From Mucilaginibacter paludis DSM 18603 (GTDB lineage: Bacteria; Bacteroidota; Bacteroidia; Sphingobacteriales; Sphingobacteriaceae): DNA of 64,000 bases. The stretch is taken from NCBI RefSeq assembly GCF_000166195.2, contig NZ_CM001403.1:4296432-4360431 (forward strand). Reading direction: 5' to 3'. The notes under the pieces were generated by a model. That model saw only the letters and a program-made list of their open reading frames with translations. It did not search any database and was not told the DNA's origin. Of the stretch, positions 1 to 64,000 are shown in pieces (the first letter of the stretch is position 1; each line of letters begins with the position of its first letter). The position numbers and the translations under genes are program-made.

Positions 1-998
<998 letters not shown>

Positions 999-1248
999 CT
1001 GGAGCAGATACACAAGCTCGACGATCACAACAAAAGAACCGCTACGCACATGTTTATTTCTTTTTATAAAAAAACACCCAAAAGACAAGCCAATCAGTGG
1101 CTGTAACTAATAATAGGTACAGGACCAACAGTTGGCAGTTCAAGAAAGTCTGAAGTCATCAGTCGCAAGTCAGAAGTTAGCAGTTAGCAAAACAGCTAAC
1201 GGAGAACAAGCCGACTCAAGACTAATTACTCAGGACTGCAGACTAAAA

Positions 1249-1323
1249 AGTCCGGTAGCTCAGTTTGGTTAGAGCACTACACTGATAATGTAGGGGTCAG
1301 CAGTTCAAATCTGCTCCGGACTA
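1249..1323 (+). tRNA. tRNA-Ile (GAT)
   Basis: The cloverleaf is complete in the 16S-23S spacer. The acceptor stem AGTCCGG pairs with CCGGACT and the discriminator is A. The anticodon stem CTACA/TGTAG encloses loop CTGATAA with anticodon GAT. The T-arm is AGCAG-TTCAAAT-CTGCT. CCA is not encoded. This is the usual position for tRNA-Ile in bacterial rRNA operons. Confidence 0.97.
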
Positions 1324-1411
1324 CAAGGTGAAGCAAGAGCAGGAAGTAAGAGGCAAGAAGCAAGAACAAAAAGCTTCGGGCCAGAAACTTCAAGCTTAAA
1401 AGCTGTCTTAA

Positions 1412-1485
1412 GGGGGATTAGCTCAGCTGGCTAGAGCACCTGCCTTGCACGCAGGGGGTCAACGGTTCGAATCCGTTATTCTCCA
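1412..1485 (+). tRNA. tRNA-Ala (TGC)
   Basis: This is the second spacer tRNA. The acceptor stem GGGGGAT pairs with ATTCTCC using two G-T wobbles, and the discriminator is A. The anticodon stem CCTGC/GCAGG encloses loop CTTGCAC with anticodon TGC. The T-arm is AACGG-TTCGAAT-CCGTT. CCA is not encoded. Ile followed by Ala is the standard spacer order. Confidence 0.97.
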
Positions 1486-1563
1486 CGATACCCACCAGTT
1501 TACCTAACAAGGTAAGGATATTGAAAAAGGCGATCCGCAACGGAAGACCGGGGTAAAAGTTCT

Positions 1564-1603
1564 TTGACATATTGGAAGAAGTAAATTAAAGAGAAAACAA
1601 CAG
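1564..1603 (+). other. Left arm of the 23S precursor processing stem
   Basis: This segment (TGACATATTGGAAGAAGTAA and onward to AGAGAAAACAACAG) is nearly the reverse complement of 4735-4776 on the far side of 23S. Together the arms could form a long helix looping out the 23S gene, the usual substrate for RNase III. The pairing is seen directly; its role is inferred from other bacterial rRNA operons. Confidence 0.75.
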
Positions 1604-1751
1604 TAGAGACGTTGTCAGGCTTTAGAAGTACGGAAATAGTAAATAAAGAGGAAAGGGGTTTAAATCTCAATACTCAATACGCACTACTCCATACTAATAA
1701 ACAGGCAACCATCAAAAAAGCATACATACCGAGCAAAAGGCGGTATAGTAG

Positions 1752-4628
<2,877 letters not shown>

Positions 4629-4929
4629 TAGCAGGTAATAACGGTGAGCAGAGGAAAGAAACAAGAAAAAAGAAACAAGACTTCGGTCGTGCTTCCTGAC
4701 TCTTAACTCTTGAATCTGTTCACTCAACACAAAGCTGTTGTTTTCTCTGAAAGTTACTTCTTTCAATAATATGTCATTGTTTGGGTGTAAGCTCTAAGCT
4801 ACCACTAACAAACAAATAAAATATCAGATGACAGTATAGCAAGTAATTGGTGCTATAGCAGAAAGAGATAAAAATCTCAATATGCAATGGGCCATACACA
4901 TAACGCGATACTCGAATCTACAAGAAATT
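4629..4929 (+). other. 23S-5S spacer
   Basis: No gene is seen. It holds the right arm of the 23S processing stem and low-complexity words such as AACTCTTGAATCT. Similar CTCTTGA-type words recur just after the 5S terminator, and their complements occur in the 16S-tRNA spacer. Confidence 0.7.
4735..4776 (+). other. Right arm of the 23S precursor processing stem
   Basis: CTGTTGTTTTCTCT, then a TTACTTCTTTC core and ATATGTCA, pair with 1564-1603 upstream of 23S. The left arm has small gaps relative to this arm, so the helix contains bulges. Confidence 0.75.
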
Positions 4930-5038
4930 CAGGTGCCTATATCGGCGGTGTCTACCTCTTCCCATTCCGAACAGAGAAGTCAAGCCCGCCAGAGCCGATG
5001 GTACTGCGGTAAAACGTGGGAGAGTAGGTCGGTGCCCA
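4930..5038 (+). rRNA. rrf: 5S ribosomal RNA
   Basis: It has the 5S landmarks CGGCGGTGTCTACCTC, CCCATTCCGAACAGAGAAG, CCGATGGTACTGC and GGGAGAGTAGGTCGGTGCC. The terminal helix forms between GGTGCC at 4932 and GGTGCC at 5031 with G-T wobbles. The length of about 109 nt is normal. Ends are accurate to a few bases. Confidence 0.96.
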
Positions 5039-5050
5039 ATCTTAAATTAA

Positions 5051-5080
5051 CCTCGCTAACTTTGTTAGTGGGGTTTTTTT
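5051..5080 (+). terminator. Rho-independent terminator of the rRNA operon
   Basis: CCTCGCTAAC and GTTAGTGGGG form a 10-bp stem with a TTT loop, followed by seven T residues. It lies directly after 5S. Confidence 0.92.
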
Positions 5081-5311
5081 ATGAAATATGCTTTTTCTCT
5101 TCTCTTGCTTCTCGCAGCTAAACTCATGCTTCTTGAATCTAAACTCTTGACTCTTCCTCACGTGGTTGATAAATTTCAACAAAACCGATAACATTGTTAC
5201 CGCTTATAAACAAATGTTAAAGAAAAGACACCTTGACGATTAGTTATCGGTTTTCAGGTACGTAATTTAGATGTGTAAATATCAGTTCAACAACACCTAT
5301 TCACAACATCA

Positions 5312-5875
5312 ATGGAGACAGATAAATTTAAAGTAACCATACACATGGTTTCAAGTCTTGACGGATATATTGCTAAAAAAGATAATAGCGTTTCGTGGTT
5401 TGAAACACCTGATAACTATGAGAAAGGAGTTCACGTTACTGAACAAGAAACGGCGGAATTTCTTAAAAAGATAGACTGCTACATAATGGGTGCCACCACT
5501 TATGAGCATGCACTGGAACTCTCTAAAGATTATGGGTGGGTTTACGGAGCCGTGCCAACTATTGTATTAACCCACGGAGAGCTTCCGCTTGAACGGCAGA
5601 ATATCGAAACTTATTCTGGCGACCTGGTCAAACTGGTAAATGAAAGGCTTAAACCCAGCTACAAAAATGTTTGGCTTATAGGCGGCGCTAAGCTGACCAA
5701 AGATTTTATTCGCTTAAACTTAGCTGATGAAATAAGGCTTTCGATTTTACCTGTTATTTTAGGCGATGGAACGCCGTTCCTTGATCTGATAGAGCAAGAA
5801 CATGCATTGCATCTAAAAGATGTAACAGCGTATAAAAGTGGCATGGTGGGCCTATGTTACGAAATTAGAAAGTAA
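5312..5875 (+). CDS. Dihydrofolate reductase family protein (RibD C-terminal domain)
   Basis: The 187-aa protein spans one RibD_C/DHFR-like domain. The N-terminus has VTIHMVSSLDGYIAKKDNSV, typical of the NADPH-binding reductase fold. The middle has CYIMGATTYEHAL, and the C-terminal half has NVWLIGGAKLTKDFIR (nucleotide-binding GG) and LSILPVILGDGTPFL. Single-domain members are common in Bacteroidota and are usually annotated as putative NAD(P)H-dependent reductases. The physiological substrate is unknown. The gene is monocistronic, follows the rRNA operon and precedes a repeat-rich gap. The ATG at 5312 has no strong Shine-Dalgarno sequence, as is usual in this phylum. Confidence 0.9.
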   Translation: METDKFKVTIHMVSSLDGYIAKKDNSVSWFETPDNYEKGVHVTEQETAEFLKKIDCYIMGATTYEHALELSKDYGWVYGAVPTIVLTHGELPLERQNIETYSGDLVKLVNERLKPSYKNVWLIGGAKLTKDFIRLNLADEIRLSILPVILGDGTPFLDLIEQEHALHLKDVTAYKSGMVGLCYEIRK

Positions 5876-6030
5876 TAGAATGTTACAATGGGTTTCTGTG
5901 GGAAATCTACTAAGATACTCCGATTAATTTGCGGTTTTTTTGTGGTTACTCACGTTGTTAATTATAATGACGATGTATAAGCTATTGATTATCAAGGTGT
6001 ATTTTTTCTCCTAAAATCAGTATTCTTAAT

Positions 6031-6158
6031 TTAGAGCCGGAGCCTTGGTCAGTATGACACGCCCTTTTTTTGCGCGCGGAAGCGGTCATCCTGAGCCTGT
6101 CGAAGGACGTGCGGCATGGCTCTGTACGTTTTTTTGATGTGGCTTATCATTTGGATTA
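6031..6158. repeat. Dispersed repeat B, copy 1
   Basis: This is an approximately 125-bp unit containing CAGTATGACACGCC, CATCCTGAGCCTGTCGAAGG and ACGTGCGGCATGG. Related copies lie at 26522-26656 and 28961-29056. There is no coding potential. Confidence 0.85.
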
Positions 6159-6205
6159 CCCAAGTTGTTGATTATTAGCGTGTTTTTATTGCGTTGATAA
6201 TCGGT

Positions 6206-6600
6206 GTTCTTAACTTAGAACATCGTCCCGCTCAATTGCCCCGGGAAGGGGCTTGTCACGTTATTCACTATTGTTTGTTTTTGGTATGAATGATTGCTAC
6301 GCAGTTTTGTCTTTATACAAAAAGTAACCAAAACTAAGCGAGAGCAACCTCATGAATACATTGAAAAACAAACAATAATGAATAAACCGACCGTAGGGAG
6401 CTCAGCCACACCTTAAAAAAACAAACACAGGTGAATAAAATCAAGACTGCCCGATCCTTCCGCCCACAGGCCAACACCCGGCCCGGCGTGCAGTCAGGCT
6501 TTTGCGCACTTTTCTTTCTGCGCAAAACAGCCTACAGGTTCCCAACGTCATCCCTGTTTTTTTCCGGCCCGCCGGGTCCGTCACTTATAATGACGACGTA
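6206..6600. repeat. Dispersed repeat A, copy 1
   Basis: This GC-rich mosaic unit starts at TTCTTAACTTAGAACATCG and carries GACTGCCCGATCCTTCC, CCCGGCCCGGCGTGCAGTC, CAACGTCATCCCTGTTTTT and TATAATGACG. Similar units lie at 19971-20013 with 21762-21905, 26702-26938, 28712-28955 and 29100-29265. ORFs inside are not conserved in frame between copies and are not called as genes. This copy carries an extra segment (6265-6440) between the two blocks. Confidence 0.85.
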
Positions 6601-6724
6601 TCTGGCGGCTACGATAGTGAGCTATCGCTAAACCAAATGCTTTCCTTTTTTCCCCAGTTTTTTTAGGCTGATTCCAGATACCGATTTTTAAAGATTAACG
6701 ATTTACAAATTGTTATAAAACAGC

Positions 6725-6750
6725 AAAGCCCCTGATGGGCAGGGGCCTTT
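6725..6750 (-). terminator. Terminator of the tRNA-like unit
   Basis: GCCCCT and AGGGGC form a hairpin with a 7-nt loop. On the minus strand the stem is followed by TTTGCTGTTTT. It lies 35 bp beyond the second tRNA-like gene and ends that transcription unit. The CTTT on the other side could allow weak bidirectional use. Confidence 0.75.
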
Positions 6751-6785
6751 ACTAACCAATTATAAACCTAAATTATGAGAAGAGC

Positions 6786-6900
6786 TGTAGGAGAAGGAGT
6801 CGAACCTTCACGAAGTGGTTATTCTCATTGCTGAGAGTTTCCCAATATCTTCGCCACCGCGACAAGGAGGTGTGTCTGCCAAAAATTTCACCATCCTACA
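6786..6900 (-). ncRNA. tRNA-like RNA A with an extended structured variable arm
   Basis: On the minus strand this 115-nt element folds like a tRNA. The acceptor stem TGTAGGA/TCCTACA could gain an eighth C-G pair. T8 and G9 follow, then a D-arm GTG-AAATTTTTGGCAGA-CAC, an anticodon-type stem CCTCC/GGTGG with a central T-T mismatch, and loop TTGTCGC. The T-arm is GAAGG-TTCGACT-CCTTC. Read canonically, the anticodon is GTC (Asp), with G10, C38 and a following G at the discriminator position. The variable region is over 40 nt and has its own helices: CGAAG/CTTCG, TGG/CCA and TCTCA-GCAA-TGAGA. Ordinary class II variable arms are well under 25 nt. CCA is not encoded. Whether it is charged, or is a tRNA mimic, cannot be told from sequence. 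Confidence 0.6.
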
Positions 6901-6942
6901 GGATATAATTCAAACTATGGAATTAACCGGAATTTGAATTGC

Positions 6943-7053
6943 TGTTGGGGAAGGATTCGAACCTTCAAAGAGTGGTTAGCCCGCTTCGGGTTTTCCATGA
7001 TCTCCGCCACCGGGACAAGGAGGTGTGTCTGCCAAAAATTTCACCACCCAACA
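6943..7053 (-). ncRNA. tRNA-like RNA B with an extended structured variable arm
   Basis: This is a paralogue of the element at 6786-6900 and is transcribed first. The acceptor is TGTTGGG/CCCAACA. The D-arm matches copy A exactly, and the stem CCTCC/GGTGG again has a T-T mismatch. The loop is TTGTCCC and the T-arm GAAGG-TTCGAAT-CCTTC. The variable region is 40 nt, with GGAG/CTCT, TGG/CCA and CCCG-AAG-CGGG. Against copy A, two acceptor pairs changed on both sides, one outer variable-arm pair changed from A-T to G-C, and the terminal hairpin changed sequence while staying paired. These paired changes suggest selection for the RNA fold. The canonical anticodon would again be GTC. Confidence 0.6.
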
Positions 7054-7100
7054 TTATTATTTAAAAGAACAAGATTAGCTTTTAGGTTTTTTGCTTGATA

Positions 7101-7131
7101 CAAATTTAACACGCTTATCCATTCTTTGCAA
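7101..7131 (-). promoter_or_regulatory. Promoter of the tRNA-like unit
   Basis: On the minus strand TTG (7131-7129) is followed after exactly 20 bp by TAAATTTG (7108-7101). This matches the Bacteroidota primary sigma consensus TTG-N19/20-TAnnTTTG. Transcription would start near 7095, about 40 nt before tRNA-like RNA B. Confidence 0.7.
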
Positions 7132-7205
7132 ATATTTCAACAAATTATTTGCATTTTTATACAATTTTTAATTAAACTTGTATTTAGATAAATATTTATA
7201 AATTT

Positions 7206-7682
7206 ATGTCTCACAAAAAAGCCCAAAATTTAGAAATTGATAATTTGGATATCCAAATTTTATCAATATTGATGAAAAATGCGACTACCCCTTACACCGA
7301 GATAGCTAAGGATTTAATCGTATCCGGCGGAACTATCCATGTACGGATGAAAAAGCTTGAAGAGATGGGAGTGATCAAGGGCGCCAATCTTGAGGTTGAC
7401 CCGCAAAAACTGGGATATGACATCTGTGCTTTTTTAGGTATCTACCTTGAAAAGGGTTCGCAATACAACGAAGCCGTTAAGCAGCTTAAATCAATTAAGG
7501 AAATTGTAGAGCTGCACTATACAACGGGTAGCTGGAGTATCTTTGCAAAAATTGTATGCCACGATACCAACCACCTGCGCGAAGTATTGAACGAGCAGAT
7601 TCAAAGCGTAAAAGGTATCCAGCGCACAGAAACTTTTATATCTCTTGAAGAGAGCATCAAAAGGCAAATTACGCTGGATTAA
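7206..7682 (+). CDS. Lrp/AsnC family transcriptional regulator
   Basis: The 158-aa protein has the normal length for the family. Residues about 12-60 form the winged HTH (LDIQILSILMKNATTPYTEI and VSGGTIHVRMKKLEEMGVI). Residues about 75-150 form the RAM/AsnC effector domain, with EIVELHYTTGSWSIFAKIVC. Members bind amino acids and control amino-acid metabolism or transport; this one's ligand is not known. It is divergent from the tRNA-like unit across an AT-rich gap and convergent with tex, with 2 bp between the stops. Confidence 0.95.
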   Translation: MSHKKAQNLEIDNLDIQILSILMKNATTPYTEIAKDLIVSGGTIHVRMKKLEEMGVIKGANLEVDPQKLGYDICAFLGIYLEKGSQYNEAVKQLKSIKEIVELHYTTGSWSIFAKIVCHDTNHLREVLNEQIQSVKGIQRTETFISLEESIKRQITLD

Positions 7683-7684
7683 TT

Positions 7685-9955
7685 TTACTTGAACTTGCTT
7701 TTTAATGCTGCTAATTTAGCTTGCATATCGGTTTCTTCATCGCGTTGTTTAACCGGGCTTCTCAGTTCGGTTTGATTGTTCCGTTGCTTTGGCATCATTT
7801 TGCCGGTTTGTTTTGTAGTATCTTTGGTTTCGTTATCCTTCATCGATAATGCAATCCTTTTCCTACTTTCATCTACATCGGTAACCGTAACCTTTACCTT
7901 CTGATGCACCTTTAATACTTCGTTTGGGTCTTTAATATAGCGGTTAGTAATCTGGCTTAAGTGCACCAATCCATCCTGGTGCACACCAATATCAACAAAG
8001 GCTCCAAAATTGGTAATATTGGTAACAATGCCGGGCAATTGCATGCCTATCTTTAGGTCGCTTATCTGATTAACGCCTTCGGTAAAGCTAAAGGCCTCGA
8101 ACTGCTCGCGCGGATCGCGACCGGGTTTAGCCAGCTCAGCCATAATGTCGTTAAGTGTTGGCAAGCCTACCTGGTCGGTAACGTATTTTTGTAACGAGAT
8201 TTTTTTGCGCAATTGTTCGTCCTGCATCAAATCCTTTACGTTGCAATTTAAATCTTTAGCCATTTGCTCAACCAGCGCATATCTTTCGGGATGCACACCG
8301 CTCGAGTCGAGTGGGTTGTCTGCATTACGGATGCGTAAAAAGCCTGCTGCCTGTTCAAAGGCCTTATCGCCTAAGCGGGCAACCTGCCTTAAATCGCCGC
8401 GCCTTTTAAACGCTCCGTTTTTGTTACGGTAGTCAATAATATTTTGAGCCAATTGCGGGCCTAAACCCGAAATGTAAGCTAAAATTTGTTTCGATGCCGT
8501 GTTCAGCTCTACACCCACCGCGTTTACTGAGCTCATTACGGTATCATCAAGGGCAAGCTGTAATTTATTTTGATCTACATCGTGCTGGTACTGCCCCACT
8601 CCGATTGATTTAGGATCTATCTTGACCAATTCCGCTAATGGGTCCATTAGTCGCCGACCGATTGATACCGCTCCGCGAACGGTGATATCTTTATCCGGAA
8701 ACTCTTCGCGTGCAATTTCCGAAGCGGAGTATACCGATGCTCCGCTTTCGTTTACCATTACAATGGCTACGCCTGCCAAGTTTAAGCCCCTTATAAAGGT
8801 TTCTGTTTCGCGCCCGGCGGTACCGTTCCCTATCGCAATAGCCTCGATATTGAATTGGGTACACAAGTGCTTAATCGTTTTCTCCGCGTCTTTTAAATTT
8901 CCTGCACCGGTATGTGGGTAAATGGCAGTATTCTCCAATAACTGTCCTTGTTCATCTAAGCAAACCACTTTGCAGCCCGTACGAAAGCCCGGATCAATGG
9001 CCAATACTCTTTTCTGGCCGAGTGGCGCACCAAGTAATAACTGGCGAATGTTTTCAGCAAACACCCTGATCGCTTCCTCGTCTGCCTTCTTTTTGGTAAG
9101 CAGCCTTACCTCGGTTTCCATAGATGGTTTTAAAAGGCGTTTATAACCATCGGCTACAGCCAACTTAACCTGCTCGGTACAATTGTTATTGCCTTTTACA
9201 AATTGATTTTCTATAATTTGGAGTGCATTTTCTTCGGGAGGCAATACATCCAGCCATAAAATTTCTTCCTTCTCGGCACGGCGCATCGCCAGTATCCGGT
9301 GAGATGGAGCTGTTTTAAGGGGTTCCTTCCAGTCAAAGTAATCCTTGTATTTAATCCCTTCTTCTTCTTTACCGGCAATCACCTTGGTTTGAAATTCGCC
9401 TTTCTCTAAAAATACTTGTCGTATTTGTGTGCGCAGTTCGGCATTTTCGGCAATATGTTCGGCTATAATATCACGTGCGCCGGCTAAGGCTTCGTCTAAT
9501 GTGGAAACGCCCTTCTCCAGGTCGATATATTTTTCGGCTTCGGCCTGTAAATCAAGTTTGCCTTGTAATAAAATTACGTCGGCTAAAGGCTGCAAGCCCT
9601 TTTCGCGGGCTACAGAGGCACGTGTTTTACGTTTAGGACGATAAGGAAGATAAATATCTTCGAGGATAGTCATGCTTTCGGCGGCATTTACAGCCTGTTC
9701 CAGTTGGGGCGTTAATTTACCTAACTCGGTTAACGATTTTAAAATAGCTTCGCGACGTTTATCCAGTTCGCGTAGCTGCTGCATGCGATCACGAATGGCG
9801 GCTACCTGCACTTCATCAAGGCTACCGGTTAACTCTTTGCGGTAACGGGATATAAAGGGTACCGTGGCGCCTTCGTCTAATAAACCGATGGTGGCGTTAA
9901 CCTGTTTTTCGGTTATAGAAAGTTCGTCGGCAATTTTTTTATAGTGGGATATCAT
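7685..9955 (-). CDS. tex: Tex family RNA-binding transcription accessory protein
   Basis: The 756-aa protein has the full Tex architecture. An N-terminal helical domain begins ISHYKKIADELSI. A YqgF/RNase H-like domain starts near residue 325 (VLAIDPGFRTGCKVVCLDE), helix-hairpin-helix motifs lie near residue 500 (SGLGPQLAQNIIDYR), and an S1 domain near 640-715 has VTNITNFGAFVDIGVHQDGL. Tex binds nucleic acid and affects transcription and stress tolerance in other bacteria. The S1 domain is followed by a charged tail rich in K, Q and E. The ATG at 9955 is preferred to an in-frame TTG three codons upstream. Confidence 0.96.
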   Translation of the reverse strand: MISHYKKIADELSITEKQVNATIGLLDEGATVPFISRYRKELTGSLDEVQVAAIRDRMQQLRELDKRREAILKSLTELGKLTPQLEQAVNAAESMTILEDIYLPYRPKRKTRASVAREKGLQPLADVILLQGKLDLQAEAEKYIDLEKGVSTLDEALAGARDIIAEHIAENAELRTQIRQVFLEKGEFQTKVIAGKEEEGIKYKDYFDWKEPLKTAPSHRILAMRRAEKEEILWLDVLPPEENALQIIENQFVKGNNNCTEQVKLAVADGYKRLLKPSMETEVRLLTKKKADEEAIRVFAENIRQLLLGAPLGQKRVLAIDPGFRTGCKVVCLDEQGQLLENTAIYPHTGAGNLKDAEKTIKHLCTQFNIEAIAIGNGTAGRETETFIRGLNLAGVAIVMVNESGASVYSASEIAREEFPDKDITVRGAVSIGRRLMDPLAELVKIDPKSIGVGQYQHDVDQNKLQLALDDTVMSSVNAVGVELNTASKQILAYISGLGPQLAQNIIDYRNKNGAFKRRGDLRQVARLGDKAFEQAAGFLRIRNADNPLDSSGVHPERYALVEQMAKDLNCNVKDLMQDEQLRKKISLQKYVTDQVGLPTLNDIMAELAKPGRDPREQFEAFSFTEGVNQISDLKIGMQLPGIVTNITNFGAFVDIGVHQDGLVHLSQITNRYIKDPNEVLKVHQKVKVTVTDVDESRKRIALSMKDNETKDTTKQTGKMMPKQRNNQTELRSPVKQRDEETDMQAKLAALKSKFK

Positions 9956-10053
9956 TTTAAACAAAAATTGAGGTTGCGAAGTTGCGTGTATTTATATAAA
10001 AATCAAAAAACTGCTTATCAACAAAACGTGCAAATTTTGAGGGTGATTAAGAC

Positions 10054-10260
10054 TTAAAATGTTTTATTGTTGTTTTTTTTGACCGAACGGATAACCACGA
10101 TAAAAGCGATGATGATAAATACACTGGAGGCTGAAGCGATGATGACGCGTGATGTTTGGTGCTGGTTGATAGCGTTTATAATGCTGTTGGCGTTTAGTGC
10201 AAGCAAGCCAACGAATACCAGGAAGGGAATAAGTAGCTTCTTTTTTAACTCGGAGTCCAT
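10054..10260 (-). CDS. Small two-TM membrane protein, unknown function
   Basis: This 68-aa ORF has two hydrophobic segments (residues about 10-30 and 40-60) separated by INQHQTSRV, and a basic C-terminus KKNNNK. An overlapping plus-strand ORF (10067-10267) has a less protein-like composition and is treated as its shadow. The gene lies just upstream of tex on the same strand, with 98 bp between. No family is recognised. Confidence 0.5.
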   Translation of the reverse strand: MDSELKKKLLIPFLVFVGLLALNANSIINAINQHQTSRVIIASASSVFIIIAFIVVIRSVKKNNNKTF

Positions 10261-10439
10261 AATCTAAAATTAATGATAATTGCCGAATGCGTTTAATTTA
10301 TTTGTTGATTGCCTGGCAAAGTTTGCTTTTCTGTCTCGAATAGCCCCTGTAATTGGCCCTTTTTGCCGTTTTTATTTGGGATTGGAATAGCTAACTTTAC
10401 CTGAGCAGGCAACCGATTATAACACCAAATATAAATAAG

Positions 10440-10913
10440 ATGCAAAAAATAACCCCGTTTTTATGGTTTGATAATAACCTGGAAGAGGCTCTTGATTTTT
10501 ATACTACGATATTTAAAAATTCGAAAGTTAGCCATGTTAGCCGCTTGCCCGACGGTGCACCCGGCGGTAAAGGCAAGATGCTTACGGCCACGTTTGAGTT
10601 GGAGGGACAAGAGTTTATGGGGTTAAACGGCGGCCCGATGTATAGCTTTACACAAGGTGTTTCTTTTTTTGTGAAGTGCGAAACCCAGGAAGAGATTGAT
10701 TATTATTGGGATAAACTATCTGCCGACGGACAGGAAATTAAATGCGGTTGGCTGAAGGATAAGTTTGGCTTACCTTGGCAAATTGTGCCACCGGCTTTAG
10801 GAGAGCTACTCAGTAACCCGGATCCGGCAAAATCGCAGCGGGTAATGCAGGCGATGATGGCGATGGTGAAGCTGGATATAGCAGTGTTGAAGGCTGCGAG
10901 TGAGTCGGGCTGA
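10440..10913 (+). CDS. VOC family protein (PhnB / 3-dmu-9_3-mt type)
   Basis: The 157-aa protein begins KITPFLWFDNNLEEALDFYT, the signature of the PhnB-like glyoxalase/VOC domain. It continues with SRLPDGAPGGKGKMLTATFE and WGWLKDKFGLPWQIVP-type motifs (here CGWLKDKFGLPWQIVPPALG). The family is widespread and mostly uncharacterised; the methyltransferase label in databases is historical. It stands alone on the plus strand. A short AT-rich leader precedes the ATG. Confidence 0.93.
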   Translation: MQKITPFLWFDNNLEEALDFYTTIFKNSKVSHVSRLPDGAPGGKGKMLTATFELEGQEFMGLNGGPMYSFTQGVSFFVKCETQEEIDYYWDKLSADGQEIKCGWLKDKFGLPWQIVPPALGELLSNPDPAKSQRVMQAMMAMVKLDIAVLKAASESG

Positions 10914-11038
10914 TATTCAAAGTAACAGCAGACCTGGCTTTGCGCAAAAGATTTCTCCCGCTGGTCGAAATGACATCAAGGTGAGTATTGCCATAAAAGC
11001 CATTTCGACGAGGGATGGGTAGATTCTTTTAAACGATA

Positions 11039-11593
11039 TTATATCACTTTGATTACCCGGCAAGGGTTACCTGCGGCAAATACACGGCTGGGAATATCAC
11101 GGGTTACCACGCTTCCTGCGCCTATTACGGCTTCATCGCCGATAGTTACGCCGGGGCAAATAATTACACCGGCGCCCAGCCATACGCGGTGACCGATGGT
11201 AACCGGCTTACCCAGTTCGGTACCCGAAAAGTTTCGTTCCGTAGGATCGATGCTGTGGGTGGCTGCAAGGATCTGCACTTTGGGGCCGCACATAACATTA
11301 TCGCCTATAGTTACCGCTGCAACATCTAAAATAACACCATCAAAATTCATGTAGAAATCTTTACCTACCGAGATATTGAAGCCATAGTCGCAATAAAATG
11401 GAGGCTCAATCCAACTCCCTTCGCCTTTTTTGCCAAGTATCTGCCCGAGCATGGCTGTTTGGGCTTCGGTTTCATGCATGCCAACCTGGTTGTAGGGACC
11501 TAATATCTTTCGAACCTGGGTACGCAGTTCGATCAATTCGGCATCGTTGGCGCGGTAGGGCAGCCCGGCTACCATTTTTTCTTTTTCTGTCAT
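11039..11593 (-). CDS. Sugar O-acetyltransferase (maltose/galactoside acetyltransferase type)
   Basis: The 184-aa protein has an N-terminal maltose acetyltransferase segment (MTEKEKMVAGLPYRANDAEL) followed by a left-handed beta-helix of hexapeptide repeats. Recognisable parts are YGFNISVGKDFYMNFDGVIL, the catalytic-region CGPKVQILAATHSIDP and GHRVWLGAGVIICPGVTIGD. It transfers acetyl from acetyl-CoA to a sugar hydroxyl; the natural substrate is unknown. The upstream in-frame TTG at 11614 would overlap the terminator behind pdhB, so the ATG at 11593 is chosen. Confidence 0.92.
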   Translation of the reverse strand: MTEKEKMVAGLPYRANDAELIELRTQVRKILGPYNQVGMHETEAQTAMLGQILGKKGEGSWIEPPFYCDYGFNISVGKDFYMNFDGVILDVAAVTIGDNVMCGPKVQILAATHSIDPTERNFSGTELGKPVTIGHRVWLGAGVIICPGVTIGDEAVIGAGSVVTRDIPSRVFAAGNPCRVIKVI

Positions 11594-11611
11594 TTGCGTA
11601 TTGTTATTAAA

Positions 11612-11642
11612 CAAAAAAGGCCCCGATTATCTCAGAGCCTTT
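11612..11642 (-). terminator. Terminator downstream of pdhB
   Basis: On the minus strand AAAGGCTC and GGGCCTTT form an 8-bp stem with one wobble, followed by a run of six T. It separates pdhB from the acetyltransferase gene. Confidence 0.8.
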
Positions 11643-11661
11643 ATATTTTTAATTCAACAAA

Positions 11662-12645
11662 TTATTTTCTAACGTACATTACTTCTTTTACCGCTTTAAC
11701 CACTTTTTCAGGATTTGGTAAGTATTCCTGGATCAAAGTAGGCGCGTAAGGCAATGGAACATCACCACCCATAATACGCAGGATAGGCGCATCTAAATAA
11801 TCAAAAGCATCCTTTTGTACTTTAAAGGCAACTTCGGTAGCTATTGAACCTAATGGCCAGCTTTCTTCAACAATAACCAAACGGTTTGTTTTTTTAACCG
11901 AAGCTATTACAGTATCATAATCAATTGGGCGTACAGTACGTAAATCAATTACTTCAGCTTTAATACCTTCTTTGGCCAGTTCCTGGGCGGCTGCTATAAC
12001 AACTTTCATTATTTTACCAAAGCCAACTAAAGTAACATCGCTACCTTCGCTAACAACCTTGGCTTTGCCAATTTCAATATAGTAAGTCTCTTCTGGTACT
12101 TCGCCTTTATCGCCATACATTAATTCCGATTCCATGAAGATAACGGGATCCGGATCAATAATTGCTGATTTTAATAAACCTTTGGCATCTGCCGGGTTTG
12201 ACGGAACAACAACCTTTAAACCGGGGCAGTTAGCATACCAGTTTTCAAAGCATTGGCTGTGTTGCGAGCTTAACATACCCGCGTTACCTGTTGGGCCACG
12301 GAATACGATAGGCACAGAAAATTGCCCACCACTCATCGACATGATTTTGGCCGCGCCGTTAATAACCTGGTCAATGGCTACCAATGAGAAGTTGAACGTC
12401 ATGAACTCGACAATTGGTTTTAAGCCGTTCATGGCAGAACCAATAGCGATACCGGCGAAGCCCAACTCAGATATTGGTGTGTCGATAACACGTTTTGCGC
12501 CAAATTCATCTAACATACCCTGGCTTACTTTATAAGCACCGTTATATTCGGCAACTTCTTCACCCATCAGATAAATTGTTTCGTCCTTGCGCATTTCTTC
12601 GTTCATTGCTTCGCGAAGTGCTTCTCTGAATTGTATTTCTCTCAT
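11662..12645 (-). CDS. pdhB: Pyruvate dehydrogenase E1 component, beta subunit
   Basis: The 327-aa protein matches the E1-beta family over its full length. It has the N-terminal REIQFREALREAMNEEM, the transketolase pyrimidine-binding part with YNGAYKVSQGMLDEFG, SQHSQCFENWYANCPGLKV, and the C-terminal transketolase domain with VIDLRTVRPID and VEESWPLGSIA. With E1-alpha it forms the thiamine-diphosphate enzyme that decarboxylates pyruvate for the dihydrolipoyl acetyltransferase. No E1-alpha or E2 gene is in the window, so the subunits are probably encoded elsewhere. Branched-chain E1-beta is a less likely alternative. Confidence 0.93.
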   Translation of the reverse strand: MREIQFREALREAMNEEMRKDETIYLMGEEVAEYNGAYKVSQGMLDEFGAKRVIDTPISELGFAGIAIGSAMNGLKPIVEFMTFNFSLVAIDQVINGAAKIMSMSGGQFSVPIVFRGPTGNAGMLSSQHSQCFENWYANCPGLKVVVPSNPADAKGLLKSAIIDPDPVIFMESELMYGDKGEVPEETYYIEIGKAKVVSEGSDVTLVGFGKIMKVVIAAAQELAKEGIKAEVIDLRTVRPIDYDTVIASVKKTNRLVIVEESWPLGSIATEVAFKVQKDAFDYLDAPILRIMGGDVPLPYAPTLIQEYLPNPEKVVKAVKEVMYVRK

Positions 12646-12747
12646 TCCTGTTGTTAAATCAAGTGTTTTAGCGTCTGCAAATATAATGAGTAAACTTAAT
12701 AATGCAACTCCTGCTCACCATGCTTATGCCTAAATATTCTAAATATT

Positions 12748-15700
12748 TCAGGTATTCGTGGGTGTATCCTTAACGGTAACGTTTCCAGTACGTTTTAAAA
12801 CCCCCCAACCGCTTAATTCGCCTTTTACCGCACGGCGGATGGATTTAAAAAGTACATAATACATTAACTGGCGCCATATAAAACGCTGTGGAATAATGTA
12901 TATCAATTTTTTATAATTCTCTCTTTCCAGCCGGAAGGCAATTACACCTACAATCAGATCCACAACCACAAAGGCTACGTAATAAATCAGGATTTTTTCG
13001 CGATGATCGCCAAATAAGCCGAGTATCATCATCAAGTCGGCCAGAGGTGAAAATAGCGGCAGTATAATCTGGAAGATCAGGATGTTGGGCATACCCACCA
13101 TCCCAAAAAACTTATACTTTTTGTTAAACAGGGCGTCTCTGTTTTTCCAGAAACTTTGCATTACGCCAAAGCTCCATCTAAAACGTTGCTTAAGCAACAT
13201 GTTGATTGATTCGGGCGCCTCGGTATAGGCAATCGCTTCGGCGCAGTTCTTGATAATATAATCCTGCTTCAGAATGCGCATAGTTAAATCGCAATCTTCG
13301 GCAAGGGTATCGTAAGTAAAACCTCCTGCCTTGGTGATAGCCGCTTTGCGAAAGGCACCAATAGCACCCGGAACAACGGTGATGCTGTTCAGCAGATCGA
13401 ACGCGCGGCGGTCCATATTCTGGGCTGTAATGTATTCGATGGACTGCCATCTGGTGATCATGTTGTTTTCGTTACCAACTTTAACTGTCCCGGCAACGGC
13501 CCCTATTTCCTCATCGGTAAAATAAGTCATTAAATGATAAACCGCGTCGTCTTTTAATTGCGTATCGGCATCAATACAGATCACAAACTCGTGGCTGGCC
13601 TGGCTGATGCCAAAGTTTAATGCCGATGCTTTTCCACCGTTGGGTTTGGTTAGTATTTTAACACGTGGGTTTCCTTCGTAAGCGGCTTTAACAATCTCGA
13701 AGGTTTTATCCTTTGAGCCATCGTCTACAAAAATGATCTCGAATTCTTTGTATTTGGTTTCCAGTAAGCTCTGGATCGTTTTTGTAGCCGTCACCTCCTC
13801 GTTATATGCAGGTACAATGATGCTCACCGGTGGCAGGTTAACGTTAGCCAAGCGCTCGGCAACTTCTTTTTTATCTTCAAAAAACTGCCTTAAAGCCAAA
13901 ATGCCAATTAATATTACCCTGCCCATCGCCAAAAATATGGCCGAGAAAAACAGGTATAATAAAAACCAGTTGCCATAAAAAACCGATAGTATAAACATGT
14001 TGTACAGGCTGCCTACTATGCCGCTATCGGCATCGTCGGTGATGGGCGGCATCAAGTCGTTTTTAGTTTTACCCAACACATCGGCAATGGTTGTAAACTG
14101 GTAGCCCTTGCTTTTAAAAAAGTGAATAATTTCGGGAAGGGCCTTTACGGTTTCTTCGCGGGTATCACCACCTGCATCGTGCAGCAATATCATGGAGCCT
14201 GCATCTGCCTGGGCTTTAACCCTTGCTATAATACTATCTGCTGTTACGCCGGGTTCCCAGTCGTGCGGATCGATGGATTCGCCGATGTTGATATAGCTTT
14301 GCTGGCGGCTTAACGCTACCGGAATTACCTCGGCAATAGTTTGCGGCTCGGCATCGGCATTAAAGGGCGCCCTGAACAGGATGGTGCTGCGCCCGGTGAT
14401 TGATTCGATGAGCCGCCGTGTGGCATTTAACTCGAGGGTAACCCGCTGAAGGCTTACCGTTGATATATCGGGATGGAAGAAGGTATGATTGCCAATTTCG
14501 TACCCTGCTTCGTACTCCTGCCGTAGCAAGGGGATGTTTTTTTCAACCATCGACCCTACTACGAAAAACGCTGCGGGTACCTTTTCCCGTTTTAATATTT
14601 CAAGTATCTGGGGCGTGTAATCCGGATCGGGACCATCGTCAAACGTTAATACCACCTTTTTAGGCGCATAACCGTATTTCCGTATTACGTACTTGGTAGG
14701 CAGTTTAATATAATCCTGATTGGTGATGGTGAACGTTTTAGGATCAATGGATATTTTGATTTTACCGGGGGATGGTGTTGAAACCAGGTCGAGTACCTCG
14801 CCATCACCCGCGTAGTCAATCCGGTTATTTAAGCCTACTGTGGTTAGTTTAGCGGTATCAACACCGGTTTTGTGTAGCGAATCGAGCGAAAGGTTCTTGT
14901 CGAAAAAACTCCACAGGCGAGGATCTTCAGAGCCTAAGCGCCAAAGGGCTATGCCAGCTGTGGCCCAATCATCGGCCATGCGGATAATGTTGAAATTAGT
15001 TATTGCATCGGTAAAATATACCGAGTGAGGCATGCTATTAAGGTCGGTATACTTATAATGCAAATTGGCAGATTCGGGATTAAAAATAATCTTGCTTTTA
15101 TGCTCATAAGCGGTACTGATAGCTTGTTGATAGGTGATGTTTTTACCGATGCTGTTTTCGGGCCAGTCATAACCATAAGCTCCAACAACTAATATTACTT
15201 TGCTGCTGGGTATTTTTTCGCAAATATCATCCAAAATCGCTTCAACCCAGTGCTGGTGGGAGATATCGCCATCGTTGCTTGATTCGGTATGCTGATCATA
15301 AGCCATTACAAACAGGTAATCGTTATATTTTACCAGCTCTTCAACGTCGTATTCATCATTCTGAGGTACAATATCCTGGGTCACTAATAAACCCCTGGGG
15401 TGCAGGGCTGCGTAAAGCTCTTTCTGAAAGGTGATAAAATTGGCGCTATTGCGGTCTTTCAGGTCTTCAAAATCAACATTTACCCCCTGTAAATTATATT
15501 TAACCAATTTGGCAATAACGCTGTTGATAAAGGTTGTACGAGCTTTTTTGCTGGCTATAATACGCTCAACATCTTTAGTATCCCAGCCGCCTTTAACGTT
15601 ATTTACGTTTACATAATTGGAGATCTGGGCGATGATGGGCTTTTTATACTTTTTATTGAGACGCATTAATGCCGTATCAATTTTAGCATTAACGGTATCG

Positions 15701-16122
15701 GCGTTAGGGGCTATAAAAAACCATTCGCTCACAATCATATCCAGCTTTCCGATATGATCTGCAAGCGAATTGAATGATTGTGTATCCCAGTTTACATAAA
15801 AGGCTGCATTGATACGGTCCTTGTTGCTCGGGTGCTTTAACTGGTGCAAGCGTAAGTTGTGCCTGAGCTCCTGGATCTGCGCTTTCTGTAATTTAAAATC
15901 CTTGTACTTGGTTGAATGCTTTAAGGCCTCTAACTCTTCTTTCGAAATTTTTTTGGGTGCTTCAGTTAAATTAGGCAGCAGGGGATACTCTTTTGATGTT
16001 ATGGTGATCACAGCACCCACTACACCGCATATTAAAACAACAACTAACAATCGGCTGAGCCACTTAAAGCGTGTCCATCTTCCGGGAGTGTCTGCCTGAA
16101 AAACTTGTTTATTAGACGACAT
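12748..16122 (-). CDS. GH18-like / NodB deacetylase / GT2 three-domain polysaccharide protein
   Basis: The 1124-aa protein has a cytoplasmic N-terminus and a TM segment at about 24-42. A GH18-like domain (about 105-415) contains LQGVNVDFEDLKD, with the catalytic D and E kept but an earlier Asp replaced by Asn. A NodB deacetylase domain (about 488-690) has VVLTFDDGPDPDYTP, NHTFFHP, FRAPFNAD and MILLHDAGG. Hydrophobic segments at about 707-740 precede a GT2 synthase (about 768-1040) with VPAYNEE, DDGSKD, CIDADTQL, AEDCDL and QRFRWSFG, then C-terminal TM helices. It resembles PgaB and PgaC functions in one chain, so synthesis plus export-side trimming of an N-acetylated polysaccharide is inferred. 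The ATG at 16122 replaces an in-frame TTG one codon upstream. Confidence 0.92.
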   Translation of the reverse strand: MSSNKQVFQADTPGRWTRFKWLSRLLVVVLICGVVGAVITITSKEYPLLPNLTEAPKKISKEELEALKHSTKYKDFKLQKAQIQELRHNLRLHQLKHPSNKDRINAAFYVNWDTQSFNSLADHIGKLDMIVSEWFFIAPNADTVNAKIDTALMRLNKKYKKPIIAQISNYVNVNNVKGGWDTKDVERIIASKKARTTFINSVIAKLVKYNLQGVNVDFEDLKDRNSANFITFQKELYAALHPRGLLVTQDIVPQNDEYDVEELVKYNDYLFVMAYDQHTESSNDGDISHQHWVEAILDDICEKIPSSKVILVVGAYGYDWPENSIGKNITYQQAISTAYEHKSKIIFNPESANLHYKYTDLNSMPHSVYFTDAITNFNIIRMADDWATAGIALWRLGSEDPRLWSFFDKNLSLDSLHKTGVDTAKLTTVGLNNRIDYAGDGEVLDLVSTPSPGKIKISIDPKTFTITNQDYIKLPTKYVIRKYGYAPKKVVLTFDDGPDPDYTPQILEILKREKVPAAFFVVGSMVEKNIPLLRQEYEAGYEIGNHTFFHPDISTVSLQRVTLELNATRRLIESITGRSTILFRAPFNADAEPQTIAEVIPVALSRQQSYINIGESIDPHDWEPGVTADSIIARVKAQADAGSMILLHDAGGDTREETVKALPEIIHFFKSKGYQFTTIADVLGKTKNDLMPPITDDADSGIVGSLYNMFILSVFYGNWFLLYLFFSAIFLAMGRVILIGILALRQFFEDKKEVAERLANVNLPPVSIIVPAYNEEVTATKTIQSLLETKYKEFEIIFVDDGSKDKTFEIVKAAYEGNPRVKILTKPNGGKASALNFGISQASHEFVICIDADTQLKDDAVYHLMTYFTDEEIGAVAGTVKVGNENNMITRWQSIEYITAQNMDRRAFDLLNSITVVPGAIGAFRKAAITKAGGFTYDTLAEDCDLTMRILKQDYIIKNCAEAIAYTEAPESINMLLKQRFRWSFGVMQSFWKNRDALFNKKYKFFGMVGMPNILIFQIILPLFSPLADLMMILGLFGDHREKILIYYVAFVVVDLIVGVIAFRLERENYKKLIYIIPQRFIWRQLMYYVLFKSIRRAVKGELSGWGVLKRTGNVTVKDTPTNT

Positions 16123-16184
16123 CAATACTTTTAAATTTAGGGAAAATTAATTGGTAAGAAAATGGGGTTAAATATCGTCCTGAT

Positions 16185-16346
16185 TTATTTGCCAGGTTTA
16201 ATTTGATCGATGTTTGAAAAATCGACGCCACATTTACAGTTTGAGCCACAGCTCTTTTTTGCAGAGATACTATGATATACCATCCGGCCCAGGTAAAACA
16301 GGGCTGCTGCAAAAAGTAATAAAATAATAACGATCTGAAAATTCAT
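16185..16346 (-). CDS. FeoB-associated Cys-rich membrane protein
   Basis: This 53-aa reading frame begins MNFQIVIILLLFAAALFYLG, a single TM helix. A short cytoplasmic tail contains KKSCGSNCKCGVDF, whose three cysteines match the small FeoB-associated protein family of Bacteroidota. In that family the gene normally sits next to feoB; no feoB is in this window. It is 62 bp upstream of the GH18/NodB/GT2 gene on the same strand. A longer overlapping frame (16112-16312) has no family features and is its shadow. Confidence 0.8.
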   Translation of the reverse strand: MNFQIVIILLLFAAALFYLGRMVYHSISAKKSCGSNCKCGVDFSNIDQIKPGK

Positions 16347-16470
16347 GATGCAAACTTAAATAATTTTTTTGCCTTTAAATTCCGCCGAGGCGATATAAAA
16401 ATCTAATCCTCATTAATCAAAACAATAATTATTAAATGTAGCACTATTCGTATTATATAACAAACGTACG

Positions 16471-17676
16471 CTATTCCATTTTATTTTTTATAAAGGCTAC
16501 AGTGCCTCCCACCCAGTCAAAATCCTGGTTATAACGCACACCAATCATTTTACCCTTACTTAGCCGCGTAAGGTTGATAGCAAGGGTGGGCTTTCGGTCT
16601 CCATCTGGCCAAAGATACAACAATCTTATTTCAGCTTTAACCCCTCCATCAGGGGCTTGTATGGCGGGTTCGTAATTTACTTTTTGTTGCAATATCCAGT
16701 TATGCTTATCGCTGAGGCTTTCAATATCGTTTTTTTTGACGTCGATAATAACCCCTTGCCCCGCAAATGAAAAGAGCGGTTTCAATACAAAATTTTCCAA
16801 ATCGGCGGGGATTTCGCCCAACTGATCAACAAAATAAGTTTTCGGTACATAATCGCCATTTAAAAAAGGCATGGTGTATTTACTAATGCGGTAAAACCAG
16901 TTGGGGTGCGTTATCCACTCTACGTCAAGTGGTTGTCGTATATCAACCATCGCGTTTAAAAGCTTATGGTCGTTTTCAATCTCGTCAAATATCAGGCGGT
17001 TATAAATTCTTTTAATCTGTTTTAGCTGGCCGTTTACTTCATAAAATAATTGGTTGCCCAGCTGTTTTAAATCCTGCAGGGCAATTATGGGGATATGCAG
17101 GTATTGTTGTGTGATTAGGAAGTCTACAACCGTTTTTTGATCGTAAGCGCTTACATCCATTAAAACCACTTCTTCGGGCTGGTAAGGGCCAACGATTGTT
17201 TTTTTTAGCAAAGCGATGTAAGCCTCTTTATCCAATCCGCTAAAGTAAATCGTCCAGTCCCTGTCCGGAATTTGGAAGGTTTGCTGATAATGCTCTGCCA
17301 GATGCACCTGGAAGCCGAACAAAGACGGGAAGCCTTGCAATTCAATCAGTTTGGGTACCAGTTCGCCTTCGGGGTTTTTACATACCCCAAAATCGAGCGC
17401 AATAAAATGTGGATGGTCGTTCTCTTTGGCAACTTTCCAGTTTTGGGGTATGGCTTTTTCCGTTAAGTTTTTAAAATCGGGGCGTAATATAGTGTCTATA
17501 ATATCATTGCCCGCAACTATCAGTTTATTTTTGAAAGCCTCGTCAATAAAAACCGGCGTTTCTGCCACCCTGAATTCAATTGGCCTTGAAAGGCCGGCAT
17601 TGAGCTCCCTTAAAAACGACTGGTATTTTGCGTTTGCGAAATTGGCGTTAAACGCGGTTCTTGCTGATGGTACCAT
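16471..17676 (-). CDS. ATP-grasp type ligase-like protein (amidoligase cluster)
   Basis: The 401-aa protein resembles glutathionylspermidine-synthase-like or permuted ATP-grasp enzymes. Residues about 90-115 give HFIALDFGVCKN and LIELQGFPSLFGFQ. Residues about 300-385 carry ENFVLKPLFSFAGQGVIID (ATP-binding lysine and Gly-rich loop), EIRLLYLWPDG and INLTRLSKGKMIGV, followed by DWVGGT. Such enzymes join a carboxylate to an amine using ATP. It follows the amidotransferase gene by 4 bp and is the last gene of a three-gene unit with the GCS2 ligase. The substrate is not known. Confidence 0.75.
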   Translation of the reverse strand: MVPSARTAFNANFANAKYQSFLRELNAGLSRPIEFRVAETPVFIDEAFKNKLIVAGNDIIDTILRPDFKNLTEKAIPQNWKVAKENDHPHFIALDFGVCKNPEGELVPKLIELQGFPSLFGFQVHLAEHYQQTFQIPDRDWTIYFSGLDKEAYIALLKKTIVGPYQPEEVVLMDVSAYDQKTVVDFLITQQYLHIPIIALQDLKQLGNQLFYEVNGQLKQIKRIYNRLIFDEIENDHKLLNAMVDIRQPLDVEWITHPNWFYRISKYTMPFLNGDYVPKTYFVDQLGEIPADLENFVLKPLFSFAGQGVIIDVKKNDIESLSDKHNWILQQKVNYEPAIQAPDGGVKAEIRLLYLWPDGDRKPTLAINLTRLSKGKMIGVRYNQDFDWVGGTVAFIKNKME

Positions 17677-17680
17677 GGCA

Positions 17681-18514
17681 TCATTCCTCCTGCAGGCTTT
17701 GCAAAGCCTGGTATAAAAAGTTAGGGATGATAGTTTGATGGGTAAGTACTATTTTATCCGGATGGGCAAGGCTATTCAACATATCATCATAGCGCGCCTG
17801 CCCGTATTCGTTGATAATGAGTTCTTTTTTCTCATCATCGGCAAAATGGATCTTCATCCCTTCCGGATCAGCCTCGGGGTGAAACTGTGTTCCAAAAAAA
17901 TATTTGTTAAAACGGATAGCCATCATGGCGCGTGGTAGCGGAACATGTGGACGCTCTTTTTCGAGCGAAAGTAATTGTGCACCAGTTTCTTCAAAACGTT
18001 GTTCGTTTGGGTTAATTACTTGCCATTCGCGCGAATCCACGATATAAAAAGGATCGGCCAGGCCTTCAAACAGAACTTCGTTTTTGCCGTCTTCGGTAAG
18101 GTGGGTGGGGAAAATACCAAACGACTCGGCATTCCGCATGTTAACATCGCCCAACTTTAAGCGGCGGCACATCAGTTGGAAGGAATGGCAAACAAAAAGC
18201 ACGTGTTTTTTTTGAATGGCATCTGATTGGTTATGTGTGTCGATAGCATCAATCAGATCCCAGTATTGGCGCTCCCATTCGGTACCCTCGGAATCGATCG
18301 GGCTTCCCGGACCCCCACTTGATATGTATACATCGAAATCAAGGGACGGCACTTCATTTTTGCCGCGCAGATCAAAAATCTGGTAAGTTAAATTGACGTT
18401 ATGTTTGGCTTTATATTGTTTAAGCAGATCCTGAAAACTGCGCATGCCCTGATTAGGGTAGTCTTCATATAAATCTATAATGGCTGCCTTTATTTCGGGT
18501 TTATCTGTCTGCAT
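17681..18514 (-). CDS. Class I glutamine amidotransferase-like protein
   Basis: The 277-aa protein carries the class I triad: nucleophile Cys109 in VLFVCHSFQL and His212/Glu214 in GTQFHPEADPEG. The oxyanion-side loop YISSGGPGSP is at about 63-72. The nucleophile is followed by His rather than the usual GxC-G-x-Q elbow, but SFQ is retained. It could hydrolyse glutamine to supply ammonia or act as a gamma-glutamyl peptidase. It sits between the GCS2 ligase and the ATP-grasp gene, with 4 bp to the latter, which points to translational coupling. Confidence 0.88.
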   Translation of the reverse strand: MQTDKPEIKAAIIDLYEDYPNQGMRSFQDLLKQYKAKHNVNLTYQIFDLRGKNEVPSLDFDVYISSGGPGSPIDSEGTEWERQYWDLIDAIDTHNQSDAIQKKHVLFVCHSFQLMCRRLKLGDVNMRNAESFGIFPTHLTEDGKNEVLFEGLADPFYIVDSREWQVINPNEQRFEETGAQLLSLEKERPHVPLPRAMMAIRFNKYFFGTQFHPEADPEGMKIHFADDEKKELIINEYGQARYDDMLNSLAHPDKIVLTHQTIIPNFLYQALQSLQEE

Positions 18515-18585
18515 CGTATGTAATTTGCTGATATTCTTTGTTTAGCGCAAAATTATAAATATAAACAAAAATCAGATAGCTGTAT

Positions 18586-19683
18586 TTACGTTCCCAATAA
18601 AGTTTGCGAAGTAATAAAATCAACCACATCAATAAAATTTTCCTTTTGCTTGTAAATTTCTAATTGCCTGTCGGCGCCTGTGCCGTGCTCTAATATTTTG
18701 TGTACATATTGCAGGTCATCGCGGCAGCCCAAATCGTCTACAACGTCGTCCACAAAATCCAGCAGCTCAAGGATGAGCGCGCGGGTGTTTACTTCAAGCT
18801 GCTTGCCAAAGTCGATCATTTTGCCATCGATGCCATAGCGCGCGGCACGCCACTTGTTTTCGTTAATTAAGGCCCGGGAGTAGGTGATGAAATTCATGTT
18901 CTGTAAGCGCAGCTTATACAGCTTGGCGCATAAGGCCTGAAATAGCGCCACAAAGGCCATTGTCTCGTTAATCAGCATAGGGCAGTCACAAATCCGGAAT
19001 TCGATGGTTTCGAAGAAAGGGTGTACCCGAATATCCCACCATATTTTTTTTGCATTATCGATGCAGTTGGTTTTAACCAGCAGCTTAATGTAGCTATCGT
19101 ATTCCTCTATGCTGCTAAAATGGTCGGGTATGCCGGTACGTGGAAACTTATCAAAAACCTTGGTTCTGAATGATTTAAACCCAGTGTTTCTGCCCTCCCA
19201 AAAAGGCGAGTTAGCCGAGAGCGCAAATACGTGCGGTAAAAAATAGCGTACCTGGTTGGCAATATGGATGGCCATCTCGCGCGACTGGATACCTACATGC
19301 ACATGTAAGCCAAAAATCAAGTTGGAGCGGGCGGCTTCCTGCATCTCGTCCACAATTTCAAAATAGCGTGGATGATCGGTAATCAGCTGATGTTGCCAGT
19401 GCGAGAAGGGGTGAGTGCCGGCAGCGCCTATCCGCAAGCCTAAATCACCGGCTAAGCCCGCTACTGTGCGCCTTAGCTTGGTTACCTCTTTACGCGCCTC
19501 GGTGGTATTGTGGCAAATGTGTGTGCCTACTTCTACCACGGCCTGGTGCATTTCGGCCTTTACCTGGTCTTCCAGAATTTTCTGGGCACCATCTACAATT
19601 TTTTGCTCGTGCGATTTGAGTTCCCGCGTTACAGGATCAATCACCATAAACTCTTCTTCAACACCTAAGGTAAACTCGTTCAT
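18586..19683 (-). CDS. Carboxylate-amine ligase (GCS2 / YbdK family)
   Basis: The 365-aa protein opens with FTLGVEEEFMVIDP, the metal/ATP-binding signature of the GCS2 family. It also has GTHICHNTTEARKEV, GLHVHVGIQSREMAIHIAN, ALSANSPFWEGRNTGFKSFR and FRICDCPML. Family members form an amide between glutamate (or a related acid) and an amine, as glutamate-cysteine ligase does. It is the first gene of the unit with the amidotransferase (71 bp downstream) and ATP-grasp protein, so a multi-step peptide-like product is more likely than glutathione alone. Confidence 0.93.
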   Translation of the reverse strand: MNEFTLGVEEEFMVIDPVTRELKSHEQKIVDGAQKILEDQVKAEMHQAVVEVGTHICHNTTEARKEVTKLRRTVAGLAGDLGLRIGAAGTHPFSHWQHQLITDHPRYFEIVDEMQEAARSNLIFGLHVHVGIQSREMAIHIANQVRYFLPHVFALSANSPFWEGRNTGFKSFRTKVFDKFPRTGIPDHFSSIEEYDSYIKLLVKTNCIDNAKKIWWDIRVHPFFETIEFRICDCPMLINETMAFVALFQALCAKLYKLRLQNMNFITYSRALINENKWRAARYGIDGKMIDFGKQLEVNTRALILELLDFVDDVVDDLGCRDDLQYVHKILEHGTGADRQLEIYKQKENFIDVVDFITSQTLLGT

Positions 19684-19819
19684 TGCTGGGTGTATTAATG
19701 ATATAGACTTGTTATTGTAAAATGCTTATTCCAGTATTGTTTTATCTCACCGAACGCCATTACTTCATTGTATCTGCCTATTTAAAGCACTCGATTGTCA
19801 ATGATACTTATCTCACCAG

Positions 19820-19970
19820 CGTCATTGCGAGGAACGAAGCAATCTCTACACAGGCAGAGCGGCTCTAAAGGTTCTCTCTGTGCATAATAAACATTGACTC
19901 GTCGTTCTCCTTAATATTACGTCTTTTAAGTCGTTGATTGTCAACGTATTTTTTGCCCTGATTGTCAGTA
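19820..19970. repeat. Dispersed repeat C, copy 1
   Basis: This unit starts CGTCATTGCGAGGAACGAAG, continues with CAATCTCTACACAGGCAGAG and ends in TTGATTGTCAACGTATTTTT. A second copy is at 26361-26520. Both lie directly before an A or B repeat. Confidence 0.8.
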
Positions 19971-20013
19971 TTCTTAATTTACAGCATCGGCCCGCTCAAA
20001 CGCCGCGGGAAGA
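19971..20013. repeat. Dispersed repeat A, copy 2, left fragment
   Basis: TTCTTAATTTACAGCATCGG and CCCGCTCAAACGCCGCGGGA are the left edge of repeat A. The right part resumes at 21762 after a palindromic element and an IS. Confidence 0.8.
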
Positions 20014-20067
20014 AGCCCCACCCAACCCTCCCCGGTAGGGAGGGCTTAAAAAGTCTCCCCTACCGGG
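20014..20067. repeat. Palindromic CCCCTACCGGGG element, left part (split by the IS)
   Basis: AGCCCCACCCAACCCTCCCC, then GGTAGGGAGGGC and TCTCCCCTACCGGG. The element continues at 21735 beyond the IS. An uninterrupted relative is at 32134-32233. Confidence 0.85.
20059..20067. repeat. IS target-site duplication, left copy
   Basis: CCTACCGGG is repeated at 21735-21743. The uninterrupted element at 32134-32233 has this sequence once, which fixes the insertion point. Confidence 0.88.
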
Positions 20068-20080
20068 CATATGCGTCAAC

Positions 20081-21400
20081 CTAAGGTAAAAAGGCAATAT
20101 CGAAATCCTGTTCAAAATTGGGTCTGACTCTTTTATCGTAGGAGCAGTACCTGGCTAAAGTAATTAGATGATATCCTATCTTGCCCTTATAACTTTCTAT
20201 GGCTTTAACGACCTGTATTATTTTAGAGGCATTTTTTATGAGATACCGGACTACTTTTATCATACTCAAGCCCCTTTTCTGATGTTTTTTGATGATCATT
20301 CTGGCAGGCGAAAAGATATACTGGATGTAAATGATGATCATGATAAATCTCGCATAAAGGATAAGTGACAGTTGTTTTTTCGAAACATTATGGATCTTAG
20401 AAAACTCCATGTTACTTTTCCAGGATTTGAATATGATTTCAATCCGCCACCTCAGGCTATATACTTTGAAAAGAAAGTTATAATCTGCGTCCTGTCTGGA
20501 AATGGTAGTCATAAAAATGGACCATGACATCAGGGCCAGGCACTCTTTACCCGGTTCCTTTTTGGCCTCTTTCTTAGCCTTCATCCTGCGCCTGTTTGCA
20601 ATTTCGTCACTTACAGGCAAGGCGACTATCCTGATTTTTGTACCTTTTTCATTATTTAAAGTAACCTCAAAATCAAGCTGTTTTTTTGATTGTAATTCGG
20701 TGAGCAGGTTAATTCTTTCTTTTGTTTGGCTGTCTAAAAGTACTATATTACTCTGATGCCTGTATATGCAGTCCGCTTCTGCTGTCCAATGCCTCTCGAT
20801 TTCTTTAAGGGTTAGATACCCCCTGTCCCGAATAACAAGGTCGCCCTTTTCTATCGTTAATTCGGGGGCGGCTTTCTGATCGTTCTTAGTATAAGAATCG
20901 ATGGTAAAATAAATAAAGCTTTCAGTTATCAAATCGTAAACACACTGAATCCGGGCATTACAAACACTGGACTGGGCGTTGGAGACGCCCGAAAAAAAGC
21001 CAAACAACCTAAGGGGCAACTTAATGATTGTGCTGTCCTGCACTAAAACACGCTTAAATTTACCTGCCCTGCGCAATGAATCGATTTCTTCCTTTCCGAT
21101 TCTACTGATAATAACAAGGGCCAGTATCTTTTTTAAAAAAAGCACACATGATTCTTTGCTTGTCTTTTTTGCAATTGCCTGCCTACTTACAGAAACAGTA
21201 GTTTCCGCATCTATTTTTGCCGCCAGATCATTAAAGCTAACCGTTCCATGCGTGGCCGCGCAGCAAATGGCATATAAAATATCGGCAGGCTCTATAAGAC
21301 CTTTCCGTATCAGAAATCCGGTATCAATTGCTATTTTCTTTATTTGATCAGCACCAATGTTCATGGCATTTAGCAACGCTAAAAAATCGACCTTTTTCAT
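20081..21400 (-). CDS. IS4-family DDE transposase
   Basis: The 439-aa protein has the catalytic Asp122 in VLVQDSTIIKLP, Asp192 in VIRDRGYL, and Glu321 in the YREK signature (Y314, R317, E321 and K328 in YSLRWRIEIIFKSWK). These spacings match the IS4 family exactly. The N-terminal 110 residues are helical and probably bind the ends. A basic patch NRRRMKAKKEAKK lies between the second Asp and Glu. The frame is complete. The start is 34 bp from the palindrome shared with the passenger gene. Confidence 0.96.
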   Translation of the reverse strand: MKKVDFLALLNAMNIGADQIKKIAIDTGFLIRKGLIEPADILYAICCAATHGTVSFNDLAAKIDAETTVSVSRQAIAKKTSKESCVLFLKKILALVIISRIGKEEIDSLRRAGKFKRVLVQDSTIIKLPLRLFGFFSGVSNAQSSVCNARIQCVYDLITESFIYFTIDSYTKNDQKAAPELTIEKGDLVIRDRGYLTLKEIERHWTAEADCIYRHQSNIVLLDSQTKERINLLTELQSKKQLDFEVTLNNEKGTKIRIVALPVSDEIANRRRMKAKKEAKKEPGKECLALMSWSIFMTTISRQDADYNFLFKVYSLRWRIEIIFKSWKSNMEFSKIHNVSKKQLSLILYARFIMIIIYIQYIFSPARMIIKKHQKRGLSMIKVVRYLIKNASKIIQVVKAIESYKGKIGYHLITLARYCSYDKRVRPNFEQDFDIAFLP

Positions 21401-21434
21401 TATGTCTTTTTGATTAATGGGTAAAATAATTTAT

Positions 21435-21462
21435 ATTTACATAGTATATATACTATGTAAAT
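21435..21462. promoter_or_regulatory. 28-bp perfect palindrome between transposase and passenger gene
   Basis: Each half reads ATTTACATAGTATA from its outer end, with the axis between 21448 and 21449. It lies 34 bp before the transposase start and 12 bp before the AbrB-like start. Its place and symmetry suggest an operator for a dimeric regulator; the AbrB-like protein is the obvious candidate. Confidence 0.75.
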
Positions 21463-21474
21463 TAATCAAAAAAA

Positions 21475-21678
21475 ATGGGATATAAAGTAAAAGTTCAAAA
21501 AGTTGAGCGAGGAGGCACCAAATCGTTTTATGTAAACTTCCCGGCAGCAGTTGCCGATGCTTGCCTGTTAGAAAAAGGCGAAGAAATGGAATGGTTGATA
21601 GAAGATAGAAATAGCTTCGTACTAAAACGTGTAAAGAAAGCCAAAACTAATCTTCCCAAACAAGAAAAAGACAAGTGA
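21475..21678 (+). CDS. AbrB/MazE-like DNA-binding protein (IS passenger)
   Basis: The 67-aa protein reads like a SpoVT-AbrB swapped-hairpin domain. It has VQKVERGGTKSFYVNFPAAV, in place of the usual GRITIPKEI/R strand, then LEKGEEMEWLIEDRNSFVL and a basic tail KRVKKAKTNLPKQEKDK. It is encoded inside the IS, divergent from the transposase, and close to the palindrome. There is no toxin gene next to it, so a transposition regulator is more likely than an antitoxin. Its family assignment rests on pattern only. Confidence 0.7.
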   Translation: MGYKVKVQKVERGGTKSFYVNFPAAVADACLLEKGEEMEWLIEDRNSFVLKRVKKAKTNLPKQEKDK

Positions 21679-21734
21679 AATTAATCGCGCAAACATCTTC
21701 TCCAATAATGTAAGGTGTTAGGTTGACGCATATG

Positions 21735-21743
21735 CCTACCGGG
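21735..21743. repeat. IS target-site duplication, right copy
   Basis: CCTACCGGG is identical to 20059-20067 and directly abuts the right inverted repeat. Confidence 0.88.
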
Positions 21744-21761
21744 GGAGATTTAGAGGGGGCT

Positions 21762-21905
21762 TTGGACTGCCCGATCCTTCCACCCGCGAGGCCAAACCCG
21801 GCCCGGCGTGCAGTCGGGCCTATGCGCGCTTTCCTTTTTTCGTCCAACAGCCAACAGCTTTCAAACGTCATCCCCTTTTTTTGGGGCTGACGGGATCCTT
21901 ATCCA
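21762..21905. repeat. Dispersed repeat A, copy 2, right fragment
   Basis: GACTGCCCGATCCTTCCACC, CCCGGCCCGGCGTGCAGTC and AAACGTCATCCCC match the right half of repeat A. A diverged piece of repeat B-like sequence (CTTCGTCAGGCTCAGTAGTC) follows near 21950. Confidence 0.8.
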
Positions 21906-22100
21906 TGATGATCGCTTTCGCGTACACAAAAAAGGGTGTCATGCTGATACTTCGTCAGGCTCAGTAGTCGAAGCACGGTGTGTGGACCTCTACAAGCGGC
22001 ATTCTGTTGTCATCTCATCCTTCTGCGACCATCGATTTAAAATTCCTACAGTGGCGCTATTTTAAATCGATAGTTATCAATATTTTAACTCTGTTCTTCG

Positions 22101-23297
22101 CTATTTTTTACCTGCTTTTTTAGGCTTAGCTTCTTTTTCCACTTTAGCTGCCGTAACCTTCGTCTCTTTTCCTTTTTTCGGTTTTGCTAACGGCTCAGTC
22201 ATAACCGGCTTAGCTGCTGCTTCAGCTTTGCTTTCTTCTTTTTCAAGCTTGGCTACTTTCTCTTTTTTAGGCTTTGGCGCAGGTTCTGCAATAGCCAGCC
22301 CTACGGTAACGTCAGCCTTAATTGTTTTTTTAGGTTCGGCGGTTATCAACGGCAAACCTGCTGCCGATGTTTTGATAAACTTGCCCCAGGTTAAGTTATC
22401 CTGTCCGTCTTTTTGCTTTTTAGCCCTTTCAATGGCGTAATTTGCAGCTGTTTCAACCACCCACTCAAAATTCTCTTCACCTACGCTTTTAATATCGGCA
22501 TCGGGAGCCGGATTGCAAAAATCGATGGCGTATGGTATGCCATTGCGTATGGCAAATTCAACAGTGTTAAAATCATAACCCAAGTATTGGTTCAATTTAA
22601 TCACATAATCTTTTACCTGGTCTAATAGTTTTTTTGAGGCCGGGGCTTTGCCGTGTTCATAACGTAAGTGATGCGGGTTGCGGGGTTCGTACTGCATAAT
22701 GCGTACATGCTCGCCGCCAATGCAGTAGCAACGGAAATAGTCGTCGAAGGTTATTTCTTCCTGCAGCATCATCACGTATTGTTTGGTTTTATCGTATTTG
22801 CTGAAAAAGTCTTTTTCGTCGGTTACGCGGTAAACTTCTTTCCAGCCGCCGCCGTCAAAAGGCTTCATATAGGCCGGGAAGCCAACATACTCAAATATGC
22901 CTTTCCAATCTAAAGGGTAGGCCATATTACGGAATGAGGTTGATGTGGTATCGTCGGGCAGTTCTTTAGACGGCAGTATTACCGTTTTAGGTACCGGGAC
23001 GCCAATTTTTACGGCCAGCGCGTTGTTGAAAAACTTTTCGTCGGCACTCCACCAAAAAGGGTTATTAATTACTGCAGTGCCGCAAATGGCCGCATTTTTT
23101 AAGCTGGCGCGATAAAAAGGTACATCTTGTGATATCCTGTCTATAATAACAGCATAATCCAGCGGTTCTGCCTGCATTACTTTATCAATACGTATAAATT
23201 CGGCAGTAATTCCTTTTTCTGCCTTTTCATTAACCCTGTCAACAAAGGCCTGCGGAAATGTGTTTTCCTGCCCAAATAGAATGCCAATTTTTTTCAT
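22101..23297 (-). CDS. ATP-grasp ligase with Lys/Ala-rich tail (amidoligase cluster)
   Basis: The 398-aa protein has an N-terminal pre-ATP-grasp fold (KKIGILFGQENTFPQAFVD) and an ATP-grasp core at about 85-300. Visible elements are AYMKPFDGGGWKEVYRV (ATP lysine and Gly loop), VMMLQEEITFDDYFRCYCI, NTVEFAIRNGIPYAIDFCNP (metal ligands E and N) and DIKSVGEENF. Residues about 318-398 form a low-complexity tail of K, A, E and P that resembles a disordered or nucleic-acid/surface-binding extension. It probably condenses a carboxylate with an amine. An esterase gene lies upstream on the same strand and the GCS2 unit lies beyond the IS. Confidence 0.85.
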   Translation of the reverse strand: MKKIGILFGQENTFPQAFVDRVNEKAEKGITAEFIRIDKVMQAEPLDYAVIIDRISQDVPFYRASLKNAAICGTAVINNPFWWSADEKFFNNALAVKIGVPVPKTVILPSKELPDDTTSTSFRNMAYPLDWKGIFEYVGFPAYMKPFDGGGWKEVYRVTDEKDFFSKYDKTKQYVMMLQEEITFDDYFRCYCIGGEHVRIMQYEPRNPHHLRYEHGKAPASKKLLDQVKDYVIKLNQYLGYDFNTVEFAIRNGIPYAIDFCNPAPDADIKSVGEENFEWVVETAANYAIERAKKQKDGQDNLTWGKFIKTSAAGLPLITAEPKKTIKADVTVGLAIAEPAPKPKKEKVAKLEKEESKAEAAAKPVMTEPLAKPKKGKETKVTAAKVEKEAKPKKAGKK

Positions 23298-23493
23298 AGT
23301 TGCAATATGTTCTGATATAAAATAAGTGCTTAGCTTATAAAATCCTATTACTTATTTTGTTTAATAAAATTGATGCTGTATGCAGCTTTCAAACTAAATG
23401 CCATTGTGCTAAGCTGATTGTTGTAAATATGCTATGTTAATCAAAACAAAGAAAAAAGTTAAACTTATATCGTATATAAACAGTATGTTATGA

Positions 23494-24198
23494 TTATTTA
23501 ATAGTGGATAAATAATGAGGAAACATTTGGCGCCATACCGGCCAATCGTGCGTTCCGTTACGGATGTCGAGCCAGTGGTTGATGTGTTTCTGCTTTAAGA
23601 TATTGGAAAGCCTGATGTTTTCATCCTTACAAAAATCGTGATCGGCTGTACCTAAAATGATATTCATGCGCCACAGGTCAGGGTGATTATCGCCTGGCAA
23701 AAAATCAACAGGGTTATTATAAAAAATATCGTTGTTATAAAAGCCGTCGGTAAACCGCTTAATGTCAAAAACACCGCCCATTGAAAACAGGTGCCCAACC
23801 TTTTCGGGATGCTTAAAGGCGAAGTTTGCCGCATGATAGCCACCAAAGCTGCATCCGGCAACGGCCACGCGGTTAACGCCGGTTTCGTGCATGGCCCATG
23901 GTGCCAATTCTTCATTTAGCATTTTATCGTACGCTATATGCGTGCGGGCCCTATCTGCCGGGTGAATGTTTTTATTGTACCAGCTCTGCCCGTCGATAGA
24001 ATCGATACAGTATATTTTTACCAGGCCATTATCTATAAACCAGCGTGCACTATCAATTAAATGAAAATCCTTGTTTTGATAATAGCGCCCCATGGAGGTA
24101 GGGAACAGGATAAGCGGATAGCCACGATCGCCAAAGATCAGCATATCCAAATCCCTGCTTAAGTTGCGTGAGTACCAGCGTTTGTATTGTTCAGTCAC
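23494..24198 (-). CDS. Esterase family alpha/beta hydrolase (PF00756-like)
   Basis: The 234-aa protein has the alpha/beta-hydrolase elbow VAVAGCSFGGYHAA with Ser117, an acid-loop candidate GTADHDFCKD and catalytic His in NGTHDWPVW. The start RWYSRNLSRDLDMLIFGD followed by LILFPTSMGRYY is typical of the small cytosolic enterochelin-esterase-like group. The start codon is GTG at 24198; no ATG is available before the conserved region. It is the first gene of the minus-strand cluster containing the ATP-grasp and GCS2 genes, and divergent from a second esterase. It could release or hydrolyse the cluster's product. Confidence 0.88.
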   Translation of the reverse strand: MTEQYKRWYSRNLSRDLDMLIFGDRGYPLILFPTSMGRYYQNKDFHLIDSARWFIDNGLVKIYCIDSIDGQSWYNKNIHPADRARTHIAYDKMLNEELAPWAMHETGVNRVAVAGCSFGGYHAANFAFKHPEKVGHLFSMGGVFDIKRFTDGFYNNDIFYNNPVDFLPGDNHPDLWRMNIILGTADHDFCKDENIRLSNILKQKHINHWLDIRNGTHDWPVWRQMFPHYLSTIK

Positions 24199-24317
24199 GG
24201 TAGCTTAATTTATTGTAATATAGGGTGTTTGTTTTAAAAAGGCAAATGCTAATTAAAATGAGCGGCAACAGGCTAAACATAATTGCAATGTTTACCGTCT
24301 GATTAGCAAACATCAGT

Positions 24318-24325
24318 TACCTTTG
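24318..24325 (+). promoter_or_regulatory. Possible -7 element before the plus-strand esterase
   Basis: TACCTTTG fits TAnnTTTG and lies 27 bp before the ATG. No TTG is found at the expected -33 distance, so the call is weak. Confidence 0.3.
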
Positions 24326-24352
24326 TTGCCTTTAATTTAATTTGGAATAAGG

Positions 24353-25168
24353 ATGTACATGAGCTGGCCTATTGCTGAAATGACTATCACAGAAGAGACA
24401 ATAACTATAAACTCTAAATTGTTGGGGCGGGATGTAACCTGTAGTCTGCTAATGCCTGTCGATTACAATAAAACCGAGGCGCTGAACCTGTTGTTGCTAA
24501 ACGATGGGCAGGAGGTTGAAAATTTGCAATTAATACCAGCCTTGCAGCAATTATACAACACATCAAAAATAAAACCGCTATTGGTTGCAGCCATACACGC
24601 TAACGAAGACCGGTTACAGGAGTATGGTACGGCAAGCCAGGCTGACTATAAAAATCGCGGCAGCAAGGCGAGCGATTATAACCAATTTATTTTAGATGAG
24701 CTTTTACCTTTTTTGCATCAATACGTAGGTATTAAAAGTTTTGGTACAACAGCTTTTGCCGGTTTTTCGTTAGGAGGACTTACCGCCTTTGATGTGGCAT
24801 GGCATAACCCAGAAGTATTTGATAAGGTTGGCGTATTTTCAGGATCATTTTGGTGGAGAAGCAAAGGGCTTGACGAGGGCTATAGCGACAATGATCGTAT
24901 TATGCATCGCCTTGTGAAGGATACACCCGGAAAACCGGAACTGAAATTCTGGCTGCAAACCGGCACGCACGACGAAACTGCCGACCGCAACCAAAATGGA
25001 ATTATTGATTCTATAGACGACACCATCGACCTGATAGCTGCGTTGGAGCTTAAAGGCTATCAACGCCCCGCCGATATTCAATACGTTGAAGTGGTTGGAG
25101 GCAAACATGATATGCCTACCTGGGCTGCAGCCATGCCTAAGTTTTTAACCTGGGCGTTTAAAGCTTAA
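24353..25168 (+). CDS. Esterase family alpha/beta hydrolase (enterochelin-esterase-like)
   Basis: The 271-aa protein is in the PF00756 esterase group. NLLLLNDGQEVENL is the first core strand, AFAGFSLGGLTAFDVA carries nucleophile Ser139 and VVGGKHDMPTWAAAMP holds the catalytic His. The segment DRNQNGIIDSIDDTIDL is an acidic loop with an EF-hand-like Asp pattern (DxNxNGxID), perhaps metal binding. No signal peptide is seen. It is divergent from the other esterase and its 3' end overlaps an outer-membrane protein gene by 4 bp. An ATG two codons downstream is an alternative start. Confidence 0.88.
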   Translation: MYMSWPIAEMTITEETITINSKLLGRDVTCSLLMPVDYNKTEALNLLLLNDGQEVENLQLIPALQQLYNTSKIKPLLVAAIHANEDRLQEYGTASQADYKNRGSKASDYNQFILDELLPFLHQYVGIKSFGTTAFAGFSLGGLTAFDVAWHNPEVFDKVGVFSGSFWWRSKGLDEGYSDNDRIMHRLVKDTPGKPELKFWLQTGTHDETADRNQNGIIDSIDDTIDLIAALELKGYQRPADIQYVEVVGGKHDMPTWAAAMPKFLTWAFKA

Positions 25169-26055
25169 AAACGAAAGGCTATACTGGTTTCGAAGTAAAA
25201 AATACTTGGTTTATAGGGCGAACTGATTTCGAGATTACTGGTTATCTGCTTTTCGGCAGCTGTGCTTTGCGGCAGGCTATTTTGTGCAAAAGCATAAGTA
25301 GGTGTAAAGGTGAACCTGAAACAGCCCGATTTATATTCTACAGGAACGGAAATTTCATAGTCCAGCAATTTGAAGTCGCCCAGGCTATTATTGTAACTGG
25401 TAACCGCAGTGCTGGCTACTTTTTTATTGAGCTTGCCTTTACGTTGCAGGTATCCGCCAAAAAAGTGTTGGGAGCCTGCGTTTAATCCCGCTTGAGGGCT
25501 GACCTGTAAGTCATCGTGAGCAGAAAACGGGGTTTCAATTGTAAAATCGTGTGATAAACTTGGATTGAGCAGAATATCACTGGAGATGCCGCTTTTGTTG
25601 ATAATATAATTGAGGCTCATGGCTGGGGTAATGATGCCGGCCAGGTCATAATCAAGATAAGTATTTATGATGCTGCTGAATGATGATGAAACCTGGGTGC
25701 TGGTTGCGTTATAAAACAATTTGGTAAATGATACCCCGCCTTCCATATTTTGGCCAATGGTATAGTTGTACCCTGCTTCTATATTGCCACCATCAAGCTT
25801 GTTTTTTTTCCGGTTGGTGATAAAATCAAGGCTGCCTGAAAAATAAATTCCTGATTTTAACGAATAGGTGATGTTGGGTGATAGTCCCGGTGTTGATACG
25901 GTATCTGTACGCCCCAAGTATACATTGTTGCTGAGATAGTTTAGCCCTATTTTAAGGGAAGCTTTTTTTTGAGATGATGTATCAGTTTGTGCATAGGAGT
26001 AAGAAACCAATAAGCATAGCAGAGCTATAGCCGGAAATTTGTAAACAGCCGTCAT
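25165..26055 (-). CDS. Outer-membrane beta-barrel-like protein, unknown function
   Basis: The 296-aa protein has a signal peptide with cleavage likely after VSYSYAQ. The rest alternates polar and hydrophobic residues in beta-strand fashion and ends with the aromatic SIAFRF, as outer-membrane barrels do. Internal strands include GLSPNITYSLKSGIYFSGSL and NIEAGYNYTIGQNMEGGVSF. No named family is recognised. The start at 26055 (ATG) is preferred over TTG at 26061. It is convergent with the plus-strand esterase, the stops overlapping by 4 bp. Confidence 0.75.
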   Translation of the reverse strand: MTAVYKFPAIALLCLLVSYSYAQTDTSSQKKASLKIGLNYLSNNVYLGRTDTVSTPGLSPNITYSLKSGIYFSGSLDFITNRKKNKLDGGNIEAGYNYTIGQNMEGGVSFTKLFYNATSTQVSSSFSSIINTYLDYDLAGIITPAMSLNYIINKSGISSDILLNPSLSHDFTIETPFSAHDDLQVSPQAGLNAGSQHFFGGYLQRKGKLNKKVASTAVTSYNNSLGDFKLLDYEISVPVEYKSGCFRFTFTPTYAFAQNSLPQSTAAEKQITSNLEISSPYKPSIFYFETSIAFRF

Positions 26056-26061
26056 TTGCAA

Positions 26062-26360
26062 TAGGGTTTAATTAATTGAGGACTGGTTTGACGAATTAAG
26101 TATGCAATGGTTTAATTGCCGCTTATATGTATTTTCGCATTAAACCCTGGTGCAAAGTAGGGGTCATATGATTATAATTAACCAAGCCATAAGATAAAGT
26201 TAATGTGTTTTAGATAAGTGTTGTTGTTTTTTGAATAGGCTGCTTCTGTTTGTGGGGGCAGTCTTTTTTTTGTGGGTGATTAAGGAGGGGCATGCTCAGG
26301 AAGTATAAGAAGGATATTTTATAATGGAATCTATATAAGTTGCTGATTGTTAATGATTAA
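26062..26360. other. Intergenic, nothing recognised
   Basis: AT-rich sequence with no ORF or structured element that can be supported. Confidence 0.5.
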
Positions 26361-26520
26361 TCGTCATTGCGAGGTACGAAGCAATCTCTACATAGGCAGA
26401 GCGGCTTGTGCAGGTTCACACTGTATAGCAGAAGTTGCTTCGTCGTATCTCCTTGTAATGAAGTCTACTTAAGTCATTGATTATCAGTGCGTATTTTTTC
26501 TGTAAAAAATTAGTATCTTA
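26361..26520. repeat. Dispersed repeat C, copy 2
   Basis: CGTCATTGCGAGGTACGAAG, CAATCTCTACATAGGCAGAG and a tail ending in TAGTATCTTAATTT match copy 1 at 19820. Confidence 0.8.
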
Positions 26521-26521
26521 A

Positions 26522-26656
26522 TTTAGAGCCGGAGCCTTACTCAGTATGACACGCCTTTTTTTGTGCGCGAAAGCGGTCATCCTGAGCCTGTCGAAGGACG
26601 TGCGGCATGGCCCTGTACGAGGTCTTTTTTTGATGCGGCTTATCATTTCGATTGCA
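26522..26656. repeat. Dispersed repeat B, copy 2
   Basis: GAGCCGGAGCCTTACTCAGT and CATCCTGAGCCTGTCGAAGG, then ACGTGCGGCATGG, closely match 6031-6158. Confidence 0.85.
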
Positions 26657-26701
26657 TAAGATACTGATTGTCATACTGTATATTATTGCTCTAATATACA
26701 G

Positions 26702-26938
26702 TATTCTTAATTTAAAGCATCGGCCCGCTCAGTCGCCGCGGGAAAGGCTTTGTTCTTTTTTCTTGACAAAAAAGAACCAAAAAGTCAAGACTGCCCGATC
26801 CTTCCACCCGCAGGCCAAACCCGGCCCGGCGTGCAGTCTGGCCTTTGCGCACATTTCTTTCTGCGCAAAATAGCCTACAGGTTTCAAACGTCATCCCTAT
26901 TTTTTTCCGGTTGGCCGGGTCTGTTACTTATAATGACG
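26702..26938. repeat. Dispersed repeat A, copy 3
   Basis: TTCTTAATTTAAAGCATCGG, GACTGCCCGATCCTTCCACC and CCCGGCCCGGCGTGCAGTC, ending TATAATGACG. It contains the self-complementary stretch TTCTTTTTTCTTGAC/GTC-AAG-type arms also seen in copy 4. Confidence 0.85.
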
Positions 26939-27120
26939 TCTATGTAAGTTGTTGATTATCAATACTAAATATCTCTCCACTATGTCATCGACGTGAGGAG
27001 GGACCTCCTATGATGAAATATGCAAGGTAAACGAGGCAAAAGGGCTTAAAAAGGGGTTATAACACGTATTGCTTAAATGTTTTTGGTCAAAGCATGGCCC
27101 TGTTTGTTTAACTTTCCAGT

Positions 27121-27218
27121 GCAAATCAAAAGAGGAAACAGGCGCTGCTGAGGAGCAACCTGCCAGCAATATGATTTGCTGAACCACGGATAAAGGCCTC
27201 TGTCAAAGGAGGCTTTTT
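27121..27218 (+). ncRNA. Candidate structured small RNA with terminator
   Basis: GCAAATCA (27121) pairs with TGATTTGC (27172). Inside, CAGG/CCTG and TGCT-GAGG-AGCA stack to a terminal hairpin, with purine-rich AAAGAGGAAA as an internal loop. A rho-independent terminator follows at 27196. TAACTTTC at 27109 resembles a -7 box and would start transcription near 27121, although the nearest TTG is 23 bp upstream of it. No Rfam family is recognised. It lies 250 bp downstream of the IS110 transposase stop, on the opposite strand, and could belong to that element. Confidence 0.45.
27196..27218 (+). terminator. Rho-independent terminator of the candidate small RNA
   Basis: GCCTC and GAGGC form a 5-bp stem with an 8-nt loop, followed by TTTTTATTTAT. 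Confidence 0.7.
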
Positions 27219-27303
27219 ATTTATCCTGTTCACTGAATGGCTAAAAAAACCTTCACGAATTTTTATTTTAATGCGTTGATAAATGACCAGCTAACCTCCT
27301 ATA

Positions 27304-27406
27304 AGCAGACACTTTGCAGGCTGCAGGATCGCGTTCAAATTATTTGGATAAAAGGGCAACCGTAACCTTTTGTATAGCAGACACCTTTCGGGCCGCAGAT
27401 CCCTCG
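27304..27406. repeat. Imperfect direct repeat pair downstream of the IS110 transposase
   Basis: AGCAGACACTTTGCAGGCTG at 27304 and AGCAGACACCTTTCGGGCCG at 27376, each continuing into GCAG-ATC, are 72 bp apart. They lie in the non-coding flank of the IS110 gene. Confidence 0.6.
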
Positions 27407-27469
27407 CTTCGGTTTGCCCATTTCATAAAAAAACCAAACCGGCTTTATCAGGCATTCGTCCTTTTGGAC

Positions 27470-28534
27470 TTATTTGACAACCGAAGTTACGTAAGGTTTT
27501 TGATTCTTCATAACGAAACGTATCCGGTTGAGCATTTTTTTAGCTATCCTGATGATGGCCTTATTCTTTTTCATTCTTTTGCAAAGGTTATTGAAAGCCA
27601 GCGTCATGGCCGGGTCGAGCCTGACAGCTATCCAAGAGGCCTCGATAAGCTTCTCCCGTAATTGGTGATGGGCTCTTTTAGTGAGCCCCAATATGATTTT
27701 TTGATCGCCGGAACTATGTATATCCGGCACCAGCCCCACATATCCACACAAGGCATCCAGGGAATCAAAGCGTTCAATGTCGCCGATCTCTGTAACCAAT
27801 AATAAGGCGGTAATCTCGCCTATACCGGGGATGGTACGGATCAGTTCTATGATTTGTTGATAACGTGGCTGCCGGGATAAGGCTCTGACTTCCCTGGTGG
27901 CTGTGAGTACCATGATACGTGTCTGCTGGTATCCCTGTAGCAGAATATCCAGGTTGATCCGGGCCGATGGAGGTAAGCAAAGGGCCTTGAGCAGGCAGAT
28001 ATAGTGATTCGACCAGTATTTATCCGTGTCTACCGCCACTGACTGATCCTGGAAGTTGAGCCATCCTTTTATTTGGTTCTTATAGCGTGTCTGATCTTTG
28101 ATCATTTGCTGGTAAACACGGATAATACCGCGGTCATCCTGTTGCTCGATGCCAGGCACGAAGATACCTTTCAGGGCTCCTTCACTTAATGTTTTACTGA
28201 GTTTCCGGCAATCGACCGTATCTGATTTGCGCTGCTTTTCCTTGTCTGTCAGCGGGACATCGGCAGGATTTACGACGATGCAGGACATCCCCAGCTCACT
28301 AAACTGTCGCTGATAGCCAAAGCCGCAAAAACCGGCTTCGTAAACGAGCCTGTAATCGGCCGAAGGATAGTTCTGTTGTAGATGCCCGCTTAAGGCCTTA
28401 GGTGAAGGTTCCTGGGAAAACGTCTTTAGCTCCATATGGGTGCTGCGAAGGCTGACCTTCCAGGACTTCTTGTGTACATCTATGCCAACAAAAATAGTTT
28501 GTCCGCTAAAATCTAATTGTGTACCTTGTTTCAT
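27470..28534 (-). CDS. IS110-family transposase (DEDD)
   Basis: The 354-aa protein has the RuvC-like N-terminal domain with FVGIDVHKKSWKVSL (first Asp), LVYEAGFCGFGYQ (Glu) and RKSDTVDCRKL (Asp pair). The C-terminal transposase_20 domain is marked by IRTIPGIGEITALLLVTEIG and the catalytic-Ser region YVGLVPDIHSSGDQ. The frame looks complete. IS110 enzymes are serine/DEDD recombinases guided by a bridge RNA from the element's own non-coding flank. The exact IS ends cannot be fixed because they leave no target duplication or clear terminal repeats. Confidence 0.95.
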   Translation of the reverse strand: MKQGTQLDFSGQTIFVGIDVHKKSWKVSLRSTHMELKTFSQEPSPKALSGHLQQNYPSADYRLVYEAGFCGFGYQRQFSELGMSCIVVNPADVPLTDKEKQRKSDTVDCRKLSKTLSEGALKGIFVPGIEQQDDRGIIRVYQQMIKDQTRYKNQIKGWLNFQDQSVAVDTDKYWSNHYICLLKALCLPPSARINLDILLQGYQQTRIMVLTATREVRALSRQPRYQQIIELIRTIPGIGEITALLLVTEIGDIERFDSLDALCGYVGLVPDIHSSGDQKIILGLTKRAHHQLREKLIEASWIAVRLDPAMTLAFNNLCKRMKKNKAIIRIAKKMLNRIRFVMKNQKPYVTSVVK

Positions 28535-28600
28535 GAGTTCTTGGTTTAAAGTGTTTGTTAATGGTTCACTATTAAGCTACAACCTTTTTTTCAAGAACTC
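28535..28600 (-). other. Inverted repeat in the IS110 upstream non-coding region
   Basis: GAGTTCTTG (28535) and CAAGAACTC (28592) are perfect complements about 48 bp apart, immediately upstream of the transposase start. The position fits a folded leader or part of a bridge RNA gene. Confidence 0.5.
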
Positions 28601-28711
28601 TTTTACATCATCTATCGAACCATTTCATACATACGACCTTTTGCGCGCGATAAGTATGCAGCCATATGAGGTGCACTGATTATCAATGTGTTATCTTTGC
28701 TCCGACAACCA

Positions 28712-28955
28712 GTATTCTTAACTTAGAACATCGGCCCGCTCAATCGCCGCGCGAAGGGCTTTGTTCTTTTTGTCTTGACACAAAAAGAACCAAAAAAGTC
28801 AAGACTGCCCGATCCTTCCGCCCGCGGGGCCAGCTCCCGGCCCGGCGTGCAGTCTGGCTTTTGCGCGCTTTCTTTCTGCGCTTGGTAATCTATAAGGTTC
28901 AAACGTCATCCCTGTTTTTTTCCGGTTGGCCGGGTCCATTACTTGTAATGACGTT
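28712..28955. repeat. Dispersed repeat A, copy 4
   Basis: TTCTTAACTTAGAACATCGG, GACTGCCCGATCCTTCCGCC and CCCGGCCCGGCGTGCAGTC. TTTTTGTCTTGACACAAAAA inside it is nearly self-complementary. Confidence 0.85.
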
Positions 28956-28960
28956 CTTTT

Positions 28961-29056
28961 TCTGTGCGCGAAAGCTGTCCTCCTGAGCCTGTCGAAGGAC
29001 GTGCGGCATGGCCCCGTACGAGGTGTTTTTCGATGCGGCTTATTATTTCGCTTGCT
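28961..29056. repeat. Dispersed repeat B, copy 3 (partial)
   Basis: TCCTGAGCCTGTCGAAGGAC, GTGCGGCATGGCCC and GCGGCTTATTATTTCG match the right two thirds of repeat B. Confidence 0.8.
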
Positions 29057-29099
29057 TAAGTTGCTGATTGTCAATTTGTATGTCATTACTCGTATAATC

Positions 29100-29265
29100 A
29101 GTATTCTTAATTTATAGCATCGTCCCGCTCAAACGCCGCGGGAAGGGGCTTGTCACGTTTGTCTTGATACAAAAAGTAAGCAAAAACCGACCGTAGGGAG
29201 CTCATGAAGAGTCAAACGTCATCACTATTTTTTCCGGACGGCAGGTTCCGTTACTCTGAATAACA
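29100..29265. repeat. Dispersed repeat A, copy 5 (deleted middle)
   Basis: It has the left block (TTCTTAATTTATAGCATCG) and the right block (AAACGTCATCACTATTTTTT) but lacks GACTGCCCGATCC and the GC-rich core. It shares CCGACCGTAGGGAGCTCA with copy 1 at 6387. Confidence 0.75.
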
Positions 29266-29321
29266 TAAGAATCTTTACATAAATGAAGCAACCAATAACT
29301 CAATAACCAAGTAGCCAATAA

Positions 29322-29981
29322 CTACTTCAACCCTTCCCACTCGGCATAAAACTGCTCCAGGTATTGCTCCATAAAGGCATGGCGTTGTTGCGCAATCATT
29401 TTCCCGGTAGAAGTATTCATGCGGTCTTTGAGCAAGAGTAATTTTTCGTGAAAATGGTTGATGGTGGGTGCCGAGGTGTTTTTGTATTCCTCTTTGCTCA
29501 TATTGAGGTTAGGGGCTATATCCGGATTATGCATTTCGCGGTTTTTGAAACCACCATAGGTAAATGCCCGGGCAATGCCAATGGCGCCAATGGCATCAAG
29601 CCGGTCGGCGTCTTGTACTACCTGTAGTTCCGGGGAGGTAAAGCTGAGCTTTTCGAAACTTGCCTTGAACGACATGTTGCGGATAATTTGCTGTACATGC
29701 TCAACAATAGCGGCATCAGTGTCAATACTTCGCAAAAACAGACCTGCCATTTCGGGGCCTATTTCTTCATCGCCTCCATAAAACTTACTATCGGCAATAT
29801 CGTGCAGTAAAGCGGCCAGTTCAACAACCAGCATATCAACGGCCTCTTGCCGCCCAATTAGTTTGGCATTGTTCCAAACCCGCTGAATGTGCCACCAATC
29901 GTGTCCGGCTTCGGCGCCTTGCAAGGTTTGGCGTACATATTCGGCAGTTTTATCAATCAATTGCCCATCCTCTATCAGCAT
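29322..29981 (-). CDS. HD domain phosphohydrolase
   Basis: The 219-aa protein has the HD metal-binding set: HDWWHIQRVWNNAK (first His) and LAALLHDIADSKF (the HD pair), then VQDADRLDAIGAIGIARAF, the DADRLDA block characteristic of the YedJ/YpgQ-like group. These enzymes hydrolyse phosphates, possibly nucleotides, but the substrate is not known. The gene is followed by the repeat-rich gap and preceded within 8 bp by the TonB-like protein gene, so the three genes from 31685 to 29322 form one likely operon. Confidence 0.93.
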   Translation of the reverse strand: MLIEDGQLIDKTAEYVRQTLQGAEAGHDWWHIQRVWNNAKLIGRQEAVDMLVVELAALLHDIADSKFYGGDEEIGPEMAGLFLRSIDTDAAIVEHVQQIIRNMSFKASFEKLSFTSPELQVVQDADRLDAIGAIGIARAFTYGGFKNREMHNPDIAPNLNMSKEEYKNTSAPTINHFHEKLLLLKDRMNTSTGKMIAQQRHAFMEQYLEQFYAEWEGLK

Positions 29982-29988
29982 AAATCAA

Positions 29989-30510
29989 TTATTCGTAGTT
30001 TACAATAATGGTTGGCAGCAGGGTAGCGTAGTTTAACGGAACTTGGTCGGTAGCGTTAATCGGCGAATGGTGCTGATAATAATCCAAAATGGCTTTTAAA
30101 GCAGCGGGCCGGATAGACGTATCCGGCTTATAATTAAAGGAAAACTGAACAATAAAATCGTAAGAACTTACTTCGCTGGGTATCACCCATTTGCCATTCG
30201 TTCTTCTTAACGCGTCAATAGCCGGTTGTGTAAGCAGGTAGTCATCAGCATAATAAACTACAATGCTGGTTATCATGCCCTTGCTATCCACTGTTAATTT
30301 AAACATGGCTAAGCCGGTAGCTTTGGCTTTAATTATTTGCGGGCTTACCGTTAAGTTATCCTTAAAAAACTGAAATAGCGTATCAATGCCGCCTTTAAAT
30401 GGAGCAGGCAGTTCTCTTTTAGGTTGTGCTTTAGTACCCGCATCCTTTTTCTGAGCAAATGCACAACTGTATAATGATATTAAAGCTATTATAAAAATTA
30501 TCCTTTTCAT
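29989..30510 (-). CDS. Exported protein with TonB C-terminal-like domain
   Basis: The 173-aa protein has a signal peptide (MKRIIFIIALISLYSCAFAQ). Residues about 65-120 resemble the TonB/energy-transducer C-terminal domain: GLAMFKLTVDSKGMITSIVV and PAIDALRRTNGKWVIP. It lacks a membrane anchor, so it is probably a periplasmic protein rather than a true energy transducer. LYSC in the signal peptide could be a lipobox, but the AFAQ cleavage site fits better. Its stop is 2 bp from the methyltransferase gene. Confidence 0.7.
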   Translation of the reverse strand: MKRIIFIIALISLYSCAFAQKKDAGTKAQPKRELPAPFKGGIDTLFQFFKDNLTVSPQIIKAKATGLAMFKLTVDSKGMITSIVVYYADDYLLTQPAIDALRRTNGKWVIPSEVSSYDFIVQFSFNYKPDTSIRPAALKAILDYYQHHSPINATDQVPLNYATLLPTIIVNYE

Positions 30511-30512
30511 TT

Positions 30513-31685
30513 TTACTCCAATTTGGGTTCCCTTTTACTGCCGTCATACAATTCGTACTCTAACAGGCGGCAATCTAATTTACCGTTATAAAACTCAATT
30601 TTGCGCGATGCCTTTAGCCCTATTTTCTTAGCCAGATCGGGGTTTCCGGTAAAAATATAGCCTTTATAGCCTTTGCATTCCTGCTTCATAAAGTCGCCTA
30701 TGCGTTTGTAGGTGGCTTCCAGCTTGCTATGCACGCCCAGGCGTTCGCCATATTCCGGGTTAAAAAATACCACACCCGCTTGCTCAGGTACTACGGTTTC
30801 AGCAAAATCGCAAACGGCAAAATCAATTAAATGGTCAACCCCGGCAGTTTTGGCATTTTTACGGGCTATATCAACTGCATCGTCAGACAGATCAGTGGCT
30901 ACGATTTTAAAATCGAGTTGTTTAATCGCTTTGTCTTTGATTATCCTGCGCTCGTTAAAAAATATCTGCTCGTCGTAACCTAAAATGTGCATAAAGGCAT
31001 AGTTCATCCTGAAAAAGCCCGGTGGCTTATCGGTAGCCAGCAAAGCAGCTTCGATGGCCAAGGTGCCCGATCCGCACATGGGGTTTACAAACGGACTTTT
31101 TTTATCCCAGCCCGTAGCCATAATGGTTGACGCTGCCAGGGCCTCGAGCATAGGTGCCTTGCCCGGAATTTTGCGGTAACTGTGTTTGGCCAGTGTTTCG
31201 CCCGATGTATCGATGAAGATTTCGGCCTGATCTTCCTGCCAGTACAGGTGAACCACTGTTTTATTAAGCTCGGGGCCAGAGTTGGGGCGGATGCCCTTAA
31301 TACTCTTTATCCTATCTGCAATGGCATCTTTAACCTTTACGTTGGCAAACAAGGGGGTTAAGATGTGCTCGTTATTAACGTTGGACGTTACCGAGAAGTA
31401 GCCCGAAAAATCAATCAGCTTTTCCCATTCAATGGTAACCAGGTGATCGTACAGCTCCTTGGGGTTTTCGGCCTTAAAGGTGCCAAGCGAATAAAGTATC
31501 TGGCTTACACAGCGCAGGTTGATGTTAAGGGGGATACAATCGTTTACGGTGCCCAGCAGCTCAAGGCCGGTAGGGAATATCCGTTTGATCTCGAAGCCCA
31601 GCGCTTCTACCTCATCCTTTAAATAGGGTGATAACCTTTTATTACAGGTTAGGATGATTTTACTTGGAGTGTGGAAAACTTGCAT
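30513..31685 (-). CDS. THUMP-containing class I RNA methyltransferase (RlmL-type)
   Basis: The 390-aa protein joins an N-terminal THUMP RNA-binding region (residues about 50-165) to a UPF0020 methyltransferase domain. FVNPMCGSGTLAIEAALLAT is the SAM-binding motif I, IVATDLSDDAVDIARKNA the motif around the acidic residue, and VVFFNPEYGERLG the NPPY-type catalytic motif (here NPEY). The likely reaction is N2-guanosine methylation of 23S rRNA, as for RlmL. It heads a probable operon with the TonB-like protein and HD hydrolase. Confidence 0.92.
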   Translation of the reverse strand: MQVFHTPSKIILTCNKRLSPYLKDEVEALGFEIKRIFPTGLELLGTVNDCIPLNINLRCVSQILYSLGTFKAENPKELYDHLVTIEWEKLIDFSGYFSVTSNVNNEHILTPLFANVKVKDAIADRIKSIKGIRPNSGPELNKTVVHLYWQEDQAEIFIDTSGETLAKHSYRKIPGKAPMLEALAASTIMATGWDKKSPFVNPMCGSGTLAIEAALLATDKPPGFFRMNYAFMHILGYDEQIFFNERRIIKDKAIKQLDFKIVATDLSDDAVDIARKNAKTAGVDHLIDFAVCDFAETVVPEQAGVVFFNPEYGERLGVHSKLEATYKRIGDFMKQECKGYKGYIFTGNPDLAKKIGLKASRKIEFYNGKLDCRLLEYELYDGSKREPKLE

Positions 31686-31766
31686 AGTTAAGTTTGCGAA
31701 TTTAAGGATTAAATACTCCCGTTTTTATTTGATATCGCTTAACTTTACATTTTTAATTTAATAATT

Positions 31767-32132
31767 ATGGAGATCAAAGGTAAAGTACACGAAGTATCTG
31801 CAACTATGCAGGTTACAGAATCGCTTAAAAAGAGAGAACTGATACTTGAATATATAGAAAATCCTCAATATCCCGAATATTTAAAGTTCGAAGCTATTCA
31901 GGATCGCTGCGCGTTGTTAGATAATGTGAAGACTGGCGACGATGTGGAAGTATTTTTTAACCTGAAGGGCAGGCCCTGGACGGACAAAACCGGGAAGAAA
32001 ACTTATTTTAACTCGCTACAACTGTGGAAAGTTAACGCTTTAAGCGCCGGTACATCAGCAACAGCGCCCGAGTATGCTGCGCCTGTTAACCTGAGCGCTG
32101 CGCCAGGTGAGGATGATGACCTGCCGTTTTAA
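31767..32132 (+). CDS. DUF3127 domain protein
   Basis: The 121-aa protein matches the Bacteroidota DUF3127 family: EIKGKVHEVSATMQVTESLK, KRELILEYIENPQYPEYLKF, DDVEVFFNLKGRPWTDKTGK and YFNSLQLWKV. The fold is thought to be OB-like, and the acidic tail EDDDLPF resembles the single-stranded-DNA-binding protein C-terminal tip. A role in nucleic-acid binding is inferred only from that. A hairpin repeat follows the stop and may end transcription. Confidence 0.93.
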   Translation: MEIKGKVHEVSATMQVTESLKKRELILEYIENPQYPEYLKFEAIQDRCALLDNVKTGDDVEVFFNLKGRPWTDKTGKKTYFNSLQLWKVNALSAGTSATAPEYAAPVNLSAAPGEDDDLPF

Positions 32133-32133
32133 T

Positions 32134-32233
32134 AGCCCCACCCAAACCCTCCCCGGTAGGGAGGGCTTTTAAAAAGTTATTTTTAAGTCTACCCGTTCAA
32201 GTCTCCCCTACCGGGGGAGATTTAGAGGGGGCT
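32134..32233. repeat. Palindromic CCCCTACCGGGG element, intact copy
   Basis: This 100-bp unit starts AGCCCCACCC and ends AGAGGGGGCT. The halves AGCCCC...CCCTCCCCGGTAGGG and CCCTACCGGGGGAG...GGGGGCT are imperfect inverted repeats. The same unit is split by the IS at 20014-21761. CCCTCCC/GGGAGGG at 32147-32165 followed by CTTTT could also terminate the DUF3127 transcript. Confidence 0.85.
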
Positions 32234-32241
32234 TGCTTTGC

Positions 32242-32826
32242 TTAAAAAACAATCTTGCCGAAAGAGGTTACCAGCGATGCGATACGCACGGCATCAAAAA
32301 TACGCTCTTCGGTAGTTGCCATTTTAATTAACGAATCTTCGTGCGCGTTTACGCACATCTCGCAGCCGTTAACGGCCGATACGGCCAGGCTCATCAGTTC
32401 AAAAAATTCTTTTCCGGTTACAGGTTTAGCCATAATTTGCATGCGGATGCGGGCAGGTATCTGGGTATACTTTTCTTTTTGGGTAAAGTGCCTGAAACGG
32501 TAAAATATATTGTTTGATGCCAGTAACGATGCACAAGCCACGGCTTCGGCAATATCAGCGGCGCTTGCACCGTGCTGTTCGGCATATTGGGTAAAAAAAG
32601 CGGTTAGCGGTTTGTTATTGTTATTAACAGCTGTACTTAAACCTAATAAAGCACACTCTTTTTCGCTCAGATGAGCGGATGTTAGGGTGCTGGTAAAGTT
32701 CAGTTTTAAATCGCGCAGGTAGCGTGACTCGCCGCTTTCAAGCAAGCTCAGGCTGGCTGTTCTGTAATCGGCGCCAAGGCCAACACTTTCAAGTATTTCG
32801 GTTATGATATCAGTAGTTTCGCTCAT
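32242..32826 (-). CDS. ahpD: AhpD-like alkylhydroperoxidase (carboxymuconolactone decarboxylase family)
   Basis: The 194-aa protein has the AhpD redox site NGCEMCVNAHEDSLIK (CxxC with His three residues on) in the C-terminal half. The preceding helical bundle is FFELMSLAVSAV. In mycobacteria AhpD reduces AhpC with lipoamide and SucB as electron source. Here the gene follows ahpC by 132 bp on the same strand, which supports that partnership. A hairpin between the two genes may reduce read-through. Confidence 0.88.
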   Translation of the reverse strand: MSETTDIITEILESVGLGADYRTASLSLLESGESRYLRDLKLNFTSTLTSAHLSEKECALLGLSTAVNNNNKPLTAFFTQYAEQHGASAADIAEAVACASLLASNNIFYRFRHFTQKEKYTQIPARIRMQIMAKPVTGKEFFELMSLAVSAVNGCEMCVNAHEDSLIKMATTEERIFDAVRIASLVTSFGKIVF

Positions 32827-32903
32827 GGTGTAGTTAATGAGTTATTGGTTATTGAGTTGTTAAGTTACTACCAGGTAGATTACCAGGTATACTTCTTAAA
32901 AGA

Positions 32904-32935
32904 AGCCCTCACAATCGCAATGGACTGTGAGGGCT
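32904..32935 (-). terminator. Hairpin/terminator between ahpC and ahpD
   Basis: AGCCCTCACA and TGTGAGGGCT form a perfect 10-bp stem with a 12-nt loop. On the minus strand it is followed by TCTTTT. It could be a partial terminator that leaves ahpC more abundant than ahpD. Confidence 0.6.
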
Positions 32936-32958
32936 ATATAAGCTATTATGCAGGGCAA

Positions 32959-33504
32959 TTATGCAGTTAAAGTTTCTTGTCCTTTTTCCCAGTTGCAAGG
33001 GCAAAGTTCGTCGGTTTGTAAACCATCCAGTACACGTAAAACTTCTTTAACGTTACGGCCAACGCTTAAATCGTTAACACATACCCAACGGATAATACCT
33101 GTAGGGTCGATAATAAAAGTAGCACGGTAAGCAATTTTTTCTGTAGGCTCTAAAATACCCAGGTCTTCGGCCAATGATTTTGAAGTATCAGCCAGCATCG
33201 GGAATTTTAAATCGCGCAAATCGTCGTGATCTCTTCTCCAGGCAGCGTGTACAAATTCAGAATCGGTAGATGCGCCAATTAAACGTGCATCACGATCGCG
33301 GAATTCGCCGTAGCTTCTGTTAAATTCAGCAATTTCTGTAGGGCAAACAAAGGTAAAATCCTTTGGCCACCAAAACATTACTGTCCAAACGTTATCGTCG
33401 TTCACCAGGAAATCAGAAGTTAATGTTTCAAACTCTTTTCCTTTTTCGATACTTACTACCGCTGTTTTAGAGAATGCAGGGAATTTTTGTCCTATAGTTA
33501 ACAT
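32959..33504 (-). CDS. ahpC: AhpC-type peroxiredoxin
   Basis: The 181-aa protein has the peroxidatic site FWWPKDFTFVCPTEIAEFN and the Prx Arg region, with C-terminal resolving Cys in LQTDELCPCNWEKGQETL. The FWWPKDFTFVCPTE and CPCNW forms resemble the mycobacterial AhpC that uses AhpD rather than AhpF. It reduces organic hydroperoxides and H2O2. An AhpF gene is not in the window, and ahpD is directly downstream. TATATTTG at 33534-33541 may be its -7 element. Confidence 0.93.
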   Translation of the reverse strand: MLTIGQKFPAFSKTAVVSIEKGKEFETLTSDFLVNDDNVWTVMFWWPKDFTFVCPTEIAEFNRSYGEFRDRDARLIGASTDSEFVHAAWRRDHDDLRDLKFPMLADTSKSLAEDLGILEPTEKIAYRATFIIDPTGIIRWVCVNDLSVGRNVKEVLRVLDGLQTDELCPCNWEKGQETLTA

Positions 33505-33533
33505 AATTGTATTTTTTTAAGTTTTTGTTGATA

Positions 33534-33541
33534 CAAATATA
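33534..33541 (-). promoter_or_regulatory. Possible -7 element of the ahpC promoter
   Basis: On the minus strand TATATTTG matches TAnnTTTG, 30 bp before the ahpC ATG. No TTG at -33 is seen, so an activator may be needed. Confidence 0.4.
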
Positions 33542-33678
33542 GTTATAATGCTTTTAGGATATAAATTCTAATAATTGATAGGATATAGAATTTGTCTATA
33601 ATGATGATTGTTGATTATTGTTTTTATGAATAACTTGTTTTGTTGTTCCGAATAGAATAATTAATATATTGCATCATA

Positions 33679-35586
33679 ATGAAAAAGAAACCTATCCTTA
33701 TTATTGCAAGCATTTTAGTAGCCGTTGTATGTGTTTTTGCTTTTGTCCGGAGCAAATACTTAGTTAAACCTGATAAAAAAGATGTGATTGTTTTTTTAGA
33801 TCGCTTTAATGCCGATCTGAAAAAAGGCAATACCGATACCTTACTCGATTATTTTGATGGCAGACAAAACGTTAAGCAGATAAAAAAATTATTGGGTTTA
33901 ATTTCCAACAAAACCAGTTTGAATGGCAAGGATAAACCATTATTTGATGTTAATTTGTTAAGTGACGATAGCGAAATTAAAATAATTAATGCTGAGTTAA
34001 CTGATGCTCAGGTGCCTGTTCAGTTTAAAGAGAACGGCGCTAACCTGAAACAAACTACTCTGCTGATTAAGCTGCGTAAAGTATCCGCTGGTCAGTTTAA
34101 GATTGTGCAAATAGATGCCCGTAAATTTGCAGGCGATTTTATGGTTTATGAGAACAATATCAGAACGAGAAATCGACGGCCTGAAGATATTTATGCGCCT
34201 ATTACACTTAAGGCTTTTGCTACAGCCGAGCAATTAAAAACCAGGTATGATAGTGTGATATGGTTTGCGCATATTGACAATCAAACTTATTTTTATGTAG
34301 TGAAAGGCAAGTGGGGTAATGAAAGTGATCGCCCTGGTGCAAAAGACTCTGCCACTACTCCATATAAAATGGGCCTGCTGAACCCCCAATTGAAAGAGAT
34401 TATATCGCCTCAATATGACTTGATCCATACCATTGGAGCCACTTTCCCCGGCATGATAGAAGTGGAAAAAGAACACAAAAGAGGATTTTATGATATTAAC
34501 GGAAAAATTATTGTGCCTGTTAGTTATGATCAGATATTCCCAATTAACGATGATACCAATGCAGCGGTTTTAAAAAATGGAGCAGATTATTTTTATCTGA
34601 AAAAGGATATGAGTATATCTGAAAAGGTAGAGCTCAAACTAAATGATTTTTTTTCGAAGATTAAATATTTAAATTCTTCTTTTGATTTGTACCCCAAGGC
34701 TCTGTCATTGCCCGTACTTACCGAATATAACTCCCATGAGCAGCACGGGGCCATTTATATCGGCCCATCTTATCTCTCGGATTTGAATATTATTCACGGC
34801 GCACAAATAGATTTTCAAAACCCTTTGCGCAAAGTTGAATATTTTGATGTGCATAAAAATTATGAAATACGGTTTTCGGATAAAGACAGAATAGATACAG
34901 GCGACTGGTTGACAGCCAGCTTTTATTCAATAAGGGATTATTTTTTGGGAGGAAGAGCTGAATTTTACGACACAAAAAATGTTGTTATGTTAGATAAGAA
35001 AAACGATAGGATATTGACTCAACAGTTTGGTACCGACTACGGTAAAGACGAAGGCGATTCATATTCCGGTTCTTGTGACATCAACAATGTCAAGATATTA
35101 GCTGACTCCCTAATTGAAATAAAAACCGGGGCGACACTTAGCATCGAATTATATGATTCCACAAAAAGTATTGTAGGTGGCCCTTACTATCATTATTTAA
35201 CGATTAAGGATAATCAATTTGTTGAATTACCCAATAGGCGCAGCTTTGGTTTTACCAAATATGTTAAGATGGATGATTCATATTTATACGGGTGTTTCGA
35301 AATGTGGAGGCCCAATTCTAAAACAAAAACTTTTGACCACCTTACGCCAGAAATACTTCGTTACATGAAAAACGAAATATATGCCGATTATCGATATGCA
35401 TTTAAAGATAAGCGATGGCAAGATATTTTTCTGTACCTCACATCAGAATTTGATGCTAAAACATCAGACTTAAAACCCAATAACGCTAATGTAGACGATT
35501 CTTTAACGGTTATTGATAAATATAACATCAACTGGATTAATCAAAAACTAAAGGCGCAAAAGCCCAATACGCTGGCCGCCAAATGA
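33679..35586 (+). CDS. Membrane-anchored WG-repeat-like protein, unknown function
   Basis: The 635-aa protein has an N-terminal TM helix (residues about 5-24) and a large exported part. Residues about 225-300 contain WG-type repeat segments: YKMGLLNPQLKEIISPQYDL and KRGFYDINGKIIVPVSYDQI. The rest is not recognised. The stop overlaps the next ATG (ATGA), so it is translationally coupled to the DUF2306 gene. A role in cell-envelope function is suggested only by location and partners. Confidence 0.65.
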   Translation: MKKKPILIIASILVAVVCVFAFVRSKYLVKPDKKDVIVFLDRFNADLKKGNTDTLLDYFDGRQNVKQIKKLLGLISNKTSLNGKDKPLFDVNLLSDDSEIKIINAELTDAQVPVQFKENGANLKQTTLLIKLRKVSAGQFKIVQIDARKFAGDFMVYENNIRTRNRRPEDIYAPITLKAFATAEQLKTRYDSVIWFAHIDNQTYFYVVKGKWGNESDRPGAKDSATTPYKMGLLNPQLKEIISPQYDLIHTIGATFPGMIEVEKEHKRGFYDINGKIIVPVSYDQIFPINDDTNAAVLKNGADYFYLKKDMSISEKVELKLNDFFSKIKYLNSSFDLYPKALSLPVLTEYNSHEQHGAIYIGPSYLSDLNIIHGAQIDFQNPLRKVEYFDVHKNYEIRFSDKDRIDTGDWLTASFYSIRDYFLGGRAEFYDTKNVVMLDKKNDRILTQQFGTDYGKDEGDSYSGSCDINNVKILADSLIEIKTGATLSIELYDSTKSIVGGPYYHYLTIKDNQFVELPNRRSFGFTKYVKMDDSYLYGCFEMWRPNSKTKTFDHLTPEILRYMKNEIYADYRYAFKDKRWQDIFLYLTSEFDAKTSDLKPNNANVDDSLTVIDKYNINWINQKLKAQKPNTLAAK

Positions 35587-36209
35587 GTATTGCTGGTAAA
35601 CTGCTGAGGTACCTGGCATTGTTCTGGATTTTAGTGCTGAGCCTGGGTACCTTTTATTTATACGGCAACTTTAAAACCAACGAAGGTTTTTTACAGTTAA
35701 AGCAATTTGCTATCCAAACGGGAACATATCTGCCTGCTTTTTACAGCCACATTTTTGGCAGCAGCGTGATATTGCTGGTTGGTTTTGCGCAATTTTCAAA
35801 AAGGATATATAATAACAGGCCCCTGCACCGGCGCTTAGGGAAGATATATGTGTTTGGTGTATTACTGTTTGCGGCTCCCGGCGCCTATGTAATGACGTTT
35901 TTTATTCATCGTGGCAACGGGGTATTGATTTCTTTTTTGCTGCAAAATACCTTGTGGATAATTGCTACTATTACAGCCTGGCGCTTTGCAATAAACGGGC
36001 GTGTTAAGCTACATGTTTGCATGATGCGCCGCAGCTATGCGCTGGCATTTGCCGCGGTTACGCTGCGGTTATATATATGGCTGTTCACGGTTTTAGGCAA
36101 CGGAGTTGCCTTTGAAAACAACTATTTGATTATCGCTTTTTTGAGCTGGGTACCTAATTTAATATTGGTTGAAATAATAAATTATTATGACAGAGGAAGC
36201 TATTTATAA
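35583..36209 (+). CDS. DUF2306 membrane protein
   Basis: The 208-aa protein has about six TM helices. HIFGSSVILLVGFAQFSKRI and NNRPLHRRLGKIYVFGVLLF are the signature of DUF2306, with His residues inside membrane segments. The arrangement suggests a membrane oxidoreductase-like or cytochrome-b-like fold, but no function is established. It overlaps the gene before it by 4 bp and the one after by 23 bp. Confidence 0.85.
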   Translation: MSIAGKLLRYLALFWILVLSLGTFYLYGNFKTNEGFLQLKQFAIQTGTYLPAFYSHIFGSSVILLVGFAQFSKRIYNNRPLHRRLGKIYVFGVLLFAAPGAYVMTFFIHRGNGVLISFLLQNTLWIIATITAWRFAINGRVKLHVCMMRRSYALAFAAVTLRLYIWLFTVLGNGVAFENNYLIIAFLSWVPNLILVEIINYYDRGSYL

Positions 36210-36993
36210 ATTGCTGTTGGCAATTATGTTTTTGGTGAGCACAATTTTGGGTGTATGGCCCCAACTAATGGCTAATAACATTTTCAAAAAGAATCCTTCG
36301 CAAAAGTATTCCGATCTGATTCAGGCCGGGCCCATGAGCGAACCGAGATCGGGCAAAAACGAGAAGTTTCAATATCTGCATTTTTTGATCTTAATGGTGA
36401 TTGTATGTCTTACAGGGATCTATCTTAAATTGTTTGATAATGCCGAGGCGAGCCCAATCTTTTTTTTCGCTTTCGTTATTTTGATGATGGGGAATGCAGG
36501 CTTATATTTTTTTAAGGATAAAACGTATGTTAATTATCCCGAGGTGAGATATGCCGTTAGATCATGGTTTAGCTCCGTACTTATAGCTCCACTAATTATC
36601 ACCCTCATTATCCTGTTCAGGAATATTCATAATTTTAACACACAGTTCCTTCTGGATACTTACAAATTTATTTTGTTTACCGGCTTCGGCTATAGTGCGC
36701 CTGTATTTGGAATTTTGGCAATAGCGGCCTATCGTATCAACAAGCACCACTGGACGTTAAAGCAAAAGCGTTACCTGATCCTGATTTTAGCCGAACTATT
36801 ATTAGGGTGTACCGTGTTTTTTTTATTGGTTAGCGCACACATGCTTTCTGACTGCTATACGCTATGGCCACCTTACGCTATTACTATAGGCTTGGCATTA
36901 ATGTATTATAAACTGCCGCCTTCGCCTTTTAACGAGCCTGATGATGAATCATCTGCCATAGCCGATACTACGGAAATCACAACTACCCCTTAA
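36187..36993 (+). CDS. Multi-pass membrane protein, unknown function
   Basis: The 268-aa protein has about seven hydrophobic segments and a polar C-terminal tail (PPSPFNEPDDESSAIADTTE). No family is recognised. Its start lies inside the DUF2306 gene, and its end overlaps a convergent lipoprotein gene by 11 bp. The three genes from 33679 form a compact operon. Confidence 0.7.
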   Translation: MTEEAIYKLLLAIMFLVSTILGVWPQLMANNIFKKNPSQKYSDLIQAGPMSEPRSGKNEKFQYLHFLILMVIVCLTGIYLKLFDNAEASPIFFFAFVILMMGNAGLYFFKDKTYVNYPEVRYAVRSWFSSVLIAPLIITLIILFRNIHNFNTQFLLDTYKFILFTGFGYSAPVFGILAIAAYRINKHHWTLKQKRYLILILAELLLGCTVFFLLVSAHMLSDCYTLWPPYAITIGLALMYYKLPPSPFNEPDDESSAIADTTEITTTP

Positions 36994-37924
36994 TCCCTTT
37001 AACATTCACCATAATTTTGGTAGCATGGGGTATGCCCAGCGTTGTTCCGGGCGTAACGTCAAGGTAATGTTTAAGGTAGCCATCAGTAATAGCCTTCATT
37101 ACCCGGTTTTGAGGTTCGGCAAACTCTGGCGACATCGACATATCGATGGATGATTTACTAAAGTGTAGCTGACCTTTAGAATCTACCAGTATCACAAATG
37201 GATAATTGAAGTCATCATAAGCTTTACGGATCACGATATTGAACCGGGGGGTTAAATAATCATCGGCAATGGTGATATTGTTGGCTACATCCTTGGTAAC
37301 GCTTGTTTTTTGCACGGTGAGCATCGGGCTTTTGCTTTTTAATGATGCCGGGATGCGTGCCGAAAAAGCATACTTTGGATCGCTATCTGCCAGTTGCGTT
37401 TTATGTTTGATAAACAAAGTATCCTGACGGCTGGGTTTTACTAAAGTGGCCGAGTCGGAATGTAAAACATCCTTAATGTAATGATCGGAATAGAGGGTCA
37501 TGTAAACTACCGACTTATCATCCATAATCGCCTTGTCCTCAACTTCCAATACCTGGAATTTGATACTGTCTTTAGTTACCTTTTTTAAGCGCATCCATGC
37601 CCAGGCTACGTTAAAAATAGAATCGTGATCAAAAATAACCGGGCAATTAAAAAACTTCTTTTTCTCGGGACTATAAATATTCACCGAATCGTCCGACAGG
37701 AAGGTTAACCGCCAGTCGGGTTCCAGTTGAAAACCCTGGTCGCTAAAAGATATGCCCGATTTAAATGCACGCCTAACTTCGGTAAAGCCAATGCCATGCA
37801 CTAATTTAAACGATGGCTTTTGCTTAACGGGTGCAGGTTTGGGTTTGCAGGCCGCATAGGCTAAGGCAATTAAACCAAGCAATAAAAACCGGGGTACTTG
37901 TTTTATAGATCTGTTAAAATGCAT
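36983..37924 (-). CDS. Lipoprotein, unknown function
   Basis: The 313-aa protein has a lipoprotein signal peptide with the lipobox LAYAAC (Cys26) after VPRFLLLGLIALAYAACKP. The mature protein is soluble-looking, with FNIVIRKAYDDFNYPFVILV and a C-terminal DVTPGTTLGIPHATKIMVNV. No family is recognised. It is monocistronic and its 3' end overlaps the convergent membrane-protein gene. Confidence 0.75.
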   Translation of the reverse strand: MHFNRSIKQVPRFLLLGLIALAYAACKPKPAPVKQKPSFKLVHGIGFTEVRRAFKSGISFSDQGFQLEPDWRLTFLSDDSVNIYSPEKKKFFNCPVIFDHDSIFNVAWAWMRLKKVTKDSIKFQVLEVEDKAIMDDKSVVYMTLYSDHYIKDVLHSDSATLVKPSRQDTLFIKHKTQLADSDPKYAFSARIPASLKSKSPMLTVQKTSVTKDVANNITIADDYLTPRFNIVIRKAYDDFNYPFVILVDSKGQLHFSKSSIDMSMSPEFAEPQNRVMKAITDGYLKHYLDVTPGTTLGIPHATKIMVNVKGIKG

Positions 37925-38026
37925 ACCCGCTAAAAATAATCAAAAAATTGAAATCAGTTTCTCAAAGTTTAATCAATTTAGCGGGTGATATATAGTTTGG
38001 AAAATTATTTAGCCCATTTTTACGCT

Positions 38027-38542
38027 ATGATTCAAATTAAAGGTTCGGGGTTTTGCTTACGCGAATGGTTATTGAGCGATGAGGCCTCACTGATCAGGTA
38101 TGCCGACAACCCCAAGGTATCGCAATTTTTGAGCGACCGTTTCGCGTACCCTTATACTGCGGAGTATGCGCAGCAATGGCTTAACCACCAAACGCAAAAA
38201 ACGGTAATTGATAATTTGGTTATCGATATTGATGGCGAATTGGTTGGCGGTATCGGTATCGAATTTAGGCAGGATATTTTTCGTAAAACGGCACTACTTG
38301 GTTATTGGCTTGGTGAGCCCTTCTGGGGAAAAGGTATCATGACGGAAGTTGTGCGCCTGATGGTGGATTACAGTTTTGAAAACTTTGACCTGGCGCGGAT
38401 CCAGGCCGGTGTATTTGATAGCAACCCGGCATCAATGCGGGTGTTAGAGAAAGCCGGATTTATAAAAGAAGGGATAGCGAAAAAAGCTTTATATAAGTTT
38501 GGCCAATTTTCGGACGAACATATATACGCCCTGACACGATAA
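38027..38542 (+). CDS. GNAT family N-acetyltransferase (RimJ/RimL type)
   Basis: The 171-aa protein begins MIQIKGSGFCLREWLLSDEA. It has the acceptor region and the acetyl-CoA loop ALLGYWLGEPFWGKGIMTEV, then SFENFDLARIQAGVFDSNPA and SMRVLEKAGFIKEGIAKKAL, all standard for ribosomal-protein-type GNATs. The upstream GTG at 37985 would add 14 residues that do not fit the family, so the ATG at 38027 is preferred. Acceptor unknown. Confidence 0.92.
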   Translation: MIQIKGSGFCLREWLLSDEASLIRYADNPKVSQFLSDRFAYPYTAEYAQQWLNHQTQKTVIDNLVIDIDGELVGGIGIEFRQDIFRKTALLGYWLGEPFWGKGIMTEVVRLMVDYSFENFDLARIQAGVFDSNPASMRVLEKAGFIKEGIAKKALYKFGQFSDEHIYALTR

Positions 38543-38545
38543 AAA

Positions 38546-39298
38546 TTAATCGTTAGTTTTTCGATGCAAAACGTAATACCAGGTTAAGTTAACTGCAATA
38601 ATGCCATGATTAAACAGCGTAGGCAAAAGGCCGTAATGCCTGCGCATAATATGGAAACGCTCAGCTAAACTTTGCTTATGCTTTTTTTTCGACATACCGC
38701 CAAACAGATATTTGGCAACATATTGACGGGTGTTCACTATTTTTTTTGCCTTTTTTGCGGCGCTGATAATCCAGTCGATATCGGCACTTAACTGATACCG
38801 GCTATCATACGGCTCAATGATACTCTTTTTAATGTAAATGGCCTGGTGGCTGATACTCATGCCGAGATTAAAACCCCGCCAGGTAAATTTTTCGGGAGCT
38901 TTGTGTCGGCGCCGGCCCATACTTTCGCCGTCATCGTTAATAACCTCTGTTTCGCCGTAATAAATATCGGCATCCGGTTCGGTGGCAAAAACTTTCTCGA
39001 CAGTATCTGCAGCGAACAACTCATCCCCCGAATTCATAAACAGGATATAGTCGCCTGTGGCGATTTCAATACCCTTATTCATGGCATCGTAAATGCCTTT
39101 ATCCTTTTCGCTTACAACCACCGCTATGCTGTCCCGGTATCTATTGATCACATCGAGCGTGCCATCGGTTGAGAGTCCATCAATCACGATGTATTCAATA
39201 TTTTTATAGGTTTGGTTCAGCACGCTTAGTATGGTGCGCTCAATATGCCGAACGTTGTTATATACGATAGTAATGATGCTTAACCTTGGTTTGAACAT
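38546..39298 (-). CDS. Glycosyltransferase family 2
   Basis: The 250-aa protein starts PRLSIITIVYNNVRHIERTI, with QTYKNIEYIVIDGLSTDGTL and DYILFMNSGDELFAADTVEK (the DxD-like site, here SGDEL). It transfers a sugar from a nucleotide donor, probably in surface glycan synthesis. It lies 2 bp beyond the GT4 gene and is probably cotranscribed. Confidence 0.93.
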   Translation of the reverse strand: MFKPRLSIITIVYNNVRHIERTILSVLNQTYKNIEYIVIDGLSTDGTLDVINRYRDSIAVVVSEKDKGIYDAMNKGIEIATGDYILFMNSGDELFAADTVEKVFATEPDADIYYGETEVINDDGESMGRRRHKAPEKFTWRGFNLGMSISHQAIYIKKSIIEPYDSRYQLSADIDWIISAAKKAKKIVNTRQYVAKYLFGGMSKKKHKQSLAERFHIMRRHYGLLPTLFNHGIIAVNLTWYYVLHRKTND

Positions 39299-39300
39299 GC

Positions 39301-40569
39301 TTATTGTTTTTTAACCAATTGCTGATAAACTTCCAGATGTTTTTGGGCGATTATCTCTTCCGAAAAATTGTCCATTACGGTTTGCCTGGCCTGCTCGCGT
39401 AAACTGTGATGATCGGGATGGTTAATGATCCATTCCATACCATCGGTAAAACTTTCGGCAGAGCGGTATGTAGCTAAGTAACCATTGTGTTGATGTTGTA
39501 CCATATCCGGAATACCACCTGTGGTAAACGCTACTACCGGTGTGCCGCAGGCCAAACTTTCCATCACGGTATAAGGCAAATTGTCTTCCAACGATGGTAT
39601 TAAAAAGGCATCGGCGGCGGCATAGCATTGCGCCAGCTTTTCATCGTTGCTAATGGTACCTAAAAAAGTGGTTTTAAACGGAAATACAGGGACATCCTTT
39701 TCGTTGCGGTTACCAAAAACAACCAACTCTATCTGGCCGGTATTTATGCCCTGCCGTTGTGCCAACAGCTCCAGGCTTTGCATTAAGTAGCCGGTACCTT
39801 TGTGCATATCCTTGCGCGATGGCATAAAGCCCGTTAAAAATATCAGTTTATCCGTTGGCAAGCCCAATTGCTCACGGGCCGACTGCTGTTCCATCGGCCT
39901 GAAGAGGTCTGTTTCAAGCGTGTTGGGTATTTGTATAATGCTTTTACCCTTCATCAGGCTGCTTTCCGATACCGATTTACGCATCCATCCGCTTGGCGAT
40001 ATGATCGAAAAATTCAGTTGGTTGTAAGCATTTTGCTTCTCTTTCCAGATCTGGTGCGATACATCGTGAGGCCCCGGCTTGCTTAGCAATGGGCAATCGC
40101 CGCACTCGCGGTGAAAATGATCGCAGGTGTAACGCACATGGCATCCTCCCGTAAAGGCATTACTGTCATGAAATGTCCATACCACGGGTTTATTTAGCCG
40201 GGCAATTTCGGCCAGGTGCTTAGGGTTTAAAAAACTGTGGTTTACCCAGTGTAAATGGATAATGTCGGCATTCTTAACATCCGGATGATGAATTACCGAT
40301 CGGCCGAACCACGCGAACGAAAACGGCGTTTTTACTGGTTTTAAATAACGTTTGGCTAAAATGCGTTCCAATACAATGGTTGCCGCCGTATAGGCCTTTT
40401 GTATCAGGTTGGTGTTAAAGGTTAGTATCCGGGCATCGCTGCCAAACTTGTAATGCACAACTATTTTAGAATCAATACCCTTTGACAGCAAAGCCCGGTT
40501 AAGCCTGATACAGGCACGCCCCGCGCCGCCGTTGCCATCGTAAGTATTTAAATGCACCACTTTTAACAT
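39301..40569 (-). CDS. Glycosyltransferase family 4
   Basis: The 422-aa protein has the GT4 N-terminal pattern LKVVHLNTYDGNGGAGRACI and C-terminal donor-binding part PSLEDNLPYTVMESLACGTP with VVAFTTGGIPDMV. A Cys-rich insertion GGCHVRYTCDHFHRECGDCP is typical of WbaZ-like members. The ATG at 40569 is preferred to one five codons upstream. The next gene downstream is a GT2. Confidence 0.93.
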   Translation of the reverse strand: MLKVVHLNTYDGNGGAGRACIRLNRALLSKGIDSKIVVHYKFGSDARILTFNTNLIQKAYTAATIVLERILAKRYLKPVKTPFSFAWFGRSVIHHPDVKNADIIHLHWVNHSFLNPKHLAEIARLNKPVVWTFHDSNAFTGGCHVRYTCDHFHRECGDCPLLSKPGPHDVSHQIWKEKQNAYNQLNFSIISPSGWMRKSVSESSLMKGKSIIQIPNTLETDLFRPMEQQSAREQLGLPTDKLIFLTGFMPSRKDMHKGTGYLMQSLELLAQRQGINTGQIELVVFGNRNEKDVPVFPFKTTFLGTISNDEKLAQCYAAADAFLIPSLEDNLPYTVMESLACGTPVVAFTTGGIPDMVQHQHNGYLATYRSAESFTDGMEWIINHPDHHSLREQARQTVMDNFSEEIIAQKHLEVYQQLVKKQ

Positions 40570-40740
40570 GGCCCAAAAATACATTAATATTTAGTGTGCT
40601 AACAAGTATGATGCAAGTATGTTGAATTGGATAGTTTAAGTTACCAGCAAATTTTTCTTCTGATGCCGCTCCGCGGCAATTACACACAGGCGTGTTATTT
40701 AGCTATAATGTAAGTATTAGAGTGTTGATAGTCAGTGGTT

Positions 40741-41655
40741 TTACTTGTTTAGCTTTTGTTGCAATTGTTTTAAATAACGTATACCTCTTTGCCATAGACT
40801 GCCTTTCCGATGTTTTAAAAAATGCTTAATAGCACGGTATGCTGTTTGGTGTTCACTGATCTCCGTAGGGAATTGCGTTACAGCTTGTTTTGATATTTGC
40901 ACTTTGTAAATATCTTCGTTATTAGAGTGAATTCCACTACCATCGTTGCCAATGTTTTCTATTAGCGATTTGGCTGGATTTAGTGTTAATCCGTTACGTA
41001 AAAATATGGAGGCATACCAACGTATCGCCCACGAATTGTTTTTTCCGGATTTAAATTCCTGTATCTGTTTCCAGAAATTCATATTACCTTCTATAGAAAA
41101 TTGAAGAATACTGGCTTGATCAAATTCAGCTATTAATTTATTCACGTCCGGTTCAAAATACTTCCAGGCTCTGGCCCATGTGGCCCAACCCCAACTTGAG
41201 GCTGCGCGATAAAAAAAGGTTTCTGGTAAGTCGGCGGCTTCTTTTAAAGGATACATATAGGCACCGATATGCATTACTTGCTCATCGAGTGCGTAACGAT
41301 CAAGGGCCTGGTTGAAATAGGTTAAGGTATAAGGCGAGGTAAGTAAATCGTCCTCAAAAACTATAACCTTGCCATATTCATTAACCAGTTGTGTAACCCC
41401 TGCTATGATAGAATTTGCCAGGCCAAGGTTTTGTTTGCGCTCAATAACTTTAATGGATTTAAAGCCATCTGCCTGTTTAATTAATTGCCTTACTTCGTCC
41501 ACCTTAGCGGCATCGGCATTATTTTTTGGAGCATCCGAAAAAATATATAAACGGGACTCATCAGCCAAATGGTTTTTTTTAAGATAAACCAGTGTACGGC
41601 GGGTGTGCTCTGGGCGATTATATACAAAAAGGGCAATGGGAGCAAGATGCTGCAT
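40741..41655 (-). CDS. Glycosyltransferase (GT2-like, sugar transferase for surface glycan)
   Basis: The 304-aa protein starts LAPIALFVYNRPEHTRRTLV, a hallmark of a Bacteroidota GT2-like group. VIERKQNLGLANSIIAGVTQ and VFEDDLLTSPYTLTYFNQAL give the donor site (EDD). SSWGWATWARAWKYFEPDVN follows in the acceptor half. It stands alone between the GT4 gene and porP, with 150-160 bp gaps on each side. Confidence 0.88.
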   Translation of the reverse strand: MQHLAPIALFVYNRPEHTRRTLVYLKKNHLADESRLYIFSDAPKNNADAAKVDEVRQLIKQADGFKSIKVIERKQNLGLANSIIAGVTQLVNEYGKVIVFEDDLLTSPYTLTYFNQALDRYALDEQVMHIGAYMYPLKEAADLPETFFYRAASSWGWATWARAWKYFEPDVNKLIAEFDQASILQFSIEGNMNFWKQIQEFKSGKNNSWAIRWYASIFLRNGLTLNPAKSLIENIGNDGSGIHSNNEDIYKVQISKQAVTQFPTEISEHQTAYRAIKHFLKHRKGSLWQRGIRYLKQLQQKLNK

Positions 41656-41818
41656 TAAGTTTTTATAATTAATGATAATTAAATATCAGCCAAACCTGAT
41701 TTATTTTACCAAAACAAAAGTAAAATAATTCTTAAACTAAAGGTCTGCTACTTCTTCTGTTTTGTTATAACCAGAGTTGATGAGTTGCCGGTACGGATTC
41801 AGAAGAGGTATTTAATCG

Positions 41819-42739
41819 TTACCTGTTCCCCGGACTAATTGGCACCTGGTGCCCTTTTCCAAAAATAAAGGTCAACATAATTTCGTGTGTAGCATTGCTT
41901 AACTGGCCGATGTTGGCGGCTGATGTACCGAATTGGTAACTATAGCCTACATGAAATAAATCCAGATCAAGCGAAAATAGTGCGGCTACTTCTTTGGTGG
42001 TCCGGTAATTTACGCCTAAGCCCAAAGTCTCTTTAATATATAATTTGCTGGAAACATCCGCCGTGAAAGGCACCCCTCTTGAATAATAAAGCAAGGTAGC
42101 CGGTTTGAGTTTAAAGTCTTCATCAAGTTGGGTACTAAACCCGGCCGAGAGGTAATAATGATTTCTGAAATTGTTGTTATCGAGTAAAGAGCCGTTACCT
42201 AAATTACGGATAGTTAGTTGAGGTAGTGATAGGCCAACAAAATAGTCATCGCTATACAGCATTACGCCGAAGCCAACATTGGGTTTAAATTCCCGCACAT
42301 CGGTTTGAATGGCCGGATCGTTCGGGTCTAGCGAGGCGTAGTCGCTTGTATAATACCTGAAGCCTGCATTTAAAGACACGCCCAGGTTCAATGTTTCGTT
42401 GAGTTGGATAGCCTTTGCAAAAAAGCCGTTAAATTCGGTGGCTTGCTCAACACCCAGTTCGTTATCAGAGGCAATTATTCCTGCGGATGCGTTGATGCTT
42501 TTTAATGGGACGCTCCCATTGAAAAGGAACAGAATAGGAGAGCCCTTTATGCCAATCCACTGGTTGCGCGCCATTATATTGGCGGTGCCGTCAGTACGGG
42601 TTAAAGAGGCCGCGGGGTTTATTGGAGTAAGGTTATCCATGTATTGCGTATACGTTAAAGCTGGCTGCGCCTTGGCTATAAACGTTATAACTGTCAACAA
42701 AACGGAAAATATATATTTAGTGCTTTTACGCTTCAACAT
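41819..42739 (-). CDS. PorP/SprF family type IX secretion membrane protein
   Basis: The 306-aa protein has a signal peptide (cleavage after FIAKAQ). The mature start PALTYTQYMDNLTPINPAAS and ANIMARNQWIGIKGSPILFL are the PorP/SprF signature. It is an outer-membrane barrel that helps export or anchor a T9SS substrate. It directly follows the gene for a secreted CHU_C protein, the usual pairing for type B substrates; the two are 23 bp apart. Confidence 0.93.
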   Translation of the reverse strand: MLKRKSTKYIFSVLLTVITFIAKAQPALTYTQYMDNLTPINPAASLTRTDGTANIMARNQWIGIKGSPILFLFNGSVPLKSINASAGIIASDNELGVEQATEFNGFFAKAIQLNETLNLGVSLNAGFRYYTSDYASLDPNDPAIQTDVREFKPNVGFGVMLYSDDYFVGLSLPQLTIRNLGNGSLLDNNNFRNHYYLSAGFSTQLDEDFKLKPATLLYYSRGVPFTADVSSKLYIKETLGLGVNYRTTKEVAALFSLDLDLFHVGYSYQFGTSAANIGQLSNATHEIMLTFIFGKGHQVPISPGNR

Positions 42740-42762
42740 AATTAATTCAGGTCTGAGTGTAT

Positions 42763-45552
42763 TTAGTATTTGAGCACCACGTATCCTACTTTTCTTTTCG
42801 ACTGTCCATTCTCATGGTACTGCAACGAATAAAAATAAGTGCCTTGCGGCTGGAACGCCCCGGTAATATTTGAATGGCCATCGAAAACATTTTTCACATT
42901 ATCATAGCCGCTGGCCTCAAAAACTTTGATGCCGTTCACGTTAACAAGGGTTAGTTTATTGTCAGGATATTTTTTGATTCCATCAATACGCAGCACATCA
43001 TTGATGCCATCGCCATTTGGTGTTACCACTGGGTGAATAGCTAAATCATTATTATTGATGTCTGTAACAAGTAATTGCTGCGCCTTGGGTGAAACATCCT
43101 GGTAATTAGCTTTTGCTGCTACACTGGCCGTAATGGTGACAGAGCCCACGCCGGTGATATGGATTTTACCGTTCACAATAGTTGCCACCGATGGATTTGA
43201 ACTGGCATAAGTGATAGCATCGTTTGTATTGATGGTGGCGCCCGGATCAAAATCAATATCTCCTGATACTTTATCAGGTATCGGGTTAAACGTTAATATG
43301 CGGGGCGCTACGGTTATAGTGAGCGTGCCTGGCAGGTAGCTGATATTGTAGTTGGCATTGCTTGCGCCTGATACCGTGATGGGATATGTGCCGATTGCGG
43401 ATGTCGCCGTGGCTATCGTACTAACCGTTGGTTGAGCAGTAAGCTTGCTGGCATCATCGCCGTTTACAAAACTGGTATAGGTTAATGACAATGCAGGGTT
43501 GGCAATACCATAAATGCGTGTTTGGTTATTTGCTGTGATGATTAAGGGAGCAGGCAAAATAGTTAAAGTTCCGGAGATGTAGGTTAAAGTATAATTGGCG
43601 GACGCCGCGTTGCCACCAGTAACTGTATAAACACCTACAGGCGAAGATGCGGAAGCAGTGGTTACAACGCCGGGCTGCGCGCTTAGTTTAGTGGCATCAT
43701 CACCATTAACAAAGCCAGCATAGGTAAAAGTGAAATTTGGATTAGCCGCGCCGTAAGTTTTAGTTTGATTGCTGATAGTAACAATTAAAGCAGCAGGTGT
43801 GACCGTTAATGTTTGACTTACTGGTGTAGCCGCGTTGTAAATTGAATTTCCGGCCTGTAATGCTGTGATGGTAGTTTGCCCAACGCCAACAACATGCACC
43901 TTGCCGTCAGCAGACACGGTAGCTACCGCCGGGTTGCTGCTGGTATAGGTTATAGGTATGGTATTATTGGTGCTGGTGGCGCCTGCGCTAAAATCGGCAG
44001 CGCCGTAAATAACAGAGTTTAGAGGAGGGAAGGTAATAGTTTGGGGCGTTGCGAGGCTAACGCTGATGGTTACCGTTGTTGTGCTACTTCCGGCAGTGTT
44101 ATAGGCTGTTATGGTATATATGGTTGACGGAGATGTTGCAGTCGGTGTACCGCTGATAATGCCAGTTGTTGGATCAAAGGTTAATCCAGGGGGTAATGTT
44201 TTATCAATAGCATAGCCGGTAGTTAATATTTTACGGATGACGTTGTTACCATAATCGGTTACATAAATAAAACCGGATTGGTCTGCCTGAACGTCATTGG
44301 GTCGCCTAAAACTTGCTGCGGTACCAATGCCATTGGCTGATCCTGCTACATTACTGCCTGCCAGGATGGTTACGTTACCCGAAGGGTCTACTTTCCGGAT
44401 GCAGTTACCATCCAGTTCTGCCACATAAACGATGCCTGCTATATCAATTGTTGCACCGGTTGGGGTATTTAAGCTTGCTGATGTGCCGTTACCATTAATA
44501 GTTGCCCTTGTGCCATTACCTGCTACGGTTGTTACTACTCCCAATGGCGTTACTTTCCTTACCCTATTATTGACGCCATCGGCAATATATAAATTACCCA
44601 TAGCATCCAATGTTCCGCCGCAGGGACCGTAAAAGCTCGCGGCAGTGCCTGTGCCATCGGCAAATGCGGCCATTCCACTTCCTGCAAGTGTTGTTACTGC
44701 TCCAGCAAGGTCAATCTTCCTGATCAAGTTGTTGCCATTGTCGGATACATATAAATTGCCTGCGCCATCAACCGTAACGCTGAACGGATAATAAAAGCTG
44801 GCAGCCGAACCTATACCATTATTACTACCCATAGACCCGTTACCTGCAACTACTGTTACCGATCCGGTAGGTGTTATTTTCTTGATGGAGTTAGTAGCCG
44901 CATCGGCGACGTATACGTTTCCATTTAAATCCACAGTAACGCCGTTAGGCTGGTTAAAGCCACTGGCAAATGTTGTTACAAGGCCGCCGGATGAGATTTT
45001 CCGTATTAAATTATTATCTCTGTCCGCCACATATAAATTGCCCGATAGATCTGCTGCTACCCTGGTAGGACTGTAAAAAGTTGAAGTAAGAGCTGAACCA
45101 TTTGTTGAGCCAGAATTTCCGGTGCCGGCATAAGTACTGGTTTGCCCATAGATAGTTGCCGGTACTGGCCCTCCACTGTTAGCAGGTGCTAAAGGCGTAA
45201 TAGCTATGCCAACACCATAGTTTTGAGGTGTATTGTAGGAGATATTAGGCGCATTGATATAAGTAAAGCCCTGAAGTACAGCCGTGCCCGACGGGGTAGT
45301 AACGGCTATATTGCCAGAGGCGCCAGCATCTACGGTTGCTACTATAGTTGTTGAAGAAACTATGGTGAACCGCATGGCTGCTGTTCCGCCGAAGCTTACC
45401 GATGTGGCATCGGAAAAATTTGTGCCGTTAATAGTAATTCTGGCACCTTTGCTCGCCTGTGTCGGCGTGAAGCTTGTAATACCGGGCGCTAAAGCCGCCG
45501 CGGTATTAAAATTTAAACAAAATAAAAAAATGATAAGGTAGATGTATTTCAT
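42763..45552 (-). CDS. T9SS type B secreted NHL/MBG-repeat protein
   Basis: The 929-aa protein has a signal peptide, an IPT/TIG domain (about 22-95) and six NHL-type repeats (about 145-440; e.g. LYVADRDNNLIRKI, LYIADGVNNRVRKV). Then come a putative-Ig segment (about 450-500), a Big-type domain (about 505-590), two MBG-like domains (YGAANPNFTFTYAGFVNGDD, YGIANPALSLTYTSFVNGDD) and another Ig-like unit. It ends in a gliding-motility/CHU_C domain (HPVVTPNGDGINDVLRIDGI). The CHU_C tail is the signal for export by T9SS. It is cotranscribed with porP. A surface adhesin or repeat scaffold is likely. Confidence 0.92.
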   Translation of the reverse strand: MKYIYLIIFLFCLNFNTAAALAPGITSFTPTQASKGARITINGTNFSDATSVSFGGTAAMRFTIVSSTTIVATVDAGASGNIAVTTPSGTAVLQGFTYINAPNISYNTPQNYGVGIAITPLAPANSGGPVPATIYGQTSTYAGTGNSGSTNGSALTSTFYSPTRVAADLSGNLYVADRDNNLIRKISSGGLVTTFASGFNQPNGVTVDLNGNVYVADAATNSIKKITPTGSVTVVAGNGSMGSNNGIGSAASFYYPFSVTVDGAGNLYVSDNGNNLIRKIDLAGAVTTLAGSGMAAFADGTGTAASFYGPCGGTLDAMGNLYIADGVNNRVRKVTPLGVVTTVAGNGTRATINGNGTSASLNTPTGATIDIAGIVYVAELDGNCIRKVDPSGNVTILAGSNVAGSANGIGTAASFRRPNDVQADQSGFIYVTDYGNNVIRKILTTGYAIDKTLPPGLTFDPTTGIISGTPTATSPSTIYTITAYNTAGSSTTTVTISVSLATPQTITFPPLNSVIYGAADFSAGATSTNNTIPITYTSSNPAVATVSADGKVHVVGVGQTTITALQAGNSIYNAATPVSQTLTVTPAALIVTISNQTKTYGAANPNFTFTYAGFVNGDDATKLSAQPGVVTTASASSPVGVYTVTGGNAASANYTLTYISGTLTILPAPLIITANNQTRIYGIANPALSLTYTSFVNGDDASKLTAQPTVSTIATATSAIGTYPITVSGASNANYNISYLPGTLTITVAPRILTFNPIPDKVSGDIDFDPGATINTNDAITYASSNPSVATIVNGKIHITGVGSVTITASVAAKANYQDVSPKAQQLLVTDINNNDLAIHPVVTPNGDGINDVLRIDGIKKYPDNKLTLVNVNGIKVFEASGYDNVKNVFDGHSNITGAFQPQGTYFYSLQYHENGQSKRKVGYVVLKY

Positions 45553-45601
45553 TAAAGATATTAAAGGCCTAATATAATTATAAAAGTTCTTAATATTTGA
45601 A

Positions 45602-46366
45602 TTAGTCGAAATTTCCGTTCTTTAATGGCAACCTGAAAAAATTTAATAATTTGTTGTAATTATATTTGAATTTTTTTGCGATGCTCAACTTACCCTGACC
45701 CTTTTTAAAAGGTATTTCAATAGTACCCGTTCTGGAAGAAAAGGGTTTTGGAGTGGGGCGCTTCTCGATCACCAGCATGCTGTCATAATAATGCAAAGAG
45801 TTTACCGATGTTGTGAACGAGCTAACTTGCAAAGATTTTTGATGTGAGTTATACGCGTTTATATAATCAATAAAGTTTTTGGAATATTCCACAAAGGTGC
45901 CTCGCCTTTTGTAGCCGCCACCATAATCTAACCAGTAAGAAGTATGCATATCTTCACATAGATAAACTCCGTCAGGCTTGATATGATCAAAGAGTTCTTC
46001 AAAAGAAACGATTTGCTGCAACATCGTGTGTCCCCCATCATCAATCAGGATGTCGATCGGAGGGATTTCGCTTTTTACTTTTTTCAAAAATGTACGATCT
46101 GATTGAGAGCCGATAAAAATTTGAATATTGTCTTCCTCCACTTCCTTACAGTTGGGGTTGATGTCTATTCCGTAAATTTTAGCTTTGTCGCCAAAATATT
46201 CCTTCCACATTTGCAAACTGCCTCCATGAAAGGTCCCAATTTCTAACAAAACAATTTCCTTGCCCCTGTATTTGCTGAAATGCCGGTCATAAACCTCAAA
46301 ATATTGGCTCCATTTAGTTATTACTCTTGACGTGTTTTTTTTAAAATACTCCTCTAAATCGTTCAT
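45602..46366 (-). CDS. Class I SAM-dependent methyltransferase (cephalosporin-hydroxylase-like)
   Basis: The 254-aa protein carries KEIVLLEIGTFHGGSLQMWK (motif I), KIYGIDINPNCKEVEEDNIQ and PIDILIDDGGHTMLQQIVSF with the DDGGH metal site seen in macrocin-O-methyltransferase/Mtf-type enzymes. YLCEDMHTSYWLDYGGGYKR follows. It probably methylates a sugar of the glycan made by the adjacent glycosyltransferases. The acceptor is unknown. Confidence 0.88.
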   Translation of the reverse strand: MNDLEEYFKKNTSRVITKWSQYFEVYDRHFSKYRGKEIVLLEIGTFHGGSLQMWKEYFGDKAKIYGIDINPNCKEVEEDNIQIFIGSQSDRTFLKKVKSEIPPIDILIDDGGHTMLQQIVSFEELFDHIKPDGVYLCEDMHTSYWLDYGGGYKRRGTFVEYSKNFIDYINAYNSHQKSLQVSSFTTSVNSLHYYDSMLVIEKRPTPKPFSSRTGTIEIPFKKGQGKLSIAKKFKYNYNKLLNFFRLPLKNGNFD

Positions 46367-46430
46367 TGGACTTCTTTGTATGATATATTATTTGAAAATA
46401 ATCTGTTTTTTTAAGTGTTGATGTGGTTCT

Positions 46431-47549
46431 TTAATTGCCGGTGATGCTTCTCTTGAGTGCTTTATTCAATTTAGCAATACTGTAACTAATATCATAATTT
46501 TTAAGGATGTGCTCACGCCCTGCACTGCCAACCTGTTCGGCAAATTTGGCATTGGCCGCAAATAACATCATCTTTTCTGCCATGCCTTCAATATCGTGCT
46601 CCGCAACCAGATATCCGGTTTTTCCGTTTACTACCGCTTCTTTAATGCCAGCGTGTAGGGTGCTAACAATAGGGAGGCCTGATGAGCCAGCCTCCAGAAT
46701 GGTTACCGGGGTGCCCTCCATGTCTCCATTTTTAGCCGTTACAGAGTGTTGTACAAAGCAACGCGATTTTGCCATCAGTTCTCTGATTTGTTCTGTTTTC
46801 AAAACCCCGGTTAAGTTGACGCTTTGATTTAGCCCCAATTGCTCAACCATAGTTTGGATTGCTTCAAACAATGGCCCTTGCCCAACCATGGTTAACGTAG
46901 CATCCGGGAATTTTTGATGCACCAATTTAAAAGCTTTAACTACAGAATCAGGGGATTTTTTTTCTACAAAGCGACCAATTGCTAAAAAAGCAGGGCCTGC
47001 GTTTAAAACATCAACCTGAGTGAATTTGGTGGTATCAACTCCGCATGGCGCCAGGATTATTTTATCGGGAGGCGCGCCTAATTGTTTTAATGCTTCAACC
47101 ATATCTGTTGATACAGCAACAAAATAACTGGCGTATTTAAATGCCTTTTGATAGAGGGCAAAATAAGATGCTACGGTGGCTCGATGGTGCACATCGGCGC
47201 CGTGAAAATGTATGACCAGCGGAACCCCGGCCAATTGGCAAGCTTCGGTAACCATTGCGCCGACCATGCCGTATTCGGCAAGCACAACGTCGGTTTTTTG
47301 AGTTTTAAAATAAGTTACCAGTGCATCGGTCCGCACCTTAATGCTGGTTTTTTTTAATATTCTTTTTTGAATCAGATAGCTTAAGATGCCAAGTTTTGAC
47401 TTGATTAAAAATTTACCTTCGTTATCATATACAGGAAAGGCACCGCCGTATAAAACTGTCTTATTGCCAGCCAATCGGTTGATATGTTCCTGAATAAATG
47501 TTTCGGAAAAAGCATTTTTATTGGGCTTAATAATGCAGAGATTGTACAT
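46431..47549 (-). CDS. Glycosyltransferase family 4
   Basis: The 372-aa protein has LCIIKPNKNAFSETFIQEHI, the Bacteroidota GT4 entry motif, and the donor-binding part EGTPVTILEAGSSGLPIVST. FLAIGRFVEKKSPDSVVKAF and LTMVGQGPLFEAIQTMVEQL mark the second Rossmann domain. It lies 14 bp after the GT2 gene (47564) and 64 bp before the methyltransferase gene, so the three form one likely operon. Confidence 0.94.
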   Translation of the reverse strand: MYNLCIIKPNKNAFSETFIQEHINRLAGNKTVLYGGAFPVYDNEGKFLIKSKLGILSYLIQKRILKKTSIKVRTDALVTYFKTQKTDVVLAEYGMVGAMVTEACQLAGVPLVIHFHGADVHHRATVASYFALYQKAFKYASYFVAVSTDMVEALKQLGAPPDKIILAPCGVDTTKFTQVDVLNAGPAFLAIGRFVEKKSPDSVVKAFKLVHQKFPDATLTMVGQGPLFEAIQTMVEQLGLNQSVNLTGVLKTEQIRELMAKSRCFVQHSVTAKNGDMEGTPVTILEAGSSGLPIVSTLHAGIKEAVVNGKTGYLVAEHDIEGMAEKMMLFAANAKFAEQVGSAGREHILKNYDISYSIAKLNKALKRSITGN

Positions 47550-47563
47550 TCTTACCTTTGCCG

Positions 47564-48574
47564 TTAAAATTTATCTTCAGTTGCTTTTCCGAGCTTCCCG
47601 TTCAATCCATCGTTTACAGCAACTACCAATTTCTTGTATTCTTTTTGTTTAGAACTGATGATACTGATTAACCGTAACTTGTTAAGAAATATGGATTTGT
47701 TTAATTTAAACAGAAAAGGGCTCTTTACGGAAGTTTTTGAATTAAAATAGACCATGTTTCGTACGCGGTAAAACATCCTGAAATTCCAAAGGTCTAAAAT
47801 AATTGAAGAGAAATTGCTGTACTTGTAGTCTGTGCCTTGTGAGGTTTCAATGTCGGCAATCCTTGCCCCCGGTATCAGCCAAATTTTACCGCCCGATTGC
47901 GTAACACGGTAAGTATAATCAGCATCGTCTATATATAAAAAATATTTCTCATCCGGATAGCCGATAATAGCAACCATGGCTTTAGGAAAAAAAAAACCCC
48001 CATAAGGAACAAAGGGCATTGTGGCCAATTTTTTGAATTCTTTAGGCTTGCCGAATTTATCTTTAAGTTTCCGTAGTTGAAAGTAGCCTAAACGAAAAAT
48101 TGAAAATCCCAGGATACTGTCCGGAATGAGAAAATAGTTGCCAGGCGAGTCGCCCTGTGCAATCCTCAAATCCGTATTTCTGTCTGGCCTTAAGCAATAC
48201 AGTGCTGTTTTATGCTGATCTCCGTTTAACTCGTTCCAGCTTTCCAGTAAAACATCAAGGCTCTTTTCATCAGGTAGGTTATCATCGTCCAACAGCCATA
48301 TAAAGTCGGTATCGGTATGCTGATAGGCATGGGCTATACCTATTTTATAACCTACAGCTGAGCCTGTATTATAGCCCTCGCCAACTAAAATTAAACGTTC
48401 ATCGGCTAACTCGGTTATCTTGGATTTTAAATCATATGACGAGCCGTTATCAACAATTACAATCCGGTATATCAAATCAAAACTTAATAACCTTTTAATC
48501 ACCTGGCTTAAAAACTCCCAACGCTCACCATAAGTAACAGTAACAACACTAACTTTGTATTTTGCTTTTGTCAT
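47564..48574 (-). CDS. Glycosyltransferase family 2
   Basis: The 336-aa protein starts KYKVSVVTVTYGERWEFLSQ and has FIWLLDDDNLPDEKSLDVLL (DDD donor-metal site). FVPYGGFFFPKAMVAIIGYP and FLYIDDADYTYRVTQSGGKI follow in the acceptor domain, as in rhamnosyl/galactofuranosyl-type GT2. The ATG at 48574 is preferred to the in-frame TTG at 48586. It is divergent from the flippase gene across 66 bp. Confidence 0.93.
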   Translation of the reverse strand: MTKAKYKVSVVTVTYGERWEFLSQVIKRLLSFDLIYRIVIVDNGSSYDLKSKITELADERLILVGEGYNTGSAVGYKIGIAHAYQHTDTDFIWLLDDDNLPDEKSLDVLLESWNELNGDQHKTALYCLRPDRNTDLRIAQGDSPGNYFLIPDSILGFSIFRLGYFQLRKLKDKFGKPKEFKKLATMPFVPYGGFFFPKAMVAIIGYPDEKYFLYIDDADYTYRVTQSGGKIWLIPGARIADIETSQGTDYKYSNFSSIILDLWNFRMFYRVRNMVYFNSKTSVKSPFLFKLNKSIFLNKLRLISIISSKQKEYKKLVVAVNDGLNGKLGKATEDKF

Positions 48575-48640
48575 GATTTTTGCCAAAAATATACTTTATT
48601 TTACAAACATTTAAATATCCGGCCCGATAGCCAAACTAAA

Positions 48641-50125
48641 ATGGGGATTATACAACAACAGACTTTAAAAGGTACTTTTTATTCATATTTAGGTGTTCTT
48701 ATTGGTTTTATCACAATTAGCGTTTTGCAGCCCCATGCTTTAACCACCGAGCAAGTGGGGCTTACTAGAATATTACTCTCTTTTTCTTTGTTATTCGCCC
48801 AGTTTGCAGCACTCGGTTTTAACGGAACAGCCCGATATTTTCCTTATTTCCGTGATAAGGAAAAAGAACATCACGGATATTTGTTTCTCTCTTGCCTGGT
48901 ATCCGGCGTTGGTATGCTTCTATTTGCCATAGGCGCTTACGTATTTAAGGATGAGGTGATAGGGTCGGACTCGAGTTCAGAAATACTCTTTAATAGGTAT
49001 TACTGGTGCCTGATTCCCCTTACTTTTTTTACTCTTTATTTTAACGTGTTTGAACTATATGCCCGTGTTTTATACAATGCAATCTCGGGGAAGATATTGA
49101 GGGAGTTTACCAAGCGGCTTTTTGTTTTAATTGCCGTCCTGGCAATTTATTTTAAGCTTGTTGATTTTCACACCTTTATAATCATTTGGTTATTTGCTAA
49201 TATCGTCCCAACTTTTATTATGTTATGGGTACTAATTCGTGATAAGCATTTCTTTTTTAAGCCTAATTTTAAATTTATCGATAAACCGCTGAGGAGCAAA
49301 CTGGTTAATATCTCCTTTTTCTTCATCCTGGCAGGCTCAGCATCTATATTGGTAGATAATATTGATGTTTATATTGTTAATTTGAAATTAGGTTTGAGTG
49401 ATACGGGTATTTACGCCATTGCATCGTATTTTGCCACTTTAATTTCGCTGCCAGCAAGGTCGTTGTATGGTATCAGTGGCGTTATTATTACCGATGCCTG
49501 GAAAGATAACGATCTTGATACGATCAAATCAATCTATAAAAAGAGCTGTATAACGCAAATAATAACTTCCCTGTTCCTGTTTATCATGATATGGGCCAAT
49601 ATCGATAACATTTTTCATTTGTTACCAGCTAAGTATGCTAGCGGGAGATACGTCATCTTTTTTATCGGGTTGGGATACTTAATTGATTCAGCAGCCGGGG
49701 TAAACAACGTCATCATTTCTGGCTCGAAGTATTTCAGGTTCGATTTTTACTCGTACCTGGTTTTGATTGTAATTGTAGTGATAAGCAACCTGATATTTAT
49801 ACCGTTGTATGGTATTACCGGGACAGCTATAGCCAGCGGTATGTCGCTATTGATTTTTAACCTGTTTAGGTTTGTATTTTTACTAATTGTATACAAAATG
49901 CAGCCCTTTACTATTCAAAGTGCTTACACTCTGTTAATGGGTGTGTCCATCTATTTCTTGTCTGTGTGGATAGTGCCTCATTTTGATAATTTTATTGTTG
50001 ACTTGCTGGTACGCAGTGCTTTTATTACCATCCTGTACGGTGGGTGTACGTATCTATTTAACCTGTCTGACGATATTACTTATCTGCTAAAAGGTTATGC
50101 TAATAAGCTGCTGCCCCCAAAATAA
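48641..50125 (+). CDS. Polysaccharide flippase (MATE/Wzx-like)
   Basis: The 494-aa protein has about 12-14 TM helices. The start GIIQQQTLKGTFYSYLGVLI and LTTEQVGLTRILLSFSLLFA, and the internal repeat of similar helices, are typical of polysaccharide/O-antigen flippases. It probably moves the lipid-linked glycan built by the divergent glycosyltransferase genes. It is monocistronic and ends before a bidirectional terminator. Confidence 0.9.
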   Translation: MGIIQQQTLKGTFYSYLGVLIGFITISVLQPHALTTEQVGLTRILLSFSLLFAQFAALGFNGTARYFPYFRDKEKEHHGYLFLSCLVSGVGMLLFAIGAYVFKDEVIGSDSSSEILFNRYYWCLIPLTFFTLYFNVFELYARVLYNAISGKILREFTKRLFVLIAVLAIYFKLVDFHTFIIIWLFANIVPTFIMLWVLIRDKHFFFKPNFKFIDKPLRSKLVNISFFFILAGSASILVDNIDVYIVNLKLGLSDTGIYAIASYFATLISLPARSLYGISGVIITDAWKDNDLDTIKSIYKKSCITQIITSLFLFIMIWANIDNIFHLLPAKYASGRYVIFFIGLGYLIDSAAGVNNVIISGSKYFRFDFYSYLVLIVIVVISNLIFIPLYGITGTAIASGMSLLIFNLFRFVFLLIVYKMQPFTIQSAYTLLMGVSIYFLSVWIVPHFDNFIVDLLVRSAFITILYGGCTYLFNLSDDITYLLKGYANKLLPPK

Positions 50126-50331
50126 GCAAGGCTATTTAAATTATAGGCTTTGTGCGATAGTAACGTGCAAAGAAGCACTCCTGTTGCGTTTTGAAAGGCA
50201 TGCATCTGGTAATCAAAAGAACGCGCTCCGTTGGACAGAATTATCTCATCAAAATATTGAATTTTTAATGTATCTGTCTCGGGTAAAGGGATAAGTATTA
50301 AGATAAAGTTGGCTATGATCAATTATTGGTA

Positions 50332-50369
50332 TAAAGGCGGCAATTGCTCATCATCAACTGCCGCCTTTA
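50332..50369. terminator. Bidirectional terminator between flippase and LamG gene
   Basis: TAAAGGCGGCA and TGCCGCCTTTA form a perfect 11-bp stem with a 16-nt loop. It lies between convergent genes. The right side ends in TTTAAT; no long T run is present on either side. Confidence 0.7.
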
Positions 50370-50403
50370 ATCATATACCTATGTCGGGGTTAATATTTAC
50401 AAC

Positions 50404-51837
50404 CTAATTTATTGTATTGTGCAGCTGCGTAATTGCGGTTGCATCAAGAGCTCTGTTATAAATTCTGATATCATCCATTGCGCCGTTAAAGAAGTATCCC
50501 GGACTTGAAATGATGGGATTGTCGCATCCAATATATAATGTGGCATTGTTGGTTGAAAGTGGTGATGCTATGGAGCTTGTGGTATTATTATAAACACCAT
50601 CTTTGTAAAGTTTTACCTCTTGGGTTGCTACAGTGTATACAGCTGTAACCATGTGCCATTGAGTTGTATCAAGTGCAACTGTGCTTGTTCCACCCCAACC
50701 AAACGTGCCCAGGGGCGATACTGTGTTAGCATAACCATTAATGGAAAAAGTGTAACCCGTATTACCGCCCGGCAATCGCTTATCAACAACCTCGGATCCA
50801 TATGAGGCGTTGTAATCATCAAGTTTAACCCATGCGTTAATAGTGAAGTCTGTACCGCTTAGCCGCAACGCAGTATTATCAGCTACAGAAATAAAACTGT
50901 TTGATCCATTAAAATGATAAGCGCTGTTAGCATTTCCGTTTCTGTCGGCAACCGGGGTTACATTGTGTAGCGTACCATTATTGTTATTGCCTGAGAAGTC
51001 ATTGGCATTGCCATCAAATGCCCAATAGGCAATTAGTCCAGTATTAACATTCGGTGCACCATATATATCACCAATTGTATTTGCATCAAGGGCTTTGCCG
51101 TAAATCCTGATGTCATCCATTGAGCCGTTAAAGAAATACCCCGGACTCGAAATTGTGGGATTGTCGCAGCCAATGTATAGCGTAGCGTTATTAGTTGAAA
51201 GTGGTGATGCCATAGAGCTTGTGGTGTTATTATAAACACCATCTTTGTAAAGTTTTATCTCTTGGCTTGATGCCGTGTATACAACCGTAATCATATGCCA
51301 TTGAGCTGTATCAATCGCAACTGTGCTTGTTGCGCCTCCGCCCCAACCAAATGTGCCTAAAGGCGATACTGTATTAGCATAACCGTTAATGGAAAAAGTG
51401 TAGCCTGTATTACCACCCGGAAGCCGCTTATCAACCACCTCGGATCCAAAAGATGAATTGTAAGTGTCAAGTTTAACCCATGCGTTAATGGTGAAGTCGG
51501 TGCCGTTTAAGCGTAGTGCGGCATTATCAGCTACAGAAATATAGCTTGTTGATCCATTAAAATGATAAGCACTATTGGCATTTCCAAATCTATCGGCAAC
51601 GGATGTTACGTTATACGTAGTTCCGTTGTGGCCGTTGCCCGAAACATCCGATGCATTGCCGTCTAATGGCCAATAGGCTATTAACCCGTTGGTAAGGCTT
51701 TGGGTTGTTAAGGTATTAGACTTGGTTCCGTCAGCCGAAGTAGAAGGATTTAGTTTAGCCGGTTTTTGGCAAGCTGTGAAAGCGGTAGCCAGAATGGCAA
51801 TCGCCCATAAAGTAATGGGTTTGTTTTGTTTTTTCAT
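50404..51837 (-). CDS. Lipoprotein with two nearly identical LamG domains
   Basis: The 477-aa protein has a lipoprotein signal peptide (lipobox TAFTAC). A short Ser/Thr linker is followed by two Concanavalin-like LamG_3 domains (about 53-255 and 263-470). Both have LIAYWPLDGNASDVSGNGHN or LIAYWAFDGNANDFSGNNNN, then ADRFGNANSAYHFNGSTSYI-like, VVDKRLPGGNTGYTFSINGY and DDIRIYGKALDANTI-like segments. The domains are almost identical in protein and DNA, so the duplication is recent or kept alike by gene conversion. It probably binds carbohydrate at the cell surface. Confidence 0.92.
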   Translation of the reverse strand: MKKQNKPITLWAIAILATAFTACQKPAKLNPSTSADGTKSNTLTTQSLTNGLIAYWPLDGNASDVSGNGHNGTTYNVTSVADRFGNANSAYHFNGSTSYISVADNAALRLNGTDFTINAWVKLDTYNSSFGSEVVDKRLPGGNTGYTFSINGYANTVSPLGTFGWGGGATSTVAIDTAQWHMITVVYTASSQEIKLYKDGVYNNTTSSMASPLSTNNATLYIGCDNPTISSPGYFFNGSMDDIRIYGKALDANTIGDIYGAPNVNTGLIAYWAFDGNANDFSGNNNNGTLHNVTPVADRNGNANSAYHFNGSNSFISVADNTALRLSGTDFTINAWVKLDDYNASYGSEVVDKRLPGGNTGYTFSINGYANTVSPLGTFGWGGTSTVALDTTQWHMVTAVYTVATQEVKLYKDGVYNNTTSSIASPLSTNNATLYIGCDNPIISSPGYFFNGAMDDIRIYNRALDATAITQLHNTIN

Positions 51838-52375
51838 TTGGTAAAAGGTTAAGTTTTTAGATATTGATGTAAAGCTATTTCTTTTATTGTTCTATATTTT
51901 TAGTTGTTTTTAAATAATGACATATTGGTATGAATTTAAAATTACCTATGTTTAGATATTGATAATTTGTTTTTTTACTATAACTTTATGTGTTAATCAA
52001 TTGATGTATAATCAATTGTTTGCGGAAAAGCGCTTGGGGTTAAATGGGGTGCTTTTATTGATTATTAACAATTTTTTATAATAATAATTGTTATAATATA
52101 TTGATGCCGTATGCCGGGATGCCGCATCTATATATCAAGCCTAACTCCATCCCAAATTGCATTAGCTTGGTGCCCTGTCAACGATAAAATGTTGTGAAGC
52201 CTAAACTTTAGCTTTATGATGCGGTTAGAATCGTAAAATGGAAAGTGCTACACTCATCCAGAAAGAGATGACAACGAAGCTGTGGCAACTAAGATAGAGC
52301 CATACAAACCCATTACCGCTACTTAATAATTTGCATTGGTCGGGGGCTCTTGGTTTTTAGCTGAGTTTTATTTCA
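51838..52375. other. AT-rich intergenic region
   Basis: No gene is supported. TAACAATT at 52066 pairs with AATTGTTA at 52086 in a weak AT-rich hairpin. Two short ATCAATTG words lie near 52000. The longest ORF is under 60 codons. Confidence 0.5.
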
Positions 52376-53146
52376 TCAAGCCACTATAGTAACATTTACG
52401 CCTTTATCCTCCAGTATCTTAACGGTAGCTGCGGCTATACCGCCATCGGTTATAATATGCTGCACATGTTCCAGTCCGCATATTTTACCCAATCCGCGGC
52501 GGCCAAATTTCGAGCTGTCGGCCAGTACAACTGTGATCTGCGCGGCATCGATCATTTTCTGATTTAGGCGTGCCTCCATCAGGTTTGTGGTGGTAAGCCC
52601 GGTTTCCAGGTCAATCCCATCCACACCCAAAAAAAGTATACTACACGATACGTCGTTTAAAATCTGCTCGGCATACGGGCCCATAACCGACGATGAGCTC
52701 GGCCTTATTTGGCCGCCAAGCTGCAGTACCTCTACATGCTGACGGTGCGAGAGTTCGAGCGCTACGTTTAATGCCGAAGTAATTACGGTAAGGTGATGAA
52801 TTTTCGGGTGGATGGCCCTGGCCAGCGCCAGCATGGTGGTGCCGGATGCGATGATGATCGAATCGTTATCGCCTATCATTTTTGCCGCAGCTTGGGCAAT
52901 CAGTTGTTTTTCGCTGGCATGCAATTGTTCTTTCTCTTCAACCGGCTGATCGCTGATATACGGATTGGTTTTTGATCCGCCGCCATGCGTACGGAAAAGT
53001 AGTTTTTTATCCTCAAGTAATTTTAAATCCTTGCGAATGGTAACGTGCGAAACTTTCATTTCGTCACTCAGTTCCTGCACATTCACATAGCCTGCTTCAT
53101 TTAGCTTTTTTAAAATGTGCTGATGTCTTTCGGTTATACTTCTCAT
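52376..53146 (-). CDS. glpR: DeoR/GlpR family transcriptional regulator
   Basis: The 256-aa protein has an N-terminal DeoR winged HTH (ERHQHILKKLNEAGYVNVQE and LSDEMKVSHVTIRKDLKLLE) and a C-terminal DeoRC sugar-phosphate sensor domain with IIASGTTMLALARAI, FLGVDGIDLETGLTT and VLADSSKFGRRG. It is divergent from the glpD-glpK-glpF genes, so it is likely the glycerol repressor responding to glycerol-3-phosphate. The symbol rests on that context. The ATG at 53146 is preferred to a TTG at 53158. Confidence 0.9.
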   Translation of the reverse strand: MRSITERHQHILKKLNEAGYVNVQELSDEMKVSHVTIRKDLKLLEDKKLLFRTHGGGSKTNPYISDQPVEEKEQLHASEKQLIAQAAAKMIGDNDSIIIASGTTMLALARAIHPKIHHLTVITSALNVALELSHRQHVEVLQLGGQIRPSSSSVMGPYAEQILNDVSCSILFLGVDGIDLETGLTTTNLMEARLNQKMIDAAQITVVLADSSKFGRRGLGKICGLEHVQHIITDGGIAAATVKILEDKGVNVTIVA

Positions 53147-53358
53147 ATGCTGATGCAAAACGGTTTACTGTGGAGTCAAAAGTACCAATAAAGCAAAATT
53201 TTTCGGCTGATTTTTTAAATAGGTATATCAACGAAATTAAAAAATGGTTTCAGTTGCTTGCTTATTTGTTACGTTGACTTTGTTTTTATTAAAATAATGA
53301 AATAAAATGAATGTTACAATGAATATCTGATAAAAATCACTTTTAGTTAGTTTCGATA

Positions 53359-53389
53359 TTGTTTCGTTATATTTCGTTTTGTAATTTTG
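53359..53389 (+). promoter_or_regulatory. Promoter of the glpD operon
   Basis: TTG at 53359-53361 and TAATTTTG at 53382-53389 are separated by exactly 20 bp, matching the Bacteroidota consensus. Transcription would start near 53395, about 45 bp before the glpD ATG. Confidence 0.75.
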
Positions 53390-53405
53390 ATTAACAAAGC
53401 GAAAC
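53371..53405. promoter_or_regulatory. Candidate GlpR operator
   Basis: ATTTCGTTTTGTA and AACAAAGCGAAAC form an imperfect inverted repeat (10 of 13 positions paired). Two further TTTCG words are at 53351 and 53362. The repeats cover the -7 element and start site of glpD, which fits repression by the divergent DeoR-type protein. Confidence 0.6.
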
Positions 53406-53440
53406 AAATTTATATGTTAAGCTAAATATTTGAAAAGATC

Positions 53441-55033
53441 ATGACAACAATCGAAAGAAATAAAATAGTAACTGCATTAGTCGACCCGGATAAAGTGTGG
53501 GATATCATTGTGATAGGCGGTGGCGCTACCGGACTGGGTACCGCCGTTGATGCGGCCTCACGCGGATATCAAACCCTGTTGCTTGAACAGGCCGATTTTG
53601 CAAAGGGTACCTCAAGCCGCAGTACCAAGCTGGTGCATGGCGGTGTACGTTACCTGGCGCAGGGCGATATTGCATTGGTTAGGGAAGCTTTATACGAGAG
53701 AGGCCTGCTTCTGAAAAACGCGGCCCATTTGGTAAAAAACGAATCGTTTATTATCCCTAATTACGAGTGGTGGGGTGGAGCGTTCTATACCATAGGCTTA
53801 ACCATGTACGATTTGCTGGCCGGCAAATTAGGTTTTGGCCGCGCCAAACATATCTCAAAAAAACAGGTGATCAGCAAACTGGCTACTATTCAGCAAAAAA
53901 GCTTGTATGGAGGCGTAGTTTACCACGATGGGCAGTTTGATGATGCCCGTTTGGCCATAAACCTGGCCCAAACCGCTTTAGAGCAGGGTGCAACGGTACT
54001 TAACTATTTTAAAGTATCTAAACTTTTAAAAAGCGTTAAGGATAAAATTACCGGAGTTACTGCAACTGATATAGAAACCGGGGTAAGCTACGCCATCAAA
54101 GGCAAAACTGTAATTAACGCTACAGGGGTTTTTGTTGATGATATTTTAAACATGGATAAACCCGAAAGAAAGCCCATGGTTAAGCCCAGCCAGGGTGTGC
54201 ACATTGTGCTCGACAGATCGTTTATGCCGGGCGAAGATGCCTTAATGATTCCTAAAACGGATGATGGCCGTGTACTTTTTGCTGTGCCATGGCATGATAA
54301 GCTGGTGGTAGGTACTACCGATACGCCTATTGATGAGCATAGCCTTGAACCAAAGGCTTTGCCCGAAGAAATTGATTTTATTATGCGTACCGCTGCCAAA
54401 TATTTAACCAAAGCGCCTACCCGTAAAGATGTGCTCAGTGTATTTGCGGGCCTGCGCCCGCTGGCTGCTCCGGAAAGCGGATCCTCAAAAACCAAAGAGA
54501 TCTCCCGCAGCCATAAACTGATTGTTTCTGATTCTGGTTTGGTTACCATAACTGGCGGCAAATGGACCACCTACCGCCGCATGGGCGAGGATACCGTTGA
54601 TAAAGCTATTGCGGTTGGCGGTTTAAGCCCCCGGGCAACCAAAACCAAAACATTGCAGATACACGGCAGCAAAACTGATGTTGACCGCAACAACCACCTG
54701 TATGTTTACGGTAGTGATGAGGCTGCATTACTTGCTTTAGCCAACGAAAACCCCGAATGGAAACAGAAGCTGCACCCCCGCATGCCATACATCAAGGCCG
54801 AAGTAATTTGGGGCGTAAGATATGAAATGGCCCGCAACGTGGAGGATATTTTAGCCAGAAGAGTGCGTGCCCTGTTTTTAGATGCCCGCGCGGCTATTGA
54901 CATGGCACCGCTGATTGCTGATTTGATGGCGCCTGAATTAAATAAAGACGATACCTGGAAAAAAGAACAGGTAAACAGTTTTATTAAAATGGCGCAAACC
55001 TATTTGTTAGAGCCATACCAACCAACAACCTGA
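53441..55033 (+). CDS. glpD: Aerobic glycerol-3-phosphate dehydrogenase
   Basis: The 530-aa FAD enzyme has DIIVIGGGATGLGTAVDAAS (FAD Rossmann motif), LLLEQADFAKGTSSRSTKLV, HGGVRYLAQGDIALVREALY and the C-terminal TITGGKWTTYRRMGEDTVD. It oxidises glycerol-3-phosphate to dihydroxyacetone phosphate and passes electrons to the respiratory quinone pool. It is the first gene of the glpD-glpK-glpF-OMP unit. Confidence 0.96.
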   Translation: MTTIERNKIVTALVDPDKVWDIIVIGGGATGLGTAVDAASRGYQTLLLEQADFAKGTSSRSTKLVHGGVRYLAQGDIALVREALYERGLLLKNAAHLVKNESFIIPNYEWWGGAFYTIGLTMYDLLAGKLGFGRAKHISKKQVISKLATIQQKSLYGGVVYHDGQFDDARLAINLAQTALEQGATVLNYFKVSKLLKSVKDKITGVTATDIETGVSYAIKGKTVINATGVFVDDILNMDKPERKPMVKPSQGVHIVLDRSFMPGEDALMIPKTDDGRVLFAVPWHDKLVVGTTDTPIDEHSLEPKALPEEIDFIMRTAAKYLTKAPTRKDVLSVFAGLRPLAAPESGSSKTKEISRSHKLIVSDSGLVTITGGKWTTYRRMGEDTVDKAIAVGGLSPRATKTKTLQIHGSKTDVDRNNHLYVYGSDEAALLALANENPEWKQKLHPRMPYIKAEVIWGVRYEMARNVEDILARRVRALFLDARAAIDMAPLIADLMAPELNKDDTWKKEQVNSFIKMAQTYLLEPYQPTT

Positions 55034-55075
55034 ACTAAACCTATTATATAAAACACACTAATAAACGTTAAAATT

Positions 55076-56590
55076 ATGGAAGAGTACATTTTAGCCCTCG
55101 ATCAGGGCACTACGAGCAGCCGTGCTATTGTATTTGATCATACCGGGAAAATAAGATCTGTTGCTCAAAAGGAATTTACACAGATTTTTCCGCAATCCGG
55201 ATGGGTGGAACACGATCCGAACGAGATCTGGTCAACCCAGGCTGGGGTAGCGGCCGAAGCTACTGTTAAGATGGGAATTAACGGTACCAATATCAAAGCC
55301 ATAGGCATCACCAATCAGCGCGAAACAACAATAGTTTGGGACAGAGCCACCGGCGAGCCGGTTTACAATGCCATTGTTTGGCAAGACAGGCGAACCGCAG
55401 CCTTTTGCGATGAATTGAAGAAAGATGGAAAAGAAGATTTGATCCGCTCAAAAACCGGGCTGGTGATTGATTCTTATTTCTCGGGTACCAAAATCAAATG
55501 GATACTGGACAATGTAGAAGGCGCACGTGCAAGGGCCGAAGCAGGGGAACTGGCGTTTGGCACCGTGGATAGCTGGTTGGTTTGGAAATTTACCCGTGGC
55601 CATGTACATGTTACCGATATTACCAACGCCAGCCGTACCATGCTTTTTAATATCCGTACCCAGCAATGGGACGATGAATTATTGGCCCTGCTGGATGTTC
55701 CGAAAAGTATGCTGCCCGAAGTAAAGCAATCAAGTGAAATATACGGCGAAACAGCCACCACTATATTTGCCTCAAAAATACCTATCGCAGGCATAGCCGG
55801 CGATCAATCGGCCGCACTTTTTGGCCAGATGTGTATTGAAAAGGCCATGGTTAAAAATACCTACGGTACAGGCTGTTTTATGCTGATGAACATCGGCGAC
55901 GAGTTTATCGAATCAAAAAACAATTTATTGACCACTGTTGCCTGGAAAATAAACGGAAAGATTCAGTACGCTTTTGAGGGAAGCATATTTATTGGAGGCG
56001 CTGTGGTGCAATGGCTACGTGATGGTTTGGGGATTATCAAATCATCATCGGAAGTTGAAGATTTGGCATTAAGCGTGCCAGATACGCAAGGGGTTTATTT
56101 TGTGCCGGCTTTTGCGGGCCTGGGTGCCCCTTACTGGAAGCCCGATGTACGTGGTACCATTGTAGGTTTAAGCCGCGGTACCACCTCGGGCCATATCGCC
56201 CGCGCGGCAACAGAATCTATCGCTTACCAAACCATGGATGTTTTAAAAGCCATGGAAGCAGATTCGGGTATGGAAATTAAAGAGTTAAGGGTTGATGGCG
56301 GTGCTACAGCTAACGATCTGTTGATGCAGTTTCAATCCAATATACTAAATTGTAAAGTAATACGGCCCACCATTGTTGAAACAACAGCTCTGGGTGCCGC
56401 TTACCTGGCCGGACTGGCCGTTGGATTCTGGAAAAATGTGGAGGAGATACAGCAGCTTTGGAAAACAGAAAAGGAATTTGTTCCGAAGGATGATCTTTCA
56501 AACATTAAAAAGGGGATACACGGATGGAAAAAGGCCATCCATGCTGCCCAAAGCTGGACCGACGACGTTCCGGAAGATGACCTGGTTTAA
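55076..56590 (+). CDS. glpK: Glycerol kinase
   Basis: The 504-aa protein has the FGGY kinase signatures: [76 protein letters not shown] and [20 protein letters not shown]. It phosphorylates glycerol with ATP and supplies the substrate of GlpD. The gene lies 42 bp after glpD. Confidence 0.97.
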
Positions 56591-56613
56591 TTTCCACTTT
56601 TAATTTTATTAAC

Positions 56614-57345
56614 ATGACTCCATTTATTGCAGAGTTGATTGGCACCATGCTAATGATACTCTTAGGCGATGGCGTAGTAGCCAACGTGGTTTTGAATGAT
56701 ACCAAAGGGAATAACAGCGGCTGGATGGTGATTACCACCGCCTGGGGTTTGGCCGTTTTTGTAGGAGTAACCGTTGCCGGCCCTTACAGCGGTGCGCACT
56801 TAAACCCAGCCATTACCATAGGGCTGGCCATTGCAGGCAAGTTTGCCTGGGCACAAGTAATACCGTATATTATAGCCCAGTTTTTGGGCGCTTTTCTGGG
56901 TGCGTTTTTGGTATGGGTAATGTATTACGATCATTTTAAACGTACTAATAACCCGGCTTCTATTTTAGCCGTTTTTTGTACAGGGCCCGCAGTTCGCAAT
57001 TATGTATCAAACATAGCCAGCGAAATTATAGGTGCCTTTGTACTGATATTTACCGTTTTTTACATTACCGGTGCCGAGATAACGCCAACCAAAACCGCCA
57101 TAGGCCTGGGTTCGGTTGGGGCCTTGCCGGTAGCTTTGCTGGTATGGGTAATAGGTTTATCATTAGGTGGTACAACAGGTTATGCCATCAACCCCGCCCG
57201 TGATTTAGGGCCGCGCATTATCCATGCCCTTTTACCGATGAAAAACAAAGGTAGCAGCGACTGGGCCTACTCGTGGATCCCCATTCTGGGGCCGCTTGTT
57301 GGGGTAACACTTGCAGCTTTACTTTATCTCCAGATCCATATTTAA
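56614..57345 (+). CDS. glpF: Glycerol uptake facilitator (aquaglyceroporin)
   Basis: The 243-aa MIP protein has six TM helices and both NPA motifs: SGAHLNPAITIGLAIAG and GYAINPARDLGPRI. The residue after the second motif is RD, typical of glycerol facilitators rather than water-only channels. It moves glycerol across the inner membrane. It follows glpK by 23 bp. Confidence 0.96.
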   Translation: MTPFIAELIGTMLMILLGDGVVANVVLNDTKGNNSGWMVITTAWGLAVFVGVTVAGPYSGAHLNPAITIGLAIAGKFAWAQVIPYIIAQFLGAFLGAFLVWVMYYDHFKRTNNPASILAVFCTGPAVRNYVSNIASEIIGAFVLIFTVFYITGAEITPTKTAIGLGSVGALPVALLVWVIGLSLGGTTGYAINPARDLGPRIIHALLPMKNKGSSDWAYSWIPILGPLVGVTLAALLYLQIHI

Positions 57346-57362
57346 CTAAATAGAAAAATAGC

Positions 57363-58139
57363 ATGAAAAATATAGGTAAGGTTAGCCTTTTGGCTATACT
57401 CGGGCTATGCCTTTGTATGCATGGCTGGGCCCAGGACACTACAGCAAGAAAAACGGACACTTTAAATGCGAAAAAGTATAAACCCTTTGATGTTAACTTA
57501 CAGGTACGTAACCTGTATATATGGCGGGGTTTCAGGGTTTCAGATAGCCCAATTTCAGATGCCGACCTGCATTTCAGTACCCGCGACGGCAAATTGGCTA
57601 TCGGGCTGTGGGGCGGCGAAAGTTTCGACGGTGTTTACAAGGAGTTTGACTACTATATAAGCTATAAAACATCGGGGTTCAATTTCTCGGTTTGGGATAT
57701 TAATAATTTCACCAATTACCCTGATGCCAATTTGTTTAATTATAACCCGGCAAGCACTTCGCATTTTATTGATGTAACTGCCGGTTACCAGTTTGGAAAT
57801 AAGTTCCCTTTAAGCATTAATTGGAGCACTATTGTACAGGGCCGCGATACTTATACCAAAAGCGATGGCCAGCTGGCTAATGCGTATTCAAATTACGTAG
57901 CGCTCGACTACCGGCTTTGGAAAGACGGCCTATCGGATCTGCATATTTTTGCAGGCGGTGGTTTTGCTTTTGGCCGCGATGTTAATTTTTACGGCTCAAA
58001 ACCTAACATCGTGAATACAGGTATAACGTTGAACAAGGATTTAAAGATCTTTAGCTATCATTTACCGGTTGCGGCAACAGCCATGTTTAGCCCCGAGCAT
58101 AAATATGGAGCATTGCAATTGGTTTTTAACGTTTTTTAG
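57363..58139 (+). CDS. Outer-membrane beta-barrel protein in the glycerol operon
   Basis: The 258-aa protein has a signal peptide (cleavage after MHGWAQ) and a beta-barrel-like pattern: NLQVRNLYIWRGFRVSDSPI, GLWGGESFDGVYKEFDYYIS and the aromatic end GALQLVFNVF. It is 17 bp from glpF, so it probably belongs to the operon. A role as a porin or outer-membrane path for glycerol or a glycerol-phosphate compound is inferred from context. No named family is recognised. Confidence 0.8.
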   Translation: MKNIGKVSLLAILGLCLCMHGWAQDTTARKTDTLNAKKYKPFDVNLQVRNLYIWRGFRVSDSPISDADLHFSTRDGKLAIGLWGGESFDGVYKEFDYYISYKTSGFNFSVWDINNFTNYPDANLFNYNPASTSHFIDVTAGYQFGNKFPLSINWSTIVQGRDTYTKSDGQLANAYSNYVALDYRLWKDGLSDLHIFAGGGFAFGRDVNFYGSKPNIVNTGITLNKDLKIFSYHLPVAATAMFSPEHKYGALQLVFNVF

Positions 58140-58226
58140 TTACACCGCTAAAAATAATTCTGGTTATTAAATTTAACTATTGGGCAATATGGCATCATCA
58201 TTGATATCAATTGCTTAAAAAAAGCA

Positions 58227-58427
58227 ATGGGACTAATCAGATCATTAATAATAGGTGCAGCAGTAACCTACGGAATTAAAAAGATAACCAAGCCAAGAGC
58301 AGACGGAAGTTCAATATTGAGTGATATCAAGAACAATCCTAACGATCTGGTACAGAAAGCTAAGGACTTTATTTCAGGTAAAGCATCTGCGAAAACAGAT
58401 CCTCAGCGAGAACCTTACACTTTATAA
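58227..58427 (+). CDS. Small YtxH-like hypothetical protein
   Basis: This 66-aa protein has an N-terminal hydrophobic segment (GLIRSLIIGAAVTYGIKKIT) and an amphipathic, Lys-rich helix region (ILSDIKNNPNDLVQKAKDFI). It resembles small Bacteroidota YtxH-like stress proteins but the match is weak. A terminator follows the stop. Confidence 0.6.
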   Translation: MGLIRSLIIGAAVTYGIKKITKPRADGSSILSDIKNNPNDLVQKAKDFISGKASAKTDPQREPYTL

Positions 58428-58440
58428 AAAAGTTGTAGAA

Positions 58441-58482
58441 AAACAAAATGCTAAGCCCAAAAGCCTGGCGTTTTGTTTTTTA
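58441..58482. terminator. Bidirectional terminator
   Basis: AAACAAAATGC pairs with GCGTTTTGTTT (one T-G wobble), then TTT. It separates the small plus-strand gene from the minus-strand gene ending at 58480. Confidence 0.8.
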
Positions 58483-58713
58483 CATTCTTAAACGTAATGA
58501 AACCGAACGTCCCAATGCCTGAACCAATTCGGGATCCAGCGGTGTTTCGCCTCCATCCTGCACCCAACTCATTTTCAAATCTTTTTTTAATTTAACCGTC
58601 TCCCCGTTTACTAATAGTTCAAGTTGGGTTGTATTTTGATTGATTTGATTACTGTCGTTAATCTGATAAACGTAATCTTCGTCTTTAAATGTAATTCTTA
58701 ATGGTAGCCCCAT
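58480..58713 (-). CDS. Small hypothetical protein
   Basis: The 77-aa protein begins MGLPLRITFKDEDYVYQIND and is a soluble, beta-rich, acidic/polar sequence. The ATG at 58713 is chosen because the upstream extension from a TTG at 58764 is hydrophobic and unlike the rest. Similar small proteins are common in Sphingobacteriaceae, but no function is known. Confidence 0.65.
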   Translation of the reverse strand: MGLPLRITFKDEDYVYQINDSNQINQNTTQLELLVNGETVKLKKDLKMSWVQDGGETPLDPELVQALGRSVSLRLRM

Positions 58714-58810
58714 GTCACAATATCTTAGGCCATAAAGATAAACTAATAAACATAGCATGGGCAATCCCTGCGATGAATAATAAAGGTCGGCAAACGATAT
58801 AACGGCGTTT

Positions 58811-59251
58811 TTACCCAGTTACGACAGCTGTATCATCTGTTTCTGATTCGTTATTTATTTTAGGGTTCAATTTATAAATCAAAATGCCACAGCCAATTAC
58901 GAGGCAAACGCACCACATCATAATCAGTGTTGAGGGTTGTGGCATTAACATAAAGAAAATACCAAATGTAAGTACTGTTAGTATTTCGCCAATAACGAAC
59001 ACCCAAATTAAACGCTTAATCTTAGTGAGATTTAACTTGGCCAAACGCAGTGTAATAAGCCAAAAAATAATGAATGTGATGATGGACATCACTCCGCACA
59101 GGATGACTGCTATCAGGTACATATCGAAAAAACGCTCACGAGCTAACATGTTGCGACCTAATATTTCGGTCACCTTAAAAAATAAAAGTGGAGCCACAAG
59201 TACACTTGTGAGCCAAACTTTAAAGCAATAGGCAAAAACACTAAGTTTCAT
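58811..59251 (-). CDS. Four-TM membrane protein, unknown function
   Basis: The 146-aa protein has four hydrophobic segments (about 10-27, 43-65, 78-100, 106-124) and a short acidic tail. The ATG at 59251 (MKLSVFAYCFKVWL) is preferred over TTG at 59281. No family is recognised. It is 67 bp downstream of the histidine kinase gene on the same strand and may be cotranscribed with it. Confidence 0.65.
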   Translation of the reverse strand: MKLSVFAYCFKVWLTSVLVAPLLFFKVTEILGRNMLARERFFDMYLIAVILCGVMSIITFIIFWLITLRLAKLNLTKIKRLIWVFVIGEILTVLTFGIFFMLMPQPSTLIMMWCVCLVIGCGILIYKLNPKINNESETDDTAVVTG

Positions 59252-59318
59252 TTTTTGATCGGAATGGCATAGTGATATCAAATGTTCCTGTGAACTATAT
59301 TTTAAATCCGCTTGAGCT

Positions 59319-61097
59319 TCAGTTATTTTTACTTTTAGCCCTCATAATGTTTTCCAGTTTTTCTTTTAAATTCTCTGGCTCAAATGGCTTAAACAGGTAA
59401 TCATCCAGGTATGGGTTGCTACTCAATCGTTCAACATCCGTCCCTATCGATGCGGTTACGGCAATAATAGGGATAGGGTCCCTTTTATCAAGGTGCATCT
59501 CTTTAATTGTTTTGGCCGCCTCAAAGCCGTCCATCACGGGCATGTTGATGTCCATCAGGATCACATCATAATCGCTATGCCTGTAGGCATCTACGGCTTG
59601 CTGTCCATTATCGGCAACATCCGGAAAAATATCCCAGTTTTTTAACAGTTTTTTTAATACTATAACATTAATGGCATTATCTTCTGCTATCAAAATCTTC
59701 ATACGCGCAATGGAGATGCTGTTTTTTTCAGTTTGAACGATGCCGTTAATTTCGGGGATAACTATAGGATAATTCAGCTCAAAACTAAAAGTAGTACCCT
59801 GGCCTTCCTGGCTTGTAAAATTGAGTTTGCTGTTATGCAGTGCTAACAATCTGTTTACAATAGTTAGCCCCAGTCCTGTTCCATGATATTGCCTGCTGGT
59901 TTCTGAAGATTCCTGCACAAAAGGATCGAAAATTTTGGCCTGTTTATCAAGTGGTATGCCTATGCCGGTATCTGCAACCACAAAACGGATGGTGGCTATA
60001 GCTGGCTTGTTATAACTGCTTTCAACCTGAAAGCTAATGTAACCGCTCTGAGTAAATTTCACCGCGTTTTCGAGCAGGTTGAAAAGAATTTGAGTTAAGC
60101 GAATGGCGTCGCCTTTTAAAATGATGGTGTTGAGTGTTAAATCGGGTAAATAATTAAAACCAATTTCCTTAGCTACAGCCTTGGCCCTAAATGCGCCAAA
60201 TACATTTTTAAGTAATTCGCCCGGGCTAAATTCGTGGTTTTCAAGCTTCACGCTTCCGGCGTCAATCTTATTAAAATCCAGTATGTCGTTAATAATGGCC
60301 ATCAGGTTGGCCGCCGAAAAACGTAGGATCTCCAGGTTCTCAATTTGCTCAGGCTGTCTATTTTCGATAGATAAAATGTTGGTCATTCCAATTACAGCAT
60401 TCAAAGGTGTGCGCAACTCATGCGACATCGTGGAGAGGAAATTGGTTTTGGCGGCCGCCAGTTCTTCTGCCGCTTTTAGTGCCTGCTCCAGGTGTTGTTT
60501 TAATTTTTGCTCCCGAAGGTTGCTTTTTCTGAATGCCTTAAAAAAATGATAATGAATAAATACCAACAGTATAAAATTAAACACCAGTACAAAAACGAAT
60601 GCATACTGGTTAGAATTTATGGTTTGTGTGGGAAACCGGTAATCAAGAAAATACTGGAGGATGATGAGTACTATAACAGGGATAATGCTGGCTAACGAAT
60701 AAATAAGTCCCCATTTTGCGTCAAGAATGTAATAGCCACCGGTGATAACGAGGATAGTATATTGCACGGTTATGAGCGTAACTCCCTGGCGAAAAATGAG
60801 CGCGTTAGACCAAATGAGCAAAGTAATACAAACCAAAAACAAATGCCCGGTTATTCGCCAGTGTACTTTGGATAACAGGAGGCCCAAAGTGGTGGCAAAA
60901 AGAATTAAAAAGATAGCCATCCGTATAGCCACGGTGATACGGTGTGTTATCAAACTGAAGATGATGATAGCCACGCATAAAAACATGAACGCTAATATGG
61001 CTTGAGCCAATATGCGGATCCTCGCTTTGGAGAGCGTATCCTGTTCTCGGGATAATACCCCTTGAAACTTATTGTTGAAATAACGGGTAATATTCAT
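59319..61097 (-). CDS. Hybrid sensor histidine kinase / response regulator
   Basis: The 592-aa protein has six TM helices (about 30-185), then a HisKA domain with His226 in FLSTMSHELRTPLNAVIGMT and a HATPase_c domain with NLLENAVKFT (N box), VADTGIGIP (G1) and HGTGLGLTIV (G2). A C-terminal receiver domain (about 466-588) has phospho-acceptor Asp516 in DVILMDINMPVMDGFEA. No extracellular sensor loop is obvious, so it probably senses through its membrane helices. No separate output regulator gene is adjacent. Confidence 0.96.
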   Translation of the reverse strand: MNITRYFNNKFQGVLSREQDTLSKARIRILAQAILAFMFLCVAIIIFSLITHRITVAIRMAIFLILFATTLGLLLSKVHWRITGHLFLVCITLLIWSNALIFRQGVTLITVQYTILVITGGYYILDAKWGLIYSLASIIPVIVLIILQYFLDYRFPTQTINSNQYAFVFVLVFNFILLVFIHYHFFKAFRKSNLREQKLKQHLEQALKAAEELAAAKTNFLSTMSHELRTPLNAVIGMTNILSIENRQPEQIENLEILRFSAANLMAIINDILDFNKIDAGSVKLENHEFSPGELLKNVFGAFRAKAVAKEIGFNYLPDLTLNTIILKGDAIRLTQILFNLLENAVKFTQSGYISFQVESSYNKPAIATIRFVVADTGIGIPLDKQAKIFDPFVQESSETSRQYHGTGLGLTIVNRLLALHNSKLNFTSQEGQGTTFSFELNYPIVIPEINGIVQTEKNSISIARMKILIAEDNAINVIVLKKLLKNWDIFPDVADNGQQAVDAYRHSDYDVILMDINMPVMDGFEAAKTIKEMHLDKRDPIPIIAVTASIGTDVERLSSNPYLDDYLFKPFEPENLKEKLENIMRAKSKNN

Positions 61098-61600
61098 GGA
61101 AATGGTAGAATGTTTGCTAAAATAACAGATTTACAATGGATGTGAAAGCTCTATTGAGGCCGTAGGAAATAAAAAACTACTTTACAGGGGAATTTGCCGT
61201 TTTTAATTTGATTTGTTGACGTGCCTTTATGAAATAGACGCATTATTGCACTGTTAGTTTGATAGAGCGTGCTATGGTGACTATGCAAGTGAACACAAAA
61301 GCCATGAGTGCTTTTTTGCCAGATAAGCTCACTGTTTACTTTGGCTTATAAAACAGTGGGTTGAATAATAGGATTGAGATGAAGTTGTGTGCTATAAAAA
61401 AGGCGACCGTAAGCATAGCGAAACCCATGAAGGTATTACGTGATTATGCACTAAATATGACTTTGAGAGGTATAGCTTTTGGTACTGTGTTTCCCTATAG
61501 AATATCGCAAGATATATTGGCAAACAGGGATGGCATCAGCAGGCCAGCAAATGTATTTGAAATGGACCGGAATTATTTGGGTGAATAGTGTCCACAATTC
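61098..61600. other. Intergenic region, no gene supported
   Basis: A 75-aa plus-strand ORF (61361-61588) starts at TTG, has no family features and is not called. No repeat, terminator or RNA is recognised. Confidence 0.5.
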
Positions 61601-64000
61601 CTACTTGAGCAAATATTCCAGGTCAGTCATCGTCAGGTTTTTCACAAAGCTGTCTTCGCCACCAATTAAACTATCCGACAGCGATTTTTTCTTTTCCTGC
61701 AGGTTGATGATTTTCTCTTCAATGGTGTCGCGGCAAATCATCTTATAGGCAAATACCTTTTTGGTTTGGCCAATGCGGTGTGTTCTGTCTATAGCTTGCT
61801 GTTCTACAGCTGTGTTCCACCAGGGGTCAAATAAAATCACGTAATCAGCAGCGGTCAGGTTCAAACCCATATTACCCGCCATCAGGCTGATCAGGAAAAT
61901 ATTGGTGGTGTTGCCTTCCTCCTGGAAACTGTTTACCATTTCCATCCGCTGTTTGGATGGCGTTTGCCCGTCAAAATGGAAAAAGTCCAGCTTTAGTTCT
62001 TCCAGTTGCTTGGCCAGCAAATCAAGCATCTTAGTAAACTGCGAAAATACAAGCACCTTATGCCCCTTCAGGTTATTGAGCAGCTCATCTACAAGTACCT
62101 CTGTTTTAACCGAGTCGGGGCACCAAAAACCTTCGTGTTGTAGCAACAGGGGCGAGTTGCATACCTGCCTTAACCGGGTGATGCCCTGTATAATGGTTAA
62201 TTTACTTTTATCAAAACCTTCCTGCTCAATTTCCAGGAAAATTGAACTTCTGATCTGTTCCCGCACCTGGTCGTAATGGTCGCGTTGTTGTGCGCCCATG
62301 TCGCACCAGAGGATGAGTTCCGTTTTTTCGGGCAGATCCGGAGCTACTTGCTCTTTAGTGCGCCTCAATATAAACGGAGCAGTAAGCTTTTGCAGCGATT
62401 TAATTTTTACCGGGTCCTGGTCGCGGTCTATCGGCTCGGCAAAATTGTGTTTAAAAAACTCGTGGCTGCCAAACATTCCGGGAACCACAAAATTGAGCTG
62501 ACTGTATAAATCAACCGTATTATTCATGATGGGCGTTCCGCTCAGGGCTATCCTGGTTACAGCACTGATCCGGTTAACGGCCTTGGTGGTTAAGGCATAA
62601 GGGTTTTTAATCTGGTGGCTTTCGTCAACCACGGCCACGCAAAACGAAAGTTTTTCGAGCTCGTCAATATCTACACGCAGCGTGCCTAAGCTGGTAATCA
62701 CAACATCGTACGCCCCGGCTTGCAAATCACCTGCATTGCGTGCGCTTCCATAATACACATGGATGCGCAGGCCGGGCGCAAACTTTTTAAACTCTTGCTG
62801 CCAGTTATAAATCAGCGAAGCAGGGCCGGCTACCAAATGCTTCATTCCCGGATACTGCTCTAACTGATGCGCCAAAAAACAAATGGTTTGCAAGGTTTTG
62901 CCCAAACCCATATCATCAGCAAGGCAGGCACCGGCACGCAAGCGCGATAGGAGTACCAGCCATTCAAACCCTTTTTGCTGATAGGGGCGCAGTTGTTCAA
63001 CCTGTATAGTGGCGGGTAGCTCAAAAACAGGCTGCTCATCCGCCAGCCAGCGGTCCCACAGGTTCCACCAATCGTCACTTAAGGCAGGTTTAAGCAGGGC
63101 GGTTTGGTCTGTGTTATGTTGCTCGGTAACGGCCATCCAACGCTCAATCCGTATTTCGTTATCCTTTATCCTGCCGAGCCTCAAAACGTCTCCATATTGT
63201 TGCAGCCAGTTTTCATCCAGTACACCCAGGCTATCGTCGGCTAATAAAATGATATGCTGACCCGACAGCAGGATGCGTTGCAAGGTTAACAAAGGGATGG
63301 CTTCGTCGCCAAAACTCACCCGCATCAGCAGGCAGATCTCATGCTCGTTTTCGCCGTTGTTGATTTCCATTGTTGTTACGGGCCGATGTCCCGAAAAACG
63401 GAAATGCTTCAGCAGATCCATCCCCGTAACCGCAATGTTCATATCCAGCATGCTGCGGTAGGCTTTCAGAAACCAATTTTTTTTGCCAGCTTCTGCAAAG
63501 GGCAGAAAAAAATAACCATTGTTCTGCTTTTCAAAGCTGGGGTGAAGGCCGCGAAGAAATTGGCGAAGCTCATCTTCGGCCACCTGATCCCGCTTGATGG
63601 TATATGATTCACCATTTTTAAAGACCTCCGAACTATCCTTAAACCCGCCTTCTAATAAAAAGCCCTCGTAAAGCCACTGCGGCGTGAGCATTAAAAAAGT
63701 ATCATTCAGCTCGTTAACCATAACCTGGCTTTCGGGTTTCGAGCTGATGGTATTGCCCCCCAAAATAGCCCGGTTGATCTTGTAGTTTTCTTCCAGTTTG
63801 GATAGTACTGTTTTTCTGAAAGCAACTTCATCCTTGCCCGCGTCGGTTACCAGTTTGCTGTTGAGCCACTCCAGGGTTTGATAATCTTTATAAGCTAACA
63901 GGTAATACCTGTCGTCCTTTTCCAGTAAAAAATGAGAACGGTTAATTTCGCCCAGGGCGAAAGCATGACTACCCAGGGTTACGGCTGCGTTCATGCTTAA
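61601..64000 (-). CDS. SNF2-family DEAD/DEAH helicase (5' end outside window)
   Basis: At least 797 residues are visible, and the frame stays open to the window edge. It has an N-terminal substrate/regulatory region, then the two-lobe SNF2 ATPase: GACLADDMGLGKTLQTICFL (motif I), VVDESHQIKNP (motif II, DESH), ALSGTPIMNN (motif III), LVFSQFTKMLDLL, ISLMAGNMGLNLTAADYVIL (motif V) and QQAIDRTHRIGQTKKVFAYK (motif VI). Bacterial members of this type are usually over 900 aa, so the ATG at 63994 is probably internal. It likely remodels protein-nucleic-acid complexes; the target is unknown. Confidence 0.92.
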   Translation of the reverse strand, partial: LSMNAAVTLGSHAFALGEINRSHFLLEKDDRYYLLAYKDYQTLEWLNSKLVTDAGKDEVAFRKTVLSKLEENYKINRAILGGNTISSKPESQVMVNELNDTFLMLTPQWLYEGFLLEGGFKDSSEVFKNGESYTIKRDQVAEDELRQFLRGLHPSFEKQNNGYFFLPFAEAGKKNWFLKAYRSMLDMNIAVTGMDLLKHFRFSGHRPVTTMEINNGENEHEICLLMRVSFGDEAIPLLTLQRILLSGQHIILLADDSLGVLDENWLQQYGDVLRLGRIKDNEIRIERWMAVTEQHNTDQTALLKPALSDDWWNLWDRWLADEQPVFELPATIQVEQLRPYQQKGFEWLVLLSRLRAGACLADDMGLGKTLQTICFLAHQLEQYPGMKHLVAGPASLIYNWQQEFKKFAPGLRIHVYYGSARNAGDLQAGAYDVVITSLGTLRVDIDELEKLSFCVAVVDESHQIKNPYALTTKAVNRISAVTRIALSGTPIMNNTVDLYSQLNFVVPGMFGSHEFFKHNFAEPIDRDQDPVKIKSLQKLTAPFILRRTKEQVAPDLPEKTELILWCDMGAQQRDHYDQVREQIRSSIFLEIEQEGFDKSKLTIIQGITRLRQVCNSPLLLQHEGFWCPDSVKTEVLVDELLNNLKGHKVLVFSQFTKMLDLLAKQLEELKLDFFHFDGQTPSKQRMEMVNSFQEEGNTTNIFLISLMAGNMGLNLTAADYVILFDPWWNTAVEQQAIDRTHRIGQTKKVFAYKMICRDTIEEKIINLQEKKKSLSDSLIGGEDSFVKNLTMTDLEYLLK

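Follow-up and report, generated by a model that had tools for sequence, protein, structure and literature searches.

Two tRNA-like RNA genes lying in tandem in the genome of Mucilaginibacter paludis are members of an undescribed RNA family that is widespread in Bacteroidota and in dozens of viral contigs. The members share a cloverleaf with a large structured variable (V) arm and a set of aspartate and GatCAB identity elements, are in most loci paired with a divergent gene for an AsnC-type regulator, and co-occur with GatCAB and with the absence of the E. coli-type AsnB. On this comparative basis we favour, with a probability of about 0.6, the reading that the RNA is a tRNA that takes no part in decoding and is reserved for tRNA-dependent asparagine synthesis, in which AspRS and then GatCAB would act on it under the control of an asparagine sensor.

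The RNA unit of Mucilaginibacter paludis

The window analysed is a stretch of 64,000 nucleotides of the M. paludis DSM 18603 genome (NZ_CM001403.1, positions 4,296,432 to 4,360,431). A complete unit is found on its minus strand, formed in order by a promoter, copy 1, copy 2, a 3' tail and a terminator (Table 1), with the two tRNA-like elements measuring 112 and 116 nt, respectively. Neither element is called by ARAGORN, which gave no call at any of the host loci tested, and Rfam 15 (including the tRNA family RF00005) contains no match to them at the gathering score or at E≤10; the matches obtained at relaxed E-values were chance matches only and were discarded. No paper describing this tRNA-like RNA family was found in the open-access literature searched. 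As for the wider context, a gene for PDH E1-beta is located beyond asnC in several Sphingobacteriaceae loci (L063, L065, L074, L079, L080) and at 11662-12645 in the window, and an amidohydrolase gene pair is located downstream of the RNA in the same several loci.

Table 1. Features of the RNA locus, in window coordinates.
Feature	Position	Strand	Basis
Bacteroidota-type promoter TTTG-N20-TAAATTTG	7101..7132	-	sequence
tRNA-like RNA copy 1; anticodon-position triplet GTC, loop TTGTCCC, G73, C74 encoded	6942..7053	-	model R1 E=5e-29; family alignments
tRNA-like RNA copy 2; anticodon-position triplet GTC, loop TTGTCGC, G73, C74 encoded	6785..6900	-	model R1 E=1.5e-29; family alignments
Conserved 3' tail CTCTTCTCATAATTTAGGTTTATAATTGGTTAG	6752..6784	-	found in relatives 3' of the final copy, and still present in those without a tRNA body
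Intrinsic terminator, GCCCCTGCCCATCAGGGGC hairpin (at about 6724-6750) and T run	about 6717..6750	-	sequence; hairpin and T run also in relatives
Divergent AsnC/Lrp-family regulator, 158 aa	7206..7682	+	Pfam PF01037/PF13412/PF13404; best solved structure E. coli AsnC 2cg4

Cloverleaf and variable arm

In each element an acceptor stem of 7 bp is combined with a Leu-like D arm, an arm of anticodon type, the V arm and a T arm of 5 bp that carries the TTCGA sequence. Alignments and pair counts show the layout of a standard tRNA, with an acceptor branch of 7/5, the usual D, anticodon and T arms, GG in the D loop and TTCGA in the T loop; the 8/4, 9/3 and 8/5 branches of allo-tRNA and tRNA-Sec-like molecules are not seen. 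In the window copies the V arm is ~40-45 nt long and contains three helices, being laid out as a 5-bp helix, a 4-nt bulge, a 3-bp helix, a GAAA/CUAA internal loop and an apical hairpin. Across the family it is structured, has a conserved internal loop and extends to ~100 nt; its apical part can be as small as a hairpin of 2 bp or as large as a domain that bears the motif GGGTTGACCAC. Second copies in Pedobacter-like genomes (L069:3169-3312, L075:3204-3345) possess a V arm of ~75 nt with the GGGTTGACCAC domain and lie beside a short-armed copy.

Since the single-sequence folding energy of the elements is not exceptional, the evidence for an RNA structure is comparative. The named structure is 94% paired across 67 distinct relatives, in which changes on both sides have been found at 15 pairs, against 4-6 in slid controls. 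The base helix of the V arm covaries (GGAG/CTCT, GGAG/CTCC, GAAG/CTTC, GTAG/CTAT, GGGG/CCCC), and an alternative stem between the anticodon-arm CTCC and the V-arm GGAG was rejected, given that CTCC never changes and the partner with which GGAG covaries is the 3' strand of the V arm. A T29.T41 mismatch is present in the anticodon stem of the Mucilaginibacter copies; in other families this stem has no mismatch and shows covariation (CCCTC/GAGGG, CCCCC/GGGGG, CCCGC/GCGGG, CCCAC/GTGGG), which confirms the anticodon-type arm, and the D stem covaries there too. The cloverleaf with its structured V arm is supported by strong compensatory change.

An earlier note, made from the sequence alone, had claimed two tandem minus-strand tRNA-like elements with structured variable arms of about 40 nt, paired changes between the copies, and a flanking promoter and hairpin terminator; all of these claims held, and that of an anticodon-type arm held with the correction that the Mucilaginibacter stem has a mismatch. 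Its inference of an unusual tRNA class is supported by the phylum-wide homologues with compensatory changes, found with covariance models in Sphingobacteriaceae and beyond, and by the lack in Rfam 15 of a standard family explaining both copies. A mimic or regulatory RNA, which it had also considered, is not needed as a first reading, and the 3' tail may have a regulatory role. The family is larger than that note described, and the AsnC pairing, the GatCAB/AsnB correlation and the non-decoding loop were absent from it.

Distribution in Bacteroidota and phages

A 33-nt block of the D and anticodon arms recurs in 33 of the 60 nearest genomes, mostly as tandem pairs, and is therefore not due to chance. 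By means of a covariance model, full-length members have been identified in many genera of Sphingobacteriaceae, with up to eight matches per genome, and with a wider model further members were detected in several families beyond this one and in a second class of Bacteroidota. Weak model matches elsewhere, measuring 82-87 nt, were left out because they are ordinary tRNA-Leu; as these are included in the raw 'positive' tallies of the model searches, such tallies were not used as prevalence. A degenerate pattern scan returned at least 120 rows, with the full element in 115 of 120. The RNA is found in the orders Sphingobacteriales, Cytophagales, Chitinophagales and Saprospirales, as well as on one Ignavibacteriales contig, and the named genera are Mucilaginibacter, Pedobacter, Chitinophaga, Hymenobacter, Spirosoma, Dyadobacter, Algoriphagus, Cyclobacterium and Neolewinella.

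Among viral contigs, a similar pattern scan judged by the same criteria detected the element in 94 of 120 rows, a few of them doubtful, often within arrays of ordinary tRNAs; a BLAST search of the RNA against annotated phages and plasmids gave nothing useful. In these phage arrays the RNA is often located near tRNA-Ser(tga) (L282, L286, L296, L321, L332). Perfect palindromes (such as GCGCGC, GCATGC, GTGCAC, GCTTGCAAGC) are observed in viral copies (L277-L396) after GGGTTGACCAC and in long D loops. They are present in 59/66 viral V-arm domains (about 20 expected) and in 9/11 extended viral D loops (1.6 expected), and no such palindromes occur in host copies. They suggest that the viral RNAs could form homodimers by kissing contacts.

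Identity positions and anticodon loop

Bacterial aspartate identity is carried by G73, G34, U35, C36 and C38 (PMC9976931), and GatCAB recognises the U1-A72 pair (PMC4206432). Given that the pattern scans forced positions 35, 36 and 38, only the model-found set (n=95) was used for these positions; this set is unselected on the identity positions, but the model was trained on pattern-found members. U1-A72, G2-C71, G73, U35, C36 and C38 are present in 95/95 model-found members and G34 in 93/95; U1-A72 is found in 144/145 genome elements and 67/70 viral elements. Both the AspRS-substrate set, with exceptions at position 34, and the bacterial GatCAB element are met. The earlier note had also listed AspRS features: those at positions 34, 35, 36, 38 and 73 held in this unforced set, and G10 did not, not being conserved in other families.

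Position 33 may be U, C, A or G, position 37 is U, C or G in nearly all members, and position 34 is sometimes A, C or U (Hymenobacter and a few other species). The criteria of a decoding tRNA-Asp (U33, purine 37) are not met by the family; the ordinary tRNA-Asp of M. paludis has G1-C72, U33 and A37, while U1-A72 is found in the tRNA-Asn of this genome. Every host copy inspected encodes C74, as do the ordinary tRNAs of M. paludis. In Hymenobacter (L160, L161, L174, L181, L197) the loop reads CTATCTC or CTCTCTC, and the Hymenobacter-like genomes G467 and G377 lack GlnRS and have AsnA, so that the RNA may be drifting or reassigned there.

The AsnC neighbour, the 3' tail and relics

The regulator in the window matches E. 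coli AsnC (2cg4) with 134 bits and Lrp with 50 bits. A homologue of this regulator (50-93% identity) lies upstream of the RNA in the opposite direction, mostly 120-245 bp off, in about two thirds of the loci sampled phylum-wide. In E. coli, asnC is divergent from asnA and its product controls this gene.

Where the RNA is missing from a relative, the promoter, tail and terminator are often still found upstream of the regulator gene, with a TAnnTTTG-like promoter element at the same place where the RNA body is missing. Two degraded copies have been found at asnC loci, namely a shrunken relic consisting of acceptor and T arm only (L400) and a 3'-truncated copy (L399). The 3' tail TTTAGGTTTATAATTGGTTAG before the terminator (L397-L407, as in the window) is kept when the tRNA body is lost, and other families have other conserved tails, TTTTGGGTTTATTGTTAATTGA and TTTTTAGTTTGTTGATGAAGTG. 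The tail is lineage-specific, being absent in Chitinophaga-type loci, and could conceivably act as a small-RNA seed or have another regulatory role. A match between CACCTCCTT and the 3' end of 16S rRNA was set aside, as it is confined to one family.

Co-occurrence with GatCAB and asparagine synthetases

The gatB gene was found in all 22 RNA-containing genomes tested and in 0/7 RNA-less genomes of the same family (the RNA-less members of genus g44 not being among those tested); outside the family, four RNA-less genomes of the class lack it and three RNA-less genomes have it, two of the latter without GlnRS. The association gives a Fisher value of 6e-7, uncorrected for phylogeny, and all co-occurrence counts for the RNA, gatB, asnB and asnA are likewise uncorrected for shared ancestry. 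AsnRS is encoded in 39/39 RNA-containing genomes and GlnRS in 35/39, hence GatCAB is not needed there for ordinary charging. Bacteroidetes are listed in a set with unexplained GatCAB, which may have AsnRS and GlnRS and lack AsnA and AsnB (PMC4206432).

The E. coli-type AsnB, whose identity was checked against 1ct9 (846 bits), is present in 0/39 RNA-containing genomes versus 17/26 RNA-less genomes (three families), and AsnA in 2/39 of the former. Nine RNA-containing genomes, including M. paludis, have neither AsnA nor AsnB above the curated cut-off, and RNA-less relatives mostly have one or the other. Within genus g44, the RNA-less members tested have AsnB and the RNA-containing member tested (G100) lacks the E. 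coli-type enzyme. Many RNA-containing genomes encode other AsnB-like proteins of 590-690 aa, whose function is unknown; one examined had a hydroxyamidotransferase match nearly as good as that to AsnB. Exceptions to the pattern are G395, with gatB and no RNA detected, and G463 and the Hymenobacter-like G467, with the RNA plus AsnA. Furthermore, f67 and G467 have the RNA and lack GlnRS, and GatCAB therefore has another duty there.

In the AspRS of M. paludis, as in that of E. coli, Leu and Lys occupy the aligned sites at which the non-discriminating P. aeruginosa enzyme (4wj3) carries His and Gly, so the non-discriminating residues are absent. Leu and Lys at these sites mark a discriminating enzyme. 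As such an AspRS would not charge tRNA-Asn, a tRNA with aspartate identity would then be the way to feed GatCAB.

A proposed model for tRNA-dependent asparagine synthesis

According to the proposed mechanism, the transcript would be processed as a tRNA and CCA-tailed, the ordinary discriminating AspRS would load it with aspartate through G34, U35, C36, C38 and G73, and GatCAB would read U1-A72 and convert the Asp-tRNA into Asn-tRNA by amidation. Aspartate codons would be closed to this Asn-tRNA(GUC) by its bulky V arm and by its altered anticodon loop, in which 33 is free and 37 differs from the usual A, and free asparagine would be released as a substrate for AsnRS. Asparagine is probably sensed by the divergent AsnC homologue, which would control the RNA gene as E. 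coli AsnC does asnA. Transcription, charging, amidation, exclusion from the ribosome and asparagine release are all inferred, in the absence of RNA, charging or amidation data.

This reading is supported by the identity positions, the loop at 33 and 37, the gatB link, the presence of AsnRS and GlnRS, the absence of the E. coli-type AsnB and the AsnC pairing, as well as by the loss lineages that keep promoter, tail and terminator, the Leu and Lys of AspRS and the encoded C74. Against it stand the normal preference of AspRS for G1-C72, the A, C or U at position 34 in some species, the exceptions G395, G463, G467 and f67, the other AsnB-like proteins, and the fact that no release enzyme has been identified.

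A bolder version holds that the tRNA serves solely as a cofactor in the production of a free amino acid, so that throughout the phylum an RNA under an asparagine sensor takes the place of asparagine synthetase, that the V-arm domain may scaffold AspRS and GatCAB, and that the RNA was captured by phages, where the palindromes suggest RNA dimers; taken as one joint claim, we would bet neither for nor against it. If the main reading is true, it would explain why GatCAB is kept in many Bacteroidota despite AsnRS and GlnRS, often without a dedicated asparagine synthetase, an open question in PMC4206432, and it would represent a tRNA evolved out of decoding into metabolism. Independently of this, a very large bacterial group and its phages gain an RNA family that escaped the standard tools applied here. 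Each step of the proposed pathway is directly testable with purified AspRS and GatCAB.

Alternative explanations

The strongest rival, possible though not likely, is that the charged non-decoding tRNA (Asp or Asn) serves as an amino acid donor in another pathway, for instance one that modifies lipids, the cell wall or peptides, GatCAB doing no more than determine which amino acid is carried. The same identity and non-decoding features and the GatCAB link fit this reading, and the release enzyme required by asparagine synthesis is not known; however, no partner enzyme is found as a conserved neighbour, the recurrent neighbour being AsnC, and replacement by AsnB points to asparagine itself.

An unusual elongator tRNA that decodes GAC/GAU or recodes special sites, and whose V arm serves for docking, is unlikely. 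It would account for the GTC triplet of most members and for their place among ordinary tRNAs in phage arrays, but position 33 is not a fixed U, a pyrimidine or G stands at 37, G34 can be replaced by A, C or U, an ordinary tRNA-Asp is present, and Asn on a GUC anticodon would misread Asp codons. A regulatory RNA under AsnC control, with its 3' tail acting as an sRNA and its tRNA-like body there only to stabilise or process the transcript, is also improbable: the tail is kept where the body is lost and the AsnC pairing resembles a regulator-sRNA pair, but the tail is restricted to certain lineages and the invariant part is the tRNA identity positions. Finally, the RNA might resemble an allo-tRNA and be serylated, with SerRS recognising its long V arm and G73. 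This has in its favour these two features, the existence of allo-tRNAs with GUC (PMC7609411) and the frequent proximity to tRNA-Ser in phages, but can be all but dismissed, because the acceptor branch is 7/5 and not 8/4 or 9/3, the pair U1-A72 and not G1-C72, and the conservation of U35, C36 and C38 is left unexplained by a SerRS that ignores the anticodon.

Comparison with known systems

The asparagine synthesis favoured here would resemble the known tRNA-dependent route of Deinococcus, Thermus, Bdellovibrio and Staphylococcus (non-discriminating AspRS, GatCAB and tRNA-Asn) in that GatCAB would amidate Asp on a U1-A72 tRNA, in cells that may be equipped with both AsnRS and GlnRS and be without AsnA/AsnB (PMC4206432). 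In the known route, however, a non-discriminating AspRS misacylates tRNA-Asn, which goes to the ribosome, whereas the family described here is a separate tRNA with the Asp identity set, a non-decoding loop and a large V arm, and would serve a discriminating AspRS. The locus is similar to E. coli asnC-asnA, in which an AsnC-type regulator is divergent from an asparagine-making gene, but in Bacteroidota the divergent gene encodes an RNA and not the enzyme AsnA.

Allo-tRNA, tRNA-Sec and other non-canonical cloverleafs share with the family a long V arm, G73 and a missed or odd standard annotation; the family differs from allo-tRNA and tRNA-Sec in its 7/5 branch, its V arm with a conserved internal loop and a length of up to ~100 nt, its Asp/GatCAB identity and its wide distribution in one phylum. 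The closest canonical model match is the tRNA-Leu(GAG) of the same bacteria, which has the most similar D-arm and anticodon-stem sequence, but it has A73 and G1-C72 where the family has G73 and U1-A72, and it differs in the anticodon and V arm too.
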